64,000 nt of DNA. Origin: Paenibacillus alkaliterrae. Lineage in GTDB: Bacteria > Bacillota > Bacilli > Paenibacillales > Paenibacillaceae. Location of the stretch: NCBI RefSeq assembly GCF_021532375.1, contig NZ_JAKGAP010000014.1, forward strand, positions 62,001 through 126,000, given 5' to 3'. Made by a program: the position numbers and the translations under genes. Every line of letters begins with the position of its first letter. Position 1 is the first letter of the stretch. The notes under the pieces were generated by a model. That model worked only from the letters and a program-made list of their open reading frames with translations. It made no database searches and was not told the origin of the DNA. This document shows positions 1 through 64,000 of this stretch, one piece after another.

Positions 1-871
1 CTCTTGGCACCTTGCCCATCGTTTCCCCGCCTTCCGGGAACTGCTGCAACGCTTGCTTCAAAATTCGCAAGCTTTGGCGAATCTCCTCCATCCGAATTCG
101 ATACCTGTCATAGCAATCGCCCTTCTTACCGAGCGGAACGTCAAACTCAAATTGGTTGTATAAGCTGTAAGGCTCCGCCTTTCGTAAATCCCAATCCACG
201 CCCGTACAGCGCAGGTTCGCACCCGACAAGCCGTAATCGATCGCCGTTGCCGCATCGTACTGACCGATTCCTTTGATCCGGGCCAGAAAAATCTCGTTTC
301 CGCTGACCAAATTATCGTATTCCTGCAGCTTGTTCTCCATATACGGAATGAAATCGCGCACCTTATCCATCCAGCCCGGGGGTGCGTCCCACTTCACGCC
401 GCCAACCCGCATGTAGTTATAGGTCAACCGGGCGCCGCACAGCTCGTTGAACAAATCGATAATGATCTCCCGGTCTCGGAATGCATACAGAAACGGGCTC
501 ATCGCCCCGATATCGAGCAGATACGTCCCCCACCAGACGAGATGGCTGGCAACACGCTGAAGCTCCATGACGATCAGCCTTAGAAACTCCGCCCTAAGCG
601 GCACTTCAAGTCCCATCATCGTTTCAACCGCATGCACGAGCACGTAATTGTTCGTCATGGCCGAGACATAATCCATACGGTCCGTATAAGGAATGATTTG
701 CGTAAAATTCAAATTTTCTGCAATCTTCTCGGTGCCCCGGTGCAAATAACCCATGACCGGCGTCGCCTCGGTGATGACTTCCCCATCGAGCTTGACTACG
801 ATTCGAAATACGCCGTGCGTGCTCGGATGCTGGGGACCAACGTTTAAGAGAAGCTCTTCTGTACGGATCAA
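1..871 (-). CDS. nuoD: NADH-quinone oxidoreductase subunit D (3'-partial at window edge)
   Basis: This is the 49-kDa subunit of the peripheral arm of respiratory complex I, which lines the quinone site together with NuoB. About 290 residues are visible and the C-terminus lies outside the window. The product starts with the family hallmark GPQHPSTHGV and continues through MGYLHRGTEK and the segments LTYNYMRVGGV and SGANLRCTGVDWDLR. The start is a TTG at 871, with GGAGG inside the end of nuoC about 12 bases upstream; no nearer ATG keeps the N-terminal motif. It follows nuoC by only 7 bases, so it belongs to the nuoABCD operon. Identification is very secure; the start codon is inferred. Confidence 0.95.
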   Translation of the reverse strand, partial: MIRTEELLLNVGPQHPSTHGVFRIVVKLDGEVITEATPVMGYLHRGTEKIAENLNFTQIIPYTDRMDYVSAMTNNYVLVHAVETMMGLEVPLRAEFLRLIVMELQRVASHLVWWGTYLLDIGAMSPFLYAFRDREIIIDLFNELCGARLTYNYMRVGGVKWDAPPGWMDKVRDFIPYMENKLQEYDNLVSGNEIFLARIKGIGQYDAATAIDYGLSGANLRCTGVDWDLRKAEPYSLYNQFEFDVPLGKKGDCYDRYRIRMEEIRQSLRILKQALQQFPEGGETMGKVPR

Positions 872-878
872 GTGCTGC

Positions 879-1547
879 TTACACCTCCGAGTCTAACGGT
901 TCATAATCCTTGCGGAGCGGATGGCCGACCCAATCGTCCGGCATCATAATGCGGCGCAAATCGGGATGACCGGGAAAATCGATACCCAGCAGGTCGTAAA
1001 TTTCGCGTTCATTCCAATTGGCGGTCGCCCAGACCGGCGTCGCGGAATAGACCGAGGAGTCCTCCCGCTCCGTCTTCACCTTAACGGCGGCCTCCCGCTT
1101 GCTGCTGAGCGAAACCATATGATAAACGACTTCCATATGCGTCTCGTAATCAACGCCGGACACATTGCGCAAGTAATCAAATTGCAGCTGCTTATGCCGC
1201 TTCAGCAGCTCAGCAGCGGCGCGCCAATGAGTATTATTCACGATAACGGTCGGCATATCGCCGTTCAATTCGTTCACGTACGCATCCTCGACGGCTTCGT
1301 CCGCGACCTCCCGCTTCAGCAGCGCAATGATTGCATCCAGCTCCGGCTGCTTCGGAGAAGGCGGCTTCGGCTTGGGCGGTTCAGCTTCCGCCGCCTCAGC
1401 ATCCGCCTTCTCCTTCGCGGCCGCCCGGGCTGCTCTCGCCTCCGCCGCTGCCTTCAGCTTCGCCTCGCGCTCCGCATCTGCTGGCGGAGCGGCCTCCACC
1501 TCTTCATCCGTAAGCGCTTTCCCTTCTTCCTTCCGCTCCTCGCTCAT
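879..1547 (-). CDS. nuoC: NADH-quinone oxidoreductase subunit C
   Basis: This is the 30-kDa subunit of complex I, in the hydrophilic arm at the cytoplasmic face. The product has 222 residues. The C-terminal part carries the family signature [17 protein letters not shown] followed by HPLRKDYEP. Residues 1 to about 70 form an unusual low-complexity extension, rich in Ala, Glu and Lys and ending in a Pro-Lys run; it is probably disordered or a charged helix and is absent from the compact E. coli-type protein. The start ATG overlaps the nuoB stop by 4 bases (ATGA), a sign of translational coupling. The role is certain; the function of the extension is unknown. Confidence 0.95.
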
Positions 1548-2062
1548 CGGCCGGTCACCCGCTTTCCGGTCTTCGCCTCGTAGCGGATCTTTTCCTGCAG
1601 CTTATTAATACCGTAGATAAGCGCAGCCGGATTAGGGGGACAGCCTGGAATGTACACATCTACAGGCACAATTTGATCTACGCCTTTAATAACCGCGTAT
1701 GATTTAATATAGGGCCCTCCCGCCGTGGCGCAAGACCCCATTGCAATGACCCATTTCGGCTCCGGCATTTGATCATACAGCCGGCGCAGAAGCGGCCCCA
1801 TCTTCTTGGTCACCGTACCGGCCACGATCATCACGTCGGACTGACGCGGCGAGGTGCGGAACATGACGCCGAAGCGGTCCAAATCATAATGCGATGCTCC
1901 CGTCCCCATCATCTCGATGGCGCAGCAGGCGAGGCCGAAGGTTAACGGCCATAACGAGTTGCTTCTTGCCCAAGCCTTCAATTGCTCCAACGTCCCCATA
2001 AATACGTTGCGTTCCAGTTCTTTGCGTTCTTCAATCGAAATCGACTCTAGACTGAATTCCAT
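1544..2062 (-). CDS. nuoB: NADH-quinone oxidoreductase subunit B
   Basis: This subunit carries the terminal [4Fe-4S] cluster N2 that hands electrons to quinone. The product has 172 residues, a normal length. The cluster ligands are visible as the tandem Cys46-Cys47 in [10 protein letters not shown], Cys111 in [11 protein letters not shown] and Cys141 in YIPGCPPNP. The start ATG at 2062 lies inside the end of nuoA (16-base overlap) with AAGGTG just upstream, so translation is probably coupled. All ligands are intact, so the protein should be functional. Confidence 0.97.
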
Positions 2063-2418
2063 TTGAGCACCTTCTTCTTCCAGGCATATAGAAGACCAAT
2101 AAGCAGCATCCCCGCAAAGATCAGCATCTCAACGAGCACAAATAAGCCGAGCTTATTGTACGCAACGGCCCACGGATATAAGAAAACGGTTTCTACATCA
2201 AAGATAACGAACATTAACGCAAACAAATAATACCGGATATTAAAACGGACCTGTCCTTCACCTATCGGCTCATTGCCGCTCTCATAAGTGGTCTGCTTGA
2301 GCTCTGTCGGCTTATTCGGCCTGAGCAATCGCCCAACCGTCAATGCAATAACCGGCAGCAGGATGCCAAGCACGATAAAAATAGCCACGACGACATAGTT
2401 ATTGGCGTAGTTTTCCAC
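2047..2418 (-). CDS. nuoA: NADH-quinone oxidoreductase subunit A
   Basis: This is a small membrane subunit of complex I (123 residues, three hydrophobic segments). The conserved loop reads [20 protein letters not shown], followed by [15 protein letters not shown], whose acidic residues are typical of NuoA. The frame is open further upstream, but the GTG at 2418 is the best start: GGAGG lies 7 bases before it and the product then begins [11 protein letters not shown], the usual place for this family. It is the first gene of the visible nuo operon, behind a plausible promoter at 2482-2510. Confidence 0.93.
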
Positions 2419-2481
2419 ACAATCGCCTCCGTCAATTGGATTGGTACGAATCAATGGCGCTTGGTCAATTTTTTCCTCACA

Positions 2482-2510
2482 ATTATAACAAATGCTACCA
2501 CTGCCGTCTA
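2482..2510 (-). promoter_or_regulatory. Sigma-A-type promoter for the nuo operon
   Basis: Read on the minus strand there is TAGACG (2510-2505), a 17-base spacer and a perfect TATAAT (2487-2482), about 65 bases before the nuoA GTG. The -10 box is ideal; the -35 box matches four of six bases. Confidence 0.5.
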
Positions 2511-2538
2511 TGTCGGAGTTCAGACGCTTAGCTGACAG

Positions 2539-4602
2539 CTATCCTCTCTTCTTGCTGCTTGCTTGATGCATAAGCCACATGAAATACGGCGCTCCTATTA
2601 AAGCCGCTACCAGCCCGGAAGGAATTTCTTTAGGCGCAAACAACGAGCGTCCGATCAAATCGGCCAGTACGAGCAGCAGCGCTCCCAGCAATGCGGACAG
2701 CGGGACGAGCTTCCGATAATGCGGACCTACGAGCATTCTCGTCATATGAGGCGCGATAAGCCCCACGAAACCGATCGACCCGACAACGGATACCGCGGCA
2801 GCAGCAAGCGCGACGCCGAGCCCTCCTATCCATAACCTTGTGCGGTCAACCTTCAGCCCCAGATTCGTAACGGTCGCATCCGCAAACTGCAGTACGTCGA
2901 TCCGCCGCGCTAGATACCAGGCAATCGGCAGCAATATAATCGGCCAGTAAACCAGCTGCCGGAAATCATCCCAAGTCCGCGCGTAAGTCGTGCCTGCGAG
3001 CCAAACAAGCGCCGTTGCCACCGTCATTTTCATCCGAATCACAAGTATTTGCACGATCGCGCCGCCTACCGCAGACACGCCGAGCCCAAGCAGAGCGACG
3101 ACGGCGGGCTGAAAGCCGCTTTTCCTCCCCAGCCAGAACACGATGGCCGACACCAGCACCGCTCCGATAAAGGCGCCTGCCGGCAGCCACTGTACCGATA
3201 AGCCGGTAAATACCGCCATAATTAGCATAGCGCCAACGCTGGCCCCCGCCGTTACACCGATCACGGAAGGATCCGCGAGCGGGTTGCGGACGACGCCTTG
3301 CAGCAGCAAGCCGCTCACCGCAAGCGCAGCACCGGCTAGTGCGGCAACAAGCGTACGCGGCAAACGCATGTCCAGCACCATCCGTTTGACATTCGCTTCG
3401 CCATCGCCGAATAAGGCCGCCATTACATCTCCAATCGGAAGCCGAAGGCTGCCGAAGGCTAAGCTGACAATAATTCCGATGAGCAATAGAACCAGCGCTC
3501 CCGTTACCAAAACCGGATAAGGAACCTTAGATAAGGTATTTGAGGAGGCGGAGGACATTTGCGGCGTCCCTTCACGCCTTGCTTTCACCGTTCGCAGCAC
3601 AAGCCAGATAAGCCAAGGCCCGCCGATTAATGCCGTAACCGCGCCTGCAGGCAGCGCTCCAAGCGAGCTCTTGAGTTGCATCGCCAAGATATCGGCAGCT
3701 ATAACGATGACCGAGCCATATATGAACGAGGTCGGCAGCAGCGCAATATGCCGCTTCGCGCCCAGCATCCGCATCAAATGCGGCGCAATAAGGCCAACAA
3801 AACCGATAGGCCCGACTACGCTGACCGCTGCCGCCGCCAGAAGCACCGCGATGGCTAACCCCGCAATTCTGAGCTGCCATGCTTTCTGACCGAGCGAGGT
3901 AACCGTCTCTTCATCCATCTCCATCAGGTCCCACTTGCCGGACAGCAGGCAAGCAGCGAGCAAGCCGCCAACAATCCATGGCCAGGCATGGGCGACGCCG
4001 TCCCAGCCATTTTGAGCGAGCGAGCCCGAGCCCCACACGAACAATCCCATTGTCTCCTGCTCGAAGAACAATTGAATGGCGGCCACGAAGGAGCTAAGCG
4101 CCATCGTCACGATCATGCCCGATAATGCGAGCCGTACCGGAGAAGCCTTCGCTCCGCCAGCCATCGTAAAGGCAAGCATAGCCGCTAAGGCACCCCCGAG
4201 ACATGTTAGAATAAGCGGATATTGTTTGGCCAGAACAGGTGCGAAGACCGTACAAACCGTCAATGCAAAAAAAGCGCCGGCATTTATGCCTAAGGTGGCG
4301 GCAGAAGCAAGCGGATTGCGGGTCGCATTCTGCAGGAGCGCCCCCGCTACGGCTAGAGCGCCGCCGACCAGGATGCCAATAACCGTTCTCGGCAGCCTGA
4401 GCGAGTATAAAATTTGATGCTCCATCACTTGATTGGAGGAAAACAAAGCATTAATTACCGTGCTTAACGGAAGATCGGCTTCTCCCTGCGTAAGATGAAC
4501 CGCTGAAAGTACAATAAGCAGAAGGAGCCCCGCTGCCGATAACAGCAGAGGGCTCTTCATGGTTTGTTTTTCTTTCACGATATGAAGCTTCGCTGCCGTC
4601 AT
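2539..4602 (-). CDS. Iron-siderophore ABC transporter permease, fused double FecCD (FhuB-like)
   Basis: This integral membrane permease is expected to pass ferric siderophores through the cytoplasmic membrane. The product (687 residues) is a head-to-tail fusion of two FecCD halves, about 1-340 and 360-687. Each half repeats the same motifs: LRLPRT near the start, then NPLASAATLGINAGA or NPLADPSVIGVTAGA, and VVGPIGFVGLIAPHLMRML or VVGSIGFVGLIAPHMTRML. E. coli FhuB is fused in the same way, while many Bacillus systems use two genes. The ATG overlaps the stop of the binding-protein gene by 4 bases. No ATPase gene follows, so a shared ATPase encoded elsewhere must energise it. The exact siderophore cannot be read from the sequence. 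Confidence 0.9.
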   Translation of the reverse strand: MTAAKLHIVKEKQTMKSPLLLSAAGLLLLIVLSAVHLTQGEADLPLSTVINALFSSNQVMEHQILYSLRLPRTVIGILVGGALAVAGALLQNATRNPLASAATLGINAGAFFALTVCTVFAPVLAKQYPLILTCLGGALAAMLAFTMAGGAKASPVRLALSGMIVTMALSSFVAAIQLFFEQETMGLFVWGSGSLAQNGWDGVAHAWPWIVGGLLAACLLSGKWDLMEMDEETVTSLGQKAWQLRIAGLAIAVLLAAAAVSVVGPIGFVGLIAPHLMRMLGAKRHIALLPTSFIYGSVIVIAADILAMQLKSSLGALPAGAVTALIGGPWLIWLVLRTVKARREGTPQMSSASSNTLSKVPYPVLVTGALVLLLIGIIVSLAFGSLRLPIGDVMAALFGDGEANVKRMVLDMRLPRTLVAALAGAALAVSGLLLQGVVRNPLADPSVIGVTAGASVGAMLIMAVFTGLSVQWLPAGAFIGAVLVSAIVFWLGRKSGFQPAVVALLGLGVSAVGGAIVQILVIRMKMTVATALVWLAGTTYARTWDDFRQLVYWPIILLPIAWYLARRIDVLQFADATVTNLGLKVDRTRLWIGGLGVALAAAAVSVVGSIGFVGLIAPHMTRMLVGPHYRKLVPLSALLGALLLVLADLIGRSLFAPKEIPSGLVAALIGAPYFMWLMHQASSKKRG

Positions 4603-5642
4603 TTAGCGAGCAGTTCAGTTACTTTGTTCGCAAGCAGCTCTGCCGACTTTGGACCGCCGAAAGGCCAAATGCCTGCTAGATCGTACAGACGGTTTTCTTT
4701 GACGAATTGAAGCTCGTTATACACCTTGTTCTTCGGCAGCATATCGCTGAATACAGGATCAGTCGGACTCACCGTATAAAGCAGGCTTGCCTGCTGAGTT
4801 TTCGTCAGTGCTTCCAGCGTCGTTTGCGTGTAGCCATACATTTGGAAAGCTGAGTCTTGGTGCGCATTTTTCAAGCCGATTTTAGCTAGAATTGCCATAG
4901 CCATCGAGTTATCCGTGAATAAGCGGAAATCAACGACACCGTCCGTGCTCCAAGCCTGCGTCATAACAACCTCATGCCCCTCTTTACCTGCTGCGCTCAG
5001 CTTCCCTTTCGCATCGTCGTAGACGGCTTGCAGATCAGCCAGCACCTTCTCGCCTTCATCTTTCTTATTCAAGGCATCCGCGATCGCACGGAACGTTTCT
5101 TCCATTTCCGAATATTGATCGAGGCCGCCTTCTTCCGGATACGGATTAAAAATCAACGTTGGCGCGATCGCATTCAGCTGGTCATAGATTGCCTCGTGAC
5201 GGAACTTAACGCCGATGATCAGATCCGGAGCAAGGCTCGTAATCGTTTCGATACTCGGCTCTTGACGCGTTCCGAGCTCTACGACAGCAGCGTCAAGCTT
5301 TTCTTCCAGAAAGCCGTACCATACATTGTAGTTTTCAATATCGGTCACGCCGGCCGGCTGCACGCCAAGTGCAAGCAGATCCTCGGCATAGGTCCACTCC
5401 AGAACGACGATCTTCTTCGGTGTACCCGTGATTTCCGCCTCGCCCATGGCATGCTTAATCATGCGGCTCGCTTCCTCGCCAGTCCCATTGCTTTCGCCGC
5501 CGGCATTATTCGTTTGCCCAGCATTCGCTGTACCTTGATTGTTTGTGTTCGTGTTGTTGCCTTCATTTGTTGTACCGCCGCATGCAGCCAGGAATACAAC
5601 CATGACCGCAAGCAAGATGGTAATTAATTTCGAACGTTTCAT
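4599..5642 (-). CDS. Iron-siderophore ABC transporter substrate-binding lipoprotein
   Basis: This is the extracellular lipid-anchored receptor of the siderophore importer. From the ATG at 5642 the product has 347 residues. It starts MKRSKLITILL and reaches a lipobox (LAAC, Cys about residue 21), followed by a low-complexity Asn/Gly/Thr linker. The mature part is a periplasmic-binding-protein type III fold: KKIVVLEWTYAEDLLALGV, then SIETITSLAPDLIIG, both typical of FepB/FhuD-like proteins. The frame is open 11 codons further upstream, but only the 5642 start puts the signal peptide at the N-terminus. It is first in a two-gene operon with the fused permease, behind a Fur-box promoter. Confidence 0.9.
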   Translation of the reverse strand: MKRSKLITILLAVMVVFLAACGGTTNEGNNTNTNNQGTANAGQTNNAGGESNGTGEEASRMIKHAMGEAEITGTPKKIVVLEWTYAEDLLALGVQPAGVTDIENYNVWYGFLEEKLDAAVVELGTRQEPSIETITSLAPDLIIGVKFRHEAIYDQLNAIAPTLIFNPYPEEGGLDQYSEMEETFRAIADALNKKDEGEKVLADLQAVYDDAKGKLSAAGKEGHEVVMTQAWSTDGVVDFRLFTDNSMAMAILAKIGLKNAHQDSAFQMYGYTQTTLEALTKTQQASLLYTVSPTDPVFSDMLPKNKVYNELQFVKENRLYDLAGIWPFGGPKSAELLANKVTELLAK

Positions 5643-5688
5643 TTCTCCAAACCCCCATATGATAATCTTTCTCACTTAATCTTTCTCT

Positions 5689-5717
5689 ATGATAGGAATT
5701 ATCATTATCATTGTCAA
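5689..5717 (-). promoter_or_regulatory. Sigma-A promoter with embedded Fur box
   Basis: The minus strand has TTGACA (5717-5712), exactly 17 bases, then TATCAT (5694-5689). The spacer reads ATGATAATGATAATTCC, tandem GATAAT-like hexamers that match the core of the Fur box. A Fur dimer bound here would cover the spacer and block RNA polymerase, giving iron repression of the siderophore uptake genes. Confidence 0.8.
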
Positions 5718-5731
5718 TGGATAATATATGT

Positions 5732-5769
5732 AAAAAGCACCATTCTCACGATATTCGCGAGAATGGTGC
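5732..5769 (-). terminator. Rho-independent terminator of the atp operon
   Basis: There is an 11-bp perfect stem, GCACCATTCTC (5737-5747) with GAGAATGGTGC (5759-5769). On the minus strand TTTTT follows immediately, 14 bases past the atpC stop. Confidence 0.88.
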
Positions 5770-5782
5770 CTACAGGTAAACC

Positions 5783-6181
5783 CTATTTCTGTTTCGTATT
5801 CAGACGATTCATGGCACGCTGCAGAGCAAGCTCCGCGCGGCGGTAATCAACCTCGTCACGCTTCGCGGCCAGACGCTGCTGGGCACGCTGCTTAGCGGCT
5901 TCCGCTCGCTCAACATTAATGTCGGTCGCAAGCTCCGCGCTCTCGGCAAGAATAACGATCTTATCCTTGCGTACTTCGATGAAGCCGCCGTTTACCGCTA
6001 CGATATCTACTTTTCCGTTGCGTTTGATGGTAACCGGAGCAATGCGCAGCGGAGTTACGAGCGGAATATGGTTCGGCAATATGCCGAGCTCACCTTCAAC
6101 GCCTGTAACGCTAACCATGTTCGCAGTCTCCGCGTATACTTTACGCTCAGGAGTTACGATTTCTACCAAAAAGGTACTCAT
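5783..6181 (-). CDS. atpC: F1F0 ATP synthase subunit epsilon
   Basis: This is the epsilon subunit of the central stalk, which couples rotation to catalysis and can inhibit ATP hydrolysis. The product has 132 residues with the usual N-terminal beta-sandwich (VEIVTPERKVY, VTGVEGELGILPNHIPLVTPL) and a C-terminal helical hairpin rich in Ala, Arg and Glu (from about residue 90). It is the last gene of the atp operon, 21 bases after atpD, and is followed by a strong terminator. Confidence 0.97.
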   Translation of the reverse strand: MSTFLVEIVTPERKVYAETANMVSVTGVEGELGILPNHIPLVTPLRIAPVTIKRNGKVDIVAVNGGFIEVRKDKIVILAESAELATDINVERAEAAKQRAQQRLAAKRDEVDYRRAELALQRAMNRLNTKQK

Positions 6182-6202
6182 GTGGATTCCTCCCGCCTTT
6201 CG

Positions 6203-7648
<1,446 letters not shown>

Positions 7649-7687
7649 TCAGCTTATCACAAGCGCCTAGCCCTTGCAGTTTATAGG

Positions 7688-8548
7688 TTACGATTGGGCG
7701 TTTGCCCCTGCAACGATTTCGGAAATTTCCTGTGTAATCGCCGCTTGACGCGCTCTATTGTAAGTGAGCGTCAATTGGTTGATGATCTTCGAAGCATTTT
7801 TCGTTGCGCTTCCCATGGCAGTCATACGTGCTCCGAACTCACTTGCTTTACCGTCTAGAACTGCGCTGTAAATGAGCGTTTCCGCATATTTTGGAAGCAG
7901 TACTTCAAGCACGCCCTCCGGAGACGGCTCGTATTCGTACGATGTGACAGACGCCTTTCCGCCCACTTCTTCAAGCGGCAATAAACGCAGTGCTGTCGGC
8001 ACTTGAGTAATTGCATTTACGAACTCGTTATAGTACAAGTAAAGCTCATCATAAGCGCCTTCAGAGAACTTCTTAACCGCAGAATAAGCAACCGATTTAA
8101 TATCAGCGAATGTAGGAGCATCCGGCAAGCCAGTCACTTCCTCAACGATCGGCATGTTGCGGCGGCGGAAATAATCGCGGCCCTTCCGTCCGATAACGAA
8201 CAGCACGTAATCATCACTCGACTTATGCTTTTCACGAATCGTTTGCGTTACTTTACGAAGAATGTTCGCGTTGTAGCCGCCTGCAAGACCGCGATCGGAA
8301 GTAATAACGAGATAACCCGTCTTCTTCACCGGACGCGTCTCCAGCATCGGATGCTTCACATCCTTTGTGCCGGATGCGATGCTTGCTACAACTTCCTTCA
8401 GCTTCTCTGCGTATGGACGCGCTGCTTGCGCTGCTTCCTGCGCTTTTCTTAAGCGGGAAGCGGCAACCATCTCCATTGCTTTTGTGATCTGCTTCGTATT
8501 TTGTTTACTCTTGATTTCGCGTTTAATATCGCGCATACCTTTTGCCAT
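7688..8548 (-). CDS. atpG: F1F0 ATP synthase subunit gamma
   Basis: This is the rotating central shaft of F1. The product has 286 residues. The N-terminal helix MRDIKREIKSKQNTKQITKA and the C-terminal helix with LTLTYNRARQAAITQEISEI form the coiled coil inside the alpha3beta3 ring. Conserved TSDRGLAGGYN and FGARMTAMGSAT are present. Its distance from atpA is unusual: 287 bases of structured non-coding DNA instead of a short gap. Confidence 0.97.
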   Translation of the reverse strand: MAKGMRDIKREIKSKQNTKQITKAMEMVAASRLRKAQEAAQAARPYAEKLKEVVASIASGTKDVKHPMLETRPVKKTGYLVITSDRGLAGGYNANILRKVTQTIREKHKSSDDYVLFVIGRKGRDYFRRRNMPIVEEVTGLPDAPTFADIKSVAYSAVKKFSEGAYDELYLYYNEFVNAITQVPTALRLLPLEEVGGKASVTSYEYEPSPEGVLEVLLPKYAETLIYSAVLDGKASEFGARMTAMGSATKNASKIINQLTLTYNRARQAAITQEISEIVAGANAQS

Positions 8549-8610
8549 TTGGTTTCACCCGCCTTTGTTGCGTTCCAGCTTGCTGTAGCTTAATTTAAGG
8601 CATGGACTGC

Positions 8611-8725
8611 GAGAATGGCTATTGCCTGCGGCCGCTGTTGAAGTTGAATTTTTTACGATTAGATTATAAGGGTAATATTCAACTTCAAAAAGCGGCTCGT
8701 AAACTCTCCGGCAACAGCCTTTCTC
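8611..8725. repeat. Long imperfect inverted repeat between atpA and atpG
   Basis: The left arm (8611-8649) and right arm (8677-8725) can pair in two blocks. The outer block is GAGAATGGCTATTGCC against GAGAAAGGCTGTTGCC, 14 of 16. The inner block is GCCGCT-GTTGAAGTTGAAT against GCCGCTTTTTGAAGTTGAAT. An asymmetric internal loop separates them, and the apical loop (8650-8676) is AT-rich. No T-run follows on the minus strand, so it does not look like a terminator. It could be an mRNA processing or stability element inside the atp transcript, or a short palindromic insertion. Confidence 0.75.
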
Positions 8726-8791
8726 TCCGTCCACACTTCAATGGAAGCTAGGTGCAGAGCTGTTCACGCCTGGTGTTGGTAGGAGCAGGGT

Positions 8792-8825
8792 GCCTAAGCT
8801 CGGAGTTGATTGAACTCGCTTAGGC
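8792..8825. other. Hairpin immediately downstream of atpA
   Basis: GCCTAAGC (8792-8799) pairs with GCTTAGGC (8818-8825). An inner stem GAGTT/AACTC (8803-8807 with 8813-8817) closes a 5-base loop, leaving a 3-base bulge. It lies 10 bases past the atpA stop with no following T-run, so it may protect an upstream mRNA 3' end rather than terminate transcription. Confidence 0.6.
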
Positions 8826-8835
8826 GCATATTAAA

Positions 8836-10365
<1,530 letters not shown>

Positions 10366-10375
10366 CTACAGTGCA

Positions 10376-10915
10376 TTAGATTTTAAACGATTTTTGTAAA
10401 CGATCCAGCTTGCCGGACAAGCTTCCGTCATACAGACGGTCGCCGATGCGCACTTGTACGCCGCCTAGCAATGAAGCGTTAACGACTTGCTGCGCGATAA
10501 TCGTTTTGCCGATCATTTGTCCGAATTGAGCTGCTACACCGGCAAGCTCCTCCTCAGACAGCGCTTTGGCGGAATAAACCGTCGCATGCGCTTGACCAAG
10601 CGTTTCTCCCGCTATTCTCGTGAAGGCTTCGTAAACTTCGCTGATCACGCCATGACGCCTGCGGGTAATAAGCAGTTCTACCGTATTTAACACGAGCACG
10701 GAAACTTGATCGCCGAATGCCGATTTCAGCAATTCGACTTTTTTGCTCGGATCGATGCTTGGCAGGGACAGAAACTTCTGAATGTCTTGGTCCCGTTCCA
10801 GTGTTTGAGCGATCAGCTTCAGCTGAGCCTCAACCTCGGCAACAGCCTGCTCCTGCGAAGCAAGCTCAAACAACGCTTTAGCGTAGCGCTTCGCTACGAC
10901 CGTATCGCGGCTCAT
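10376..10915 (-). CDS. atpH: F1F0 ATP synthase subunit delta
   Basis: This peripheral-stalk subunit joins the b subunits to the top of F1. The product has 179 residues. It begins DTVVAKRYAKALFELA, the conserved N-terminal helix, and ends with the conserved stretch VNASLLGGVQVRIGDRLYDG followed by SGKLDRLQ. The start overlaps the atpF stop by 4 bases. Confidence 0.96.
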   Translation of the reverse strand: MSRDTVVAKRYAKALFELASQEQAVAEVEAQLKLIAQTLERDQDIQKFLSLPSIDPSKKVELLKSAFGDQVSVLVLNTVELLITRRRHGVISEVYEAFTRIAGETLGQAHATVYSAKALSEEELAGVAAQFGQMIGKTIIAQQVVNASLLGGVQVRIGDRLYDGSLSGKLDRLQKSFKI

Positions 10916-11403
10916 TTGCTTCCAACTTCTTTCAGGTATTGATCAACAAGCTGCTCTTGAGCCTTCTCGTCAACCTGCTTCTCGATAATCTTCGAAGCAA
11001 TTTGGACCGAAATATTGCCGACCTCTGTACGGAGAGCTGAGATTGCTTTGTTCTTCTCAGTCTCAATGTCCTTGACAGCGTCGTCCTTCAGACGCGTTGC
11101 TTCACTCTTAGCCGATTGAACGATGTCATCCGCTTGCTTCGTGCTTGTCGTTCTCGCTTGCTCAATGATTTCGTAAGCTTCTCTGCGAGCTTGCTCGAGT
11201 GCAGCCTTCTGCTCCGACATAGCCTGCTCAGCTTGCTTACGGCTGGATTCCGCCGTATTCATTTGCTCGAGCACCAGTTGTCTACGCTTCTCCATCACGC
11301 CAAACAGCGGTCCGAATGCCCATTTATTCAAACCCCAGTATAAAAGCAGGAATGCAAGGATCGTAATCAGGGTCGATGTCCACAAAAAATCCATAGCTGC
11401 CAC
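10912..11403 (-). CDS. atpF: F1F0 ATP synthase subunit b
   Basis: This is the membrane-anchored stator. The product has 163 residues: one N-terminal membrane helix (about 8-26, LITILAFLLLYWGLNKW) followed by a long charged helix with heptad-like Ala, Glu, Lys and Gln pattern that forms the coiled coil of the peripheral stalk. It overlaps atpH by 4 bases and lies 83 bases downstream of atpE. Confidence 0.95.
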   Translation of the reverse strand: MAAMDFLWTSTLITILAFLLLYWGLNKWAFGPLFGVMEKRRQLVLEQMNTAESSRKQAEQAMSEQKAALEQARREAYEIIEQARTTSTKQADDIVQSAKSEATRLKDDAVKDIETEKNKAISALRTEVGNISVQIASKIIEKQVDEKAQEQLVDQYLKEVGSK

Positions 11404-11486
11404 TCCTTTCTTGACCGAATATGACTTTTAATCAAAACAAAGGCGAAGAGGGCTAGGCCTTCCCCGCCAATCGTGTATATTGCCTA

Positions 11487-11720
<234 letters not shown>

Positions 11721-11812
11721 TCATTGTTTTTTGGTGTTATCTATTCGTTCTAGCTCCAAATCAACGTGATAATGCCCATGCCGTCGAGCCGGAGGTAAAG
11801 CGTACCTTCATT

Positions 11813-12571
11813 TTAATGCTCCTCATCATGCACAGTTGCCTGCGAGATGTATACCATGGTGAGTACTGTGAATAAAAAGGCTTGTATGGCCCCGATGAAA
11901 ATACTGAAGCCTTGCCATGCAATCATGAACGGTATGCCGCCCCAGCTTAACATTAGAATCGTGCTGATTAGAACCTCACCTGCAAAAATGTTAGCATATA
12001 GACGAAGAGCAAGCGTAACCGGCTTTGCAACCGTCTCGATGAGATTGACCGGCAAGAACACTGGGTACGGATGCAAATAATGCTTTAAGTAATGCTTTCT
12101 GTTCAGTTTCATCCCCAGATAATGAACCAGAACGAATACGACGAGTGCAAGACCCGCTGTTACGGCTAAGTCCGCAGTAGGGGATTTCCACCAGGCAAGA
12201 TGCGCAACACCGCCATGAGAGTCAAGGTATTCCTGCGTGATGCCAATAGCCGGAAATGCTTCATGCGCATCAGTAATAATCAGCAAAGGCAGGCCCAGCA
12301 GGTTTGAGATAAAGATGAACATAATGAGTGTCATCCCTAGCGCCAGATATGGTCTGACTTTGTGGACCGGCATTGAACTTGCGATGGTCGAGTGCATGAA
12401 ATCGACAGCCCATTCCATAAAATTTTGCATCTTCGACGGGTTGTCCACCGACAAGTTGCGAACGGCCAATCGTGCCACTACGATCGTGATAATGACGGAA
12501 ACGAGAATCGCAATAATCGCAGCGATATCGAAACGCATGCCATTCCACTCCGCGATGGGAAATAAATGCAT
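11813..12571 (-). CDS. atpB: F1F0 ATP synthase subunit a
   Basis: This is the membrane stator subunit that forms the two proton half-channels. The product has 252 residues with five to six hydrophobic helices. The essential arginine is in VTLALRLYANIFAGEVL, and the C-terminal helix is IGAIQAFLFTVLTMVYIS. It lies 113 bases upstream of atpE and 9 bases downstream of atpI. Confidence 0.97.
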   Translation of the reverse strand: MHLFPIAEWNGMRFDIAAIIAILVSVIITIVVARLAVRNLSVDNPSKMQNFMEWAVDFMHSTIASSMPVHKVRPYLALGMTLIMFIFISNLLGLPLLIITDAHEAFPAIGITQEYLDSHGGVAHLAWWKSPTADLAVTAGLALVVFVLVHYLGMKLNRKHYLKHYLHPYPVFLPVNLIETVAKPVTLALRLYANIFAGEVLISTILMLSWGGIPFMIAWQGFSIFIGAIQAFLFTVLTMVYISQATVHDEEH

Positions 12572-12580
12572 ATAACTATT

Positions 12581-12964
12581 TCACCCCTTTCCGCTATTAT
12601 CTTCTTTCACATTGTGAATAATTCCCGCTACTAAAATCACAAACGGCATGACCATACTGCCAATTAATGCAGCAGGCATATTTAGAGTCTCCGGATAACG
12701 GTAAGCAAGCATCGCTACCAGCAAAACCGTCGCTATGCGGCTGCCAAATCCCAGTCCGCGCCTCCGGGAACCTTCTTCCAATGTTGCTTGTGCGAGCATA
12801 TTCACTCTGCGCTTCAATAAAAACGCATTCATTGAACTTGCCGCCAAGCCTACCATTAGGCCGAGTGTCACCGTCTTCCATTCCGGAAGAACAGCCCACA
12901 AAATGAGACAAGCCGACATCATGTAGATGATTGTACGTATGGCCGACCTCATTATTTTATCCAT
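12581..12964 (-). CDS. atpI: ATP synthase accessory protein AtpI
   Basis: This is a small membrane protein of the AtpI family (127 residues, four hydrophobic segments) encoded at the front of many atp operons. Known members help assemble the c-ring or affect magnesium supply. The visible pattern MRSAIRTIIYMMSACLILW, then MVGLAASSMNAFLLKRRV, fits the family. The start overlaps the preceding atpZ gene by 8 bases. The exact role here is inferred from position. Confidence 0.85.
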   Translation of the reverse strand: MDKIMRSAIRTIIYMMSACLILWAVLPEWKTVTLGLMVGLAASSMNAFLLKRRVNMLAQATLEEGSRRRGLGFGSRIATVLLVAMLAYRYPETLNMPAALIGSMVMPFVILVAGIIHNVKEDNSGKG

Positions 12965-13190
12965 CGGAATCCTCCATAACCTTCTTCACAAGCAGAATGG
13001 CTGAGAGCAGACCGACAGCCAGACCGACCAGTATGCCTCCGACCGTCCAGCCCTTCCCGCCGCCTAAGCGGCCATCCAGATAGGAACCGATCCAATAACC
13101 TAAAAAGATACAAATTGCGACTTGTATTCCGAGTGCGCCGACAAGGCCGGCAGCGAGCAGCGGATTGTCTCTTCTGTTCTTTTTGCTCAT
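12957..13190 (-). CDS. atpZ: AtpZ/AtpI-family small membrane protein
   Basis: This 77-residue protein has two membrane helices. It starts with a basic KKNRRDNPLLAAGLVG stretch and has the family motif GYWIGSYLDGRLGGGKGWTV. AtpZ proteins are encoded first in many atp operons and have been linked to magnesium or calcium transport and ATP synthase assembly. AGGGG lies 9 bases before the ATG. It is the first gene after the operon promoter at 13219-13248. Confidence 0.85.
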   Translation of the reverse strand: MSKKNRRDNPLLAAGLVGALGIQVAICIFLGYWIGSYLDGRLGGGKGWTVGGILVGLAVGLLSAILLVKKVMEDSDG

Positions 13191-13218
13191 AGGCTTATAC
13201 CCCTGTCAATCCTCATTT

Positions 13219-13248
13219 ATTTTATCGAAGCGAAGCAAGGTTTGTCAA
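13219..13248 (-). promoter_or_regulatory. Sigma-A promoter of the atp operon
   Basis: The minus strand has a perfect TTGACA (13248-13243), an 18-base spacer and TAAAAT (13224-13219), about 28 bases before the atpZ start codon. It is the strongest promoter match upstream of the ten-gene operon. Confidence 0.82.
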
Positions 13249-13326
13249 TTGATAATCCTGCAAACTTTCCGTGAACAGATCGACCAAAACCCTTGATTTA
13301 TATGGTGTTCCGAGCCGCGAAAACCG

Positions 13327-13341
13327 TACAGTACTACTGTA
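13327..13341. promoter_or_regulatory. Perfect 7-1-7 palindrome upstream of the atp promoter
   Basis: TACAGTA-C-TACTGTA is a perfect palindrome about 80 bases upstream of the atp -35 box and 41 bases past the wecB stop. Its size suits a dimeric regulator, but I do not recognise the site. Confidence 0.4.
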
Positions 13342-13381
13342 TGCTGTACATTCGAGGCGCAGGCAGTGGTCCGCTTCCAAA

Positions 13382-14530
13382 CTATGAACGTTGTGTGAAC
13401 GAATCTGGCCGCTGCTTCACTTTCCCAAAATGATGCAAGATCGCATCCACAATGCGCTCCGAAGCGCGTCCGTCGCCGTAAGGATTTGCCGCCTGGCTCA
13501 TGCGTCCATACAGCTGAGAATCGTTCAGTAATGCCTTCGCGCGGTTGTATACCCGCTCCTCATCGGTCCCGACCAGCTCAAGCGTACCCGCTTCGATGCC
13601 TTCCGGGCGCTCGGTCGTATCGCGCAGCACCAGCGTTGGCACTCCGAAGGAAGGAGCCTCCTCCTGCAGGCCGCCGGAATCGGTCATAATCATGTAAGCA
13701 TGCGGATAAAAGTTGTGGAACTCGAATACGTCGAGCGGATCGATCAAGCGTACGCGCGGATGGTTGCCCAATATTTCGTTCGCAGGCTCTCTGACTGCCG
13801 GATTCGGATGTACCGCATAAATGACAACGACATCATCATGCTCGTCAGCGATCCTCTTCACCGCGCGGAAAATATTCCGATGCGGCTCGCCAAGCGCTTC
13901 GCGGCGATGCGCCGTCATGAGAATCATCCGCTTGCCCTTCGCAAAGTCGAGCACCGGATGCGAGAACGACTCGTCTACCGTATATTGGAACACGTCAGTC
14001 GCCGTATTCCCGGTCACATAAATGGCAGCATCCGGCTTGTTCTCCTTGCGTAAATTGTTCGCCGACCATTCCGTCGGCGCGAAATGCACATCAGAGAGCA
14101 CGCCGGCAAGCTGCCTGTTCATTTCCTCCGGATACGGGGAGAGCTTATTCCAGGTACGGAGACCCGCCTCCACGTGGCCGACTTGGATTTGCTTCAAGAA
14201 CGCCGCATAGCTCGCGAGGAAGGTCGTCTGCGTATCCCCGTGAACGAGCACGATATCCGGCTTCGCCGCCGCAAGCACCGGATCAAGACCTTCCAGCACC
14301 CGTACAGTCGTTTCCGTCAATGTCTGACGTTCCTTCATTACGTTCAAATCATAATTCGGATGAATCTCGAAAAAATCAAGCACTTGGTCCAGCATTTGGC
14401 GATGCTGCGCGGTTACGCAGACGATCGACTCGATTTCATCCTCGCGCTTTTGCAGCTCGAGCACAAGCGGCGCCATTTTTACCGCTTCAGGCCGCGTGCC
14501 GAAAATAGTCATTACCTTAAGTTTAGACAA
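13382..14530 (-). CDS. wecB: UDP-N-acetylglucosamine 2-epimerase (non-hydrolysing)
   Basis: This enzyme interconverts UDP-GlcNAc and UDP-ManNAc, a precursor of the teichoic-acid linkage unit and other surface glycans (called MnaA in Bacillus). The product has 382 residues. Family motifs are FGTRPEAVKMAPL near the N-terminus, VHGDTQTTFLASYAA, VGHVEAGLRT, PYPEEMNRQLAGVLSD and the UDP-binding DSGGLQEEAPSFGVPTLVLRD segment. The start is a TTG at 14530 with AGGAG 9 bases upstream. It lies between upp and the atp operon, a position it also holds in related Bacilli. Confidence 0.95.
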   Translation of the reverse strand: MSKLKVMTIFGTRPEAVKMAPLVLELQKREDEIESIVCVTAQHRQMLDQVLDFFEIHPNYDLNVMKERQTLTETTVRVLEGLDPVLAAAKPDIVLVHGDTQTTFLASYAAFLKQIQVGHVEAGLRTWNKLSPYPEEMNRQLAGVLSDVHFAPTEWSANNLRKENKPDAAIYVTGNTATDVFQYTVDESFSHPVLDFAKGKRMILMTAHRREALGEPHRNIFRAVKRIADEHDDVVVIYAVHPNPAVREPANEILGNHPRVRLIDPLDVFEFHNFYPHAYMIMTDSGGLQEEAPSFGVPTLVLRDTTERPEGIEAGTLELVGTDEERVYNRAKALLNDSQLYGRMSQAANPYGDGRASERIVDAILHHFGKVKQRPDSFTQRS

Positions 14531-14567
14531 AACATTCCACTCCTATTATAAATTCTCGCCCCATGTG

Positions 14568-15197
14568 CTAATTCGTTCCGAACATGCGGTCGCCTGCATC
14601 GCCCAAACCAGGCACGATATAGCCCTTCTCGTTCAGGCGCTCATCCAATGCCGCGATATAAATATCGACGTCAGGGTGCGCATCCTGCACCGCTTTCACG
14701 CCTTCCGGAGCCGCGATGAGACACATCAGCTTGATTTGATCGCACTTATGATCTTTTAAAGAATTTATGGCCGCGATGGCCGAGCCGCCCGTAGCAAGCA
14801 TTGGATCGATCACGATCAGCATCCGATTAGGCGCATCCGTTGGAAGATTTATGTAATACTCCTTCGGCTGCAGCGTTTCATGGTCGCGTGCAAGTCCGAT
14901 ATGACCAACCTTGGCTGACGGAATCAGCTTCAGAATTCCATCTACCATGCCAAGTCCTGCACGCAAAATCGGAACAAGGCCGAGCATTCTTCCGGATACA
15001 ACCTTCGAATCCATCTCAGCGACCGGCGTCTGCACCTTAATCGTGTCGAGCGGGATTTCCCTCGTAATTTCATATGACATTAATGTAGCGACTTCATCAA
15101 CCAATTCCCGAAAATCTTTCGTATTCGTCTCTTTATTCCGGATAAAAGTCAGCTTATGCTGAATTAACGGATGATCGCAAATGACTAATTTGCTCAT
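14568..15197 (-). CDS. upp: Uracil phosphoribosyltransferase
   Basis: This pyrimidine-salvage enzyme makes UMP from uracil and PRPP. From the ATG at 15197 the product has 209 residues, the normal length. The frame stays open 34 codons upstream, but the family starts [16 protein letters not shown] and a GGAGG lies 11 bases before this ATG. The PRPP-binding loop is [15 protein letters not shown], and the uracil-binding end is [16 protein letters not shown]. The same neighbourhood (atp, upp, glyA) is found in B. subtilis. Confidence 0.97.
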
Positions 15198-15248
15198 GGA
15201 GCGGTATTCCTCCCGTATATAGTTGTAGGCCCAGACACAATCCCGTAT

Positions 15249-15277
15249 ATTATAGCATTGTAAACTGACCGTTGCAT
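15249..15277 (-). promoter_or_regulatory. Possible sigma-A promoter of upp
   Basis: A perfect TATAAT (15254-15249, minus strand) lies 51 bases before the upp start. The hexamer 17 bases upstream is only ATGCAA, so the -35 box is weak. Confidence 0.4.
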
Positions 15278-15397
15278 CTTGAGTTTTACTCATTATCATG
15301 TAAATGTTAATTCCCCTTACTATTTGATGCTATATGCAAAATCGATCGCCTCCCCCTCATCCCGTATTTCGAACGCCTTCAACCGCTTTTGGCCCGC

Positions 15398-15424
15398 TAT
15401 GTTGGATTTTTACAGTAACTTTGC
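15398..15424 (+). repeat. Dispersed copy of the 27-base TATGTTGGAT repeat
   Basis: These 27 bases begin TATGTTGGATTT and end CAGTAACTTTGC. They match the core of the three tandem units at 24233-24367 at about 25 of 27 positions. The copy lies in the gap between upp and the next gene upstream, so it is an intergenic dispersed repeat rather than a local duplication. Confidence 0.75.
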
Positions 15425-15448
15425 TCTCGCCTGTCGCTTGCTCACCAT

Positions 15449-15483
15449 AAAAAATAGGGACAGCGCCATTATAACGCTGCCCC
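15449..15483 (-). terminator. Terminator of the DUF1399-like gene
   Basis: On the minus strand GGGGCAGCG (15483-15475) pairs with CGCTGTCCC (15465-15457), with one G-U pair and a 9-base loop, then TATTTTTT follows. It lies 19 bases past the stop of the 15502 gene. Confidence 0.8.
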
Positions 15484-15501
15484 TTCTATACCGACTCCGC
15501 A

Positions 15502-16587
15502 TTAACTGCTGCATCCACCGCCGCAGGAGGAACCCCCGCCTCCGCCATCGCTGCCTCCGCTTCCGCTGTCTCCGCCGGAGCCGCCTTCATAGCCGCCTGA
15601 ATGATCTTTTCCATCGTCCGATGACCCGCTGCACGCAGAGGTTGAGCTGCCGCTTCCGTTCGCCTGGCGCTCCTCCTCCATTTGCTCGCGGTCCATTTGC
15701 TGAGCGAAAGCATCCGGATTGGAAATTGAATGAAAGATGAGCAATCCCGACAGCAGACCGACTCCGCCTAAAGCTGGATCATAGCCTTTATGGTACTCAG
15801 GAGCTGTCCCCTTCTTGCCAGGCTTATCATTCCGGCGAGCCGCCGCAAGCTGCGATTTGGCGCGGTCGATTAAATATTCGGCCGTCACGCTCAAATCCGA
15901 ATGCTTCGCCGCTGCCTTCACGTTAAACCAATGCTCCCGCAGATCCGCTCCGTTCCGTTCGGCAAGCTCCGCCAGCTTCGTCTCCGATAAACGGGTGCGA
16001 TAAAAAGCTCCCCATACTCTGCCGCTCGCCGGCGCTGCCGTGAACAGCTCGCCGTACACCCAGTCGAACCATGCCCGCTCATCCGGCGGCGGCTGAACGC
16101 CCGGTGCATGCGGAGCATGATGGATCATCTCGCCGCAGTAGCGTATGCATAATTGCTCATACTCCCTCGTGAACATCAGCATCTCGTGCCAAACCGCATC
16201 CACCTGCCTGCTGTACATAGGCACACTACGGAGTATTCCGCACATCAGGAAATACCTTTTCAGCTCGAACCAGGTCCAGTCCCACTCCCGGTCTGACAAT
16301 CGCGGAAACTCCTTCAATACCCGATCCTTCACCCGGCTCTCGAAATCGAGGCCAAGCGTTGACTCGAGCCGCTCCGCTGCCGTTCGGGCCGGGTGCCCGT
16401 AAGGAACGCCCAGTGCTGATGGCAGCTCCGCTGACGGCCAAGGAGCGAATGCATTTGTCCTGCCAATGGAGCCCCCGCCTCTTCCGCCGGAATTAGAAGA
16501 ACTTCCCTTATTTTTAGATTTCAATAGGACAGCTGCAATAATAACGACAATAACAGCTATAAGCGATACGGCCGCGAATTCAGACAT
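15502..16587 (-). CDS. Membrane-anchored glycine-rich protein, DUF1399-like
   Basis: The product has 361 residues. An N-terminal membrane helix (about 3-22) is followed by a Ser/Gly linker. A conserved-looking core follows, with DREWDWTWFELKRYFLM and VDAVWHEMLMFTREYEQLC. The second motif resembles the VDxxWHxH segment of glycine-rich-domain proteins (DUF1399), and that is the basis of the call. After about residue 300 the protein becomes a Gly/Ser tail ending in Cys-rich GGGGGSSCGGGCSS, like the tails of several bacterial membrane proteins of unknown role. GGGAGGG precedes the ATG. The biochemical function is unknown; surface exposure of the core is possible but not shown. Confidence 0.7.
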   Translation of the reverse strand: MSEFAAVSLIAVIVVIIAAVLLKSKNKGSSSNSGGRGGGSIGRTNAFAPWPSAELPSALGVPYGHPARTAAERLESTLGLDFESRVKDRVLKEFPRLSDREWDWTWFELKRYFLMCGILRSVPMYSRQVDAVWHEMLMFTREYEQLCIRYCGEMIHHAPHAPGVQPPPDERAWFDWVYGELFTAAPASGRVWGAFYRTRLSETKLAELAERNGADLREHWFNVKAAAKHSDLSVTAEYLIDRAKSQLAAARRNDKPGKKGTAPEYHKGYDPALGGVGLLSGLLIFHSISNPDAFAQQMDREQMEEERQANGSGSSTSACSGSSDDGKDHSGGYEGGSGGDSGSGGSDGGGGGSSCGGGCSS

Positions 16588-16674
16588 AGGGCCCTCCCTA
16601 GTGTTTCATGATACCTATATATTAACATATATCCTAATGCCCTGGCACTTGGAAACGGCTATCTTCTAAGAAGA

Positions 16675-16791
16675 TTATACACAAGTTGCACACATTACGA
16701 CTCCTTTTATACACAAGATATCAACATGATTGTTAATAATTCACAATCGACAAACAGCTTATCCACAATGTTATCCACAACCCGTGTATAA
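16675..16791. promoter_or_regulatory. DnaA-box cluster
   Basis: Four nonamers match the DnaA-box consensus TTWTNCACA in one direction: TTATACACA at 16675-16683 and 16707-16715, and TTATCCACA at 16759-16767 and 16771-16779. A fifth site, CGTGTATAA (16783-16791), is 8 of 9 in the opposite direction. The stretch is AT-rich and lies in a 332-base gap (16588-16919) with no other gene. No dnaA or dnaN is nearby, so it is probably a DnaA-titrating or regulatory cluster and not the origin. Confidence 0.75.
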
Positions 16792-16919
16792 TTGTGTGAC
16801 TATTTGGACAAAAAAGCGCATTCAGCTGCATTTAGCATGTGGATAGGAGCAGTTTAGGCAGCTCCTTCGTCTTTTTTCAAACTTTGGACTTTTTCTTTTA
16901 AACGCATATAATTAGGTGT

Positions 16920-17312
16920 TCATTCGATGGACCACTTTTTTTGCTTCTCATGAAGAAGCCGCGTTTGCTCCTTAGTAAGCTTCCGATAAGCCTTTAATCT
17001 TCCATGGGCGATTTTAAAAGCCATATCTCGCGCACGTCGCTCAATGGTAAGAACATAAACGATCCTCAGTATATCTACCACTTCATTGGTAACCCGAAAC
17101 ACAATTCGTATTCCGGCGTCACGAAGCTTTATTTCTTTACACCCAGCAAGCTTGGTTTCTGAATAATTGCTGAGTGGCTTCCCTACTTCATCCGCTCGAA
17201 AAATAAGTTCATCGATTGCAGCATTAACCATGCCTAGAACAGAACCGTCCAGCCGGCTGTACTCTTTTTCAGCATCCGCATCGAGACGAACATCAAATCG
17301 TTCTTCTAACAT
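16920..17312 (-). CDS. RelE/ParE-family toxin
   Basis: The product has 130 residues. The N-terminal 90 residues fit the RelE/ParE fold: VRLDADAEKEYSRL, then KLAGCKEIKLRDAGIRIVFRV and VVDILRIVYVLTIERR, the usual beta-sheet and C-terminal segment. About 35 extra basic residues follow, beyond the usual 85-100 residue toxin. The start ATG follows the antitoxin stop with no gap, the classic antitoxin-first order. Whether it cleaves mRNA (RelE) or poisons gyrase (ParE) cannot be decided from sequence. Confidence 0.8.
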   Translation of the reverse strand: MLEERFDVRLDADAEKEYSRLDGSVLGMVNAAIDELIFRADEVGKPLSNYSETKLAGCKEIKLRDAGIRIVFRVTNEVVDILRIVYVLTIERRARDMAFKIAHGRLKAYRKLTKEQTRLLHEKQKKWSIE

Positions 17313-17615
17313 TTAGGCCTCTGTGTTACGACGTACACTTTTCCAAGACTTCGCGGATTCCGGGTCCCGTTCAATTCGTTCGAGCCGTTGCAAGAGGATA
17401 CGCTGCTCTTCTTCTTCCTCGAGCCGAGTCAACCGATCGTAGATCTGCTCAAACAAATCGTATCCGATCAGAACAGTATCGACAGTGCCATTATCCGTAA
17501 TATACTGCGGAAGCTCTTTGGCCTTTCTTCGCAACTCTCCAAATTTTTTGGAAGCATCGGAAGAGGTCACTAACTGGTCAACGTCAAATGTCGGTTTAGA
17601 CATCGCTAATATCAT
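17313..17615 (-). CDS. Phd/YefM-like antitoxin
   Basis: This is a 100-residue partner of the downstream RelE/ParE toxin. The N-terminal half (VTSSDASKKFGELRRKAK, then QYITDNGTVDTVLIGYDLFEQI) follows the Phd/YefM DNA-binding pattern of a helix followed by a strand and an Asp-Gly-containing turn. The C-terminal half is a Glu/Arg-rich helix suited to wrapping the toxin. AAAGGAG lies 9 bases before the ATG at 17615; an ATG two codons upstream is also possible. Direct repeats at 17700-17735 may be its operator. Confidence 0.8.
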   Translation of the reverse strand: MILAMSKPTFDVDQLVTSSDASKKFGELRRKAKELPQYITDNGTVDTVLIGYDLFEQIYDRLTRLEEEEEQRILLQRLERIERDPESAKSWKSVRRNTEA

Positions 17616-17662
17616 CTCCATCTTCTCCTTTGTTACGTTATATTATTCCGGATTATGATCCA

Positions 17663-17668
17663 AGTATA
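17663..17668 (-). promoter_or_regulatory. -10 box candidate of the toxin-antitoxin operon
   Basis: TATACT on the minus strand lies about 48 bases before the antitoxin ATG. No good -35 box is present 16-18 bases upstream. Confidence 0.35.
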
Positions 17669-17699
17669 CCATACATTTATCCAATATGCTCCGTAAAAT

Positions 17700-17735
17700 A
17701 TTACGTAATAGATTACGTAATAGATTATCGTAGAT
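17700..17735. repeat. Three 12-base direct repeats upstream of the toxin-antitoxin operon
   Basis: ATTACGTAATAG occurs twice in tandem (17700-17711, 17712-17723), followed by a diverged third unit ATTATCGTAGAT. Each perfect unit contains the palindrome ATTACGTAAT. The position, about 30 bases upstream of the TATACT box, suits an operator for autoregulation by the antitoxin. Confidence 0.55.
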
Positions 17736-17773
17736 GCTCATTAATGAAGCGCAGGCGATCCCGATCTCTTCTC

Positions 17774-17813
17774 GAAAAAAATAGACAAGCCGAGAATAAC
17801 ACCCCGACTTGCC
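17774..17813 (-). terminator. Terminator of glyA
   Basis: On the minus strand GGCAAGTCGGGG pairs with CTCGGCTTGTC (11 pairs including G-U pairs) around a short loop, followed by TATTTTTTTC. It lies 45 bases past the glyA stop. Confidence 0.85.
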
Positions 17814-17857
17814 TCTTCTCTTTTATTGCAGGGACATCTCGAACCGTCCCTTATTTC

Positions 17858-19105
17858 TTAGTAAGTCATGCTTGGGTAAAGCGGATATTGAGCAGTAAGA
17901 TCACGCACCATGCCGCGAGCCTTCGCAAGCACCTCTTGGTCCTGCGGGCTGTTCAACACAAGCGTGATAACTTCCGCGATAACCTTCATTGCTTCCTCTT
18001 TCATGCCGCGGGCCGTCGCAGCAGGCGTACCGATACGAATGCCGGAGGTTACGAACGGACTTGTCGGGTCGAACGGAATCGCGTTTTTGTTAACCGTGAT
18101 ACCCACTTCGTCAAGCACATGCTCAGCAGCTTTGCCTGTAATGTTAAGGCTGCGCGTATCAAGCAGCATCAAGTGGTTGTCTGTGCCGCCGGATACGATG
18201 TTGAAGCCTTTAGCAAGCAGCTCTTCGGAAAGAACTTTCGCGTTTTTGACGACCTGTGTCGCGTATTGCTTGAATTCAGGCTGAAGCGCTTCACCGAAAG
18301 CAACGGCTTTGGCCGCAATAATGTGCATCAACGGTCCGCCTTGGGAGCCGGGGAATACCGCTTTATCAATCGCCGCTGCCCAAGGCTGACGGCAAAGAAT
18401 CATACCGCCGCGAGGACCGCGAAGCGTTTTGTGGGTTGTTGTCGTTACGAAATGCGCGTGCGGCACCGGGTTCGGGTGCAAGCCGGCTGCTACCAGACCC
18501 GCGATATGCGCCATATCAACCATAAACAACGCGCCTACGTCGACAGCGATTTTGCCGAGCTTCTCGAAATCGATCGTGCGCGGATACGCGCTCGCGCCAG
18601 CCACGATCAAACGCGGGCGGTGCTTAAATGCAAGCTTGCGAACCTCTTCATAATCGATCGTGAAGGAATCCTCTTGCACGCCGTATGCAACGAAGTTATA
18701 AAGCAAGCCGGATGCGTTAACCGGACTTCCGTGCGTCAAGTGGCCGCCATGCGCCAGGTTCATGCCTAAAACCGTGTCGCCAGGCTGCAAGGCTGCAAGA
18801 TAAACCGCCATGTTCGCTTGCGCTCCGGAGTGCGGTTGAACGTTCGCGTGCTCGGCACCGAACAGCTCTTTCGCACGGCTCCGGGCGATGTCCTCCACGA
18901 TATCGACATGCTCGCAGCCGCCATAGAAACGTTTGCTCGGGTAGCCTTCCGCATATTTGTTCGTAAGCACGCTGCCCATTGCTTCCAATACCGCTTCACT
19001 GACGATGTTTTCCGAAGCGATAAGCTCGATGTTGTCGCGTTGACGCTGCAGCTCAAGGCCCAATGCCTTCAAAACTTCCGGATCTTGTTTACGCAAATTT
19101 TCCAT
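17858..19105 (-). CDS. glyA: Serine hydroxymethyltransferase
   Basis: This PLP enzyme makes glycine and 5,10-methylene-tetrahydrofolate from serine. From the ATG at 19105 the product has 415 residues, the usual length; GAGGAGG lies 9 bases before it, and the longer open frame upstream is not needed. Motifs include [11 protein letters not shown] near the N-terminus, [14 protein letters not shown], and the PLP-lysine segment [15 protein letters not shown]. It lies between a toxin-antitoxin pair and ywlG, in the Bacillus-type order upp-glyA-ywlG-rpiB. Confidence 0.98.
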
Positions 19106-19183
19106 TATTATAATCCTCCTCAAGGTAGTTATGCACATATTTGTTAGATCATGAATTCCAAACAGGATAATGGCCAAGCCATA

Positions 19184-19789
19184 TTATTCACATGTTCCTG
19201 CAGACTGTTCAGACGTCATGCCGGTCTCGAGCTCATATACGGCACGGGCGCCGCCAATAAGCTTCGGTCTCGTGACCGCCATCGTTACATGCGCCTCGCC
19301 AATGCAGCGAATACTCGGACGAACCGGAACAGCAACCCGCTTCAGGTGCATGCCGATGAACGTATCGCCGATATCGATTCCGGCATGCGCTTGTACGGCT
19401 TCGACCAGGCAAGGATCCGCGAGCTGACGATACGCGTAAGCTGCCATCGAGCCGCCTGCTTTCGGAACGGGTACCGCGCCGACGATTTCCAGTCCGTAAC
19501 GCTCGGCGGCAGCACGCTCCATCACGAGCGCCCGGTTCAAATGCTCGCAGCATTGGAATACCGGAATAAAGCCGATTTCCCCGCGAACCTTATCGACTCC
19601 CGCATAAATCCGGGCCGCCGTTTCCACTGTTCCCGCCGTACCGATGCGCCGGCCCAGCACTTCACTAGTACTTACACCAATGACAAGTAATTGATCCATG
19701 GAAAGTTTGCCTGCGAAAGCAAGCTCGCGAATGATGGTTTCCACTTGAACGGCCGTTTCGCTCTGCTGTAAATCGTTATGTTTGGTCAT
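19184..19789 (-). CDS. ywlG: YwlG/DUF436 family protein
   Basis: This 201-residue conserved protein has no assigned function that I know of. It shows the family pattern LLVIGVSTSEVLGRRIGTAG, then FQCCEHLNRALVMER and VPVPKAGGSMAAYAY. The start at 19789 is preferred because AAGGGGG lies 8 bases upstream; ATGs further upstream are too close to that site. Its conserved place between glyA and rpiB in Bacilli supports the identification but does not explain its job. Confidence 0.88.
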   Translation of the reverse strand: MTKHNDLQQSETAVQVETIIRELAFAGKLSMDQLLVIGVSTSEVLGRRIGTAGTVETAARIYAGVDKVRGEIGFIPVFQCCEHLNRALVMERAAAERYGLEIVGAVPVPKAGGSMAAYAYRQLADPCLVEAVQAHAGIDIGDTFIGMHLKRVAVPVRPSIRCIGEAHVTMAVTRPKLIGGARAVYELETGMTSEQSAGTCE

Positions 19790-19802
19790 CGCCATCGCCC
19801 CC

Positions 19803-20264
19803 TTATGAGGACTGTCCGGCATATTTTTCTTCAATTTGTTTCACTTTATTGATTCGGCCCGCATGACGCTCGCCGCCCGAGAACGGCGTTTCAATCCAAA
19901 TGCGAATGATTTCTTGGGCTACTCCGGGACCGATAACGCGTTCGCCCATCGCGAGCACATTCGAGTCATTGTGGTCACGCGTGGCTTGAGCCGAGAACAG
20001 GTCATGCACCAACGCGCAGCGGATGCCCCGTACCTTGTTTGCAGCGATCGACATGCCGATACCCGTGCCGCAAATCAGTATACCGCGTTCTGCTTGGCCG
20101 CTCGTAACAAGGTCGCATACGGGCAATGCATAGTCCGGATAATCAACGGATTGCTCGCAGCTGCAGCCGACGTCTACAACCTCATGTCCAAGAGATTGAA
20201 GAAACGGCACAACCACTTCCTTCAAGCTGTAGCCTCCATGATCAGCACCAATAGCAATTTTCAA
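19803..20264 (-). CDS. rpiB: Ribose-5-phosphate isomerase B
   Basis: This enzyme interconverts ribose-5-phosphate and ribulose-5-phosphate in the pentose phosphate pathway. The product has 153 residues and shows IGADHGGYSLKE at the N-terminus, the catalytic cysteine in GILICGTGIGMSIAANKV, and the segment HDLFSAQATRDHNDSNVLAMG. It uses a TTG start with AAGGAGG 9 bases upstream. It is followed after 13 bases by ywlG. A TATACT box at 20303-20308 may be its promoter, placed just after the ywlE terminator. Confidence 0.95.
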   Translation of the reverse strand: MKIAIGADHGGYSLKEVVVPFLQSLGHEVVDVGCSCEQSVDYPDYALPVCDLVTSGQAERGILICGTGIGMSIAANKVRGIRCALVHDLFSAQATRDHNDSNVLAMGERVIGPGVAQEIIRIWIETPFSGGERHAGRINKVKQIEEKYAGQSS

Positions 20265-20330
20265 CGTAAAAGACCTCCTTCGAAATGGAACATCACAGTG
20301 CTAGTATACCTATTTTTACGAAAAAAGACG

Positions 20331-20370
20331 AAAAAAGAGCAAGACATGCTTATTAGCATGCTGCTCTTTG
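20331..20370 (-). terminator. Terminator between ywlE and rpiB
   Basis: On the minus strand AAAGAGCAGCATGC pairs imperfectly with GCATGTCTTGCTCTTT around a short loop and is followed by a T-rich tract. It would end the ywlE transcript upstream of rpiB. Confidence 0.7.
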
Positions 20371-20515
20371 CCCAGGCGACCGGCCGTATATTCCGATGCT
20401 CCACCGTGGTTAGCCCACTTCCGTCGCCAGTTACATCGGAAACCGTATATTGTTCTCTTATAATAGCCGAAACCATTCAAAAAATCAATCTATTCCAAAC
20501 GGGTTAAACGCGGAA

Positions 20516-21094
20516 TTATCGTTTCGTCAGCTTGTCCAGCAGCTTCGAAAGCGCCGCTTCGATCTCCATCGCGCAGCTATCGTAGTTCGACAGCGATCCG
20601 CCAAAGGGATCGACAATATCGAAGCTTGGAATACGCCGCTCCAGCTCCAGAAGCCGGTTCCTCTCGGATGCCGACAGCTGCTGACCGAGCGCCTGCTTCA
20701 TATGCAGCTCCGTATAAAGCGCCTCCAGCTCTTCGATATCCGCCAGCATGCGATCATCCTGAAGCGCATATTCCTTCAGCGTATAGGTTTTGTCGATCGC
20801 GTCGGGATGCCATTGCAGCAGGCCCCGTTTGTGGCTTGAGGTCATGGTCAAAATAATATCGGCCCACTTCACCGCTTCGCTCGTCATCGCCCGGGAAGAG
20901 CCCGTATGATCGATATCCCGCCGCCGCAGCGTCTCGACGGCATGAGCGGATACGGGAAGCCCGTCCACGGTTGATACCCCAGCCGAGCGGACCGCAACCG
21001 TAATGCCTCTCTGAGCAGCCATCCGGCGCAGCAAAGCCTCCGCCATCGGCGAACGGCATGTATTGCCTGTACAAATGAATAATATACGTTTCAC
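20516..21094 (-). CDS. ywlE: Low-molecular-weight protein arginine phosphatase (YwlE-like)
   Basis: This small phosphatase of the LMW-PTP fold has 192 residues from the GTG at 21094; AAGGGG lies 8 bases before this start. The P-loop is ILFICTGNTCRSPMAEALL, with the nucleophilic Cys and the Arg. The Thr in CTGNTCR is the residue known from B. subtilis YwlE to favour phospho-arginine over phospho-tyrosine. The general acid lies in DPFGGSLSNY near the C-terminus. Between them there are about 25 extra residues (KQALGQQLSASERNRLLEL region). The role in reversing McsB arginine phosphorylation is by analogy. Confidence 0.9.
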   Translation of the reverse strand: MKRILFICTGNTCRSPMAEALLRRMAAQRGITVAVRSAGVSTVDGLPVSAHAVETLRRRDIDHTGSSRAMTSEAVKWADIILTMTSSHKRGLLQWHPDAIDKTYTLKEYALQDDRMLADIEELEALYTELHMKQALGQQLSASERNRLLELERRIPSFDIVDPFGGSLSNYDSCAMEIEAALSKLLDKLTKR

Positions 21095-21136
21095 ACTTCC
21101 AACCCCTTCCACTCGTGCTGGAACGTATTCCCCTGC

Positions 21137-21697
21137 TTAAAATATAAACAAGATTCCGAATACAAACAAGATCGCTCCTCCGCATGCCTCGCCGTATTCG
21201 CCCAGATTGCCGCTTACTTTGCGCCCGAGCATTAAGCCAAGCACAGACATCAAGCCGCCAAAAAAACCGAACAGCAGTACCGTAATCAAAATGTTCGCCG
21301 CAAACATCCCCAGCGTTATGCCGACCGAGAAGGAGTCCACGCTTACGCTAAGCGCGAGCAACAGCAATCCCCACGAAGAGCGGTAATCAAAGGACTGCAC
21401 CTCATCTCCCCGCAGAGAGCTGTATATCATATGTCCACCAAGCAGCACGAGCAAAATACCAGCCGCCGTCGTTGCTACATTTCCCAGCAAGCTGCTAACG
21501 TAATGTCCGGTATACATGCCCGCTAATGGCATCATAACATGGAATATAGCAACTACGGCGCCCAGCTTCAAAATATCCCGCAGACGGATTCCTTTGAGGC
21601 CGATCCCGAGTCCCAGCGAGAAAGCGTCCAGCCCAAGCGCCAACGCTATGATGAGAAGCGTCAGAAGCTGCCCAGCCTGTAATTGTGCTTCGATCAC
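21137..21697 (-). CDS. mntP: Putative manganese efflux pump MntP
   Basis: This is a six-helix membrane protein of 186 residues. It has the internal duplication typical of the MntP family: LGLDAFSLGLGIGLKG in the first half and LSVSVDSFSVGITLG in the second, each with the membrane-embedded aspartate. B. subtilis ywlD holds the same place. The start is a GTG with GGGGGAG 7 bases upstream, and that ribosome-binding site forms part of a 12-bp hairpin (21708-21753), suggesting translational control. The substrate is assumed from the family. Confidence 0.88.
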   Translation of the reverse strand: MIEAQLQAGQLLTLLIIALALGLDAFSLGLGIGLKGIRLRDILKLGAVVAIFHVMMPLAGMYTGHYVSSLLGNVATTAAGILLVLLGGHMIYSSLRGDEVQSFDYRSSWGLLLLALSVSVDSFSVGITLGMFAANILITVLLFGFFGGLMSVLGLMLGRKVSGNLGEYGEACGGAILFVFGILFIF

Positions 21698-21707
21698 AGC
21701 CTATCTC

Positions 21708-21753
21708 CCCCATGTCCGCTTGTTTTCTATACCAAACATATGCGGACATGGGG
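21708..21753 (-). promoter_or_regulatory. Hairpin that sequesters the mntP ribosome-binding site
   Basis: CCCCATGTCCGC (21708-21719) and GCGGACATGGGG (21742-21753) are perfect 12-base inverted repeats with a 22-base loop. In the mRNA the 3' arm includes most of the GGGGGAG Shine-Dalgarno of mntP. No T-run follows, so it is more likely a translational switch or stability element than a terminator. Confidence 0.65.
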
Positions 21754-21797
21754 ACAAACATACTATTTGCCGTTCTTTGTCTTTCTAATCTTCGAAA

Positions 21798-22859
21798 CTA
21801 TAACCTTACAATGCGGTCGCCTGCCGCCTTCGCCATCCGATTCATAAGCGCGGCTCCGATGCCTTGCTCGCTGCAGCATTCCGCCCATATTCGCTGGACG
21901 CCCGCCGCATCGAAATCACGAAGGGCGGCATACAAAAGGTGGGCTGCTTCTTCCAACCCGTCTTCGCTGCCTAGAGACAACAAGCAGTCGGCCTCGTAGC
22001 CGGCGAGCCTCTCCTCGAAGGCCAGAACGCCCGTCAACTCGCCTCTCTGCCGCGCCGCTCTCGTCTGCCTATGGATATAGGCCGTGACGGCTTCAGGCTC
22101 GCCTTGAACGAGCTCAAGCTCCCCTTGCGGCGCATAATGCGTATATTTCATGCCCGGAGAGCGCGGGACCGCTTCCAACTCCGCTGCCGACGCGCTGTCT
22201 ATGCTTGCTCGCGGGGCGGCTTGCTGTAGAGCTTCTCGTGTCACGCCGCCCGGACGCAGAATCCGGATCGCATGCTCTCCGATCAGCTCAATGACCGTCG
22301 ATTCGAGTCCAACGCCGGTCGCACCGTCGTCGACGATACCGTCGATCCGGCCTTCCAGATCTTCGAGCACATGCCTGGCCGTCGTCGGGCTCGGCCTTCC
22401 GGACCGATTGGCACTCGGTGCGGCTACCGGGCAGCCAGCTTCTCTTAGAAGCGCCAATGCCGTTCGGTGGTCAGGCATACGAATGCCTACCGTAGCCAGC
22501 CCTGCCGTAACAAGCGGGGACAGCGCCGACGCTCGTACGGGCAGCACGATGGTCAGCGGACCCGGCCAAAAGCGGTCCATAAGCGCCTTCGCCAGCTGCG
22601 GATACGGCAGAACCAGCTCGTCCAATTGCGTACGGTCTGCGATATGCACGATGAGCGGATTATCTGAAGGCCGCCCTTTTGCGGTGAAGATTTTTTCCAC
22701 GGCCGCAGTGCTGCGCGCGTCCGCGCCGAGCCCGTATACAGTCTCGGTTGGAAAAGCGACCAGCCCTCCCTCTTTTAGAGATCCGGCCGCTTCCTTCAGC
22801 TCCTCGCGGAGCTGGTCATCGGCTGCCTGTTGGACGTGCCACACGTTAGTTATCGTCAT
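21798..22859 (-). CDS. sua5: L-threonylcarbamoyladenylate synthase (Sua5/YwlC type)
   Basis: This enzyme makes threonylcarbamoyl-AMP from threonine, bicarbonate and ATP for t6A modification of tRNAs reading ANN codons. The product has 353 residues: a YrdC domain at about 20-205 (GLVAFPTETVYGLGADA, then KGRPSDNPLIVHI, and PSANRSGRPSPTTARHV) plus a C-terminal Sua5 domain at about 230-353, starting after the linker SPGMKYTHYAPQG. The two-domain length separates it from the short TsaC form. Its homologue in B. subtilis is ywlC, with the same neighbours spoIIR and mntP. Confidence 0.96.
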   Translation of the reverse strand: MTITNVWHVQQAADDQLREELKEAAGSLKEGGLVAFPTETVYGLGADARSTAAVEKIFTAKGRPSDNPLIVHIADRTQLDELVLPYPQLAKALMDRFWPGPLTIVLPVRASALSPLVTAGLATVGIRMPDHRTALALLREAGCPVAAPSANRSGRPSPTTARHVLEDLEGRIDGIVDDGATGVGLESTVIELIGEHAIRILRPGGVTREALQQAAPRASIDSASAAELEAVPRSPGMKYTHYAPQGELELVQGEPEAVTAYIHRQTRAARQRGELTGVLAFEERLAGYEADCLLSLGSEDGLEEAAHLLYAALRDFDAAGVQRIWAECCSEQGIGAALMNRMAKAAGDRIVRL

Positions 22860-22938
22860 GTCTATGCTTCAATCCTTGCTCTTAAATGAAGTGATTTACA
22901 TTTCAACTATTATAACATAAGCATCCGTGTATGAACGG

Positions 22939-22981
22939 AAACGGCAGCTTCGTCCTGTTAAAAAAGACGAGACTGCCGTTT
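22939..22981 (-). terminator. Terminator-like hairpin of spoIIR
   Basis: AAACGGCAG (22939-22947) and CTGCCGTTT (22973-22981) pair perfectly, extended inward by CGTC/GACG with a one-base bulge. It lies 14 bases past the spoIIR stop. The T-run is short, so its strength is uncertain. Confidence 0.55.
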
Positions 22982-22994
22982 GATTTAGGCTGAA

Positions 22995-23738
22995 TTAAGA
23001 GAATAAGGACTTGATCCAGTCGATTAACGATGTGATCATCTCCCATAGGAAGAACTTCGCTTCCGGCGCTTCCCCTTCCGAAGAAGCTTCAGCAGCGGCG
23101 GCTGTTTGGACTGTTTCTTGCTGCGGCGCCGCAAGAGCCGTCTCGGCCGCGGCGGAAGTTTCGGCAGAGGCAGCCGATGCCTCGCCGGACACAGCGTCGA
23201 TGAAGCATAGCGGCGGAAACAGCACGCACCACCAATTTTCGCCGCCGCCCTCGCCAAGCGTAATCCGGACCGCTTCGTACTCGCCTGCCGGGTATACCTG
23301 ATTGCCGTACATTTTCGTAGGGAAGGAGACGGTGCTGAGCTCAGCCGACGAGCTGTATGAAAAGCCGCGGCTTTGCAGCACCTCTGCGGTAATTCGTTCA
23401 ATTTCCGGCATATTGGCTATGATCGTCCTGCGAGCCTCCTCAATCGTTTGAGGGGCCGTCACCCAGCCGTTCATCGCTTTAACGATTTCATCCCGAACCA
23501 GACGCTTCACAATTTGGTCTTCGGGACGATCGGAGTTTGCTAAAATACGAAGGCGAATCGCTTCCTGCGGAATTTGGCCGCCTGCGACCGCCGCATCCAT
23601 CTGCTGGGCTTCCCAGCTCATCATTAAGAGTATAAGTACAAAAACGATAAAACCATAGGATTTGCGGTAAGGAAATTTATAAGGGCTAGCTGAATGAGCA
23701 GAATCGGAAATCGATTTATAGGTATGAAGGCTGGACAT
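22995..23738 (-). CDS. spoIIR: Stage II sporulation protein R
   Basis: This is the secreted forespore signal that triggers SpoIIGA to process pro-sigma-E in the mother cell. The product has 247 residues from the ATG at 23738 (AGGAG 9 bases upstream). A membrane segment at about 28-45 acts as export signal. The conserved domain reads IPQEAIRLRILANSDRPEDQ, then VKRLVRDEIV and the GGENWWCVLFPPLCF signature. The C-terminal 60 residues are Ala/Glu-rich and then basic/hydrophobic, longer than in B. subtilis. A sigma-F promoter lies about 65 bases upstream. Confidence 0.95.
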   Translation of the reverse strand: MSSLHTYKSISDSAHSASPYKFPYRKSYGFIVFVLILLMMSWEAQQMDAAVAGGQIPQEAIRLRILANSDRPEDQIVKRLVRDEIVKAMNGWVTAPQTIEEARRTIIANMPEIERITAEVLQSRGFSYSSSAELSTVSFPTKMYGNQVYPAGEYEAVRITLGEGGGENWWCVLFPPLCFIDAVSGEASAASAETSAAAETALAAPQQETVQTAAAAEASSEGEAPEAKFFLWEMITSLIDWIKSLFS

Positions 23739-23804
23739 ACACACAAGCTCCTCTCGTCGCCCCCGTCGGTGCGTCTGCTTGCGTTCCGGAACGTATCTAT
23801 CCGT

Positions 23805-23834
23805 CAGTATGTCCGGGATTAGGAATATATAAAC
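23805..23834 (-). promoter_or_regulatory. Sigma-F promoter of spoIIR
   Basis: On the minus strand GTTTA (23834-23830) is followed by exactly 15 bases and GGACATACTG (23814-23805). This fits the sigma-F consensus GYWTA-N15-GGNNANANT at every defined position. spoIIR is a known sigma-F target in Bacillus, which supports the site. Confidence 0.82.
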
Positions 23835-23880
23835 CTAGTAATCTAGCTTTTTGGAAAAATGGCGCGGATGGTCGGCGAAG

Positions 23881-23907
23881 CTTTGCTCCACTATCCCCTC
23901 AGCTCAG
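23881..23907. repeat. Half copy of a dispersed palindromic repeat
   Basis: The 27 bases beginning CTTTGCTCCACTATCCCC differ at one position from the left arm of the large palindrome at 39110-39181. No matching right arm is present here, so this is a half or decayed copy. Confidence 0.75.
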
Positions 23908-24006
23908 GTTCCGGCCGGCGGTGCGTTCGGAATGCCCGCTTTTTTAAGGGTCCGGATGGAAGATATAAACAGATGGATAAAATGGGGAATAAGGACGGTG
24001 AGAACG

Positions 24007-24166
24007 ATGGAGATTCAGCAAAGCTATGAGACCTACAAGCCGCTGCTTTATTCGATATCGGATGACCGGCTCTTTTGGCCAGGCCGAGGATTTGGTGCAG
24101 GAAGTATTTGCGGATTTTATCCGGCTCGAAGCGTTGGAAATTCACAATGAAAAAGGAACGGGCTGA
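24007..24166 (+). pseudogene. Remnant of an ECF-type sigma factor gene
   Basis: An ATG at 24007 opens MEIQQSYETYKPLLYSIS, a typical sigma-70-family N-terminus. A small deletion near 24060 then shifts the frame. In the next frame the sequence continues RMTGSFGQAEDLVQEVFADF and IRLEALEIHNEK, the region-2 signature of ECF sigma factors, and hits a stop at 24164-24166. Everything after region 2, including the region-4 DNA-binding domain, is missing. It is therefore a frameshifted and truncated relic of about 55 codons in the gap between spoIIR and prmC. Confidence 0.75.
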
Positions 24167-24232
24167 CCTGCCCGTGAATTCGAACAAAGCCGCGCCGCTC
24201 GTTTCTGCTATAAGACCTAGGCCAATCTCGCG

Positions 24233-24367
24233 TATGTTGGATTTATCCAGTAACTTCGCGGATTTCGGTCTTGGGCGGTGCTGTATGTTGGATAAATCCA
24301 GTAACTTTGCCGCTTTCTGACTCTGGTGGCGCTGTATGTTGGATTTATCCGGTAACTTTGCATATTT
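24233..24367 (+). repeat. Three tandem 51-base repeat units with a 27-base conserved core
   Basis: TATGTTGGAT starts at 24233, 24284 and 24335, a period of exactly 51 bases. Each core reads TATGTTGGAT-TT or AA-ATCC followed by (A/G)GTAACTT(C/T)GC. The central TGGAT-NN-ATCCA is itself a small palindrome, and the middle unit has it in the inverted state (AA for TT). Single copies occur at 15398 and, degraded, near 51749. The units are not separated by unique spacers and are not a CRISPR. Confidence 0.8.
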
Positions 24368-24396
24368 TGTCGCAGCGCCGTGCTGTGTGCTACCGA

Positions 24397-25404
24397 TTAG
24401 CACGGCTGCGTCTGGATCGCGATGACATGGCGCTCAATACCCGCATAGTCGCTGATGATGCGGATTTCGTCCCATGCGCCCATGCTGCGCATGATGTCGG
24501 CGACGATGCGAGGCTGGCCCAGGCCGAGCTCGAAGGCGACGATGCGAGGCATCGCCGCGAGCAGCGGAAGCTGCTCCAGCATGCGGCGGTAAGGGTCCAG
24601 CCCGTCCGCCCCGCCATCCAGCGCGAGGTGCGGCTCATAGTCGCGCACCTCGCGCTGCAAGCTTTGCAAATCCGCCGCCGGGATATATGGCGGATTGGAT
24701 ACGAGCACGTCGATGCGCAGCCCGGCGTGCGGGGCAGCGGAGCTGCCCGGGGGCTGCTCGCGCCCAGGTATGAAGGGCGCGAGCAGGTCGCCCTGCACGA
24801 ACGCCATTCGGTCCGCCGCCTCATGGCGGGCCGCGTTCGTGCGGGCGACAGCCAGCGCGTCCGGCGAAAGATCGGACGCGCTTACGCGCCAAGCGTGACG
24901 CTGCGAAGCCAGCGTCACGGCGATGGCGCCGCTGCCCGTGCCGACGTCGATGACTGTCGGCACAGCGGCGCTCGCACTGCTGCCGGGCTCAGCCCCGCTT
25001 GCAGCGTCCAGTCCGTCGACCGCCTGCGGCCATAGGCGGTCGCCTGCTTCCAGCACCGCCTCGACGAGCAGCTCCGTCTCGGGGCGCGGGATCAGTACGG
25101 CCGGTGTTACAGTAAAGGGCCGGCCGTAAAACCATTGCTCGCCGATCATATATTGAACCGGCTCACCCCCAGCCTTACGCCGCACGAGCTGCTCCCACTC
25201 CGCTAAGCGTGAAGCCGGGAACAGCTCTCCGCTATCCCGCAGCAGCGCCGCGCGATCCATGCCGAGCAAATGCATGAGCAGCAGCTCTGCATTATTGCGC
25301 GGCTCCAACACTGCCTCCAACTTTAGCAAGGCAGTTGCCCTTATAAGCGCCTCGCGAATCGTAATCGGCTCCGAAAACCGCGGCCCATCTGTTATATAAC
25401 TCAT
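24397..25404 (-). CDS. prmC: Peptide chain release factor N5-glutamine methyltransferase
   Basis: This enzyme methylates the glutamine of the GGQ motif of release factors RF1 and RF2. The product has 335 residues. The N-terminal helical domain covers about 1-110. The SAM-binding site is VIDVGTGSGAIAVTLA and the catalytic motif is VLVSNPPYIPAADL. It has a Ser/Ala-rich insert before the SAM motif and another before the NPPY, making it longer than the usual 280 residues. It lies downstream of its substrate gene prfA, with a terminator-like hairpin between them. Confidence 0.95.
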   Translation of the reverse strand: MSYITDGPRFSEPITIREALIRATALLKLEAVLEPRNNAELLLMHLLGMDRAALLRDSGELFPASRLAEWEQLVRRKAGGEPVQYMIGEQWFYGRPFTVTPAVLIPRPETELLVEAVLEAGDRLWPQAVDGLDAASGAEPGSSASAAVPTVIDVGTGSGAIAVTLASQRHAWRVSASDLSPDALAVARTNAARHEAADRMAFVQGDLLAPFIPGREQPPGSSAAPHAGLRIDVLVSNPPYIPAADLQSLQREVRDYEPHLALDGGADGLDPYRRMLEQLPLLAAMPRIVAFELGLGQPRIVADIMRSMGAWDEIRIISDYAGIERHVIAIQTQPC

Positions 25405-25441
25405 ACCGAACGCCCCTTCCTTCCATGCGCCGCCTCACGAC

Positions 25442-25487
25442 AAAAAAACCGGACCGCCGCTTGCATCCAGCAAGCATTCGGCGGCCC
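25442..25487 (-). terminator. Terminator-like hairpin between prfA and prmC
   Basis: On the minus strand GGGCCGCCGAATGCTTGC pairs with GCAAGCGGCGGTCC around TGGAT (one internal bulge), followed by seven T. It should strongly attenuate read-through from prfA into prmC. Confidence 0.85.
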
Positions 25488-25502
25488 AGCACAGCTTAAA
25501 AC

Positions 25503-26579
25503 TTAAACCATTTCACGTTCCATCAAATCGGCTTGCTCCGCAATCGTAAGCGATGCAATCACTTCCGACAGATCACCGTTCATAACCGCATCCAGCTTGT
25601 GCAGCGTCAATCCGATCCGATGATCCGTTACGCGGCTTTGCGGAAAATTGTATGTGCGAATACGTTCGCTGCGGTCGCCCGTACCAACCTTGCTCTTCCG
25701 CTCGCCTGCATATTTCGCTTCTTCCTCTTGCCGGCGGACATCCGAAATGCGGGCGCGAAGCACGGCCAGAGCTTTCGCCTTGTTCTCGTTCTGAGATTTG
25801 CCATCCTGACAGGTCGCCATGATCCCGGTCGGTACATGAAGCACGCGAACTGCGGATTTTGTCGTATTAACCGACTGGCCGCCCGCTCCGCTGGAGCAGA
25901 ACGTGTCGATCCGGATATCCTTGTCTAAAATTTCAACCTCTACGTCTTCAACCTCAGGCATAACCGCAACCGTCGAAGTCGAGGTATGGATCCGGCCGCC
26001 GGATTCCGTTACCGGAATACGCTGGACGCGGTGTGCGCCGCTCTCAAACTTCAGCTTGCTGTATGCCCCTTTGCCCGTAATCATGAAAATAACCTCTTTA
26101 AAGCCCCCGAGGTCATTCTCGCTGAAGTCCATCAGCTCGACGCGCCAGCCTTGCGTATCCGCGAACTTCGTATACATGCGGTACAGCTCATAAGCGAACA
26201 ATGCCGCTTCGTCTCCGCCGGCGGCGCCGCGAATTTCCACGATGACATTCTTATCGTCATTCGGGTCTTTCGGCAGCAGAACGATTTTGATTTTCTCATC
26301 AAGCTGAGCCTTGCGCCCGCTCAATTCGTCGATCTCCATCTTCACCATTTCGCGCATTTCGTCGTCGAGCTTCTCGCCTTGCATCAGCTTGGCATCCTCG
26401 AGCTGTTCCGACACTTGTTTATATTCGGTAAAGGCATCATAAGCCTCTTGTAAATCCGACTGCTCCTTGGATAGCTCTCTAAGCCGCTTGGGATCGCTGG
26501 ATACATCCGGATCGCACAAAAGCTCGCTCAGCTTCTCATACCGGTCTGCGAGTGCTTGTAAACGGTCAAACACAATCAT
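25503..26579 (-). CDS. prfA: Peptide chain release factor 1
   Basis: RF1 ends translation at UAA and UAG. The product has 358 residues. The GGQ loop lies in [17 protein letters not shown], and the stop-codon-reading PxT motif is PVT in [18 protein letters not shown], which marks RF1 rather than RF2. The N-terminal coiled region and domain II ([17 protein letters not shown]) are complete. It is followed by its modifying enzyme gene prmC. Confidence 0.98.
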
Positions 26580-26699
26580 TCACCTCTGTCTATTCCATTA
26601 GAATAATGCTCATTATACCATATCAAGGCCTTCGTATCGACAACCAATCGTTACCCGTTATCCACTTCATATGCCCGTCAATCGCGAATGGTGACACCA

Positions 26700-26718
26700 G
26701 GGGCGGAAAGGCCGCCCC
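26700..26718. other. GC-rich hairpin downstream of ychF
   Basis: GGGGCGG-AAAGG-CCGCCCC is a perfect 7-bp stem 76 bases past the ychF stop, with no T-run. It may protect the mRNA end; a weaker hairpin (GCCCTGTG...GCGGGGC) precedes it at about 26741-26772. Confidence 0.4.
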
Positions 26719-26793
26719 CTTCGTGAAGCCTCAGCAACAAAGCCCCGCAATCGCATAGCTGCGTTCACAGGGCCATAACTGTCTCGAATTATT

Positions 26794-27894
26794 TTATACG
26801 TTAAAACGGAAATGGATAACGTCGCCGTCGCGCACGACATATTCCTTGCCCTCAAGCCTAACCTGCCCCTTCTCGCGTGCCGCTACCATCGAGCCGGCCG
26901 CTAAGAGGTCGGTGTAGGCTACGACTTCGGCACGAATGAAGCCGCGCTCGAAATCGGTATGAATGACGCCGGCAGCCTGAGGCGCCTTCGTGCCGTTACG
27001 AATCGTCCAAGCGCGAACCTCCTGTACGCCGGCCGTGAAGTAAGTATATAAGCCAAGCAGCTTATATGCCGCGCGAATCAAGCGGTTAAGGCCTGATTCC
27101 GACATGCCGAGCTCCTCCAGGAACATATCCTTGTCCTCGCCCTCAAGCTCGGCAATTTCGGATTCCACCTTCGCGCTGATCGGCACTACTTCCGCATTTT
27201 CCAAAGCGGCGAATTCGCGCACCTTTTGCACGTACTCATTGCCGTCTGTGTCTGCCACCTCCGACTCGCTCACGTTCGCCGCATACAGAACCGGCTTCAT
27301 CGTCAGCAGATGCAGATCGCGAACGAGCAGCTTCTCGTCATCGCTCAGTTCCACGCTGCGGGCAGGCTGATCGTTGTACAATGTTTCTTTGATACGTTCA
27401 AGCACTTCGATTTCCTGAGCAACCTTCTTGTCGCCGCCCTTCAGGTTTTTGCGGGAGCGTTCGATCTTCTTGTCAACGGAATCGATATCGGCCAAAATCA
27501 GTTCCAAATTAATCGTTTGGATATCGCTGATCGGATCTACTTTGCCGGATACATGCGTAATATTGTCATCCTTGAAGCAGCGAACCACGTGCACGATCGC
27601 GTCAACCTCACGGATATGCGCCAAAAACTTGTTGCCAAGTCCTTCGCCCTTGCTCGCGCCAGCTACCAAACCGGCAATATCGACAAACTCAAACGCCGTC
27701 GGAACGATACTTTTCGGAACGACCAGTTCAACCAGCTTGTCCAGACGCTCGTCCGGCACCTCAACAACGCCAACGTTCGGATCTATCGTACAAAATGGAT
27801 AATTTGCGGATTCCGCGCCTGCTTGTGTAATTGCGTTAAACAATGTAGATTTGCCCACGTTCGGCAAACCTACGATACCAGCTTTCAATGCCAT
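26794..27894 (-). CDS. ychF: Redox-regulated ATPase YchF (Obg-family P-loop NTPase)
   Basis: This ribosome-associated NTPase has 366 residues from the ATG at 27894 (AGGGG 11 bases upstream). The P-loop is GLPNVGKSTLFNA at about 9-21, switch and G3 are FVDIAGLVAGASKGEGLGN, and the C-terminal TGS-like domain begins near residue 280 and ends EYVVRDGDVIHFRFNV. The family prefers ATP over GTP because the usual NKxD specificity motif is altered, here around YAANVSESE. Its role in stress and translation quality is known only in outline. Confidence 0.96.
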   Translation of the reverse strand: MALKAGIVGLPNVGKSTLFNAITQAGAESANYPFCTIDPNVGVVEVPDERLDKLVELVVPKSIVPTAFEFVDIAGLVAGASKGEGLGNKFLAHIREVDAIVHVVRCFKDDNITHVSGKVDPISDIQTINLELILADIDSVDKKIERSRKNLKGGDKKVAQEIEVLERIKETLYNDQPARSVELSDDEKLLVRDLHLLTMKPVLYAANVSESEVADTDGNEYVQKVREFAALENAEVVPISAKVESEIAELEGEDKDMFLEELGMSESGLNRLIRAAYKLLGLYTYFTAGVQEVRAWTIRNGTKAPQAAGVIHTDFERGFIRAEVVAYTDLLAAGSMVAAREKGQVRLEGKEYVVRDGDVIHFRFNV

Positions 27895-28103
27895 GCTATA
27901 AGACACCCCTATTTTCCCGAAAATAAATAGCTCCAGCTATTATACCCCAGTGCCCCCCACATTGAAAGTGCCGCGGTTCGGAATGGTTAGCGCGGACGGG
28001 GAAATACTACCGAGGCATACGCTGCCGAAGCATGCTGCACAAAGCTTAAGCCAATGCTTTGGAAATACGTTTGTTTCTCACAAAACTTTTAAGGAGTGAC
28101 CTC

Positions 28104-28247
28104 ATGGAAAATCAAACGCACAAAGGCAACTACAAAGGCACAACGAACATGAAAGCAAAGAATCAGGATATGGCCTTCGTTAACGACAACTTGGAGGATG
28201 CCAAATCCGTTACGAACTTTTCCACAAAGAAGAAAAAAACCGATTAG
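28104..28247 (+). CDS. Small hydrophilic protein of unknown function
   Basis: A 47-residue frame starts at an ATG with AAGGAGTG 5 bases upstream. The product is hydrophilic with many Lys and Asn residues (NYKGTTNMKAKNQDMAFVN) and a Lys-rich C-terminus (STKKKKTD). I do not recognise the family. It resembles small spore proteins in size and composition only. A GGAAATACTA string at 28000-28009 fits a sigma-F/G -10 element, but the -35 is poor. It stands alone on the plus strand between ychF and the SLH gene, followed by a hairpin at 28297. Confidence 0.6.
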   Translation: MENQTHKGNYKGTTNMKAKNQDMAFVNDNLEDAKSVTNFSTKKKKTD

Positions 28248-28296
28248 TCTTCCTGTCTAAGAAAACCGCATGTGCGCGGAAGAACCGAGCATTAAA

Positions 28297-28342
28297 AGGG
28301 ACGAGAGAGTATCTTTTTATAAAATAACTCTCCTCTGTCCCT
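28297..28342. terminator. Hairpin between convergent small-protein and SLH genes
   Basis: AAGGGACGAGAGAGT pairs imperfectly with ACTCTCCTCTGTCCCTT around an AT-rich loop. On the minus strand TTTT follows. It lies between two converging genes and may serve both. Confidence 0.65.
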
Positions 28343-28359
28343 TATAACCAACAAATAAA

Positions 28360-28402
28360 CGGTCCGGGTGCTGCCAGCTTCTGAACTGGCTTGCCCGGAC
28401 CG
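28360..28402 (-). terminator. Terminator of the SLH/YcdB gene
   Basis: CGGTCCGGG (28360-28368) pairs with CCCGGACCG (28394-28402), with inner GCCAG/CTGGC. On the minus strand GTTTATTTGTT follows. It lies 97 bases past the stop of the 28499 gene. Confidence 0.7.
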
Positions 28403-28498
28403 CTGCCGTGTATTTCAGCAACTTTTACGCTCTTGCCAAACTCTTCTTACTATATATATGCGCTCTCTCCGCAGAGTGCGCGGTAAGGTCCCTGAGTA

Positions 28499-30883
28499 CT
28501 ACATCCGGATCGGGGCTTCCTGAAGCTCGGCCCGCGACTGCAGATAGCGGAAGAACGCGACGGACGCTTCGGCGCGTGTCACTTCCTTCGCCGGCAGAAA
28601 CTTGCCGTTCGATAAGGTCATGATTTTCAAGCCGACGACGATCGCTGCCTGTCCTTTGTTCGTAATTTGTGCCGAATCATCAAATGAGGATTTAAAAATA
28701 TCATCGTAATTGGCCAACGCGTTGTACCCAAGCGCCCGCACGATCAGCTCGGCCATTTCGTCACGGGATACCTTGCCCTCGGGATTGAAGGAGCCGTCGC
28801 CTACATCAATCAGATTCTGCTCCAAGGCGCTTTCCACATAGACGAAATAGCTGGAATCCGCAGAGACATCGTTAAAGGAAGCTTTCATTTGCGATTGATC
28901 CGCCATGGATAATAGACCGTACGTTTGTCCGCTGTTTCTCGCAAGAACGAGCATCTTGATCAGCTCTCCGCGCGTTACCTTTTCATTCGGCCGAACCTTG
29001 TCGTCCTTGATATCAAGCGCTTTGTAAGCGACCATCAGCTCCAGCTGACGCTGCGCCCAATGTCCCTCGATGTCCATCGCCTTCGGCTTCTCCAGCTGCG
29101 TGACTTCGCCCGTGCGTTCATTGCGCCATTCTCCCGTCACCGCGTCAAGCACTACCGATTCATCGATAAGGCGCGGCACCAGGCGATAGACCAGCTCCGC
29201 TTCCGTAATCGTCTTCACATTGTCCGCTTCGATTTCACCTGACGCCACCATAAGCTTATATTTCTCGATCGGGATCGGCTGTCCGTTCCATGAGAACTGC
29301 TGAACAAGGCGGTAGGTTAGCTGTGTGCGGTAATACGTTAACCAGCTGTCCACCGCTTTGTCCTTCGAAATAAGCTTCGGCGCCTTCTCAGGATAGGCAA
29401 AATCCGAAATATAAGCGTCGTAATTGACCACATCTCCCGTACTTGAATCTATCGAAACGTTGATGCTGTCGTACTGTACCGCAGCGCCATGCACCTTATG
29501 CACGAAGCTGAAATAGTACTGCCGGCTCTCGCCGCCGTTCATATCCTCGTATTGCTTCGGATCCGGCTTGAAGAAATAAAGCTCATGCGTCAGCCAAGGC
29601 AATTGCTTCTTCACCGCATCGACGGCGAGCGTCGAAGCTTGTTCGAGCGTCATATTCTGGCCGCTTGTCTGCGGCGGGTTATTATAATTGTAAATATAGA
29701 AGCTGCGAACGGCACCCGTACGGCCGTCAACGGAAGCGGAAGCACCTCCTGCATCCTTCCCGTCCTTCTTGATGCTCCAATTCAAATACCAATAGGCTTC
29801 CGTCCCGCCGCTGCCCTCATTATGGCTCTCGCTGTAGTTCGAGCTGTTCAGCTCCGCTTCTGCAGGCAGCTTGAACGCAGTCTTCACGGCGTCGGCTGCC
29901 TGCTTCTCGGTTACTTTGCCCGCTTTCGGCTCTTCACCTATCGGCTTATCCGTAACCGGTTTTTCCGATACGGTTCCGCCTCTGAAATAGCTCTCTTTCG
30001 ACTGGTCCTTCACCTCTCCAGTAGCCGCATCGATGGCAATCGGCTGCAGGCCGTAACTGAGCAAAGGCTCGCGTTTCCCTTGCGTTTTGTACGGCAAAAG
30101 ATAAGACAGCTCCGGAGACGCCGTCGCGCGCAGCTTCTCATTGGCTTGTTCGGGCGTCAGCTTCGAATCTACCTTCGGGAATTTCACCGTATCGTCCCAC
30201 CGGAAGGAATATCTTGTAATATGGCCCTCGCTATCGACCTCAAGCTCGATGAAATTATCGACGTACGGAATTTCATGGACCAAACGATCGTACCGAAGCA
30301 GGTGCCGCACCTCGCCTGTCAGCGGCGGGAGCAGCTGTACCCCGTAATCCGGATTATATTGAATCTGATTCTTATAGCCGCCTGCCACCGTGCCAATGAA
30401 ATCCAGAGCGATTTGCCCTGCCGCTTCACGCTCGACCTTTAGCGGATATGCAGGCTTTGCCGAAGGGTTATCCATGTAAGAATTAAATTCAAGAAGCTGC
30501 CCGCTGTCAGCATGAATGCGCACGTAAATGCTGCCGACATGTTTGCCGTTCGCCTTCTTTACGAAATCAAGGCCCCAAACGTTACGTTTGCCTCCAGCCA
30601 GCACATCCATCGAGAAGTTGGCTCCCTGGAGCGTAAATTCCTTCGGAATGCTGACATACTTTCTTGCGAGCGCCTCTGCCTGTTCCTTCGTTACGTCCGC
30701 ATCGGCCATTACTCCAGACGGATCTGCCATAGCGTCTCCTTCCAATGAAAATAACGTTTGTCCCGCATCGCCCGTCCTGATAGATTTGTTGGCGCTTTCA
30801 GCAAATGCCGCAGCCGGCAAGGCACTCATCAGCATAGCTGCAGAAAGCATAACCGCAAGCTTCGTTCGATTATTCTTCTTCAC
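28499..30883 (-). CDS. Secreted YcdB/YcdC-domain protein with three SLH domains
   Basis: The product has 794 residues. A Sec signal peptide (about 1-27, LPAAAFA cleavage region) comes first. Several PepSY-like YcdB/YcdC units follow to about residue 600; the repeated theme is TxEQAxxxA followed by a strand ending in G-x-L/V-x-x-Y/F, for example LTPEQANEKLRAT and ITRYSFRWD. Three S-layer homology domains close the protein (from about 615: DIEGHWAQRQLELMVA, then FNDVSADSSYFVYVESALEQ, then DDSAQITNKGQAAIVVGLKI), tethering it to the cell-wall polymer. The GTG at 30883 has GGAGG 8 bases upstream; longer frames lack the signal peptide at the N-terminus. Its biochemical role is unknown. Confidence 0.88.
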   Translation of the reverse strand: MKKNNRTKLAVMLSAAMLMSALPAAAFAESANKSIRTGDAGQTLFSLEGDAMADPSGVMADADVTKEQAEALARKYVSIPKEFTLQGANFSMDVLAGGKRNVWGLDFVKKANGKHVGSIYVRIHADSGQLLEFNSYMDNPSAKPAYPLKVEREAAGQIALDFIGTVAGGYKNQIQYNPDYGVQLLPPLTGEVRHLLRYDRLVHEIPYVDNFIELEVDSEGHITRYSFRWDDTVKFPKVDSKLTPEQANEKLRATASPELSYLLPYKTQGKREPLLSYGLQPIAIDAATGEVKDQSKESYFRGGTVSEKPVTDKPIGEEPKAGKVTEKQAADAVKTAFKLPAEAELNSSNYSESHNEGSGGTEAYWYLNWSIKKDGKDAGGASASVDGRTGAVRSFYIYNYNNPPQTSGQNMTLEQASTLAVDAVKKQLPWLTHELYFFKPDPKQYEDMNGGESRQYYFSFVHKVHGAAVQYDSINVSIDSSTGDVVNYDAYISDFAYPEKAPKLISKDKAVDSWLTYYRTQLTYRLVQQFSWNGQPIPIEKYKLMVASGEIEADNVKTITEAELVYRLVPRLIDESVVLDAVTGEWRNERTGEVTQLEKPKAMDIEGHWAQRQLELMVAYKALDIKDDKVRPNEKVTRGELIKMLVLARNSGQTYGLLSMADQSQMKASFNDVSADSSYFVYVESALEQNLIDVGDGSFNPEGKVSRDEMAELIVRALGYNALANYDDIFKSSFDDSAQITNKGQAAIVVGLKIMTLSNGKFLPAKEVTRAEASVAFFRYLQSRAELQEAPIRM

Positions 30884-30960
30884 CGCTTCACCCTCCAATG
30901 CTTTTCCAATATATACATGAATTAGACGCGCATTAAAGTTGCGAAGTTGCACAATAAGCA

Positions 30961-31011
30961 AAAAAAATATCGCCTGCCACTCAGCCTTTGCTGAGCGGCA
31001 GACGATATTTT
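30961..31011 (-). terminator. Terminator of trxA
   Basis: On the minus strand AAAATATCGTCTGCC pairs with GGCAGGCGATATTTT, with CTCAGC/GCTGAG at the top, followed by eight T. It is 26 bases past the trxA stop. Confidence 0.92.
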
Positions 31012-31036
31012 ACGATTATGCCAAAAGCGGTATAGC

Positions 31037-31348
31037 TTACATCTGACCGGAGATTTTCGATTTCAAAGCATCCTTGCTTTGAACGCCGACCATCTTGTCA
31101 ACGGGTTGGCCGTCTTTGAACAAAATTAGCGTCGGGATACTCATAACGCCGAACTGAGATGCTAATTCAGGCTCTTCGTCGACGTTAATTTTCGCGATTA
31201 CCGCTTGGCCTGCAAGCTCAGTGGAGAGTTCCTCCACGATTGGAAGCTGCATTTTGCAAGGTCCGCACCAAGGTGCCCAGAAGTCTACAAGAGCAACGCC
31301 GTTTTCAACGCTTTGTGCAAAGTTATCTTTCGTCAATGCTACTGCCAT
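31037..31348 (-). CDS. trxA: Thioredoxin
   Basis: This is the general disulfide reductase. From the ATG at 31348 (GAGG 9 bases upstream) the product has 103 residues. The active site is [15 protein letters not shown], the cis-Pro lies in [11 protein letters not shown], and the buried aspartate segment is ALVDFWAPW. Length and motifs are standard. It is a single-gene unit ending in a strong terminator. Confidence 0.97.
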
Positions 31349-31421
31349 TACAATCATCCTCTCCAAACAATGTGTATGATTAAGGGAATACCCGTCTCAC
31401 CGTTCGTTGAAACATCAATTG

Positions 31422-31841
31422 CTAACCGCATGCGTGAATCTGCTGCAATACATCCTCAATCGTTATCGCGCTAAAATGGCTTTCCAGCTGCTTCTCCGCT
31501 GTGCAGAATATACCGAACATCACCTGATTCATATTCGATCCTACTAAGCAATCCATCTCCGGATTGCCCGAGCACCAGCTCGGGATAAGCGAGCCCTGCG
31601 CCATTACGCGGTAAATATCGGCCAGCGTCACCACGCTCGGATCAATTGTCAGCCTGTAGCCGCCGCCTGAGCCTTCGCGCGTATCCACAAAACCGCTGCG
31701 GCGCAAACCGCTCATCACCTTCCGAACGCGTGCGGAGTGAGTGCCTACGTTCTCGGCAATCATGTCGCTGCTCGCCATTCTCTCCGGCAAATAAGCCAAG
31801 TAAACGAGACTGTGTACGGCAATTGTAAATTCGCTGTTCAC
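31422..31841 (-). CDS. Rrf2-family transcriptional regulator
   Basis: This 139-residue winged-helix regulator starts at a GTG with GGGAGG upstream. The helix-turn-helix lies in SSDMIAENVGTHSARVRKVMS and the wing in GSGGGYRLTID. Cysteines occur in SWCSGNPEMDC and FGIFC, spaced differently from the three-Cys cluster of IscR, so it is closer to YwnA-like or redox/NO-sensing members. Its own promoter carries a perfect inverted repeat over the -10 region (31865-31887), so autorepression is likely. Confidence 0.88.
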   Translation of the reverse strand: MNSEFTIAVHSLVYLAYLPERMASSDMIAENVGTHSARVRKVMSGLRRSGFVDTREGSGGGYRLTIDPSVVTLADIYRVMAQGSLIPSWCSGNPEMDCLVGSNMNQVMFGIFCTAEKQLESHFSAITIEDVLQQIHACG

Positions 31842-31864
31842 TGTATACGGCCTCCCTGTCTGGT

Positions 31865-31899
31865 ACTGTAATTTTATCAGTTACAGTTACGTTTGTCAA
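31865..31899 (-). promoter_or_regulatory. Promoter and operator of the Rrf2 gene
   Basis: On the minus strand TTGACA (31899-31894), 17 bases, TAAAAT (31876-31871). A perfect inverted repeat ACTGTAA-N9-TTACAGT (31865-31871, 31881-31887) overlaps the -10 box and spacer, the right place for autorepression by the Rrf2 protein. Confidence 0.78.
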
Positions 31900-32122
31900 C
31901 AGTCAGGCAGTCAAATCCCATATCTAGCTTGCGACAAGTCCCATGACCTTATTCATCTGCATCAATCCCGGTTTATTTTCAAAAATATTCTATTATATAT
32001 AAATTCATATTGGTATAACCAAGAAGTTATTGAAATTAATAGTTTCTTCTTCTTTCAATGTCTTTCGTTCGCGCATGTATATAACCCGCTAAAAATGGAC
32101 ATAATAGATTGCGCTCAAATTG

Positions 32123-32151
32123 TTGCAAACCCTCCTTTATAATGCTAACAT
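32123..32151 (+). promoter_or_regulatory. Sigma-A promoter of the acyltransferase-oxidoreductase fusion gene
   Basis: TTGCAA (32123-32128), 17 bases, TAACAT (32146-32151), ending 45 bases before the ATG. The rest of the 32-kb-side gap (31900-32122) is AT-rich and shows no gene. Confidence 0.5.
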
Positions 32152-32195
32152 CGAAATGTTGTTCAACACTATAACTGTTGAGGAAAGGTTTGATT

Positions 32196-35100
32196 ATGAA
32201 TACGAGCACGACTAAAAAAAATGAGCACATTCCAGAGCTTCAGCTCGTTAGAGTTTTGGCTATTATTGGCGTTCTTTCTGTTCACGCAAGCGCCTCTGCT
32301 ATTGGTTCCATGAAAGAATCAGGCTATTATTTCTTTTATAATTTTGTAAATATTTTCATGAAGTTCGGAACGCCTACCTTTATATTATTAAGCAGTTTTG
32401 TCTTATTTTACAGCTACTATTCCCGTCCGGTTGACCGCAAGCTGATTACGGGTTTTTATAAGAAACGGCTTCTTTATATTATTATTCCATATATTGTGTT
32501 CTCAACCTTTTATTTTGTTTTAGGACGCTTTCTAGCAGACCTTCCGCTTTTATCCTACGATTCTTTAAGCAATTATTGGGAGAGGCTGAGCACAGGCAAA
32601 GCTTTCGCGCATCTATATTTTGTTTATATTAGCATTCAATTCTATCTATTGTTTCCAATCGTGCTTTGGCTTGCAAAAAAATGGCGCCCGCTCGTTCATT
32701 GGTTGATTCCGATAGGTTTCGCTCTTCAATGGGGCTTCGTATTAATGAATAAATACTATTGGCAGGTTGCGAATAAGGGAAGCTGGTCGCTGTCCTATTT
32801 CTCCTTCTTTTTCTTAGGGGCCGCATTAGGCATTTATTACCCGAAGATTAAAAACTGGCTGATCATTAATAAGCAAAACGCCAACGGCTACCGCATCACG
32901 GCTTGGACCTTTGTATGGCTGGCTTGGCTGGGACTCGCTTTGGCTCATGTCACCATTTATTACAATAACCGTTCCTTTGAAATAAAATACAATTCGCTTT
33001 TATTTGAATTCTTATGGAATTTTCATTCCATCTTTTCCGCTTTGGTTCTTATACAGGCTGCTTTCCTGATCTACCGCAGCTTTCCGTCTTTCGTTGCTAA
33101 ACCGTTATACCGGCTGGGCCAATTGTCATTCGGCATTTATCTCATCCATTTATTTTTCCTGTCCTTTATATACGATCGATACATGCCGCAATTCGGCATA
33201 TCGTGGGTGGCCCATTTCAGTTATTTAGGAAGCTGGCTGTTTATGCTTATCGCATCATGGGCTGCGGTCGCATTAACGGCGAGATTCATTCCTTTCTCCT
33301 GGATCGTGTTCGGCAATGTGCCAGGGGCTAAAAATAAGCTGCACATCACCAAAAAGAAAATGATTACCGCAGGCGCCGCTATCGTCATTCTCGCTTCTTC
33401 CGTCGTGATCGGCGTATGGATCAAATCGGCCGAAACGGAAAATACACATGAGCGGCAGCCTTTAATCGAGGTGGTTTCCGAAGAAACGGTTAATGAAACT
33501 TATGATGTCATCGTTGCAGGAACGGATCCTGAAGGCATAGCAGCCGCCGTATCCGCAGCCCGCAATGGATTAAAGGTACTTCTTGTTGACGGCAAAAACC
33601 GGGAAATACTCGGTGGGCTTATGACCGTCGGCGGACTCAATACACTCGATAATAATAATTCGCCGATAAAATCAGCAATTCCCGGCAAGCACATTTTTTT
33701 GAACAAAGGCATATTTCAGGAATTGTACGATCATATAGAGGGTACCTCTTTCGATACGAATACAGCTGCTAACGCATTTTATAAATTAGTCTCCAACGAA
33801 CCTAATATCGATTTGGTCATGAAGGTGCAAAGCATGGCGCCGATCATGGGTTCAAGCAGCAGCGGAGGCGCGTCGATTGACGGTCTTCGTATCGTGAAGG
33901 AAGACGGAACGGAGCAAAGCATACTGGCACAGGCTGTCATCGATGCAACGCAGGACGGCGATATTGCCGCTGCTGCCGGAGCGCCTTTCACGATCGGACG
34001 CGAGGATCTAAACAGGCCCGAGGCGCAAATGGCTGCAACGCTCGTCTTCAAGCTGAGCGGCGTCACTCAGCAAATTTGGAATTCCTTCGGACAGCACAAG
34101 TTATCCGGCGTAGATTCCATGAGCGGCTGGGGCTTCCCGGATGCCAAGGATTACGTCTCGTCCGATCCGGAGCGCGTCAAGATGCGCGGCCTCAATATCG
34201 GCAGGCAAAACGACAATACGATTCTGATTAATGCGATGCATATTTTCAATGTCGATCCGCTTGATCCGAAATCAGTCGAAGCGGCATTGGAGGTTGGACG
34301 CGCTGAAGCCCCGCGAATCGTTGATTATTTAAAGAAAACATTCGCCGAATTCAAGGATCTTGAATTTGCAGGCACGGCGGATGAGCTGTATATCAGGGAA
34401 TCGCGTCACTTCCAAGGGGAATATCGTCTGACGATGGCCGACGTGATGGATAATCGCGATCACTGGGATGCGATTGCTTACGGCTCCTACGATGTCGACA
34501 TTCAAAGCGCGCATTATAAGGACGAGGGCATTATTATGATGTCCCCTTTGCAATATGGCGTTCCATTCCGGACGCTCGTACCGCTGAAGGTCGATGATTT
34601 GCTTATCGTCGGTAGAGCGGCCAGCTTCGATTCTATGCCGCACGGCAGCGCGCGGGTTATCCCGCTTGGAATGGCAACCGCAGAAGCGGCAGGAGCAGCC
34701 GTGAAGCTTGCCATCGATAACGGCATTACGGTGAGAGAGCTGTCAAAATCCGAAGAGCTTATTGTCCGCCTTCGTTCCCATCTGGAGGAGCAGGGCATGG
34801 ATCTTAAGATGAATGATTTCGAACCGCTGGCCTATACGAAGCACAAAGCTTACAAAGCGCTGATTGCCGCTGTGAGCATGATGAATACGAGCGGCGCCTA
34901 TGACAACAGCAACTTTGAACTGGACGCCGCATCGAACGCAGAGCGCTACGTTTTCAAATTGCTCAATGTGATGAAGCTGCATCCGGATTATTTCCCAGGG
35001 GATCCTGACGCAGCTATTACGAATATCCCAAATGCAATCGATCAGCCTTTAACACTGTCACAAGCGATTCTAACCATCGCCTATGCGATCGATACCGCGA

Positions 35101-35258
35101 ACGTCGGCGCACTAACGCTTGACGAGATGCTGGGCCGCGGCTGGATCATGCAGGAAACAATCGACGCCATTACAGACCAGTCGGCCATTACGAATGGCGA
35201 ATCGTTTATGCTGATTAGAGATGTAGTCGAGTATTATGCCATGACTGTTTACGAGTAA
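32196..35258 (+). CDS. Acyltransferase-3 membrane protein fused to an FAD-dependent oxidoreductase
   Basis: The product has 1020 residues. Residues about 10-380 form a multi-pass acyltransferase-3 (OafA/YrhL-like) domain: it opens LQLVRVLAIIGVLSVHASAS, and about ten hydrophobic helices follow. A further helix at about 389-410 (MITAGAAIVILASSVVIGVW) leads into a soluble FAD-dependent oxidoreductase domain of the PF12831 type: YDVIVAGTDPEGIAAAVSAA at about 436, LGGLMTVGGLNT, VIDATQDGDIAAAAGAPF, and ESRHFQGEYRLT. In known acyltransferase-3 fusions the extra helix places an SGNH domain outside the cell; by analogy the FAD domain may be extracellular. The frame is continuous and the ATG has AGGAAAGG 7 bases upstream. 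The first 1.2 kb is visibly richer in A+T than the second half. Substrate unknown. Confidence 0.85.
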   Translation: MNTSTTKKNEHIPELQLVRVLAIIGVLSVHASASAIGSMKESGYYFFYNFVNIFMKFGTPTFILLSSFVLFYSYYSRPVDRKLITGFYKKRLLYIIIPYIVFSTFYFVLGRFLADLPLLSYDSLSNYWERLSTGKAFAHLYFVYISIQFYLLFPIVLWLAKKWRPLVHWLIPIGFALQWGFVLMNKYYWQVANKGSWSLSYFSFFFLGAALGIYYPKIKNWLIINKQNANGYRITAWTFVWLAWLGLALAHVTIYYNNRSFEIKYNSLLFEFLWNFHSIFSALVLIQAAFLIYRSFPSFVAKPLYRLGQLSFGIYLIHLFFLSFIYDRYMPQFGISWVAHFSYLGSWLFMLIASWAAVALTARFIPFSWIVFGNVPGAKNKLHITKKKMITAGAAIVILASSVVIGVWIKSAETENTHERQPLIEVVSEETVNETYDVIVAGTDPEGIAAAVSAARNGLKVLLVDGKNREILGGLMTVGGLNTLDNNNSPIKSAIPGKHIFLNKGIFQELYDHIEGTSFDTNTAANAFYKLVSNEPNIDLVMKVQSMAPIMGSSSSGGASIDGLRIVKEDGTEQSILAQAVIDATQDGDIAAAAGAPFTIGREDLNRPEAQMAATLVFKLSGVTQQIWNSFGQHKLSGVDSMSGWGFPDAKDYVSSDPERVKMRGLNIGRQNDNTILINAMHIFNVDPLDPKSVEAALEVGRAEAPRIVDYLKKTFAEFKDLEFAGTADELYIRESRHFQGEYRLTMADVMDNRDHWDAIAYGSYDVDIQSAHYKDEGIIMMSPLQYGVPFRTLVPLKVDDLLIVGRAASFDSMPHGSARVIPLGMATAEAAGAAVKLAIDNGITVRELSKSEELIVRLRSHLEEQGMDLKMNDFEPLAYTKHKAYKALIAAVSMMNTSGAYDNSNFELDAASNAERYVFKLLNVMKLHPDYFPGDPDAAITNIPNAIDQPLTLSQAILTIAYAIDTANVGALTLDEMLGRGWIMQETIDAITDQSAITNGESFMLIRDVVEYYAMTVYE

Positions 35259-35280
35259 AATAACGGAAGAGGCCATCTCA

Positions 35281-35337
35281 AACCAAAACAATGAACCGGT
35301 CAAGGGACTATCCTTGGCCGGTTCGTTGTTTTGGTTT
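35281..35337 (+). terminator. Terminator of the fusion gene
   Basis: AACCAAAACAATGAACCGG pairs with CCGGTTCGTTGTTTTGGTT, with CAAGG/CCTTG at the top, followed by a short T-run. It begins 22 bases past the stop. Confidence 0.85.
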
Positions 35338-35460
35338 AGCGATCCTTCCCGCTGCCTATGCAGCTTCAACCGCGATGGCCTGTCATATTCACAGAATTCG
35401 TTTTGTTTGTCATGTTTGGGCCTACCTGCTGAATAAACATATAGCGTACTTCTGAATCCC

Positions 35461-35513
35461 GTTTTACTTTGTAAAGGAAGCTCTTGCTTTCGAAGCGAGT
35501 TTTACTTTGTAAA
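35461..35513 (+). promoter_or_regulatory. Two copies of a TTTTAC-TTT-GTAAA inverted repeat
   Basis: GTTTTACTTTGTAAA occurs at 35461-35475 and again, identically, at 35499-35513, 38 bases apart. Each copy is a palindrome TTTTAC-TTT-GTAAA. The second ends 6 bases before the AGGAGG of the next gene. Paired identical operators for a dimeric regulator are likely; the regulator is not known. Confidence 0.6.
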
Positions 35514-35533
35514 ACTTTAGGAGGTGAGTGAAA

Positions 35534-35743
35534 ATGGCGCTATTTTGGAATCGTTGGGTTGCTGTTCGCACGGAGGGCGGCTCTAGATTGGAGCTTATAG
35601 ACCGTCTGGAGGCGCATTTTAAAGCAAACGGCTTAAAAACCAAGATTACCATTGAGGGCAATTCCTTAAAACGGATTCATGTGCTTAAGAAGGACGCCGA
35701 CCAGGCAAAAGTGCTGCTGGACGCTTTCGACGAGGAGCATTAA
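35534..35743 (+). CDS. Small conserved-looking protein of unknown function
   Basis: A 69-residue protein starts at an ATG with AGGAGG 9 bases upstream, an ideal site. It reads ALFWNRWVAVRTEGGSRLEL, then a helix (IDRLEAHFKANGL), two strands (KTKITIEG, KRIHVLKK) and a last helix DADQAKVLLDAFDEEH. This alpha-beta order resembles the DUF2007 signal-transducer fold, but the match is too weak for a family name. Paired palindromes upstream suggest regulated expression, and a terminator follows. Confidence 0.75.
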   Translation: MALFWNRWVAVRTEGGSRLELIDRLEAHFKANGLKTKITIEGNSLKRIHVLKKDADQAKVLLDAFDEEH

Positions 35744-35781
35744 TGCGAGTCCGCAACGGTTTCACCAGAGCATGGCAATGC

Positions 35782-35817
35782 AAAGCAGCGGCCCCCTTGG
35801 CGGGAGCCGCTGCTTTT
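35782..35817 (+). terminator. Terminator of the 35534 gene
   Basis: AAAGCAGCGGC (35782-35792) and GCCGCTGCTTT (35806-35816) form a perfect 11-bp stem ending in a short T-run. It may also serve the convergent SMR operon. Confidence 0.85.
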
Positions 35818-35881
35818 GGCTTCACGATTAAGACGAACGGCCTTGCGCCCCTCTCCCTCAGTCCGCATGCTTAAATCATCC

Positions 35882-36205
35882 TTAATGACCGCCGCTCACT
35901 ACCTTAAGTCCGATGACGCCTGCAATAATCATCGACAGAAACAGCATTTTGCGCCAATCCCGCGATTCCCCGAACACGAGCATCCCCAGCACGACGCTGC
36001 CGATTGAACCGATTCCCGTCCATATCCCGTAAGCCGTGCTTATCGGTATCGTCTGCAGCGCCTTCGATAAAAAATAGAAGCTTATGAAGCCGGCGACGAT
36101 TGCGCCAACCGTCCCCTTCCACCGTTTGAAGCCGTCGGACAGCTTGATAAACGTTATGCCGCCTACCTCGCCCAAGCCCGATATGATTAAGAAAATCCAC
36201 GCCAT
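35882..36205 (-). CDS. SMR-family efflux pump subunit (YkkD-like)
   Basis: This 107-residue protein has four membrane helices. The conserved membrane glutamate lies in LIISGLGEVGGITF, and the SMR signature is PISTAYGIWTGIGSIGSVVLG. It lies 2 bases after a second SMR gene, so the two probably form a heteromeric pump like YkkCD or EbrAB of Bacillus. Substrates of such pairs are cationic drugs or guanidinium; the sequence does not decide. Control is likely by the TetR gene at the front of the operon. Confidence 0.9.
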   Translation of the reverse strand: MAWIFLIISGLGEVGGITFIKLSDGFKRWKGTVGAIVAGFISFYFLSKALQTIPISTAYGIWTGIGSIGSVVLGMLVFGESRDWRKMLFLSMIIAGVIGLKVVSGGH

Positions 36206-36207
36206 GA

Positions 36208-36579
36208 TTAAGAACCTGCCTTTTCGACTTCTTGAATGCCCATACTATCGTCAGCCGACTTTTCCTTGGATACCAGCTTCAGGCCGACGATACCGCCTAC
36301 TAGCAGCGTAATGAAAAATAACCTCCAAAAATCGGCCGGCTCGTTCAGCACGAATATACCGGCAATGACCGTACCTGCCGTACCGATTCCCGTGAACATC
36401 GCGTACGCGACTCCAATCTCGATCGTCCGTATCGCCCGCGCGAACAGCATGAAGCTGGCGGTTAGCAATACGACCGTAATAAGACTTGGCACCAGCTGCG
36501 TGAAGCCCTCCGAATATTTCAGTCCAAATGTCCAGCCGATCTCCAGGAAGCCGGCTAACAGCAAATATACCCACTGCAT
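36208..36579 (-). CDS. SMR-family efflux pump subunit (YkkC-like)
   Basis: This 123-residue four-helix protein is the partner of the next gene. It starts MQWVYLLLAGFLEIGWTFGL, with the essential membrane Glu, and contains IGVAYAMFTGIGTAGTVIAG. The C-terminus has a hydrophilic extension of about 20 residues. The GLEIGW-like motif and the LKYSEGF segment resemble the guanidinium exporter subfamily (Gdx/SugE). It lies 6 bases after the TetR gene, so the three form an operon. Confidence 0.9.
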   Translation of the reverse strand: MQWVYLLLAGFLEIGWTFGLKYSEGFTQLVPSLITVVLLTASFMLFARAIRTIEIGVAYAMFTGIGTAGTVIAGIFVLNEPADFWRLFFITLLVGGIVGLKLVSKEKSADDSMGIQEVEKAGS

Positions 36580-36585
36580 CGCTAT

Positions 36586-37191
36586 TCAATCCTCTCTCGC
36601 TGTCAACGTCCAAAGCTGCCATAATGATAACCAAACCATTTGCTTTCTGCTGCCGTACAGCTCTTCTTCATATAATTGATTTTCCACTAGCAAACCATCC
36701 ACGCACACGTAAAAAGCCGCTAACATTCGCTCTTCGTCCTGCGAATGAAAGATCCCCTCTGCCGCTCCCTTGCGCCATACTTTCAGCAAACCGTCCGAGA
36801 GCTCATGCTCATACCGCAAAAAATCCTGCCTCAGCCGATCGCGCAAATGCCGCGGAGGCACAAGAATCGTACGCTTCAAGAACGCCTGTCCCGTCGTTAA
36901 ATGACTAAGATCGGTGAAAAAATCAAATAATCGGTAGAGCTGGCGGTGAGCAGGCTCTTCCCTGACCGCTTCAAGCATCGCTGTATATTGTTGTCTTTCC
37001 TCAGCTATCACTTCATTGATAAGCTGCAGGAACAGCTGCTCCTTCGACTTATAATGAGCGTAGATCGAGGGCGTCTTAATGCCTACCTCCTTTGCGATCT
37101 CCGACAGCGAGGCACCTTCATAGCCCGATTCGGCGAACATCTTAAGCGCGGCCTGCTTGATCCGATCCGCCGTGGAATTTTTTGCATTCAT
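36586..37191 (-). CDS. TetR/AcrR-family repressor of the SMR pump
   Basis: This 201-residue regulator has the TetR helix-turn-helix at about 10-55: IKQAALKMFAESGYEGASLS, then EIAKEVGIKTPSIYAHYKSK. The C-terminal two thirds is the variable ligand-binding part. GGAGG lies 8 bases before the ATG at 37191. It is the first gene of a three-gene operon with two SMR pump subunits. The inverted repeat at 37231-37250, 40 bases upstream, is the probable operator. Confidence 0.9.
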   Translation of the reverse strand: MNAKNSTADRIKQAALKMFAESGYEGASLSEIAKEVGIKTPSIYAHYKSKEQLFLQLINEVIAEERQQYTAMLEAVREEPAHRQLYRLFDFFTDLSHLTTGQAFLKRTILVPPRHLRDRLRQDFLRYEHELSDGLLKVWRKGAAEGIFHSQDEERMLAAFYVCVDGLLVENQLYEEELYGSRKQMVWLSLWQLWTLTARED

Positions 37192-37230
37192 GATCGTCAC
37201 CTCCGTGAAGCTTCATCCGTTCCGTTCCCT

Positions 37231-37250
37231 TGACTAACGAACATTAGTTA
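37231..37250. promoter_or_regulatory. Probable TetR operator
   Basis: TGACTAA-CGAACA-TTAGTTA is an inverted repeat with one mismatch in 7-base arms, 40 bases before the TetR start codon. Size and position suit autoregulation. Confidence 0.6.
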
Positions 37251-37289
37251 AACGTTATTTTAGGACGAATCGACCAAAATGTCAACACC

Positions 37290-37333
37290 AAAAAGGACCA
37301 TCCTCTATGGCGTAAGCCTTAAGAGAACAGTCC
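37290..37333 (-). terminator. Terminator of hisC
   Basis: On the minus strand GGACTGTTCTCT pairs with AGAGGATGGTCC (12 pairs, some G-U), with GGC/GCC in the loop, then five T. It begins 12 bases past the hisC stop. Confidence 0.82.
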
Positions 37334-37345
37334 CCGATTCCTCCA

Positions 37346-38407
37346 TTACGACCCTGCAATTTCTCGCAGCGCCGCGATTAAGGCATCCATTTCCTCATCC
37401 GTACCGATGCTGACGCGCAAATATTCATTGATTCGCGGCTGGTCGAAGTAGCGAACGAGCACCCCTCTGTCGCGCAGCTGCTGGAAAATCCCTTTTGCCG
37501 CAATGGACGGATGCGAGATAAACACGAAGTTCGCTTTCGACTCCGTTGCTTTGAAGCCTAGGCTAATGACTTGCTCCGTGACACGTTCGCGAGTTGCGAT
37601 TACCTTCGCGGTTGTTTCCCGGAAGTAAGCCTCATCCTCGAAGGAAGCGACCGCTCCAGCCAGAGCTAGACGGTCCAGCGTATAGGAGTTAAATGAATTC
37701 TTAATCCGATTGAGCCCCTCGATCAGCTCCTCGCTGCCGAATGCAAATCCGACGCGCAAACCGGCCAAGGAACGCGATTTCGAGAGCGTCTGCACGACAA
37801 GCAGATTCGGATATTCACTTATGAGCTGCACCGCGGATTCCCCGCCGAAATCAATATAAGCCTCGTCAATAACGACCGCTTGATTCGGATTATTTTCGAG
37901 CAGAGCGCGAATTTCGTCAAGCGGGAGCAACTGCGCCGTCGGCGCATTCGGATTCGGAATAATGACGCCTCCATTATCGGAATGGAACCGGTCTACCTGC
38001 ACGTTGAACTGCTCGTCCAGCGGTATGAGCTCCGTTTGGAGACCGTAAAGCTTCGCGTACACTTTGTAGAAGCTGTATGTAATGTCCGGGAACAGCAGCT
38101 TCTTGGCCGGGTCGAAGAAGGCTGCGAAAGCGAACGCCAATATTTCGTCCGAACCGTTGCCTGCGAACACCTGCTGCGCAGGCAAACCGTAATAAGCGGC
38201 CGCAGCTTGTATAAGTCCCTCGCAGGTAGGATCGGGATAAAGGCGCAAATCGGCGTTTGCAGCGGCTTTAATTGCGTCAATAACCTTCGGGGAAGGCGGA
38301 TAAGGATTTTCGTTCGTATTCAGCTTGATATACGTTTTATCCTTCGGCTGCTCGCCAGGCACATAGGGCACCAGCGATGCAGTCAGCGGACTCCAAAACT
38401 TACTCAA
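37346..38407 (-). CDS. hisC: Histidinol-phosphate aminotransferase
   Basis: This PLP aminotransferase of fold type I acts in histidine synthesis and often also in aromatic amino acid synthesis. The product has 353 residues. Motifs are IKLNTNENPYPPSP, FAGNGSDEILAFAF, IIPNPNAPTAQLLP, VVIDEAYIDFGG and the PLP-lysine segment TLSKSRSLAGLRVGFAFG. It stands apart from other his genes in this window, so it could serve phenylalanine/tyrosine synthesis as well. Confidence 0.95.
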   Translation of the reverse strand: MSKFWSPLTASLVPYVPGEQPKDKTYIKLNTNENPYPPSPKVIDAIKAAANADLRLYPDPTCEGLIQAAAAYYGLPAQQVFAGNGSDEILAFAFAAFFDPAKKLLFPDITYSFYKVYAKLYGLQTELIPLDEQFNVQVDRFHSDNGGVIIPNPNAPTAQLLPLDEIRALLENNPNQAVVIDEAYIDFGGESAVQLISEYPNLLVVQTLSKSRSLAGLRVGFAFGSEELIEGLNRIKNSFNSYTLDRLALAGAVASFEDEAYFRETTAKVIATRERVTEQVISLGFKATESKANFVFISHPSIAAKGIFQQLRDRGVLVRYFDQPRINEYLRVSIGTDEEMDALIAALREIAGS

Positions 38408-38496
38408 TATTCATCTTCCTTTCCTTTTCACCATTGCACGAATTGCATCTATTTTAACACAAAAGGAACGGTATAGGTTTTAAAGCTGCGTTCGCT

Positions 38497-39003
38497 TCAT
38501 ACGCGCCTCCCCGCGATGATCAAATCCCGTTCCACGCCGTCAAGCACCGCTACCTTCGGCAAATGTCCCCACTGCTCGAAGCCAAATTTGCGGAGCAGCG
38601 CCAAGCTAGGCTCGTTATGCCCGAATACAAACCCGAGCAGCGTATTCAGCTTAAGACGGGGGCACTCCCCGATCGCTTTCTCGAGCAGCACGGAGCCGAG
38701 TCCGCGAGAGCGATATTTCTCCGCTATATAAATGCTGATTTCCGCGGTCGCGTTATAAGCCGGACGGCCGTAAAACGATTGAAAGCTAAACCAAGCCGCA
38801 ATCTCGTCTTCCGTTCGAAGCACCCATAATGGACGAAAATCCGGTGAATGGCCGTCGAACCACGCTCGTTTGCTCTCCGTTGTCGCAGGCTCCAGGTCCG
38901 CCGTAACCATCCGGCTCGCGATGGTTGAGTTGTATATGTCGACGATATGATTCAGGTCGCTAAGCTGTGCGTCGATGATATCATAAGGCTGCTTATTGTG
39001 CAT
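38497..39003 (-). CDS. GNAT-family N-acetyltransferase (phosphinothricin-acetyltransferase-like)
   Basis: The product has 168 residues from the ATG at 39003, with AGAGGTG 6 bases upstream. The N-terminus [20 protein letters not shown] and the acetyl-CoA loop [17 protein letters not shown] (Arg-x-x-Gly-x-Gly) mark a GNAT enzyme. The closing [19 protein letters not shown] is typical of the Pat/Bar subgroup that acetylates small amino compounds such as phosphinothricin or methionine sulfoximine. The real substrate is unknown. It is monocistronic. Confidence 0.88.
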
Positions 39004-39109
39004 ATTTGTCACCTCTTGCTTTTCTGTGCCTTGAACGTATAATTGCCTTCGATTGTTTCATTGACCTGATTTATCGCTTCGAAGAAAGCTGCATATAGGG
39101 CTCCTTCTG

Positions 39110-39181
39110 CTTTGCTCCACTATCCCCTTAGCTCAGTTTTCTTTAGGATCGTTCCTGAGCCGATGGGATAGTGGAGCAAAG
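39110..39181. repeat. Large palindromic intergenic repeat
   Basis: Arms 39110-39136 and 39155-39181 (27 bases each) are complementary at 24 of 27 positions, with an 18-base loop. The arm begins CTTTGCTCCACTATCCCC and ends GCTCAG. A near-identical single arm lies at 23881-23907. It occupies the 240-base gap between mobA and the GNAT gene. Confidence 0.85.
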
Positions 39182-39243
39182 AATAGCAAAAGCAGCTTTT
39201 CATTCTGGATAATACATGAGGAAACCGATAATCATATAGCAGC

Positions 39244-39840
39244 TTACTTTTTTTCGGCCACGTACTTCATGTAGTCATCAGGTGTGTTTAAGTTCGTAAA
39301 CATGGAGGACAAGCCGTCGTCCAAAGCTTCGACTTCGACCGTATGCAGCCGACGAAGCAAGCCCATTACACGATAATCCTGTTCCTCGAGCGACATTTGA
39401 ATGACCGGCGCTGTCCGGCTATGATATAGCGCGTGAAAGGGCTGCCCCTCATAGTGAATGACATCGGCTCCGCTCTCGATATGCGTCGTAAGCTGCTCAA
39501 ACAGCGCCCCAGACAGCTGTGGCATATCGCAGGCAATGACGAAAACATAGCCATTGCGAGCAGCGGATAATCCCGCGTGCAAGCCCGAAAGCGGTCCGCA
39601 GCCGGGATATCGGTCGGCAACGAAGCTTATTTGCTCCGCCAAGTTGCCCAATGCCTCACGATACAAAACTTCACGCTCTCGCGATCCGACTGAAATGATG
39701 ACGGAATCGGTCAGCTCAGAGAGCTGCGAAGCAAGCCGGTATAGAAGTGCTGTCCCGCCCACTGGCAGCAACGCTTTGTCTGACCCCATCCGCGAGCTTT
39801 GGCCGCCAGCCAAAATCAAACCATGAACATTATGCTGCAC
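39244..39840 (-). CDS. mobA: Molybdenum cofactor guanylyltransferase
   Basis: This nucleotidyltransferase attaches GMP to molybdopterin to form the bis-MGD type cofactor. The product has 198 residues. The GTP-binding N-terminus is LILAGGQSSRMGSDKALLPV, followed by ADRYPGCGPLSGLHAGL and the metal-binding FVIACDMPQL. It is isolated from other moco genes here, as is common in Bacilli. A shadow of doubt remains because related nucleotidyltransferases look similar, but the SSRMGSDKA motif favours MobA. Confidence 0.9.
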   Translation of the reverse strand: MQHNVHGLILAGGQSSRMGSDKALLPVGGTALLYRLASQLSELTDSVIISVGSREREVLYREALGNLAEQISFVADRYPGCGPLSGLHAGLSAARNGYVFVIACDMPQLSGALFEQLTTHIESGADVIHYEGQPFHALYHSRTAPVIQMSLEEQDYRVMGLLRRLHTVEVEALDDGLSSMFTNLNTPDDYMKYVAEKK

Positions 39841-39907
39841 CGTAATCCCGCCTCCTCTTATATAGAAAGAAAGCCTGCCGAGTGTATGAAGCCCGGCAGG
39901 CAGCTGA

Positions 39908-41581
39908 TTAAGCTTTGGAAGGGTCGAATGAGCTCTTCAGCGATACGATCCGGTTGAATGCCAGCTTCTCGGCCGTCGTGTCCTTCGGATCGACATTGAA
40001 GTATCCGTGACGGAAAAATTGGAACTTATCTCCGCCCGCGGCATCCTTCATGTTAGGCTCGACAAAACCTTGCAGCACCTCCAGCGAGTTCGGATTGATG
40101 CACTCAAGGAACGGCTTGCCTTCCTCTTCCGCCTCACTCGTGATCAGCGGCTCGAACAACCGAAAATCCGCGGCAACCGCTTGCGATGCCTCGACCCAAT
40201 GAATCGTGCCTTTTACTTTGCGCTCGTTAAAGCCCGAGCCGCTCTTCGTCTTCGGATCATAGGTACAATGCAGCTCAACCACGTTTCCGTCCGCATCCTT
40301 GATGACCTCATGGCAAGTGATAAAATAAGCATGCTTGAGGCGAACCTCATTTCCCGGGAATAGGCGGAAGTATTTGCTCGGAGGATTCTCCATGAAATCG
40401 TCCTGTTCGATGTAAAGCTCGCGTGAAAACGGAATTTGACGGGTACCCATCGCTTCGTTCTCGGCGTTATTCTCGGCATCCAGCAGCTCCGTTTGACCCT
40501 CCGGATAATTCGTAATGACAACTTTCAGCGGACGAATGACCGCCATCGTGCGCAGCGCCTTCAGCTTCAAATCTTCCCTTATAAAATGCTCCAGGTTCCG
40601 CTCATCCACGAGGCTGTTGCTCTTCGAAACGCCGATCTCGCGGCAGAACGCGCGCATCGCCTCAGGCGTATAGCCTTTGCGGCGGAGTCCGCTGATCGTC
40701 GGCATGCGCGGATCGTCCCAGCCGTCTACGACAGCTTCGTCTACCAATTGCTTCAGCTTGCGTTTGCTCATGACCGTATTCGTTACATTCAGACGAGCGA
40801 ATTCGTACTGACGAGGCGTCGCTTCCATCTCGCATTCCGCAATCGTCCAGTCGTATAGAGGACGATGATCCTCGAATTCCAGCGTGCAAATCGAATGCGT
40901 GACGCCTTCGATCGCATCGCTCAGCGGATGCGCGTAATCATACATCGGATAGATGCACCAAGCGTCTCCCGTGCGGTGATGATGCGTATGTGCGATACGG
41001 TATAAGACAGGGTCGCGCAGCGTAATGTTCGGCGAAGCCATATCGATCTTCGCGCGAAGCACGCGCTCGCCGTCCTTGAACTCGCCCGCGCGCATGCGTG
41101 CGAACAGATCCAGGTTTTCCTCCACACTGCGGCTGCGGTGAGGACTTTCCTTGCCCGGCTCGGTCAGAGTGCCGCGATATTCGCGCATTTGCTCGGCATT
41201 CAGATCGCAGACATAGGCTTTGCCTTTCTTAATCAGCAAGACGGCACGGTTATAGAGCTCTTCGAAGTAATCCGACGCAAAACGAAGCTCGTCCCACTCG
41301 AAGCCGAGCCAGCGGACATCCTCTTGAATGGATTCCACGTACTCCGTATCTTCTTTCAGCGGATTCGTATCGTCAAACCGAAGGTTCGTTCTGCCCTTGA
41401 ACTCATCGGCGAGCTCAAAGTTCAAACAGATCGACTTCGCGTGACCAATATGCAAATAGCCGTTCGGCTCCGGCGGAAAGCGAGTGACAACCTCCTGCAC
41501 ATGGCCGCTCTTCAAATCTTCGACAACGATGTTTTTAATAAAATTCGAGGATGAGGACTTATTTTCTACTGCGTTCTCCAT
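39908..41581 (-). CDS. glnS: Glutaminyl-tRNA synthetase
   Basis: This class I synthetase charges tRNA-Gln directly. From the ATG at 41581 (GGTGG 6 bases upstream) the product has 557 residues, the E. coli length. The HIGH motif lies in [16 protein letters not shown] and the KMSKS counterpart is [11 protein letters not shown]. The anticodon-binding beta-barrels follow from about residue 340. Most Firmicutes lack GlnRS and amidate Glu-tRNA-Gln with GatCAB, so a glnS gene marks the Paenibacillus-like branch and is probably an old acquisition. Confidence 0.96.
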
Positions 41582-41666
41582 CTGCGACCACCCTTTCCCA
41601 CGGAAAATAGTTATCCTCTTATAATACACAAAATCCCATGAAAATATAATACTAACTATCGGAAAC

Positions 41667-41691
41667 ACAGCAGCCCGCTAGTGGTTGCTGT
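41667..41691 (-). terminator. Possible terminator of the polyol operon
   Basis: ACAGCA (41667-41672) pairs with TGCTGT (41686-41691), with a short inner stem, 32 bases past the HPr stop. The following T-run is weak (GTTT). Confidence 0.45.
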
Positions 41692-41722
41692 TTAGGATCA
41701 TCCTGTCTATACCATTGCTCCT

Positions 41723-41980
41723 CTATTCGAACGCTTTAACCATATCGCCCAGCGACTTGACGGCTTCAATCTCATCTTCGCCCTCTGCGCTGATACGCAG
41801 GAGGGCGCCTTTTGGAGCCCCCAGCTGCAGCAGACTGATAATGCTTTTGCCTAAAGCCTGACGTTCGCCGAACTGAATCTTGATCTCCGCGCTGAACTGC
41901 TGCGCGGCAAGAGCCAGCAGCTTGGCGGGCCGGGCATGGAGACCGGACTGACATTCTATGATAACCTCACAAATGAACAT
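41723..41980 (-). CDS. HPr-family phosphocarrier protein (paralogue within the polyol operon)
   Basis: This 85-residue protein starts at an ATG with AGGAGG 7 bases upstream. The phosphoryl-accepting histidine is in QSGLHARPAKLL (about residue 15). The regulatory serine region reads GKSIISLLQLGAPKGA, where ptsH proteins normally have SIMGVMSLG. General HPr is encoded with ptsI elsewhere in related genomes, so this is probably a second HPr dedicated to the EIICBA gene 26 bases upstream. Whether HPr kinase recognises its Ser is unclear. Confidence 0.88.
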   Translation of the reverse strand: MFICEVIIECQSGLHARPAKLLALAAQQFSAEIKIQFGERQALGKSIISLLQLGAPKGALLRISAEGEDEIEAVKSLGDMVKAFE

Positions 41981-42006
41981 ACCGATCCCTCCTGCCATTA
42001 CCTTTG

Positions 42007-43851
42007 TTACTGTAAATATATACGAACGATCCGGACGGCCTCTTCTTCTGACTCGCTTTGCACCAGCGCTTTCACCATGTCCTTATTCTCGATCATAAAT
42101 GCGACGCGGGACATAAGCTCACCCTGCTGATCGGCACTTACCACCGAGATAAGCAAATAAGCCTTTTGCCCATTATCGAAATCCACTCCTTCCGGATATT
42201 GAACGATAACGATGCCTGTACGAACGATGGCATTCTCCGGGACATCCACTCCATGGGGAATGGCTACTCCATTGCCGATTAAGGTCGACAGCATCTTCTC
42301 CCGTTCGATCATCGAAGCAATATAAGCATGCTTAACCAGGCCCAAGCCGACCATCAATTCCCCAACCTGTCTCACAGCCTGCCATTTATCCTCAGCTTGC
42401 GCTCCAATCAGAACATGCTTCTCCGTGAACAGTTCCCCGCTTCCGCCGCTCTCCGGCTGAGGCGCATGGCCTCTTCTCAGCGCCATCCCTTGCAATTGGA
42501 GAATAAGCTCATCATAGAAGCCGGCGTCCATGAAGGTATTGATCGATAAATGCTGCAGCCCCGGCGTCGCCTTTCTTGCTCGATCAGTCAGCTGCACCTG
42601 CGAAATGACCATATCGGAATCCTGCGGAATCTCATCGACCGAGCAGTTGCCAACCTCGACGGAAAGTCCCGCCTGCTTCAGTTTTTTGCGAAGTAAAGCG
42701 GCGCCCATCGCGCTGGACCCCATACCCGCATCGCAGGCAAAATATATTTTTCGAATCGTTTGCGATCGGGGCTGTTCAGACAATTGGATATCACCTTCAG
42801 GCGTATTTTTGAGAATGATGGCATCACTGACCGGCGCTGGTGCCTTCTGCTGTCTTCTTAAAATAAAATAGCAGCCAAAGAAGCTGATAACCGCAGATGA
42901 CAGCACGCCGCTTAACACCGGTATTTGCATCCCCTTCGGCGCCATGATCATGAGTAAGATTATGCTTCCTGGAGAAGGCGTAGCGACGAGACTTGCTTGC
43001 AGCAGCTGGAACACCCAGTTGCCCGTCAGTCCTGCCGCAATCAATGGCATAATAAGCACCGGCTTCATCAGCGCATAAGGAAAGTACACCTCATGTATGC
43101 CGCCGATGCCTTGAATCAACAGAGAAGATCGGGCATTATCCTTCTCTTTGCCTTTCAATAACAAAAAGTAGGCAAGCAGGAGACCGAAACCGGGTCCCGG
43201 GTTGGATTCCAGCAGGAAAAATATCGAATGTCCGATTTCCTTCGTTTGATGGATGCCAAGCGGCTCAAGAATTCCATGATTTATAATGTTGTTTAAGAAT
43301 AACACTTTTCCCGGCTCGATAGCTAAAGCCACCCAGGCCAAATAATTGGAAGCAAGCACGAGCTCAGCGCCAACTTGAATGATGTGCATCCCAATTACGA
43401 ACCAATCCGCCACCACGAAAAAACAGGTTAACGCTAACAAAGCGCCGATTAAGCCTGCAGCAAAGTTATAGCATAACAATTCAAGGCCGACTGGAATGCG
43501 TTCTGCAAGCCACCGGTCCGTTCGCGCTATAATAAAGCCCGCTAAGGGACCGATGGCCATGGCCGGCATCAGCATACTATAATCTGAGGTATTTCCCGCG
43601 ATCATCCCCATCATCACGAAAGAAGCGATGACGCCGCCGCGATGCCCGCCGATCATTCGCCCTCCCGTAAAGGCGAACAGAATCGGCAAATAATATTTCA
43701 GGGTCGGATCTAAAATTTGATCAATAGCAGGTACTGGAAACCAGCCGCGCTCGCTGAAGAGTACGCGTATCAAGCCCAGTACGATTAATCCCGCTATATT
43801 TTGAAACACGAGATTGCTCATAAATCGGCCGATACGATTGATCCGATTCAT
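42007..43851 (-). CDS. mtlA: PTS mannitol-type transporter, EIICBA
   Basis: This protein imports and phosphorylates a hexitol-type sugar alcohol. The product has 614 residues in three parts. EIIC (about 1-345) contains GGRMIGGHRGGVIASFVMMG, NNIINHGILEPLG and GIGGIHEVYFPYALMKP, as in E. coli MtlA. EIIB follows (IYFACDAGMGSSAMGA, with the phosphorylated Cys). EIIA closes the protein (IGNGVAIPHGVD, with the phosphorylated His). The start overlaps the activator gene by 4 bases. Because no mannitol-1-phosphate dehydrogenase of the MtlD type is present, a related polyol such as arabitol or sorbitol is also possible. Confidence 0.92.
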   Translation of the reverse strand: MNRINRIGRFMSNLVFQNIAGLIVLGLIRVLFSERGWFPVPAIDQILDPTLKYYLPILFAFTGGRMIGGHRGGVIASFVMMGMIAGNTSDYSMLMPAMAIGPLAGFIIARTDRWLAERIPVGLELLCYNFAAGLIGALLALTCFFVVADWFVIGMHIIQVGAELVLASNYLAWVALAIEPGKVLFLNNIINHGILEPLGIHQTKEIGHSIFFLLESNPGPGFGLLLAYFLLLKGKEKDNARSSLLIQGIGGIHEVYFPYALMKPVLIMPLIAAGLTGNWVFQLLQASLVATPSPGSIILLMIMAPKGMQIPVLSGVLSSAVISFFGCYFILRRQQKAPAPVSDAIILKNTPEGDIQLSEQPRSQTIRKIYFACDAGMGSSAMGAALLRKKLKQAGLSVEVGNCSVDEIPQDSDMVISQVQLTDRARKATPGLQHLSINTFMDAGFYDELILQLQGMALRRGHAPQPESGGSGELFTEKHVLIGAQAEDKWQAVRQVGELMVGLGLVKHAYIASMIEREKMLSTLIGNGVAIPHGVDVPENAIVRTGIVIVQYPEGVDFDNGQKAYLLISVVSADQQGELMSRVAFMIENKDMVKALVQSESEEEAVRIVRIYLQ

Positions 43852-45971
43852 CGTTTCCCCCAGAAGAAGGAGCCCGTCTTGTTAATATAGCCCCTGCTGA
43901 TGACCGATTTTAATTCCTTCTGAAGGGAAGGGAACTCCTGCCTTATTAGCTTATCAACGAAATCATCCTCGATCAGCATAGCGCTAATCTCCCCAATGGT
44001 CTCAATATGCTCTTTCGGGGCGGTTCGCGGAGCCAGCAGCAGCAGCACCGTTTGCACCAAAGAGTCATTGCCGGCACTGCTCCAAGGCACGGCCTTCATA
44101 AACCTCAGCACCCCTACCATCAGTACCGGCACGGCTTCGCTCCTGCAATGCAGCATAGACAGTCCGCTTGCTTCCAGCACAATACCGCCAAGCTCTTCCC
44201 TTTGAAGCAGATCGTGTACCAATTGGTCCTCATGAATGGCAGGCACCTTCAGCGCAGCCAAAGCCGCTGATTTCTTGATGACCGCAAGCTTCGATGAAGC
44301 CTCAAGCCGGTCGGCAAAAAACATATGGTTAGTCAGCTGTACAACGCCCTCGCCATAACGGTTCACGGTCATTACGGTGTCCTCGATTTCGATGTATTCT
44401 GTCTGAACCAAGCCGCTACTAAGCGGCAAACTATACAAATGCATGTTGATAAGATCAATATCCACCTGCTTCAAAAAGGAATTGACGACCACGACGCGGT
44501 GCTTCTCATGCTCGAACTGCACCGTCGATATGATTAAATCGATCGGACCCCCTCTCTGCAGCGCCGACTCCAATTGAAGCAAGGAAACCGTATCTATAAT
44601 GTGAATATGCGGAAAATTCCGTTCGATTTGCGCGGCAAGGAGCTTCGAGGTTCCCATGCCGCTGCTGCACGCCAGCAGCACTTGAAAGCGCTGCGGCGTA
44701 TTCGTTTTGGCACGCATAATAGCCGCGCCGAAATGCATGGCCAAATAGCCGGTTTCCTCTTCAGGCACTTCTGCCTGAAGCTCTTCCTGCAAGAAAAGCG
44801 ACGCCTTGCGTGCAGCCCGGTAAATATCAGGATACGTCTCGCGGATATGGTCCAGCAGCGGATTGCGGATTTCCATGTGAAGACGGATTCGGTTAATCGC
44901 CGCTTCCAGATGAACAAGAAGCGCCTCGTTCAGGGAATGATCATTATCAAACGTTATCTTGAGCTCATTCTCCATTATGCGGACGAGACGATGGACATAA
45001 AATTCCCCGCTCGATTCGCGCTGCTTATCCTCTGATAGAAGCAGCCGTTTTCCTTTGGCACCGAGAAGATGCATCGTAATGTATCCCATTTCATCCTCAG
45101 GAATTGTAATATCCAGCTGAATGCTAAGCTCTTCCGCCATTTGCCGAGCCCATTTGAATTCACGGGTCGACTGCAGCTTATGCAGCGCTTCGGCATCCAT
45201 CGCGATGCGCTCCCCGCTCTTAATCCGCTGCACGGCCAACGCGATATGCACGACAAAGCCGACATAAGCGCTGTCAGTCATTTCGTATCCTCGCTGAGCT
45301 TCACTGCGCTGCACGATATGTTCGATATCATTGACAATTGCGGGGTCGATAAAATGCAGCAGCTGATTGCGAATCGAAAGCTCCAGCTTGCTCTGGCCCC
45401 GAAACGAGTAGGAAGATAAAATATCCATCAGCTGTTCCTGAGAGACATGCTGGTACAAATGGTCGATAATCGCGCCGCGAATGCTTTTCTCATCGGCTTC
45501 GATACATACGCCTATGCCCGGCTTTCTCACCAATTGAATACGATGCTTCTCGAACCAAGGCTCCAGCTTGTCCAAATCGTTGCTGATCGTCGCTTCCGTC
45601 ACTTTCAGCTTGCTGCTGAAATAATAGAGCTTCGTCCATTCCCGCTTGTAGAGCAGCATGGGAATAAGCAGATGCCTGCGCTCCTCCTGGGAGAAATTTT
45701 TTGAAGACGTACTGACGGACAGCAAATGCTGCAGCTGTTTTTTCGCCGTCTCGCTTCCTTCTATACTTAAACCGACACCGGTTTTTTTGACAAAAATCAG
45801 ATCAAAAGGGACAAGCTGTTCGCTTATCCCTTCCAATTCCCTTTGAATGGTACGTATACTGAGCCCGATCTCTTCGGACATTACCTTTAAAGTGACCGGA
45901 TATGCGGACTGCAGGAGGAGCGCCAAGATTTGCTTCTGCCTGGAATTGAATGCTGAGCTCGGCCCCGCCAC
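43848..45971 (-). CDS. mtlR: PRD-domain transcriptional activator (MtlR type)
   Basis: This PTS-controlled activator has 707 residues and uses a GTG start. Two N-terminal helix-turn-helix regions (about 8-60, QKQILALLLQSAYPVTLKVM, and 80-140) bind DNA. Two PRD domains follow (about 185-290 and 300-400, with conserved His in GFVVHIALAVQRIK and YLAMHFGAAIMR). Then come an EIIB-like domain (VLLACSSGMGTSKLLAAQI) and an EIIA-like domain from about 560. Phosphorylation by HPr and the EII proteins is expected to set its activity. It lies directly upstream of the EIICBA gene, its likely sensor partner. Confidence 0.92.
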   Translation of the reverse strand: MAGPSSAFNSRQKQILALLLQSAYPVTLKVMSEEIGLSIRTIQRELEGISEQLVPFDLIFVKKTGVGLSIEGSETAKKQLQHLLSVSTSSKNFSQEERRHLLIPMLLYKREWTKLYYFSSKLKVTEATISNDLDKLEPWFEKHRIQLVRKPGIGVCIEADEKSIRGAIIDHLYQHVSQEQLMDILSSYSFRGQSKLELSIRNQLLHFIDPAIVNDIEHIVQRSEAQRGYEMTDSAYVGFVVHIALAVQRIKSGERIAMDAEALHKLQSTREFKWARQMAEELSIQLDITIPEDEMGYITMHLLGAKGKRLLLSEDKQRESSGEFYVHRLVRIMENELKITFDNDHSLNEALLVHLEAAINRIRLHMEIRNPLLDHIRETYPDIYRAARKASLFLQEELQAEVPEEETGYLAMHFGAAIMRAKTNTPQRFQVLLACSSGMGTSKLLAAQIERNFPHIHIIDTVSLLQLESALQRGGPIDLIISTVQFEHEKHRVVVVNSFLKQVDIDLINMHLYSLPLSSGLVQTEYIEIEDTVMTVNRYGEGVVQLTNHMFFADRLEASSKLAVIKKSAALAALKVPAIHEDQLVHDLLQREELGGIVLEASGLSMLHCRSEAVPVLMVGVLRFMKAVPWSSAGNDSLVQTVLLLLAPRTAPKEHIETIGEISAMLIEDDFVDKLIRQEFPSLQKELKSVISRGYINKTGSFFWGKR

Positions 45972-46067
45972 GACGTACCACCGCCATTTCTTGAATTAGC
46001 TTTATTATAAATCCACAAATCATTATTGACTACTGTTTACATTAGATACCGGCCTGTCCTTCGCTTC

Positions 46068-47075
46068 TTACAGCTTAATTTGTACTTTCATCAAATCCGG
46101 AGCCTTCGGCTTCTCCAGAAATTCAATCGTTTCTTCAAGACTGATCGTCTTGGAGATTAATGGATTCAAGTTAATACGGCCTTCCTTGATCCAGTTAAAA
46201 GCAGGGATGAACGTATGATTGATAGCCATCGAGCCGAGCAGCGTCCAATCCTTGTTATACAGCTTGAACGGATTGATGCGAATACTCGCATGATCTGCCG
46301 TTACTCCGAATTGCAAATATTTGCCCGCCGGTCCGACAAAGTCCAGCGCTCTCTCGATCACGGCCGGAATGCCGGTCACGTCTACGACGGCGTCAAAGCC
46401 GTACGGATAGTTGTCCTTGCTAAGCTCGGCTTCCAAATTCCGGCTCAGCACGCCCTTGGTCGCGCCATACTGCAAGGCAAGGTCAAGCTTCTCCTGCGCG
46501 ACATCAACGACTACGAGCTCGGATGCTCCCGCTCTTGCAATCGACTGAATCAGCTGCTGGCCCATCGCACCTGCGCCGAACAGCAGCACCCGGTTGCCCA
46601 CTTGCAACTGCAAACGATTCATCCCGTGAACGACGCATGCCATCGGCTCGATAAACGCGCCTTCCTCGAACGACATCTTATCCGGGAGCTTCACAACATT
46701 GCCGGCAGGCACCGATACGAACTCCGCCATGCTTCCATTAACAGTATTGCCAAGCGCTCCCCAATTCTCGCACTGGTTGCCGCGGTGAGTCAGACAAAAT
46801 TGACAGCTCCCGCAAAATAACGAAGGATCAGCGCTCACCCGATCGCCTGCTTGAAAGCCCGATACGTCTTCTCCCACCTCATAAATAACACCGGAAAATT
46901 CATGGCCTGGAATAATCGGATAAGGGGATATAAATTCGCCTTCAAAAATATGAAAGTCGGTTCCGCAGATGCCGACATTTTTCACTTGGATCGTAACCTC
47001 TCCGCGCTTCGGCGCAGGGTACGGTACTTCTTTAATAACGGCTTTACGCGGTCCTTCAATGACTAATGCTTTCAC
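46068..47075 (-). CDS. Zinc-type polyol (phosphate) dehydrogenase
   Basis: This medium-chain dehydrogenase has 335 residues. The catalytic zinc ligands are in VGICGTDFHIFEG (Cys) and IPGHEFSGVI (His-Glu). The structural zinc Cys set is CGSCQFCLTHRGNQC. The NAD-binding loop is LLFGAGAMGQQLIQ. The overall look is that of arabitol- or arabitol-phosphate-type dehydrogenases, and sorbitol dehydrogenase is an alternative. It overlaps the preceding dehydrogenase gene by 4 bases, so the two are translated together. Given the PTS gene downstream it could act on a phosphorylated polyol. Confidence 0.87.
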   Translation of the reverse strand: MKALVIEGPRKAVIKEVPYPAPKRGEVTIQVKNVGICGTDFHIFEGEFISPYPIIPGHEFSGVIYEVGEDVSGFQAGDRVSADPSLFCGSCQFCLTHRGNQCENWGALGNTVNGSMAEFVSVPAGNVVKLPDKMSFEEGAFIEPMACVVHGMNRLQLQVGNRVLLFGAGAMGQQLIQSIARAGASELVVVDVAQEKLDLALQYGATKGVLSRNLEAELSKDNYPYGFDAVVDVTGIPAVIERALDFVGPAGKYLQFGVTADHASIRINPFKLYNKDWTLLGSMAINHTFIPAFNWIKEGRINLNPLISKTISLEETIEFLEKPKAPDLMKVQIKL

Positions 47076-48139
47076 GGCTTTATCTCTCCATTCGGATATA
47101 TCATGATTTTTGTGCTCGTTTCCTTTTGCGTTCTTGCTGTTTCTACAGCTTGTTCAATTTCATCGAGAGAGAAGGCGTGCGTAATCACTTTGGTCACGCC
47201 ATTCTTTCGCCCGCTTAAGGCTTGAATAGCCATCGGATACGTGTTCGCGTAACGAAACACGCCATAGACATCAAGCTCCGCATCCACCAGTGCCGAAATA
47301 TTAATCGGAATGGCATCTGCTGCGGGCAAGCCTACGAATACGATGCGGCCGCCTCGTTTGACAAGTCCGATGCTATCCGCTATTGCGCGTCCGCTGCCGG
47401 ACGTCTCGATAATGATATCAATGCCCGCTCCGCCCGTAAGCTGATGGAGCTGTTCCTTCACCGGAAGGTCCGCTGCGGGATCAAGCACACCGTTAACCCC
47501 CATATCCACGGCCATGTCTCTGCGGCCGGCCAGCACATCGCTGCCGTATATTTCATTTACGCCATACAGCTTAGCAGCCTCAATCGCAAGCAAGCCAATC
47601 GGGCCAAGTCCGGTTACGAGAACGCGGTCGGAGGGCTTTGCTTTCCCCCGCGCCATAGCGTGAATGCCTACCGACAACGGCTCCAGCAAAGCACCTTCTT
47701 CAAAACTTAATGAATCCGGCAGCTTGAAGAGAAAGTCGCTGCGAACGGCAACGTATTCCGCCCAAGCGCCATCCACCGGGGGCGTCGCCATGAATACGAC
47801 GTCCGGACACAGATTATAACGCCCCCCTTTGCAATATTCGCAGCGTCCGCAAGCAACGCCAGGCTCCACCGCAACTCTGTCTCCCGCCGCTACATTCGTC
47901 ACATCGGTACCAACCTGTACGACCGTGCCTGCGAGCTCATGACCGAGAATGATGGGCTGTTTCACCTCGTATCGCCCAATCCGGCCGTGCTCATAATAGT
48001 GCACGTCGGAGCCGCAAATTCCGATGCAATGCACCTGGACTAATGCTTCGCCTTGCCGGGGCTGCGGGACCGGAACCTCTTTCACTGCAATCGTCAGCGG
48101 GCGGTCGAGTACGGCCGCTTTCATTGTTTTCTTATCCAT
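47072..48139 (-). CDS. Zinc-type NAD-dependent polyol dehydrogenase (sorbitol/xylitol family)
   Basis: This medium-chain dehydrogenase has 355 residues. Catalytic zinc ligands lie in IGICGSDVHYYEHGRIG and LGHELAGTVV, the pattern of sorbitol and xylitol dehydrogenases. The structural zinc cysteines are in CGRCEYCKGGRYNLC and the coenzyme loop is VTGLGPIGLLAIEAAK. It lies 55 bases after the ABC permease pair. An unphosphorylated polyol brought in by the ABC system is the likely substrate. Confidence 0.88.
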   Translation of the reverse strand: MDKKTMKAAVLDRPLTIAVKEVPVPQPRQGEALVQVHCIGICGSDVHYYEHGRIGRYEVKQPIILGHELAGTVVQVGTDVTNVAAGDRVAVEPGVACGRCEYCKGGRYNLCPDVVFMATPPVDGAWAEYVAVRSDFLFKLPDSLSFEEGALLEPLSVGIHAMARGKAKPSDRVLVTGLGPIGLLAIEAAKLYGVNEIYGSDVLAGRRDMAVDMGVNGVLDPAADLPVKEQLHQLTGGAGIDIIIETSGSGRAIADSIGLVKRGGRIVFVGLPAADAIPINISALVDAELDVYGVFRYANTYPMAIQALSGRKNGVTKVITHAFSLDEIEQAVETARTQKETSTKIMIYPNGEIKP

Positions 48140-48194
48140 ACGACATCTCCCTTATCAAGGTAAAATCTCTTATGATGTTTTACATGAGTTATAC

Positions 48195-49010
48195 TCAGCC
48201 TTTCACCGCACCCATCGTCAAACCGCGCACCAGCTGACGCTGCGTGAACCAGCCCAGCACAAGCGCCGGCAGGACAGCAAGCGTTGCAACAGAGGACATT
48301 TTCGCCCAGAACAATCCCTGCTGCGTCATGTACGACGACATAAAGACCGGCATGGTTGCAGCATTGGTCGACGTCAGGCTGACGCCGAAGAAAAACTCGT
48401 TCCATGCGAAGACGAAGCAAAGCAGAGCTGTAGAAATAATACCCGGCCGCACGAGCGGCAGCGTGATCTTAAAGAAGCCCTGCAGCCCTGTTGCTCCATC
48501 GACGCGTCCAGCCTCAATCGTTTCATAAGGAATGTCTTTGAAGAACGAGCGCATCATCCATACCACCAGAGGTACGTTCATCGCCGTATAAAGCAGGACT
48601 AAAGCGATGAGAGAATCAAGAAGCCCGAGCTCCTTGAGCACCAAATAGATGGGAATAATGACTCCTACAGCCGGAAGCATTTTCGTCGAAATAAACCAGA
48701 ACAGCACGTCATCGGCTTTCTTCACCTTGAGCATCGCCAACGCGTAAGCGGCAGGCACGCCGAGTATCAAAGCAAGCACCGTAGAGGTCATTGACACGAT
48801 AGCGGAATGGCCTATAAACGCACTGGCGCCGGCATCCCATACCAGCCTTAAGTTTTCCAACGTTGGCTCAAACAGGATTGAAGGAGGCACAATGATCGCT
48901 TCGCCCTCGGTCTTGAAGCCCGTTACGAGCAGCCAAAGCACAGGTGAAAAATAAAGAAAAGCAAGCGCATATGTCGCTATAGTAATCAGCAGCGGAAGTG
49001 TACGCTTCAT
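48195..49010 (-). CDS. Sugar/polyol ABC transporter permease (MalG type)
   Basis: This inner-membrane permease has 271 residues and six hydrophobic helices. The EAA loop that docks the ATPase reads IEAGRVDGATGLQGFFKITL followed by PLVRPG. The C-terminus WFTQRQLVRGLTMGAVKG is typical of the MalG branch. The ATG overlaps the MalF-type gene by 4 bases. No ATPase gene is in the locus; an MsmX-like shared ATPase elsewhere is expected. Confidence 0.93.
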   Translation of the reverse strand: MKRTLPLLITIATYALAFLYFSPVLWLLVTGFKTEGEAIIVPPSILFEPTLENLRLVWDAGASAFIGHSAIVSMTSTVLALILGVPAAYALAMLKVKKADDVLFWFISTKMLPAVGVIIPIYLVLKELGLLDSLIALVLLYTAMNVPLVVWMMRSFFKDIPYETIEAGRVDGATGLQGFFKITLPLVRPGIISTALLCFVFAWNEFFFGVSLTSTNAATMPVFMSSYMTQQGLFWAKMSSVATLAVLPALVLGWFTQRQLVRGLTMGAVKG

Positions 49011-49915
49011 GACAATTCACCTCCGAAGGTTTTGCGCATGATTTTGAAGAGTATCGTCATAAAGATCGTCATGATAATAACAATCAGCACGCCGAGCGCT
49101 GAAGCGCCGCCGACATCCCAGCTTTGGAAGCCCAGCCGGTAAAGGTAAAACGGAAGGTTCGTAGATGAATAGCCCGGTCCGCCGGAGGTCGTCACGTAAA
49201 TCTCCCCAAAGGTTTGCATAATAAAAATGAGCCCAAGCAGCAAAGCCACCTCTATATATCTCAACAAGTGAGGAATGGTCACATTGAAAAATTGCTGGAA
49301 GCGGTTTGCTCCGTCAAGCATCGATGCCTCCATCAAGTCGGGGGATACCGACTGCAAGCCAGCGAGCAGAACCAGCATAAAGAACGGGATCCACTGCCAC
49401 GCTACCACGATAATAATAGTTTCGAGCGGATATTTACCCAGCCAATCGATCGCAGGCAGTCCCAGCTTACCGGTAATATAAGCGCTAAAGCCGAAATTTG
49501 GATTAAGAATGACTGTTTTCCATACGATCCCTGACACCGCCGGCATAATAAAGAAAGGAGATACGAATAGCGTACGAATAATGCCTTTTCCGAAAAAATC
49601 GCGGTTGAGCAGCAGCGCCAGCCCCATGCCGGCCGCAAGACAAAGCAGCAGGCAAAAGACGGTAAGGAAAAACGTATTTTTCAACACTTCCCAGAAGGCG
49701 GGTTCGCTAAGGATTTGGCCGAAATTAGATAATCCCGCAAAGGTTACGCCAAGGTCCGGCCTCATCAGATTCCAATCATGAAGACTGAGGTAAATCGTAT
49801 ACAGAAAAGGCAATTGCGTTATAATGCCGACCATAATAATACCGGGCCAGAGCAGCCCTCTCGCTCCGGAGGAAGGTTCGAGCGCTCCACGCGCTAATTT
49901 CGAATCCGTTTTCAT
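49007..49915 (-). CDS. Sugar/polyol ABC transporter permease (MalF type)
   Basis: This permease has 302 residues and six hydrophobic helices. The EAA loop is MEASMLDGANRFQQFFNVTI followed by PHL, and the conserved ending LYRLGFQSWDVGGASALGVL precedes the last helix. It pairs with the MalG-type protein encoded next. It lies 20 bases after the binding-protein gene. Confidence 0.93.
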   Translation of the reverse strand: MKTDSKLARGALEPSSGARGLLWPGIIMVGIITQLPFLYTIYLSLHDWNLMRPDLGVTFAGLSNFGQILSEPAFWEVLKNTFFLTVFCLLLCLAAGMGLALLLNRDFFGKGIIRTLFVSPFFIMPAVSGIVWKTVILNPNFGFSAYITGKLGLPAIDWLGKYPLETIIIVVAWQWIPFFMLVLLAGLQSVSPDLMEASMLDGANRFQQFFNVTIPHLLRYIEVALLLGLIFIMQTFGEIYVTTSGGPGYSSTNLPFYLYRLGFQSWDVGGASALGVLIVIIMTIFMTILFKIMRKTFGGELS

Positions 49916-49935
49916 CGGTTTTTCTCCATTCGGTT

Positions 49936-51396
49936 TTATTTCTTATAGCCGCCATCTACAGCAACCTTCTGAGCCAATTCCTGACCCTTATTCATCGCTT
50001 CCTCAACCGTGATTTCTCCCGTAATAGCGCCGGCAATGAATTGACTGACTTCCGTACCGAGCTGCTGGAACTCCGGAATGTTCACGAACTGAATGCCTTG
50101 ATAAGGAACCGGATTTACCGCAGGCTGTTTAAAATCAGCGGCAAGCATCGATTCAAGCACGATATCCGCAAAAGGAGCCGCTTCCTTGTACTTCGGATTC
50201 TCATAAGTCGATTGGCGCGTACCTGGCGGAGCTACAACCCAGCCCTCGGTCTCGCCGACCTTCTCGATGTACTCTTTGCTTGTTGCCCATGTAATAAATT
50301 TGAATGCTTCCTCTTTATTTTTACTTGCCGCTTCGATCGCAAGGTTCCACGACCACAACCAGCCCGTATTTTCCTTGACAGCCGTAGGCGCTTTGGCGTA
50401 ACCGATTTTGCCTACTACTTGAGAGGAATTCGGATTGTTCAAGAAGCCTGCGGCTACTGTCGCGTCATACCACATTGCAGCCTTACCCGTGGACAACAGC
50501 GTCAAGGCCTCCGTAAATCCGGTCGCTGTCGCGCCAGGCTGACCAGCCTCGTTAATCAAATCCGCATAAAATTGAACGGCTTTCACCGTTTCCGGGCTGT
50601 TCAGCTGAGCATCCCAGTTCATGTCATACCAGGAACCGCCATAGGCGTTAATGACTGTATTGAGCGGCGCGAACATCTCGCCCCAGCCCGGCAGACCGCG
50701 AAGGATAATGCCCGGCACGTTGTTCGCTTCCTTCAGCTTCTTGGCAATATCGGCTACTTCCTCCCAGGTCGGGTTATCCGGCATCGTCACGCCAGCCTTC
50801 TCCAGCATTTCTTTGTTGTAATAGAGCATGCTGCTTTCGCCATAAAAAGGAAGAGCATATAATTCATTTTCATAAGAAACGCCATCGCGGATGGAAGGGA
50901 ACATGTCATCCAAATCGTACGCCGCTTTGGCGTCTGCAGACATCGCATCGAAGAATGGCGCCAATGTCTCGATCCATCCGTTCTTCGCCCAGATCGAAGC
51001 GTCGAAGTTACCGATCGTTACGATATCATACTTGCCTCCGCCCGTACTCACATCAAGCGTGACTTGCTTGCGAAGGTCGTTCTCAGGCAGGACGGAAAAT
51101 TTTACAGTGACGCCTGTTTCCTGCTCATAGTCTTTGGCCAGCTTTTGCATGACGACCATATCCGGGTTATTGACGGTTGCAATTGTCAATTCAACCTTCT
51201 TGCCCGAAGCTGCCGGCGCTGCAGCATTATCCGATGCTTTATTGCCGCTTGCGGCGTTGCTGCCGTCATTATTCGCCGGCGAACCGCAGGCGGTAAGCGC
51301 TATCATTAATGATAATAATAAAAGCTTCACCGGAGTAAAATATTTCTTCAGGTTCATTGCTTTACGACCTTGCAGCGAATCGGTCTGTCTCTTCAC
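49936..51396 (-). CDS. Sugar/polyol ABC transporter substrate-binding lipoprotein
   Basis: This is the extracellular receptor of the polyol ABC system. From the GTG at 51396 (AGGAGG 8 bases upstream) the product has 486 residues. A basic N-region is followed by LLLLSLMIALTAC, the lipobox, and an Asn/Ala/Ser linker. The mature protein is an MBP-like type I/II binding protein: VELTIATVNNPDMVVMQKLA, then VTVKFSVLPENDLRKQVTLD and a Trp-rich substrate region. An ATG at 51357 would give a shorter signal peptide but lacks a good ribosome-binding site. Related proteins bind sorbitol, mannitol or arabitol. Confidence 0.9.
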   Translation of the reverse strand: MKRQTDSLQGRKAMNLKKYFTPVKLLLLSLMIALTACGSPANNDGSNAASGNKASDNAAAPAASGKKVELTIATVNNPDMVVMQKLAKDYEQETGVTVKFSVLPENDLRKQVTLDVSTGGGKYDIVTIGNFDASIWAKNGWIETLAPFFDAMSADAKAAYDLDDMFPSIRDGVSYENELYALPFYGESSMLYYNKEMLEKAGVTMPDNPTWEEVADIAKKLKEANNVPGIILRGLPGWGEMFAPLNTVINAYGGSWYDMNWDAQLNSPETVKAVQFYADLINEAGQPGATATGFTEALTLLSTGKAAMWYDATVAAGFLNNPNSSQVVGKIGYAKAPTAVKENTGWLWSWNLAIEAASKNKEEAFKFITWATSKEYIEKVGETEGWVVAPPGTRQSTYENPKYKEAAPFADIVLESMLAADFKQPAVNPVPYQGIQFVNIPEFQQLGTEVSQFIAGAITGEITVEEAMNKGQELAQKVAVDGGYKK

Positions 51397-51489
51397 ATTG
51401 ATAACCTCCTGTTTATTTTCGGGAACCCCCAACCGTAGTTTTGCGCCTGGCATTTATGCCATTTGTTAATTTCAGATCCCGTTGAAGCC

Positions 51490-51519
51490 ATTATAGGCAG
51501 CGTCAAATTCCAAAGTAAA
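51490..51519 (-). promoter_or_regulatory. Sigma-A promoter of the polyol operon
   Basis: On the minus strand TTTACT (51519-51514), an 18-base spacer and TATAAT (51495-51490), 94 bases before the GTG of the binding-protein gene. I saw no clear catabolite-responsive element in this leader. Confidence 0.6.
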
Positions 51520-51594
51520 CATATACATCCAGAAGTTTGACACGATCCCATTCACGCCATTATTAAATAGTTGATGCTCCATCCTAATAAAAGC

Positions 51595-51645
51595 AAAAAA
51601 AGCCGAGGAGAATGAGGATCGGAATCCCGTTTCTCGTTCGGCTTT
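51595..51645 (-). terminator. Terminator-like hairpin downstream of the symporter remnant
   Basis: AAAGCCGAGGAGAA pairs imperfectly with TTCTCGTTCGGCTTT around a 17-base loop. On the minus strand seven T follow. It directly follows the broken symporter frame, probably its original terminator. Confidence 0.75.
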
Positions 51646-51745
51646 CTAGAAATCTCTGCTCGCTGGCACCTCAAGCAAGGAAACGGCGGACGTTAATGCT
51701 GCGAATGCAAGCAGTACGAAGAACCCCCCCCCAAACAGCCAGCCT
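51646..51745 (-). pseudogene. Remnant of a sodium-coupled neurotransmitter-type symporter gene
   Basis: A short minus-strand frame reads LGWLFGGGFFVLLAFAALTS then AVSLLEVPASRDF and a stop. The phrase FAALTSAVSLLEV is the hallmark of one membrane helix of NSS/SNF sodium symporters. Nothing before or after the helix survives, and the stop follows 6 codons later. A run of nine G on the minus strand codes for GGG. It is a decayed fragment of about 33 codons next to its likely terminator. Confidence 0.6.
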
Positions 51746-51748
51746 AAA

Positions 51749-51763
51749 TAACTTTGCATATTT
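51749..51763 (+). repeat. Degraded copy of the TATGTTGGAT repeat end
   Basis: TAACTTTGCATATTT matches, over 15 bases, the end of the third tandem unit at 24353-24367. It abuts the truncated symporter remnant, so a repeat copy may mark the deletion junction. Confidence 0.45.
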
Positions 51764-52255
51764 CACACAAAACAAAAAAACCATATACTAGCGTCTTGAT
51801 CATGCTTCTTTTCTATGTGAATCCCCTTACATCGTTTTGCGAAATTTTCATATTTTCACCTAACTATTTATAGATAATTTCAATTTTCTATAATTCACGA
51901 ATGTAGATGAAAGTATTAATAATTAAAGGTTTATTATATTACGAACAACCATAATCCATCGAATTGCGGTCACATACTCTAATATAAAATGCATATAATC
52001 ACCCTTCAATTTCAAGACTAATCAGGACGATGGACCCCAACTTAAAACCTACATATTACGCAGAAAAAAGGACAGAACGGAAAACCATTTCTATCCTTTT
52101 TCACCTATCCCCTTCAACAAAGTGCACAAGTCGACTCCCTCATTCGTCAACCTTCCCTATCAAACCATGTCTAGATCCGCCGTAAAGCGTCAAGCTTCCC
52201 CTCTAAATGACGGAAATAGCCATTATATGGGCTTTTTTTCACCCGGAAGCCGCAT
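51764..52255. other. AT-rich intergenic stretch without recognisable gene
   Basis: This 490-base region is clearly richer in A+T than its surroundings up to about 52050. No frame with a ribosome-binding site or recognisable protein motif was found on either strand. A short hairpin with AAAAAGGA/TCCTTTTT lies at about 52063-52101. It may be degraded DNA belonging to the same event that destroyed the symporter gene. Confidence 0.5.
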
Positions 52256-52783
52256 CTATTTCCTTCTTAAGTGAGGAAGAGTTGGAACAAGCGTTCGATA
52301 TCCGCCTAGCTCCTTCTGCAATCTCATATAGTCGCTCACCATCGCAAGCCGCCATGGAATAATCATCCCGAAGGCAATCAGATAAAAGATAGCGCCCGTC
52401 TGCGGAATCGACATATATTGCTCGACGACCCCATGCAAGGATAGCCGTACCGCGAACAAAGTGATCATGATGAAAATAAACGCTTTGGAGCGCCTAACGT
52501 AAATTTCGGACGCCACCCGCTCCAATCTTGTCGTGACGATAAGCGGAAATGCGAAGATCAGCAACCCCGTCCCGAAAGCGCAAAGCCCCCATCCCCATGG
52601 GATGTGCGTTGCCGAGAAAGCGAACATGATGAAGCCTGTCGCCATCCCAAGGGGGGGAATGATGAGCTTCCGCAGATTGGTCGGTTGTTTTCCCGCTCGC
52701 AGACGAAGTAGGATTAGTGCAGTAAAGGCTAGCAGCGATACGATAATCGAACCCACCTGAATCATTTCAGTAGACAGCAGCAT
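52256..52783 (-). CDS. CcdC-family membrane protein
   Basis: This 175-residue protein has about five hydrophobic helices. It reads LRKLIIPPLGMATGFIMFAF and FAFPLIVTTRLERVASEIYV, with RRSKAFIFIMITLFAVRL, the pattern of B. subtilis CcdC, which is encoded with cytochrome c maturation protein CcdA but is of uncertain function. The start is 6 bases after the response regulator gene, so the two may be cotranscribed. No ccdA is nearby. Confidence 0.82.
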   Translation of the reverse strand: MLLSTEMIQVGSIIVSLLAFTALILLRLRAGKQPTNLRKLIIPPLGMATGFIMFAFSATHIPWGWGLCAFGTGLLIFAFPLIVTTRLERVASEIYVRRSKAFIFIMITLFAVRLSLHGVVEQYMSIPQTGAIFYLIAFGMIIPWRLAMVSDYMRLQKELGGYRTLVPTLPHLRRK

Positions 52784-52789
52784 CGCGCG

Positions 52790-53659
52790 CTACCCCCGTT
52801 TTCCTGGTATGGATGCTTTTTCATCCATCGTATCCCGATCGTCGGCCAGTCGGTAGCCTGCGCCTCGTACCGTAACTATATATTTGGGCGCAACGGCGCT
52901 GTCCTTGAGTTTTTTGCGCAAGCTTTTAATATGGGCATCTACCAGATTGCTCCCTCCGTAAAACTGCAGACCCCATACCGAATCGAGAAGCGATTCCCGC
53001 GTAAGCACAGAGCCGTCCGACGAGATGAAATGAAGCAGCAAATCGTATTCGGTTTTCGTCAGGTCGATGCGCTTGCCGCCGCGGTCGACCGTCATCCTTT
53101 TCAAATTAATCTGAATATCCTTGAAGGAGCGCATGTCATCGGCGGCCGGGCTTCCTGCGGAAGCAGGCCGATTCAGAAGCATGCGGTTAATAACCTGCAG
53201 CGCCTCTTCAGGCTTAGCCGGCCAGACCAGGAGCTCAGCCGCTCCAAGAGCCGCGGCATCTCTCGTCTCGTACGATTTCGAATCAAGCAAAATCAGAACG
53301 GGCACCCCGTCCCGCTCAGCCGACTGCAGCAGCTCAGCGCCTGCTTGAAGCGTATTGCTCCCCTGCGCCTGGATGACGGGAATCGCATCGTAGACGAGCA
53401 GTTCCGGCTGCAGGCTTTGCAGCATGCTTTTGTTAAAATCATGCAGAGAGAAGACGTCAAAGCATTCCGCCGACAACGCCACCAATAAGCTCTTCACGCG
53501 CTCGGGCAATGGGCTGATAATCATGACACGCTGAGTCAGTGAGCATAACATGCCGGCTTGTCCCGGTATAACGTCGTCTAAATCCTTCGCCTCGAGTGAA
53601 TCGAGGGCAGAGCCCGCCATTACTGTCATTTCGCCTTCTATATTGATTTCGTCGCGCAT
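52790..53659 (-). CDS. OmpR-type response regulator with degenerate receiver
   Basis: The product has 289 residues. An N-terminal arm of about 40 residues precedes a receiver-like domain (RVMIISPLPERVKSLL, then LLVYDAIPV with a possible phospho-Asp, LLVWPAKPEEAL). The acidic pair that binds magnesium in normal receivers is missing at IISP, so it is an atypical regulator. The C-terminal winged helix (about 180-275) is standard: FKDIQINLKRMTVDRGGKRI, DLTKTEYDLLLHFI, VLTRESLLDSVWG and IVTVRGAGYRL. It overlaps the Fur/PerR-type gene by 22 bases and has AAGGAG 10 bases before its ATG. No histidine kinase gene is adjacent. Confidence 0.85.
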   Translation of the reverse strand: MRDEINIEGEMTVMAGSALDSLEAKDLDDVIPGQAGMLCSLTQRVMIISPLPERVKSLLVALSAECFDVFSLHDFNKSMLQSLQPELLVYDAIPVIQAQGSNTLQAGAELLQSAERDGVPVLILLDSKSYETRDAAALGAAELLVWPAKPEEALQVINRMLLNRPASAGSPAADDMRSFKDIQINLKRMTVDRGGKRIDLTKTEYDLLLHFISSDGSVLTRESLLDSVWGLQFYGGSNLVDAHIKSLRKKLKDSAVAPKYIVTVRGAGYRLADDRDTMDEKASIPGKRG

Positions 53660-54033
53660 GATTCACACACTCCTTCCAGCACAACCTGCACATGCTCAAT
53701 TGTATAGTTAGTCTCTGCAGCAACCTTCTGCAGCCAATCCGCCGGCAGCTCGGTCAGCACCTCATCCACCCGTCCGCATTTCGTGCATACGATATGCTGA
53801 TGCTCATCGGTCCGTGCATCGTAACGGCTGACGGCTTCCCCCAGCTTGAGCTCATGAATCAAGCCCGCATCCGCGAGGTAGCGAAGCGAGTTATAGACCG
53901 TCCCGTAGGCGAAGTTGAAGCCTTTGCCGCGCAGGCGTTCAATGACATCCGCCGCCGTAGGATGATCATGCGAATGCTGTACCACCTCAAGAATCGCTTT
54001 TCGCTGTATCGTTAAGTTAATCTTATTCACCAT
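53638..54033 (-). CDS. Fur-family transcriptional regulator (PerR-like)
   Basis: This 131-residue metalloregulator has the Fur winged helix (TIQRKAILEVVQHSHDHPTA, ADVIERLRGKGFNFAYGTVY, NSLRYLADAGLIHEL). The dimerisation domain has HQHIVCTKCGRVDEV and GVCESC, the two Cys pairs of the structural zinc. The sequence between them resembles PerR/Zur-type proteins more than Fur itself; peroxide sensing is a reasonable guess. It is the first gene of a unit with an atypical response regulator and a CcdC-like protein. AAGGA lies 7 bases before the ATG. Confidence 0.85.
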   Translation of the reverse strand: MVNKINLTIQRKAILEVVQHSHDHPTAADVIERLRGKGFNFAYGTVYNSLRYLADAGLIHELKLGEAVSRYDARTDEHQHIVCTKCGRVDEVLTELPADWLQKVAAETNYTIEHVQVVLEGVCESCATKSI

Positions 54034-54065
54034 GTATCATTCCTTCATTTAGTGACTTTAGACTA

Positions 54066-54094
54066 AGTATAAAATGGTGCCGGGTCTCGGTCAA
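54066..54094 (-). promoter_or_regulatory. Sigma-A promoter of the Fur/PerR-family gene
   Basis: On the minus strand TTGACC (54094-54089), 17 bases, TATACT (54071-54066), 33 bases before the ATG. The downstream stretch TTAGTCTAAAGTCACTAAA contains short repeats that could be an autoregulatory box. Confidence 0.75.
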
Positions 54095-54213
54095 CCATCG
54101 GCATTATCCCGATCATCGTCAACGCTATTCTTCCTCCAAAACAGCGGCTCTATCTCTGTCCTATGAACTCTATGAAACCGCTGAAAATTTTTCGATAAAT
54201 AATATTCAGAATA

Positions 54214-54242
54214 TTTACAAAATTCTAATAAAGGTGTATACT
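54214..54242 (+). promoter_or_regulatory. Sigma-A promoter of an orphan transcription unit
   Basis: TTTACA (54214-54219), exactly 17 bases, TATACT (54237-54242). It points into the 54250-54602 region, which holds a poor-looking ORF and ends in a strong hairpin. Confidence 0.65.
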
Positions 54243-54289
54243 ATGCCTATACCTAACGAGAGGGGATAGTCCATTGGATTAAGTTAGCG

Positions 54290-54559
54290 ATGCATGTCCC
54301 AGCAACTCGGAAAGGAGAACCAGCTGAATCATTTGGACATGCGGGGACAATAGCGAAAGGCCGCCACTCACAGTCAGATGACAGGTACTTACGGAAAGAA
54401 GGGATTTGGAGCAAATCGGAACAAATTTTGATCGAGGTCAATAACGTTAGGATCGAAATCGAAAGGGTTTGTAACAAATCGAAAGGACAAAGACGAAGCA
54501 GGGCAAGAAGCGGATTGGAGCGTTTGAATAAATTGAATAGTTGTAAACCAAGTACGTGA
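54290..54559 (+). CDS. Doubtful 89-codon ORF inside an orphan transcription unit
   Basis: The frame starts at an ATG at 54290 but the only purine-rich site (GAGAGGGG) lies about 25 bases upstream, too far for initiation. The product is very basic (CNKSKGQRRSRARSGLERL) and matches no family I know; codon use (many AGG, AGA, ATA) is unlike that of its neighbours. The region between the promoter at 54214 and the hairpin at 54554 could equally be a non-coding RNA of about 350 bases. I list it as a coding possibility only. Confidence 0.25.
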   Translation: MHVPATRKGEPAESFGHAGTIAKGRHSQSDDRYLRKEGIWSKSEQILIEVNNVRIEIERVCNKSKGQRRSRARSGLERLNKLNSCKPST

Positions 54560-54602
54560 AGGGCTTCTGGTTATCATGGATAAGCAGAAGCTCTTCTTAC
54601 GT
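54554..54602. terminator. Shared terminator of the orphan unit and cls
   Basis: ACGTGAAGGGCTTCTG (54554-54569) pairs with CAGAAGCTCTTCTTACGT (54585-54602), with a 2-base bulge, around a 15-base loop. It lies 4 bases past the cls stop, so it can end transcripts from both sides. T-runs are short on both strands. Confidence 0.65.
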
Positions 54603-54606
54603 GCGT

Positions 54607-56055
54607 TTATAGGATTGGACTCAGCAGCCGCGAGACCGATTCTTTAATCCGATTCATAAGCGGACGAGCCGCATAAATTTCGGCGGTCAAATGTCTGCTA
54701 TTTTCGGTATCCGCCTCAAAAATGCGTTGCAGCTTAGCTGTAGTCTGCGTATCATATATAAAAGCATTCATTTCAAAATTCAATTTGAAGCTGCGAATAT
54801 CGAGATTGGCCGTTCCGACCGAAGCGATTCTGCCATCGATGACAAGCGTTTTGGCATGAAGGAAGCCCTTCTCGTACAAATAGCATTTGACCCCGCCTGC
54901 CAGCAATTCACCCAAATAAGAGTGCGTCGCCCAATAAACGAAGAAATGATCCGGCTTGCTCGGCAGCATGATCCGAACGTCGACGCCGGACAAGGCAGCG
55001 ATCTTTAAGGCCGTCATAAGACTCTCGTCCGGCACAAAATACGGCGTCTGCAGACAAATGGTTTCTTTGGCCGCATAGATCATTTTGATATATGCATCTT
55101 TAATTTGCTGATATTCGGTATCCGGACCGCTCGCCACCAGCTGCATGCCGATCGTCCCCGTCTCGTCGTTCATAACCGGAAAATACAGCTCATTCAATAA
55201 AATCCTCCCGGGAGCCGCTAAGTTCCAATCCATGAGAAACTGCGCCTGCATTTGCAGAACCGCATGGCCTCGCACCTTCAGATGCGTATCTCTCCATTCG
55301 CCGAAATGCTCATTCAGCCCCAAATATTCGTCTCCGATATTGAAGCCGCCTATATAGCCGACTTGTCCATCGATAATTACGAGCTTGCGATGGTTGCGAT
55401 AATTAATCTTTAAATTAAGATATGGAATTCGTGACGGGAAAAAAGCCGCTTCTTGGCCTCCCGCCGCCCTCAGCTCATGGAAATACCGCTTCGGCAGGCT
55501 GGAGCTTCCTATGTGGTCATACAAGAACTTAACCTCGACGCCCTCGGCAGCCTTGGCAGCAAGCGCCTTCACCAGCCTTCTGCCCAGCTCATCGTCTCGC
55601 ACAATATAATAGATGAGATGTATATGATGCTGAGCCGCCTCGATATCGCGGAGCAGCGCATCGAATTTCTGCTTGCCCTCCGTAAATATTTCAACCTCAT
55701 TATTGCTCGTATATACCGCGTAGCTCGATTTCAAATTCATATAAATCATGTCCCGGTAATCCTGAACCGACGGATCCTTAAACGACAATACCCGGTCCCT
55801 AAGCTGTCGCATCTGCCTCTCTACCGTATGTTCAATGATACGCTGGCTGTCTCCGAGCAGCTTATAGAGCTTTCTCTTGCGTATCTTCTGACCCAGTATC
55901 AAGTATAGCACGAAGCCAATAATGGGAATGAAGAAGAGAACCATGACCCAAGCCCAGGTCGTGCTCGCGTTGCGCCGCTCAAGAAAAATGACGGTGATCG
56001 CCAAAAAAATGTTAAGCAGCGTAATAAATGCGTATGCATTTTCCATAATGGCCAT
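54607..56055 (-). CDS. cls: Cardiolipin synthase (phospholipase D superfamily)
   Basis: This membrane enzyme joins two phosphatidylglycerol molecules to cardiolipin and glycerol. The product has 482 residues. Two N-terminal membrane helices (about 8-25 and 35-55) precede two PLD domains with HKD motifs: YRNHRKLVIIDGQVGYIGGF at about 220, and KGFLHAKTLVIDGRIASVGT at about 400. Both catalytic His-Lys pairs are intact. GAGGTG lies 10 bases before the ATG. It is divergent from dgt. Confidence 0.95.
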   Translation of the reverse strand: MAIMENAYAFITLLNIFLAITVIFLERRNASTTWAWVMVLFFIPIIGFVLYLILGQKIRKRKLYKLLGDSQRIIEHTVERQMRQLRDRVLSFKDPSVQDYRDMIYMNLKSSYAVYTSNNEVEIFTEGKQKFDALLRDIEAAQHHIHLIYYIVRDDELGRRLVKALAAKAAEGVEVKFLYDHIGSSSLPKRYFHELRAAGGQEAAFFPSRIPYLNLKINYRNHRKLVIIDGQVGYIGGFNIGDEYLGLNEHFGEWRDTHLKVRGHAVLQMQAQFLMDWNLAAPGRILLNELYFPVMNDETGTIGMQLVASGPDTEYQQIKDAYIKMIYAAKETICLQTPYFVPDESLMTALKIAALSGVDVRIMLPSKPDHFFVYWATHSYLGELLAGGVKCYLYEKGFLHAKTLVIDGRIASVGTANLDIRSFKLNFEMNAFIYDTQTTAKLQRIFEADTENSRHLTAEIYAARPLMNRIKESVSRLLSPIL

Positions 56056-56182
56056 CCGTTTATAGCACCTCAGTCATATGTAAAAGCTAATGCGATCATA
56101 CTCCATGGGTGAAGTATGTTCAAGCCTGAAAGTATGCTACAATTTCTAAAACACCCGCGGGAGTGGCACTGGAGGAACGATG

Positions 56183-57499
56183 ATGGACATACGAAAACTG
56201 CGGCTGGATGAGAAGACGCTCGGTACATTCAGCGAAGAGCGCGATGAATACGAACGGGATTACGCACGGCTCATTCAATCCCCGGCCTTTCGGCGGCTGC
56301 AGGGCAAGTCGCAGGTGTTCGGTGCAGGCTCGGGCGATTACTATAGAACAAGATTGACCCACTCGCTTGAAGTATCTCAGATTGCCCGCGAGGTCGCCCG
56401 CCGATTGGGGCAGCAATATGATTTTCTCTCACGCAAGGAGCATCCCGGTCTCGTTCTGGATCCGGCTGTCGTGGAAATCGCCTCGCTTGCGCATGATCTT
56501 GGCCATCCTCCGTTCGGCCATAAGGGCGAGGAGGTGCTCAATCGTCTCCTGATGGAGGAGTACGGTATTCCTTATGAAGGAAATGCGCAAAACTTTCGAA
56601 TATTGATGTTTTTGGAGAAGCGCGCGGGAAGCGGCAGCGGTCTGGATTTGACGGCAGCGGTGCTGCTTGCCGTAAATAAATATCCGTTCGGGCTTGATGA
56701 GCCGGGGCGGCTCAAAGGGCTTTACAGCACGGAATGGGGAGAAATCGAGCAGCTTCGCCGCTCTTGGAAGATTCCGATCGGATGCTCGACCCTTGAAGCT
56801 CAGCTCATGGACCTATGCGACGATATCGCTTATTCCACCCATGATATCGAAGACGGAATCCGCGCGGGCAAAATACAAATGAACCGCACCTTTTTCGAGG
56901 ATAGCAGGCTCATTAACCATCTCGTGCAAGAAATCGTCGACGATAAGGGCAACACCGGCATCGGCTGGGGGGAAGTGGACATTCCTGCCATGGTGAAGCG
57001 GGTGCTCGCCTCGTACCTGGAGCAGTGGGAAGCCCTGTACGTAAGCTGCGACCGGGAATCGTCCCGGACGAGACGAGAGATGAAGGCGCGCTGGGTCAGT
57101 ATCTTTGCCGGCAAGGTCGGCATCATCGACGATAAAACGCGCGGCTGGAAGCAGGTCACGTTCGTGGGCAACGGGCAGCAGGATATCGAGATGCTGCGAA
57201 CGATGGAAATATTGAAGAAGCTTGCTTGGGTAACGCTGATCAAGGATTTCCGCGTGCAGCGCCTGCAAATGCGCAGTGAAATTATGATCCGCCGGCTGTG
57301 GGACAGCTTCAAGGTGCCTGAGTACGGCCGCCTCATTATCCCGCCGGATTGGATCGAAAATTATGAGCAGCACAAGAGCAAGTGGAGCTGGCCGCGCTTC
57401 GTGGCGGACTATATCTCAGGCATGACCGACGCATACGCCGAAAAGGTGTATGCCGAGCTGTACGCCAGCAAGTCCGGCTCGATCTATGAGATGGATTAA
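56183..57499 (+). CDS. dgt: Deoxyguanosinetriphosphate triphosphohydrolase (HD domain)
   Basis: This enzyme splits dNTPs into nucleoside and triphosphate. The product has 438 residues from the ATG at 56183, 7 bases after GGAGG; the ATG at 56180 is also possible. The HD metal-site motifs are YRTRLTHSLEVSQIAREVAR and EIASLAHDLGHPPFGHKGEE, and the family Gln/Ser loop is RRLQGKSQVFGAGSGDYY. Downstream D-I-A-Y-S-T-H-D-I-E provides further metal ligands. It stands alone on the plus strand and converges with the vanY-like gene. Confidence 0.92.
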   Translation: MDIRKLRLDEKTLGTFSEERDEYERDYARLIQSPAFRRLQGKSQVFGAGSGDYYRTRLTHSLEVSQIAREVARRLGQQYDFLSRKEHPGLVLDPAVVEIASLAHDLGHPPFGHKGEEVLNRLLMEEYGIPYEGNAQNFRILMFLEKRAGSGSGLDLTAAVLLAVNKYPFGLDEPGRLKGLYSTEWGEIEQLRRSWKIPIGCSTLEAQLMDLCDDIAYSTHDIEDGIRAGKIQMNRTFFEDSRLINHLVQEIVDDKGNTGIGWGEVDIPAMVKRVLASYLEQWEALYVSCDRESSRTRREMKARWVSIFAGKVGIIDDKTRGWKQVTFVGNGQQDIEMLRTMEILKKLAWVTLIKDFRVQRLQMRSEIMIRRLWDSFKVPEYGRLIIPPDWIENYEQHKSKWSWPRFVADYISGMTDAYAEKVYAELYASKSGSIYEMD

Positions 57500-57525
57500 T
57501 TCCTAGATCTAAAGAAGTGCTTCAC

Positions 57526-57587
57526 CAATAGAAAGCGGCTCAAGCGACTTGCGAATATCGTCCGTAAGCCTTGTGCCGCTTCTATTG
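57526..57587. terminator. Bidirectional terminator between dgt and the VanY-like gene
   Basis: CAATAGAAAGCGGC (57526-57539) pairs with GCCGCTTCTATTG (57575-57587), one base bulged, with a 35-base loop. It lies 27 bases past the dgt stop and just after the convergent gene's stop. Confidence 0.65.
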
Positions 57588-57591
57588 CTTC

Positions 57592-58401
57592 TTAATTTGT
57601 GACTGGAACCGCATCATAATACTCTTCGAGCGTTTCGCCGCTTGCCGCAAGCTCAGCAGCCAGCTCCGTTCCCACATACCGCAAATGCCACGGCTCATAT
57701 TGATAGCCTGTTATCGCTTCTTTACCTTCCAAATAACGGATAATAAATCCGTATTCATGCGCATGCCGCTCCAGCCACAGCGCTTCCTCCGTATCCGCGA
57801 AGCAATCCGCCGCGGCGCATTTGCCGTCGCTGCCGGACACGTCAACGGCCAATCCCGTTTCATGTTCGCTTGTTCCCGGAAAAGCGCTGTACGTTCTTGC
57901 CTTCTCCAGTCCGTCCCGCTTCACGTAACGCTCAAACAACGTCTTTTGCGTGCTGTGAGAGCGATAAGCGGAAACGCCAGCAAGCAGAATGCCCTCATCC
58001 TCCGCTGCAGCGAACATTTTCTCAAGCCCCCCCGCCGCTTCCTTCCGCAGCTTGCGCTTGTCCAACTTTTCCGAAAATATAAAACGCACGTCCGGATAAA
58101 CTAAATCGGTCGGGTTATAGTTCTCAGGCAGCATATTCTGCTTATTGACCAGCACCGTCATGCTTTCCGGCTGCGCAATAACAGCCAAGCCGTCCCCGGT
58201 CTTCTCCGCTTGTCCCGTCTCCGCTGTGCCTGAACCAATTTCCGGCTGTACCTCTCCTCCGCTCTGGGCCGCTCCGTCTTCCACGACAGACTGCTTCGGA
58301 GGAAGAGTCGTCGTTTCTTCCGTCTTGATAAAGGCATTGTAACCAATGACCATAACTGTGCATACCATAACAAAAAACAACAGCCTACTTCTTTTTTTCA
58401 T
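57592..58401 (-). CDS. D-alanyl-D-alanine carboxypeptidase family protein (VanY-like, M15B)
   Basis: This secreted or membrane-anchored peptidase has 269 residues. One N-terminal helix (about 6-23) acts as signal anchor, followed by a disordered Glu/Gly linker to about 85. The M15B zinc site is intact: GVSAYRSHSTQKTLF, then SAFPGTSEHETGLAVDVSG (His and Asp ligands) and YEPWHLRYVG (third His). It probably trims peptidoglycan stem peptides in the wall. Nothing nearby suggests vancomycin resistance, so a housekeeping or sporulation role is likelier. Confidence 0.93.
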   Translation of the reverse strand: MKKRSRLLFFVMVCTVMVIGYNAFIKTEETTTLPPKQSVVEDGAAQSGGEVQPEIGSGTAETGQAEKTGDGLAVIAQPESMTVLVNKQNMLPENYNPTDLVYPDVRFIFSEKLDKRKLRKEAAGGLEKMFAAAEDEGILLAGVSAYRSHSTQKTLFERYVKRDGLEKARTYSAFPGTSEHETGLAVDVSGSDGKCAAADCFADTEEALWLERHAHEYGFIIRYLEGKEAITGYQYEPWHLRYVGTELAAELAASGETLEEYYDAVPVTN

Positions 58402-58538
58402 GCTGAGCCTCCAGCTTATATTTTACATAATTAACTTGTAAATATTTCTGTTTCTTTGCTTTGTTTTTTTGCAGCTACTTAATAGACTACTAAAACCGTT
58501 GCAATGTTTCAACTGGACATGAAGGAGCCTTTTGCCTT

Positions 58539-58568
58539 TTGACATCGGACTGCAATTAGGAGCATAAT
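58539..58568 (+). promoter_or_regulatory. Sigma-A promoter of the LTA-synthase-like gene
   Basis: A perfect TTGACA (58539-58544), 18 bases, CATAAT (58563-58568), 95 bases before the ATG. Confidence 0.7.
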
Positions 58569-58663
58569 GGATATAACTTTACAGTACGTATATATTATGA
58601 ATCTGAGCGGGCTGGCTGGCTCTTAGGGACGGCCTGTTTTTGCTGTGAAAGGTAGGCAGTTAT

Positions 58664-60526
58664 ATGACATTTCTTACTCCCAAACGATTGCTAAGCACTC
58701 GTCCCATCCTATTTTTCTCATTTATTATGCTGCTCAAAAGCTATCTGGCTTGGATGGTTATATTTGAGGACGGGTTTTCCTGGACTACGATTTTGAAAGA
58801 AATTCCTTTCGTGCTGATCGTCTATTGTTTTATAGAGTGGTTCGCTGCCAAGCGAAAGCTGCTTTACTATTTAGCGGCGAACCTGGTCATGACTTTGATT
58901 TTATTCGCGGTCATTATGTATTACAAGTATTATGGCGTTATCGTAACCTATCTCGCTCTGCAGCAGGTGAATCAAGTAACCGCGGTCAAAAATAGCGTAT
59001 TCTCGCTTATGGATCCTTACTACTTGCTGATCTTCACCGACATTATCATAATGGCTGTCATCCTTTTTCGACCCAAGAAAGCACTAAATTGGAAGAAGGA
59101 GGGCGCGAAGAAAGAAAACAAACGTCTTGTCGTTGCTTTATTTACCATCTCGATCGCTCTTTGCTTGTTTAATATTCTGCCTAACCGCGCGAGCATGAAC
59201 GAGATTGTCAAAGCCGAGCAAATGGGTATCCTCAATTACGAGGCTTATATGATTTTCTCAAATAAAGACGTTGAATACGTGGATCTAAACCATATTACGC
59301 AGGAAAAGATTAATTCGGTCAAGAAGATCGAGCAGCCTTCAGCGCCGCAGCTCCGGGAAGCGGCAGCCGGGAAAAACGTCATTATCCTGCAAATGGAGTC
59401 GTTCCAAAACTTCCTCGTTAATTTGAAAATCGACGGGCAAGAAATTACGCCTAACATTAACAAGCTGGTGAATGAAAACTATTATTTCAAACATTTCTAT
59501 CAGCAGGTTGGACAAGGAAATACGTCTGACGCCGAATTCGTCGTCAATACGTCTTTCTATATCCCGCCGCGCGGCGCCGCTGCGATGACCTATGCGGACA
59601 AAGAGCTTCCAAGCTTGCCGAAGCTGCTCAAATCGCATGGCTATGATACGACGACGTTCCATACGAACGTTGTCGAGTTCTGGAACCGCGGCGAGCTTTA
59701 CAAGGCGCTTGGCTTCGACCGCTACTATGATCATAAGTTTTTCGGCGATGAGGATACGGTCTTCTTCGGTGCCTCGGATGATCAGCTTTATGCCAAGACA
59801 GCTGATGAGCTAGAGCGTATGTACCAAGCGGGCAAGCCGTTCTATGCGCATGTCTTGTCCATGACAGCTCATCATCCATTTACGATTCCGGCCGAGAAAT
59901 ACAAAATGACTTTGCCGGAACGCTATGAGGACACTTTTGTCGGCGACTATATCCGCGCACAAAACTATGCGGACTATGCGCTAGGCTTATTTATTGAAGA
60001 TTTGAAAGACCGCGGCATTTGGGATAACAGTTTGATCGTGCTGTACGGCGATCACCTCGGTCTTCCGATTTACTCGCTGGACCGGGACGACGAGGAACTT
60101 ATGGCTGAAATTTACGGCCGTGAATACAGCTATACCGATATGATGAACATCCCGCTCGTCGTAGCATCGGAAGGCCTTACCGAGCCGAAGGTATTCGATC
60201 AGCTTGGCGGTCAGGTTGATATCCTGCCAACAATCGCGAATCTGCTTGGCTTCTCCTTGGATGATCATATCCACTTCGGCCAAGACCTGTTCAATCAATC
60301 GTATAATGTATTGCCCCAGCGTTATTATTTACCGACAGGCTCGTTCTTAAGCAGCAAGGAGCTGTTCCTGTCGGGCAGCGGCTATGAGGACGGCAAGCAC
60401 TATTCCCTGGCGGGCGACGGCGTTACGGAGCAGGAAGCGACCGAGGATGAATACCAGCGATCCCTGGAGCTTCTGAAGCTGTCCGACAGCTACGTCAGCC
60501 AGCTGCCTGGCTGGAAGAAGGAATAA
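58664..60526 (+). CDS. ltaS: Lipoteichoic acid synthase family protein (membrane sulfatase fold)
   Basis: LtaS-type enzymes transfer glycerol phosphate from phosphatidylglycerol to the growing lipoteichoic acid outside the cell. The product has 620 residues: five N-terminal membrane helices (to about 180) followed by an extracellular sulfatase-fold domain. The metal-binding Glu lies in NVIILQMESFQNF and the catalytic Thr in GQGNTSDAEFVVNTSFY. Further metal ligands are in FYAHVLSMTAHHPF and VLYGDHLGLPIY. The last 60 residues are acidic. Bacillus has several paralogues (LtaS, YfnI, YqgS, YvgJ); which one this matches is open. Confidence 0.92.
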   Translation: MTFLTPKRLLSTRPILFFSFIMLLKSYLAWMVIFEDGFSWTTILKEIPFVLIVYCFIEWFAAKRKLLYYLAANLVMTLILFAVIMYYKYYGVIVTYLALQQVNQVTAVKNSVFSLMDPYYLLIFTDIIIMAVILFRPKKALNWKKEGAKKENKRLVVALFTISIALCLFNILPNRASMNEIVKAEQMGILNYEAYMIFSNKDVEYVDLNHITQEKINSVKKIEQPSAPQLREAAAGKNVIILQMESFQNFLVNLKIDGQEITPNINKLVNENYYFKHFYQQVGQGNTSDAEFVVNTSFYIPPRGAAAMTYADKELPSLPKLLKSHGYDTTTFHTNVVEFWNRGELYKALGFDRYYDHKFFGDEDTVFFGASDDQLYAKTADELERMYQAGKPFYAHVLSMTAHHPFTIPAEKYKMTLPERYEDTFVGDYIRAQNYADYALGLFIEDLKDRGIWDNSLIVLYGDHLGLPIYSLDRDDEELMAEIYGREYSYTDMMNIPLVVASEGLTEPKVFDQLGGQVDILPTIANLLGFSLDDHIHFGQDLFNQSYNVLPQRYYLPTGSFLSSKELFLSGSGYEDGKHYSLAGDGVTEQEATEDEYQRSLELLKLSDSYVSQLPGWKKE

Positions 60527-60531
60527 AGCAT

Positions 60532-60576
60532 AATGGCTCACCTTAAGCTGCTGCAAGCAGCTTAAGGTGAGCCATT
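60532..60576. terminator. Perfect 20-bp hairpin between ltaS-like gene and bcp
   Basis: Arms 60532-60551 and 60557-60576 are perfectly complementary over 20 bases with loop TGCAA. It starts 5 bases past the ltaS-like stop and 20 bases past the bcp stop on the other strand, so it serves both convergent genes. Confidence 0.88.
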
Positions 60577-60596
60577 TCTATGTTTGCGTCAAACGT

Positions 60597-61064
60597 TTAG
60601 AGGCTCTTGACCGCCTCAAGCACTTCCTTCACATGCCCATCCACGCTGACGCTGCGCCATTCCTTCACGAGCGTGCCCTCCTCATTGATGAGAAACGTCG
60701 AGCGTTCGATTCCCATAAACTCCTTGCCGTCCCAGCTCCGCAGCTTCCAAACGCCGAACAGCTCCGATACCGTATGCTCCGTATCCGACAGCAGCAGAAA
60801 CGGCAGCTTGTGCGTATCCACGAATTGCTCATGCGAAGCCAAATCATCCGGGCTAATGCCAATTACCTCGGCATCATACGTGCCGAATTCGCCATTAAAA
60901 TCGCGGAAATCGCAGGATTCGGTTGTGCAGCCGGGCGTCATATCCTTCGGATAAAAATAAATGACGAGCTTCTTCCCCGCGTAATCGGACAGCTCCACAT
61001 CCGTGCCGTTCGAAGCTTGCAGCTTAAAGTTTAGAACCTTGTCTCCCGCTTTCAGTTGACCCAT
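60597..61064 (-). CDS. bcp: Thioredoxin-dependent thiol peroxidase (peroxiredoxin Q)
   Basis: This 155-residue peroxiredoxin removes peroxides using thioredoxin. The catalytic Cys is in FYPKDMTPGCTTESCDFRD, which also holds the resolving Cys five residues later, the BCP arrangement. The closing VKEWRSVSVDGHVKEVLEAV is typical. It is convergent with the ltaS-like gene and shares a hairpin terminator. Confidence 0.95.
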   Translation of the reverse strand: MGQLKAGDKVLNFKLQASNGTDVELSDYAGKKLVIYFYPKDMTPGCTTESCDFRDFNGEFGTYDAEVIGISPDDLASHEQFVDTHKLPFLLLSDTEHTVSELFGVWKLRSWDGKEFMGIERSTFLINEEGTLVKEWRSVSVDGHVKEVLEAVKSL

Positions 61065-61151
61065 TGTCCATTCTCCTCTATTTTATCATTTCAATCGCCA
61101 AACCGTGCTCGCTCTCATGCCGTTACAAATAAAGCTTGTTTAATAATCATT

Positions 61152-62210
61152 TTACCCCCCGATACGCTCGTAATACAAATAAGTATTGGTTACAAAAGCT
61201 ATCGCTTCCGCTTTCTTATCATGCATTCCATACGCAAGCATAAGCTTCGCGACGGCTGCTTCCATCGACATATTTTCGATCACGATCGCGCCCGCTTCAA
61301 TAAGACGAAGAGAAGAGGAGTAAAGCGCGGCCGTTCGATCTCTGATCGGGCAAATATAGACGTCGACGCCAAGCGACAGGCAGCGCGCAATAAATTGCGG
61401 GAGCGAATAAGGGCCCTCCGGGATGGCGCAGGCCGTGCCCGAATGATGCAGATCATGCAGGACGGCCTTCGGCTTCCGCACCGAAAAATCGTAATACGAA
61501 TAGTTCAAGCCCGGGTAAGGCTTTATGTATACGATGTTATCGTCCAGCTTCAGCGTCTCGGGCTCCCATGCCAGTTTTGGATTCGCCGAAGGCTTTAACG
61601 CCTCCGGCCGGGGATTTTGCGCATTCGCATGCCATTCAAACTGCCGATTAACCATCATGCCGTAAGGCACATCGTAAGGGCTGCCGAATTGGTCTGTGAA
61701 CGACAGCGCCTGCGTAATCCTCGTTCCTAAATAAACGAGCTGCTCTCTCTTATCATTCTCGTAAACGACAAAAACCCCCGGCAAGCTGGCACCCGCAATA
61801 AAATCGATGGCACCCGCAAAATTGCGAAGGCCGTTGCTGCGCTCCTCCTCCAGCGGATAGTTGCTTGCCGTCAGCACGATTGGAGCCTTCGTACCGGCAA
61901 ACAAATAACTAATCATCGAAGCGCTGTATGCCAGCGTATCCGAGCCGTGCGTGATTAGAATGGCGTCATAGACGGACAGATCCGCGCCGCGAATCGCCGC
62001 GGCAAGCGCCAGCCAATCGTCAGGCGTCAGATTTTCGCTTAGCAAATTTAGCGGCTGCGCGGCTTGAAGCGTGACATCGGCTCTATATTGGGAGCTGTTG
62101 TTATAAGAGTCTATTAGCGCATAGGAGCCCGATTCATTTACATCGATGCCGTCTCCTTGTTTTCGGCTTCCGATCGTGCCCCCGGTGAATAAGACAAGCA
62201 GCTGCTTCAT
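61152..62210 (-). CDS. Asparaginase/glutaminase family protein
   Basis: This 352-residue enzyme starts at an ATG with GGAGG 8 bases upstream; the longer frame adds five residues only. The first catalytic Thr is in LFTGGTIGSRKQG and the second in ILITHGSDTLAYSASMISYL. The C-terminal domain starts near residue 220. The lack of a signal peptide and the family pattern suggest a cytoplasmic type I asparaginase. It lies next to a membrane transporter gene but the two are probably separate units. Confidence 0.88.
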   Translation of the reverse strand: MKQLLVLFTGGTIGSRKQGDGIDVNESGSYALIDSYNNSSQYRADVTLQAAQPLNLLSENLTPDDWLALAAAIRGADLSVYDAILITHGSDTLAYSASMISYLFAGTKAPIVLTASNYPLEEERSNGLRNFAGAIDFIAGASLPGVFVVYENDKREQLVYLGTRITQALSFTDQFGSPYDVPYGMMVNRQFEWHANAQNPRPEALKPSANPKLAWEPETLKLDDNIVYIKPYPGLNYSYYDFSVRKPKAVLHDLHHSGTACAIPEGPYSLPQFIARCLSLGVDVYICPIRDRTAALYSSSLRLIEAGAIVIENMSMEAAVAKLMLAYGMHDKKAEAIAFVTNTYLYYERIGG

Positions 62211-62278
62211 TTTTGATGCCTCCATTCTGCCTTTTCCTTTTATTAGGATTCCCTTGCCGCTTCAGTTGATACCGGATC

Positions 62279-64000
62279 TCACTTCTCCATTAAAGCCTTG
62301 CCATGCGAGTGATCGGCCGCACTGCCGACGCGGTCCGCCGCCTGTATGCTGCGTCCCATGAACGGCCACCAGTTGGCAGGCCCGAACATACGCACCATAA
62401 CCGGGATGAACAAAGGCAGCATCAGCATCGCGTACATGAACAGGCCGCATAAGACGATCGTTGCAATCTGCAGTAATGACATGACGCCCGACGGGAGCAT
62501 TGCCGCGAACGTTCCTCCGAGGATAACCGCCGCTGACATAATGACCGTGCCCATATTTTTCATCGCTTCCAGTATAGCATCCTGCGGCGATAAATGACGG
62601 TATTCCTTGAAGCGGTCCATCAAGAAAATACTGTAGTCGATCCCGAGCGCAACCAGCATGACGAAGCCGAAGAACGGCACTGCCCAGCTAATCCCCGACT
62701 GTCCGAGAATGCGTACGAAAATGACCTCCGCAATCGCCATCGAGGAATAGAAGGTAACGAGAAGCGACGCAATCAGATAGAGAGGCATGACGACCGAACG
62801 GAACAGAATGATCAGGATGATCGAAATCCCGATCAGCATTAGAACGACCGTGCGCGAATAATCGGCTTCCGAAATGTTGCTTAGATCGTTGTTCATGCTC
62901 GTAACACCGCCGATGGCTGCTTGCACTCCGCTGTAATCCGTGCCGTGGACGGCCCGTTTCACGGCAGCCTCCAGCTCGTCGATCTGTGCCATCGTTTCCT
63001 GCGAGTACGGATTGCCGCTGAATACGACATCGAACTTCGCGGTCTGACGATCCTCCGACATGTAAACTTGAAGCGCCGATTGGAACTCTTCGTTCGCAAT
63101 TGCCTCCTCCGGAATGTACCAGCCCGTCATTTGCTTGTCAGGCGAATCGGCCAGACCGTTCAAATAACCGCCGGCGGAAGCGAGTCCGTCGGTTACCTGA
63201 GTCAAGCCGTTCACGCTCTCATTCAGCCCGCTCGTCAGCTCGCCAAGCTGATCGTTCAAGGAAGCGAAGCCCGCTTGCAGCTCCTGCTGGCCGTTCGACA
63301 GCTCGCCCAAGCCATTCGTGACGCTTGGCAGCTCAGAGACGATTTGCCCTTGACCTGCGGCCGCTTGCGCAATGCCTCTTTGCAGCTCCGCGATGCCCGC
63401 GGCAAGCTTGCCGAGGCCCGATGCCAGAGCCGACTGCCCTTCCGCTGCCTGCAGGAAACCCGCGTTTGCTTGCGTCATTCCGGCGGAAATGCCGGATAAC
63501 TGCTCATTCATTTGCGACATTTGGCCGCTGATGCCGGCTGCTCCTTGCTGCAGCTGAGTCAGCGTGCTCAGAGCCTCCTGAAACGTCTCATCGCTTTGCA
63601 GCTCCGGGTAGCTGTCCTGCAAACTGCTGAAGCTCCGCTCTACGCCGGCCAATCCTTCCGCGAGCTTCGCTTGCTCCGCGGCAACCGCCTTGTAGCCATC
63701 GGTCAATTGTCCAAGACCGCCTCCAAGCTGCCCGTAGCTGTTCAGCAGCTCACGGCTCGCCGTCGCCAGCTGCTCCGCGCTCGATTGCGCCTGCTTCAAC
63801 CCTTCGCTAAGCTCGCCTGCGCCGGCGGACCCATCCAGCAGTCCCTGCTGAATTTGCTTCAGTCCGTCGCTCAGCTGCACGATGCCAGCCTTCAGCTCAT
63901 TCGTGCCATTGACCAGCTGGCCTGCGCCGGCTGCCGCTTCATTCAGCTTAGGCGCGTTTTCGCTTAGGGCACTGCTCGCCTCAGATAGTCCATCGCCGAT
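62279..64000 (-). CDS. MMPL/RND-type transporter with long coiled-coil repeats (5'-partial)
   Basis: The frame enters from the right window edge and is open for 573 codons. The first 320 visible residues are repeats of about seven residues rich in Gly, Leu, Gln and Ala (for example GLGQLTDGYKAVAAEQAKLA), as found in the extracellular domain of YhgE/Pip and large MMPL proteins. The C-terminal part is a half-RND membrane domain: VVLMLIGISIILIILFRSVV, then ALGIDYSIFLMDRFKEYR with the proton-relay Asp, and VMSAAVILGGTFAAMLPSG. It probably exports lipids or drugs. The N-terminal membrane domain lies outside the window. Confidence 0.9.
   Translation of the reverse strand: MGDGLSEASSALSENAPKLNEAAAGAGQLVNGTNELKAGIVQLSDGLKQIQQGLLDGSAGAGELSEGLKQAQSSAEQLATASRELLNSYGQLGGGLGQLTDGYKAVAAEQAKLAEGLAGVERSFSSLQDSYPELQSDETFQEALSTLTQLQQGAAGISGQMSQMNEQLSGISAGMTQANAGFLQAAEGQSALASGLGKLAAGIAELQRGIAQAAAGQGQIVSELPSVTNGLGELSNGQQELQAGFASLNDQLGELTSGLNESVNGLTQVTDGLASAGGYLNGLADSPDKQMTGWYIPEEAIANEEFQSALQVYMSEDRQTAKFDVVFSGNPYSQETMAQIDELEAAVKRAVHGTDYSGVQAAIGGVTSMNNDLSNISEADYSRTVVLMLIGISIILIILFRSVVMPLYLIASLLVTFYSSMAIAEVIFVRILGQSGISWAVPFFGFVMLVALGIDYSIFLMDRFKEYRHLSPQDAILEAMKNMGTVIMSAAVILGGTFAAMLPSGVMSLLQIATIVLCGLFMYAMLMLPLFIPVMVRMFGPANWWPFMGRSIQAADRVGSAADHSHGKALMEK

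Follow-up and report, generated by a model that had tools for sequence, protein, structure and literature searches.

What does a bacterium make with a gene in which a membrane acyltransferase runs on, in the same chain, into a flavoprotein? The question is raised by a stretch of 64,000 nucleotides from Paenibacillus alkaliterrae (assembly GCF_021532375.1, contig NZ_JAKGAP010000014.1, positions 62,001 to 126,000), here called the window. On its forward strand, at 32196..35258, a first-pass annotation had seen one uninterrupted gene joining an acyltransferase-3 (AT3) domain, an eleventh helix and a PF12831-type FAD oxidoreductase. The open reading frame, Pfam profiles and a structural model bear this out. 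Architecture, origin and topology of the fusion are well supported; its substrate and chemistry we infer.

Three domains in one reading frame

The open reading frame (32178-35258, forward strand) has no interruption, and translation from the ATG at 32196, which has GAGGAAAGG upstream, yields 1020 residues before the stop. A terminator-like site matching the consensus, with a 20-pair stem and a T-rich tail, lies directly 3' of the gene (35287..35330, forward strand). Two Pfam profiles cover most of the protein: PF01757 at residues 13-361 (E 1.2e-28, 100.6 bits, cut-off 31) and PF12831 at residues 437-852 (E 1.6e-85, 288.3 bits, cut-off 27). The matches listed from NCBIfam (25 of 40) all fall far below cut-off, and a sequence search of the PDB returned nothing beyond weak Rossmann matches. 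The AlphaFold2 model has a mean pLDDT of 93.2 and a pTM of 0.77.

The AT3 domain occupies residues 1-380 (32196..33335, forward strand), as delimited by PF01757, the model and the alignment. In the model it has ten membrane-length helices ahead of helix 11; nine of these also stand out in a hydropathy scan, as does the eleventh, at residues 389-407. Helix 1 carries R19-X10-H30, of the R/K-X10-H type described for AT3 proteins in the available text of PMC7448272, and both R19 and H30 are invariant in 10 aligned fusions. With the profile cut-off exceeded, ten helices and the helix 1 motif in place, this half belongs to the AT3 family. Judged by eye and unaligned to OafA, residues 87-94 (FYKKRLLY) lack a strict helix 3 RXXR.

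The flavoprotein domain spans residues 435-852 (33498..34751, forward strand; Pfam and model). It exceeds the PF12831 cut-off and has a flavoprotein fold, which a fold search places near geranylgeranyl reductase-like (GGR) and FixC proteins (3oz2, 7koe_C). Identity to these is 13-16%, and many other flavoproteins score nearly as high, so that the common fold shows no function. This domain takes up the listed PDB fold matches of the fusion, leaving no place among them for AT3 matches. An alignment of 10 fusions finds the domain strongly conserved along its whole length. Its dinucleotide-binding loop, GTDPEG (residues 442-447; 33519..33536, forward strand), replaces the GGGPAG-like loop of cytosolic PF12831 proteins; in unfused exported flavoproteins the loop reads G-x-[DE]-P-E-G. 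Four flavoproteins tried against NCBIfam matched no family at E 1e-10.

The last 168 residues (853-1020; 34752..35255, forward strand; pLDDT 92.7) form a domain recognised by fold only. A fold search of the model finds the three-repeat spindle fold of the wall-anchoring SLH trimers of Sap (3pyw) and SpaA (6cw*/7sv*), but no profile match exceeds the cut-off. PF00395 is not listed by Pfam for the fusion, nor among the 25 families (of 32) listed for 28 relatives; one of ten relatives outside the class reaches 15.3 bits against a cut-off of 20.8. Profile-profile comparison with SLH is not significant (probabilities of 8% and 5%), and a local SLH profile scores the domain no better than shuffles. 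Matched by eye, Trp13 of SLH domains corresponds to Tyr886 in the first repeat, and the arginine of the TRAE motif to Asn914, a Leu and Asn1000 in the three repeats. That arginine binds the pyruvylated secondary cell wall polymer (SCWP) in SLH domains (available text of PMC6081394). The missing pyruvate-binding arginine, the absent PF00395 match and the non-significant profile comparisons count against the functional reading proposed below. Neither this third domain nor the link of the flavoprotein family to csaB, given below, figured in the first-pass annotation.

Topology of the flavin half

The layout of the fusion, by hydropathy and model, is that of AT3-SGNH proteins, in which ten AT3 helices are followed by an eleventh that puts the partner domain outside the cell (available parts of PMC7448272 and PMC9833829). 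Within residues 380-440, helix 11 lies at 386-414 in the model (33351..33437, forward strand), with KKK ahead of it, and matches the N-terminal signal anchor of unfused exported flavoproteins. Those flavoproteins start with a short basic segment, followed by a single hydrophobic helix, and align with the fusions all the way through helix 11. These unfused proteins occur in the order and in other classes of the phylum. They have helix 11 as N-terminal anchor and a similar C-terminal length, lack the AT3 half, and are about 46-65% identical to the fusion among the matches listed for the order; outside the window's class some of the sampled genomes have them beside csaB.

Exported proteins of Bacillota generally avoid cysteine. 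None occurs in the 13 fused flavin halves examined. Across 40 members of the flavoprotein family there are 11 cysteines in 23,537 residues, compared with 47 in 15,280 in the AT3 halves. The control set comprised 18 more distant loci, hand-picked from weak PF12831 matches in genomes of the genus. The nine with a signal or lipobox have no cysteine behind the N-terminal segment, and the nine without have 3 to 8 each (counted behind that segment, or over the whole protein for L157, L161 and L166; the N-termini of L163, L167 and L168 were inspected separately). Outside the window's class the flavin half of relatives is richer in cysteine, with 48 in 17,162 residues, which counts against our reading; these relatives too carry signal anchors or lipoboxes. 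That the flavin half of the fusion lies outside the cell is well supported, because the 13 fused copies are free of cysteine and a signal anchor or a lipobox is found in the unfused relatives.

Other AT3 fusions are among the nearest comparisons. The O-acetyltransferases OafA, OafB and OatA share with the fusion the AT3 domain, the eleventh helix, an outside enzyme-type domain and the helix 1 R/K-X10-H. They differ in the partner, which is SGNH rather than a PF12831 flavoprotein with an SLH-like domain, and in the GG-F/Y-XGV motif, ascribed to AT3-SGNH proteins in the available text of PMC7448272 and absent by eye from the fusion's AT3 half. No SGNH family is among the seven Pfam families listed for the fusion. 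The first-pass annotation had a membrane AT3 with an extracytoplasmic redox domain where OafA and OafB have SGNH, and helix 11, the cysteine counts and the unfused relatives support it. It was right that known fusions carry SGNH at the equivalent place and incomplete in naming no other partner: C-terminal alanine racemase fusions such as VanT are named in the available part of PMC9558356.

VanT-type proteins likewise join AT3 to an unrelated C-terminal enzyme domain, but their racemase is cytoplasmic in the available account of PMC12423673, whereas the fusion's partner is extracytoplasmic and of flavin type. They do show that an AT3 partner can be cytosolic (PMC12423673; the fusion type also in PMC9558356, each as far as available), and one could imagine a chain coupling cytosolic metabolism to export. 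An eleventh helix after ten, the KKK ahead of it, the cysteine-free flavin half, the signal anchors and lipoboxes of relatives and the SLH-like end make such a topology scarcely credible here.

Distribution and origin of the fusion

Within the genus, 14 of 51 genomes have the fusion: 13 as matches over about residues 1-1020, plus one (G004) whose copy carries an insertion of about 51 residues. A scan of named genomes, run on two AT3 patterns only so that distant fusions could escape it, gave 14 full-length loci (12 titled Paenibacillus, Bacillus sp. FJAT-26390 and Cohnella phaseoli). Together with the window's copy, 15 distinct fused proteins are at hand. Wider scans took in 296 genomes from the order and 398 from the phylum and scored two candidates in each; among the matches listed, the organism's own genome alone gave a full-length one. 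A plasmid home was considered and rejected: none of 93 matching plasmid records holds 80% of the query at one place.

All five fusion pairs compared show purifying selection: dN/dS is 0.03-0.12 in each of the three domains and at most 0.25 in the linker, once three values with saturated dS are set aside. The full-length matches in other genomes of the genus rule out a frameshift or an assembly error joining two adjacent genes. The fusion is a real, conserved protein, no artefact. A literature search found no description of an AT3-FAD fusion among the matches listed.

Of the 15 fusions, all but L037 and L044 went into the trees. These 13 group as a single clade in the flavin tree (SH-aLRT 97.6) if the long branch L153 is dropped; keeping it leaves the base unresolved. 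In the AT3 tree they lie within a 16-row clade (support 100) together with three AT3-only genes, from Cohnella faecalis, Paenibacillus sp. LHD-117 and P. agaridevorans. Forcing the fused copies together alone in the AT3 tree is rejected by the AU test (p 0.001), for a group chosen after the tree was seen. Two of the three AT3-only genes stop at linker-like letters (GKKTVTV, GKRTVAG), where helix 11 would start; inspection by eye of 420 bases downstream of the AT3-only genes found no flavin remnant. The trees favour a single joining event as the simplest history, after which at least two lineages of the fused AT3 clade, represented by three genes, would have lost the flavin half.

That the fusion arose as an AT3 gene joined to a complete exported-flavoprotein gene is well supported, because the unfused flavoprotein starts at helix 11 and aligns through it. 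With both trees, this upholds the earlier proposal of two once-separate genes. The argument then offered for it, a change of base composition between the halves, fails. The G+C break in the gene (0.408 vs 0.512) lies mostly in codon positions 1 and 2 and within the first 170 codons. At fourfold sites GC3 is 0.61-0.63 in 85-codon blocks covering codons 171-425 and 0.615 for codons 431-853. Of 10 further fusions, 6 have a higher fourfold GC3 in the flavin half and 4 a lower one.

Split homologues do exist in relatives, divergent, co-directional and unlinked. Of 43 unfused flavoprotein loci in genomes of the genus, at least 8 have a divergent AT3 gene beside them and 35 have no AT3 match listed beside them. 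A further reading of 21 loci without an adjacent AT3, flanks included, found no AT3 at E 1e-8 in any. Cohnella terricola has the flavoprotein and then an AT3 gene in the same direction, 21 bases apart, and divergent pairs occur in Oceanobacillus, Ureibacillus and Gracilibacillus, the last three coming from the AT3-pattern search and thus from a biased set. In a class-wide sample, one of 14 Ureibacillus-type flavoprotein loci (G679) has a close AT3 relative beside it, in convergent orientation. Conversely, 58 of the 80 loci of the named-genome scan have an AT3 without a flavoprotein in the stretch read. The link between the two proteins seems, from these sequences, to have arisen more than once, because the AT3s of split pairs fall in other parts of the AT3 tree than the fused ones.

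How much do the two halves depend on each other? Since they are so often apart (35 of 43, 21 of 21 and 58 of 80 loci), neither needs the other. Each half might thus work on a substrate of its own, the fusion merely coupling their membrane location and the AT3 acylating a glycan alone, like AT3-only enzymes. The many genomes with one half only, the AT3-only copies that persist inside the fused clade and the lack of the AT3-SGNH motif GG-F/Y-XGV (by eye; available text of PMC7448272) speak for this. Against it stands the repeated pairing, as fusion, as divergent genes (Paenibacillus, Oceanobacillus, Ureibacillus, Gracilibacillus) and as co-directional ones (Cohnella terricola), with AT3s from different parts of the tree. 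Mere anchoring fails to explain these pairings, because unfused flavoproteins already own an anchor. We regard separate substrates as unlikely, at a level that still deserves attention.

Neighbouring genes, csaB and the possible substrate

Three genes upstream of the fusion, all on the reverse strand, recur as sequence clusters among the 15 fusion loci. A divergent Rrf2-family regulator (31422..31841) is found in 9, a thioredoxin gene adjoining it (31037..31366) in 5, and a DUF4901 (YcdB/YcdC) protein with an SLH domain (28499..30961) in 12. An operator palindrome search marks a single weak AT-rich palindrome between the Rrf2 gene and the fusion (31984-32011). The Rrf2 and thioredoxin clusters would suit a flavin domain that senses redox state and gates acyl transfer while leaving the acceptor unmodified. 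The domain is, however, conserved throughout and widespread without AT3, and probably has a chemistry of its own; a purely regulatory role thus appears very improbable.

As to the substrate, the relatives outside the window's class are informative. CsaB, the pyruvyl transferase of SCWP, makes the pyruvylated end group bound by SLH domains (available text of PMC10435577). Of 71 carrier genomes outside the class, 17 have a relative of the flavin half no more than 5 kb from csaB; about 0.46 would be expected, presuming genomes of 2.6 Mb. The 71 carriers are all phylum-scan matches outside the window's family, from the same phylum and another class, with two candidates scored each. CsaB exceeds its cut-off in 70 of the 71, versus 59 of 80 non-carriers (Fisher p 9.7e-6, kinship ignored); these non-carriers are the first unmatched genomes in numerical order (G687-G781, no match at E 1e-60), not a random draw. 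At 18 loci outside the class (L176-L193), chosen by eye with tandem copies preferred and with families assigned from Pfam and NCBIfam on examples, the order FAD-FAD-DUF5693-CsaB occurs in 6, with MurJ next in 5 of these, and DUF5693 occurs in 8. The CsaB of L178 matches TIGR03609 with 302.9 bits (cut-off 213.1). Searches for a paper on the exported flavoprotein family beside csaB returned no description, family name or function among the matches listed.

In the organism's own genome, a csaB-like gene (PF04230; 34% identity to the L178 gene) and a DUF5693-like gene (27%) adjoin each other on the contig of the fusion, about 65 kb from it. Adjacency to csaB is seen outside the window's class and not at the fusion loci, which counts against the reading proposed next. 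Near split or unfused loci there are subtilase-SLH, amidase-SLH, beta-lactamase-SLH or AT3-SGNH genes.

Tentatively, and just short of calling it probable, we read the fusion as a bifunctional enzyme of the envelope, with SCWP or a neighbouring wall glycan as the target of both acylation and a redox reaction (oxidation or reduction). SCWP comes into view because of the csaB neighbourhood of unfused relatives and the SLH-like fold. The acyl step would follow from AT3 biology, by analogy, and the redox step from the flavin fold. Of the first interpretation, then, the extracytoplasmic redox domain and the joined genes stand; that the enzyme oxidises and acylates a surface substrate is something we too infer, and the candidate that now emerges is SCWP or a neighbouring wall glycan.

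In such an enzyme, cytosolic acyl-CoA would supply an acyl group, most likely acetyl, which the AT3 domain would carry through the membrane. The acceptor would be a sugar of SCWP or of its lipid-linked precursor. The flavin domain, placed just outside the membrane, would oxidise or reduce the same polymer, with menaquinone or oxygen as candidate electron acceptors, and the SLH-like domain may keep the enzyme at the polymer or the wall. An SCWP end group tailored in this way could help to set the attachment of SLH-anchored surface proteins.

The substrate could instead be peptidoglycan or another wall glycan, with OatA-like acylation coupled to a redox step on the same sugar. In favour of this, the flavoprotein in Oceanobacillus and in Gracilibacillus has an AT3-SGNH gene beside it, the Ureibacillus pair has an Amidase_3-SLH gene and a sulfatase-family gene (PF00884) nearby, and a MurJ-family gene stands in the cluster outside the window's class. 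The adjacency of csaB and the co-occurrence of CsaB favour a pyruvylated polymer, and a wall glycan in place of SCWP seems doubtful to us.

Returning to SCWP, a bolder version can be formulated, possible in our eyes though rather unlikely as a whole. Maturation of SCWP would include an extracellular redox step by a widespread exported flavoprotein, its flavin bound via a cation-bridged acidic G-x-[DE]-P-E-G loop and the protein docked by a hidden SLH-like trimer. One clade of Paenibacillus would have fused this flavoprotein to AT3, giving a single enzyme for both the acylation and the redox change of the anchoring end group that SLH proteins recognise.

The large AT3 family poses the general problem of which partners and acceptors its members use; for AT3-only proteins, the available text of PMC9558356 poses as a question whether they need a partner, 'SGNH or otherwise'. 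The fusion names a new, testable AT3-partner pair. Beyond it stands a widespread exported flavoprotein family whose tie to csaB hints that the polymer anchoring S-layers and other SLH proteins undergoes a redox step.

Divergent genes and palindrome upstream of the fusion

Divergent to the gene for the fusion of acyltransferase-3 (AT3) with an exported PF12831 flavoprotein, genes for a thioredoxin and an Rrf2 regulator lie on the reverse strand (window 31037-31841). An imperfect, AT-rich palindrome (31984-32011) separates the Rrf2 gene from the fusion. The regulator has 139 residues with four cysteines, at positions 90, 98, 113 and 138; it may sense redox state through them.

Genomic neighbourhoods of related genes

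In other families of the order (loci L136, L139 and L141-L143), the unfused flavoprotein lies in a region that also contains rel-, dtd-, hisS- and aspS-type genes. An SLH-bearing beta-lactamase-family protein is found close to unfused flavoproteins and also to AT3-only genes (L053, L150, L151, L154, L123, L124 and L131), assigned by Pfam for L053 only and via sequence cluster for the others.

Beyond the window's class, a cluster is found repeatedly (L176-L181): two exported flavoproteins in tandem, followed by DUF5693 and the pyruvyl transferase CsaB (for example, L178:6922-15602), with MurJ additionally present in L177-L181.

Other exported PF12831 proteins and domain combinations

The signal-bearing controls (L163-L168 and L170-L172) form a second group of exported PF12831 proteins, with loops of the GSEVEG or GTEMEG kind, no cysteine after the N-terminal segment and, in some members, lipoboxes.

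One exported flavoprotein (L183:8735-10957) starts with a PF07833 domain, known from the N-terminus of copper amine oxidases; by eye, the beginning of L184:3673-5907 looks similar. In one fusion (L044:7747-11127), the flavin domain contains an insertion of about 51 residues. Finally, L152:6552-9482 (start putative) joins a flavoprotein family member to a different N-terminal multi-helix domain; the part of it searched gave no Pfam match, and by eye we take it to be Yip1-like. This is another case of a membrane domain fused to the same flavoprotein family.
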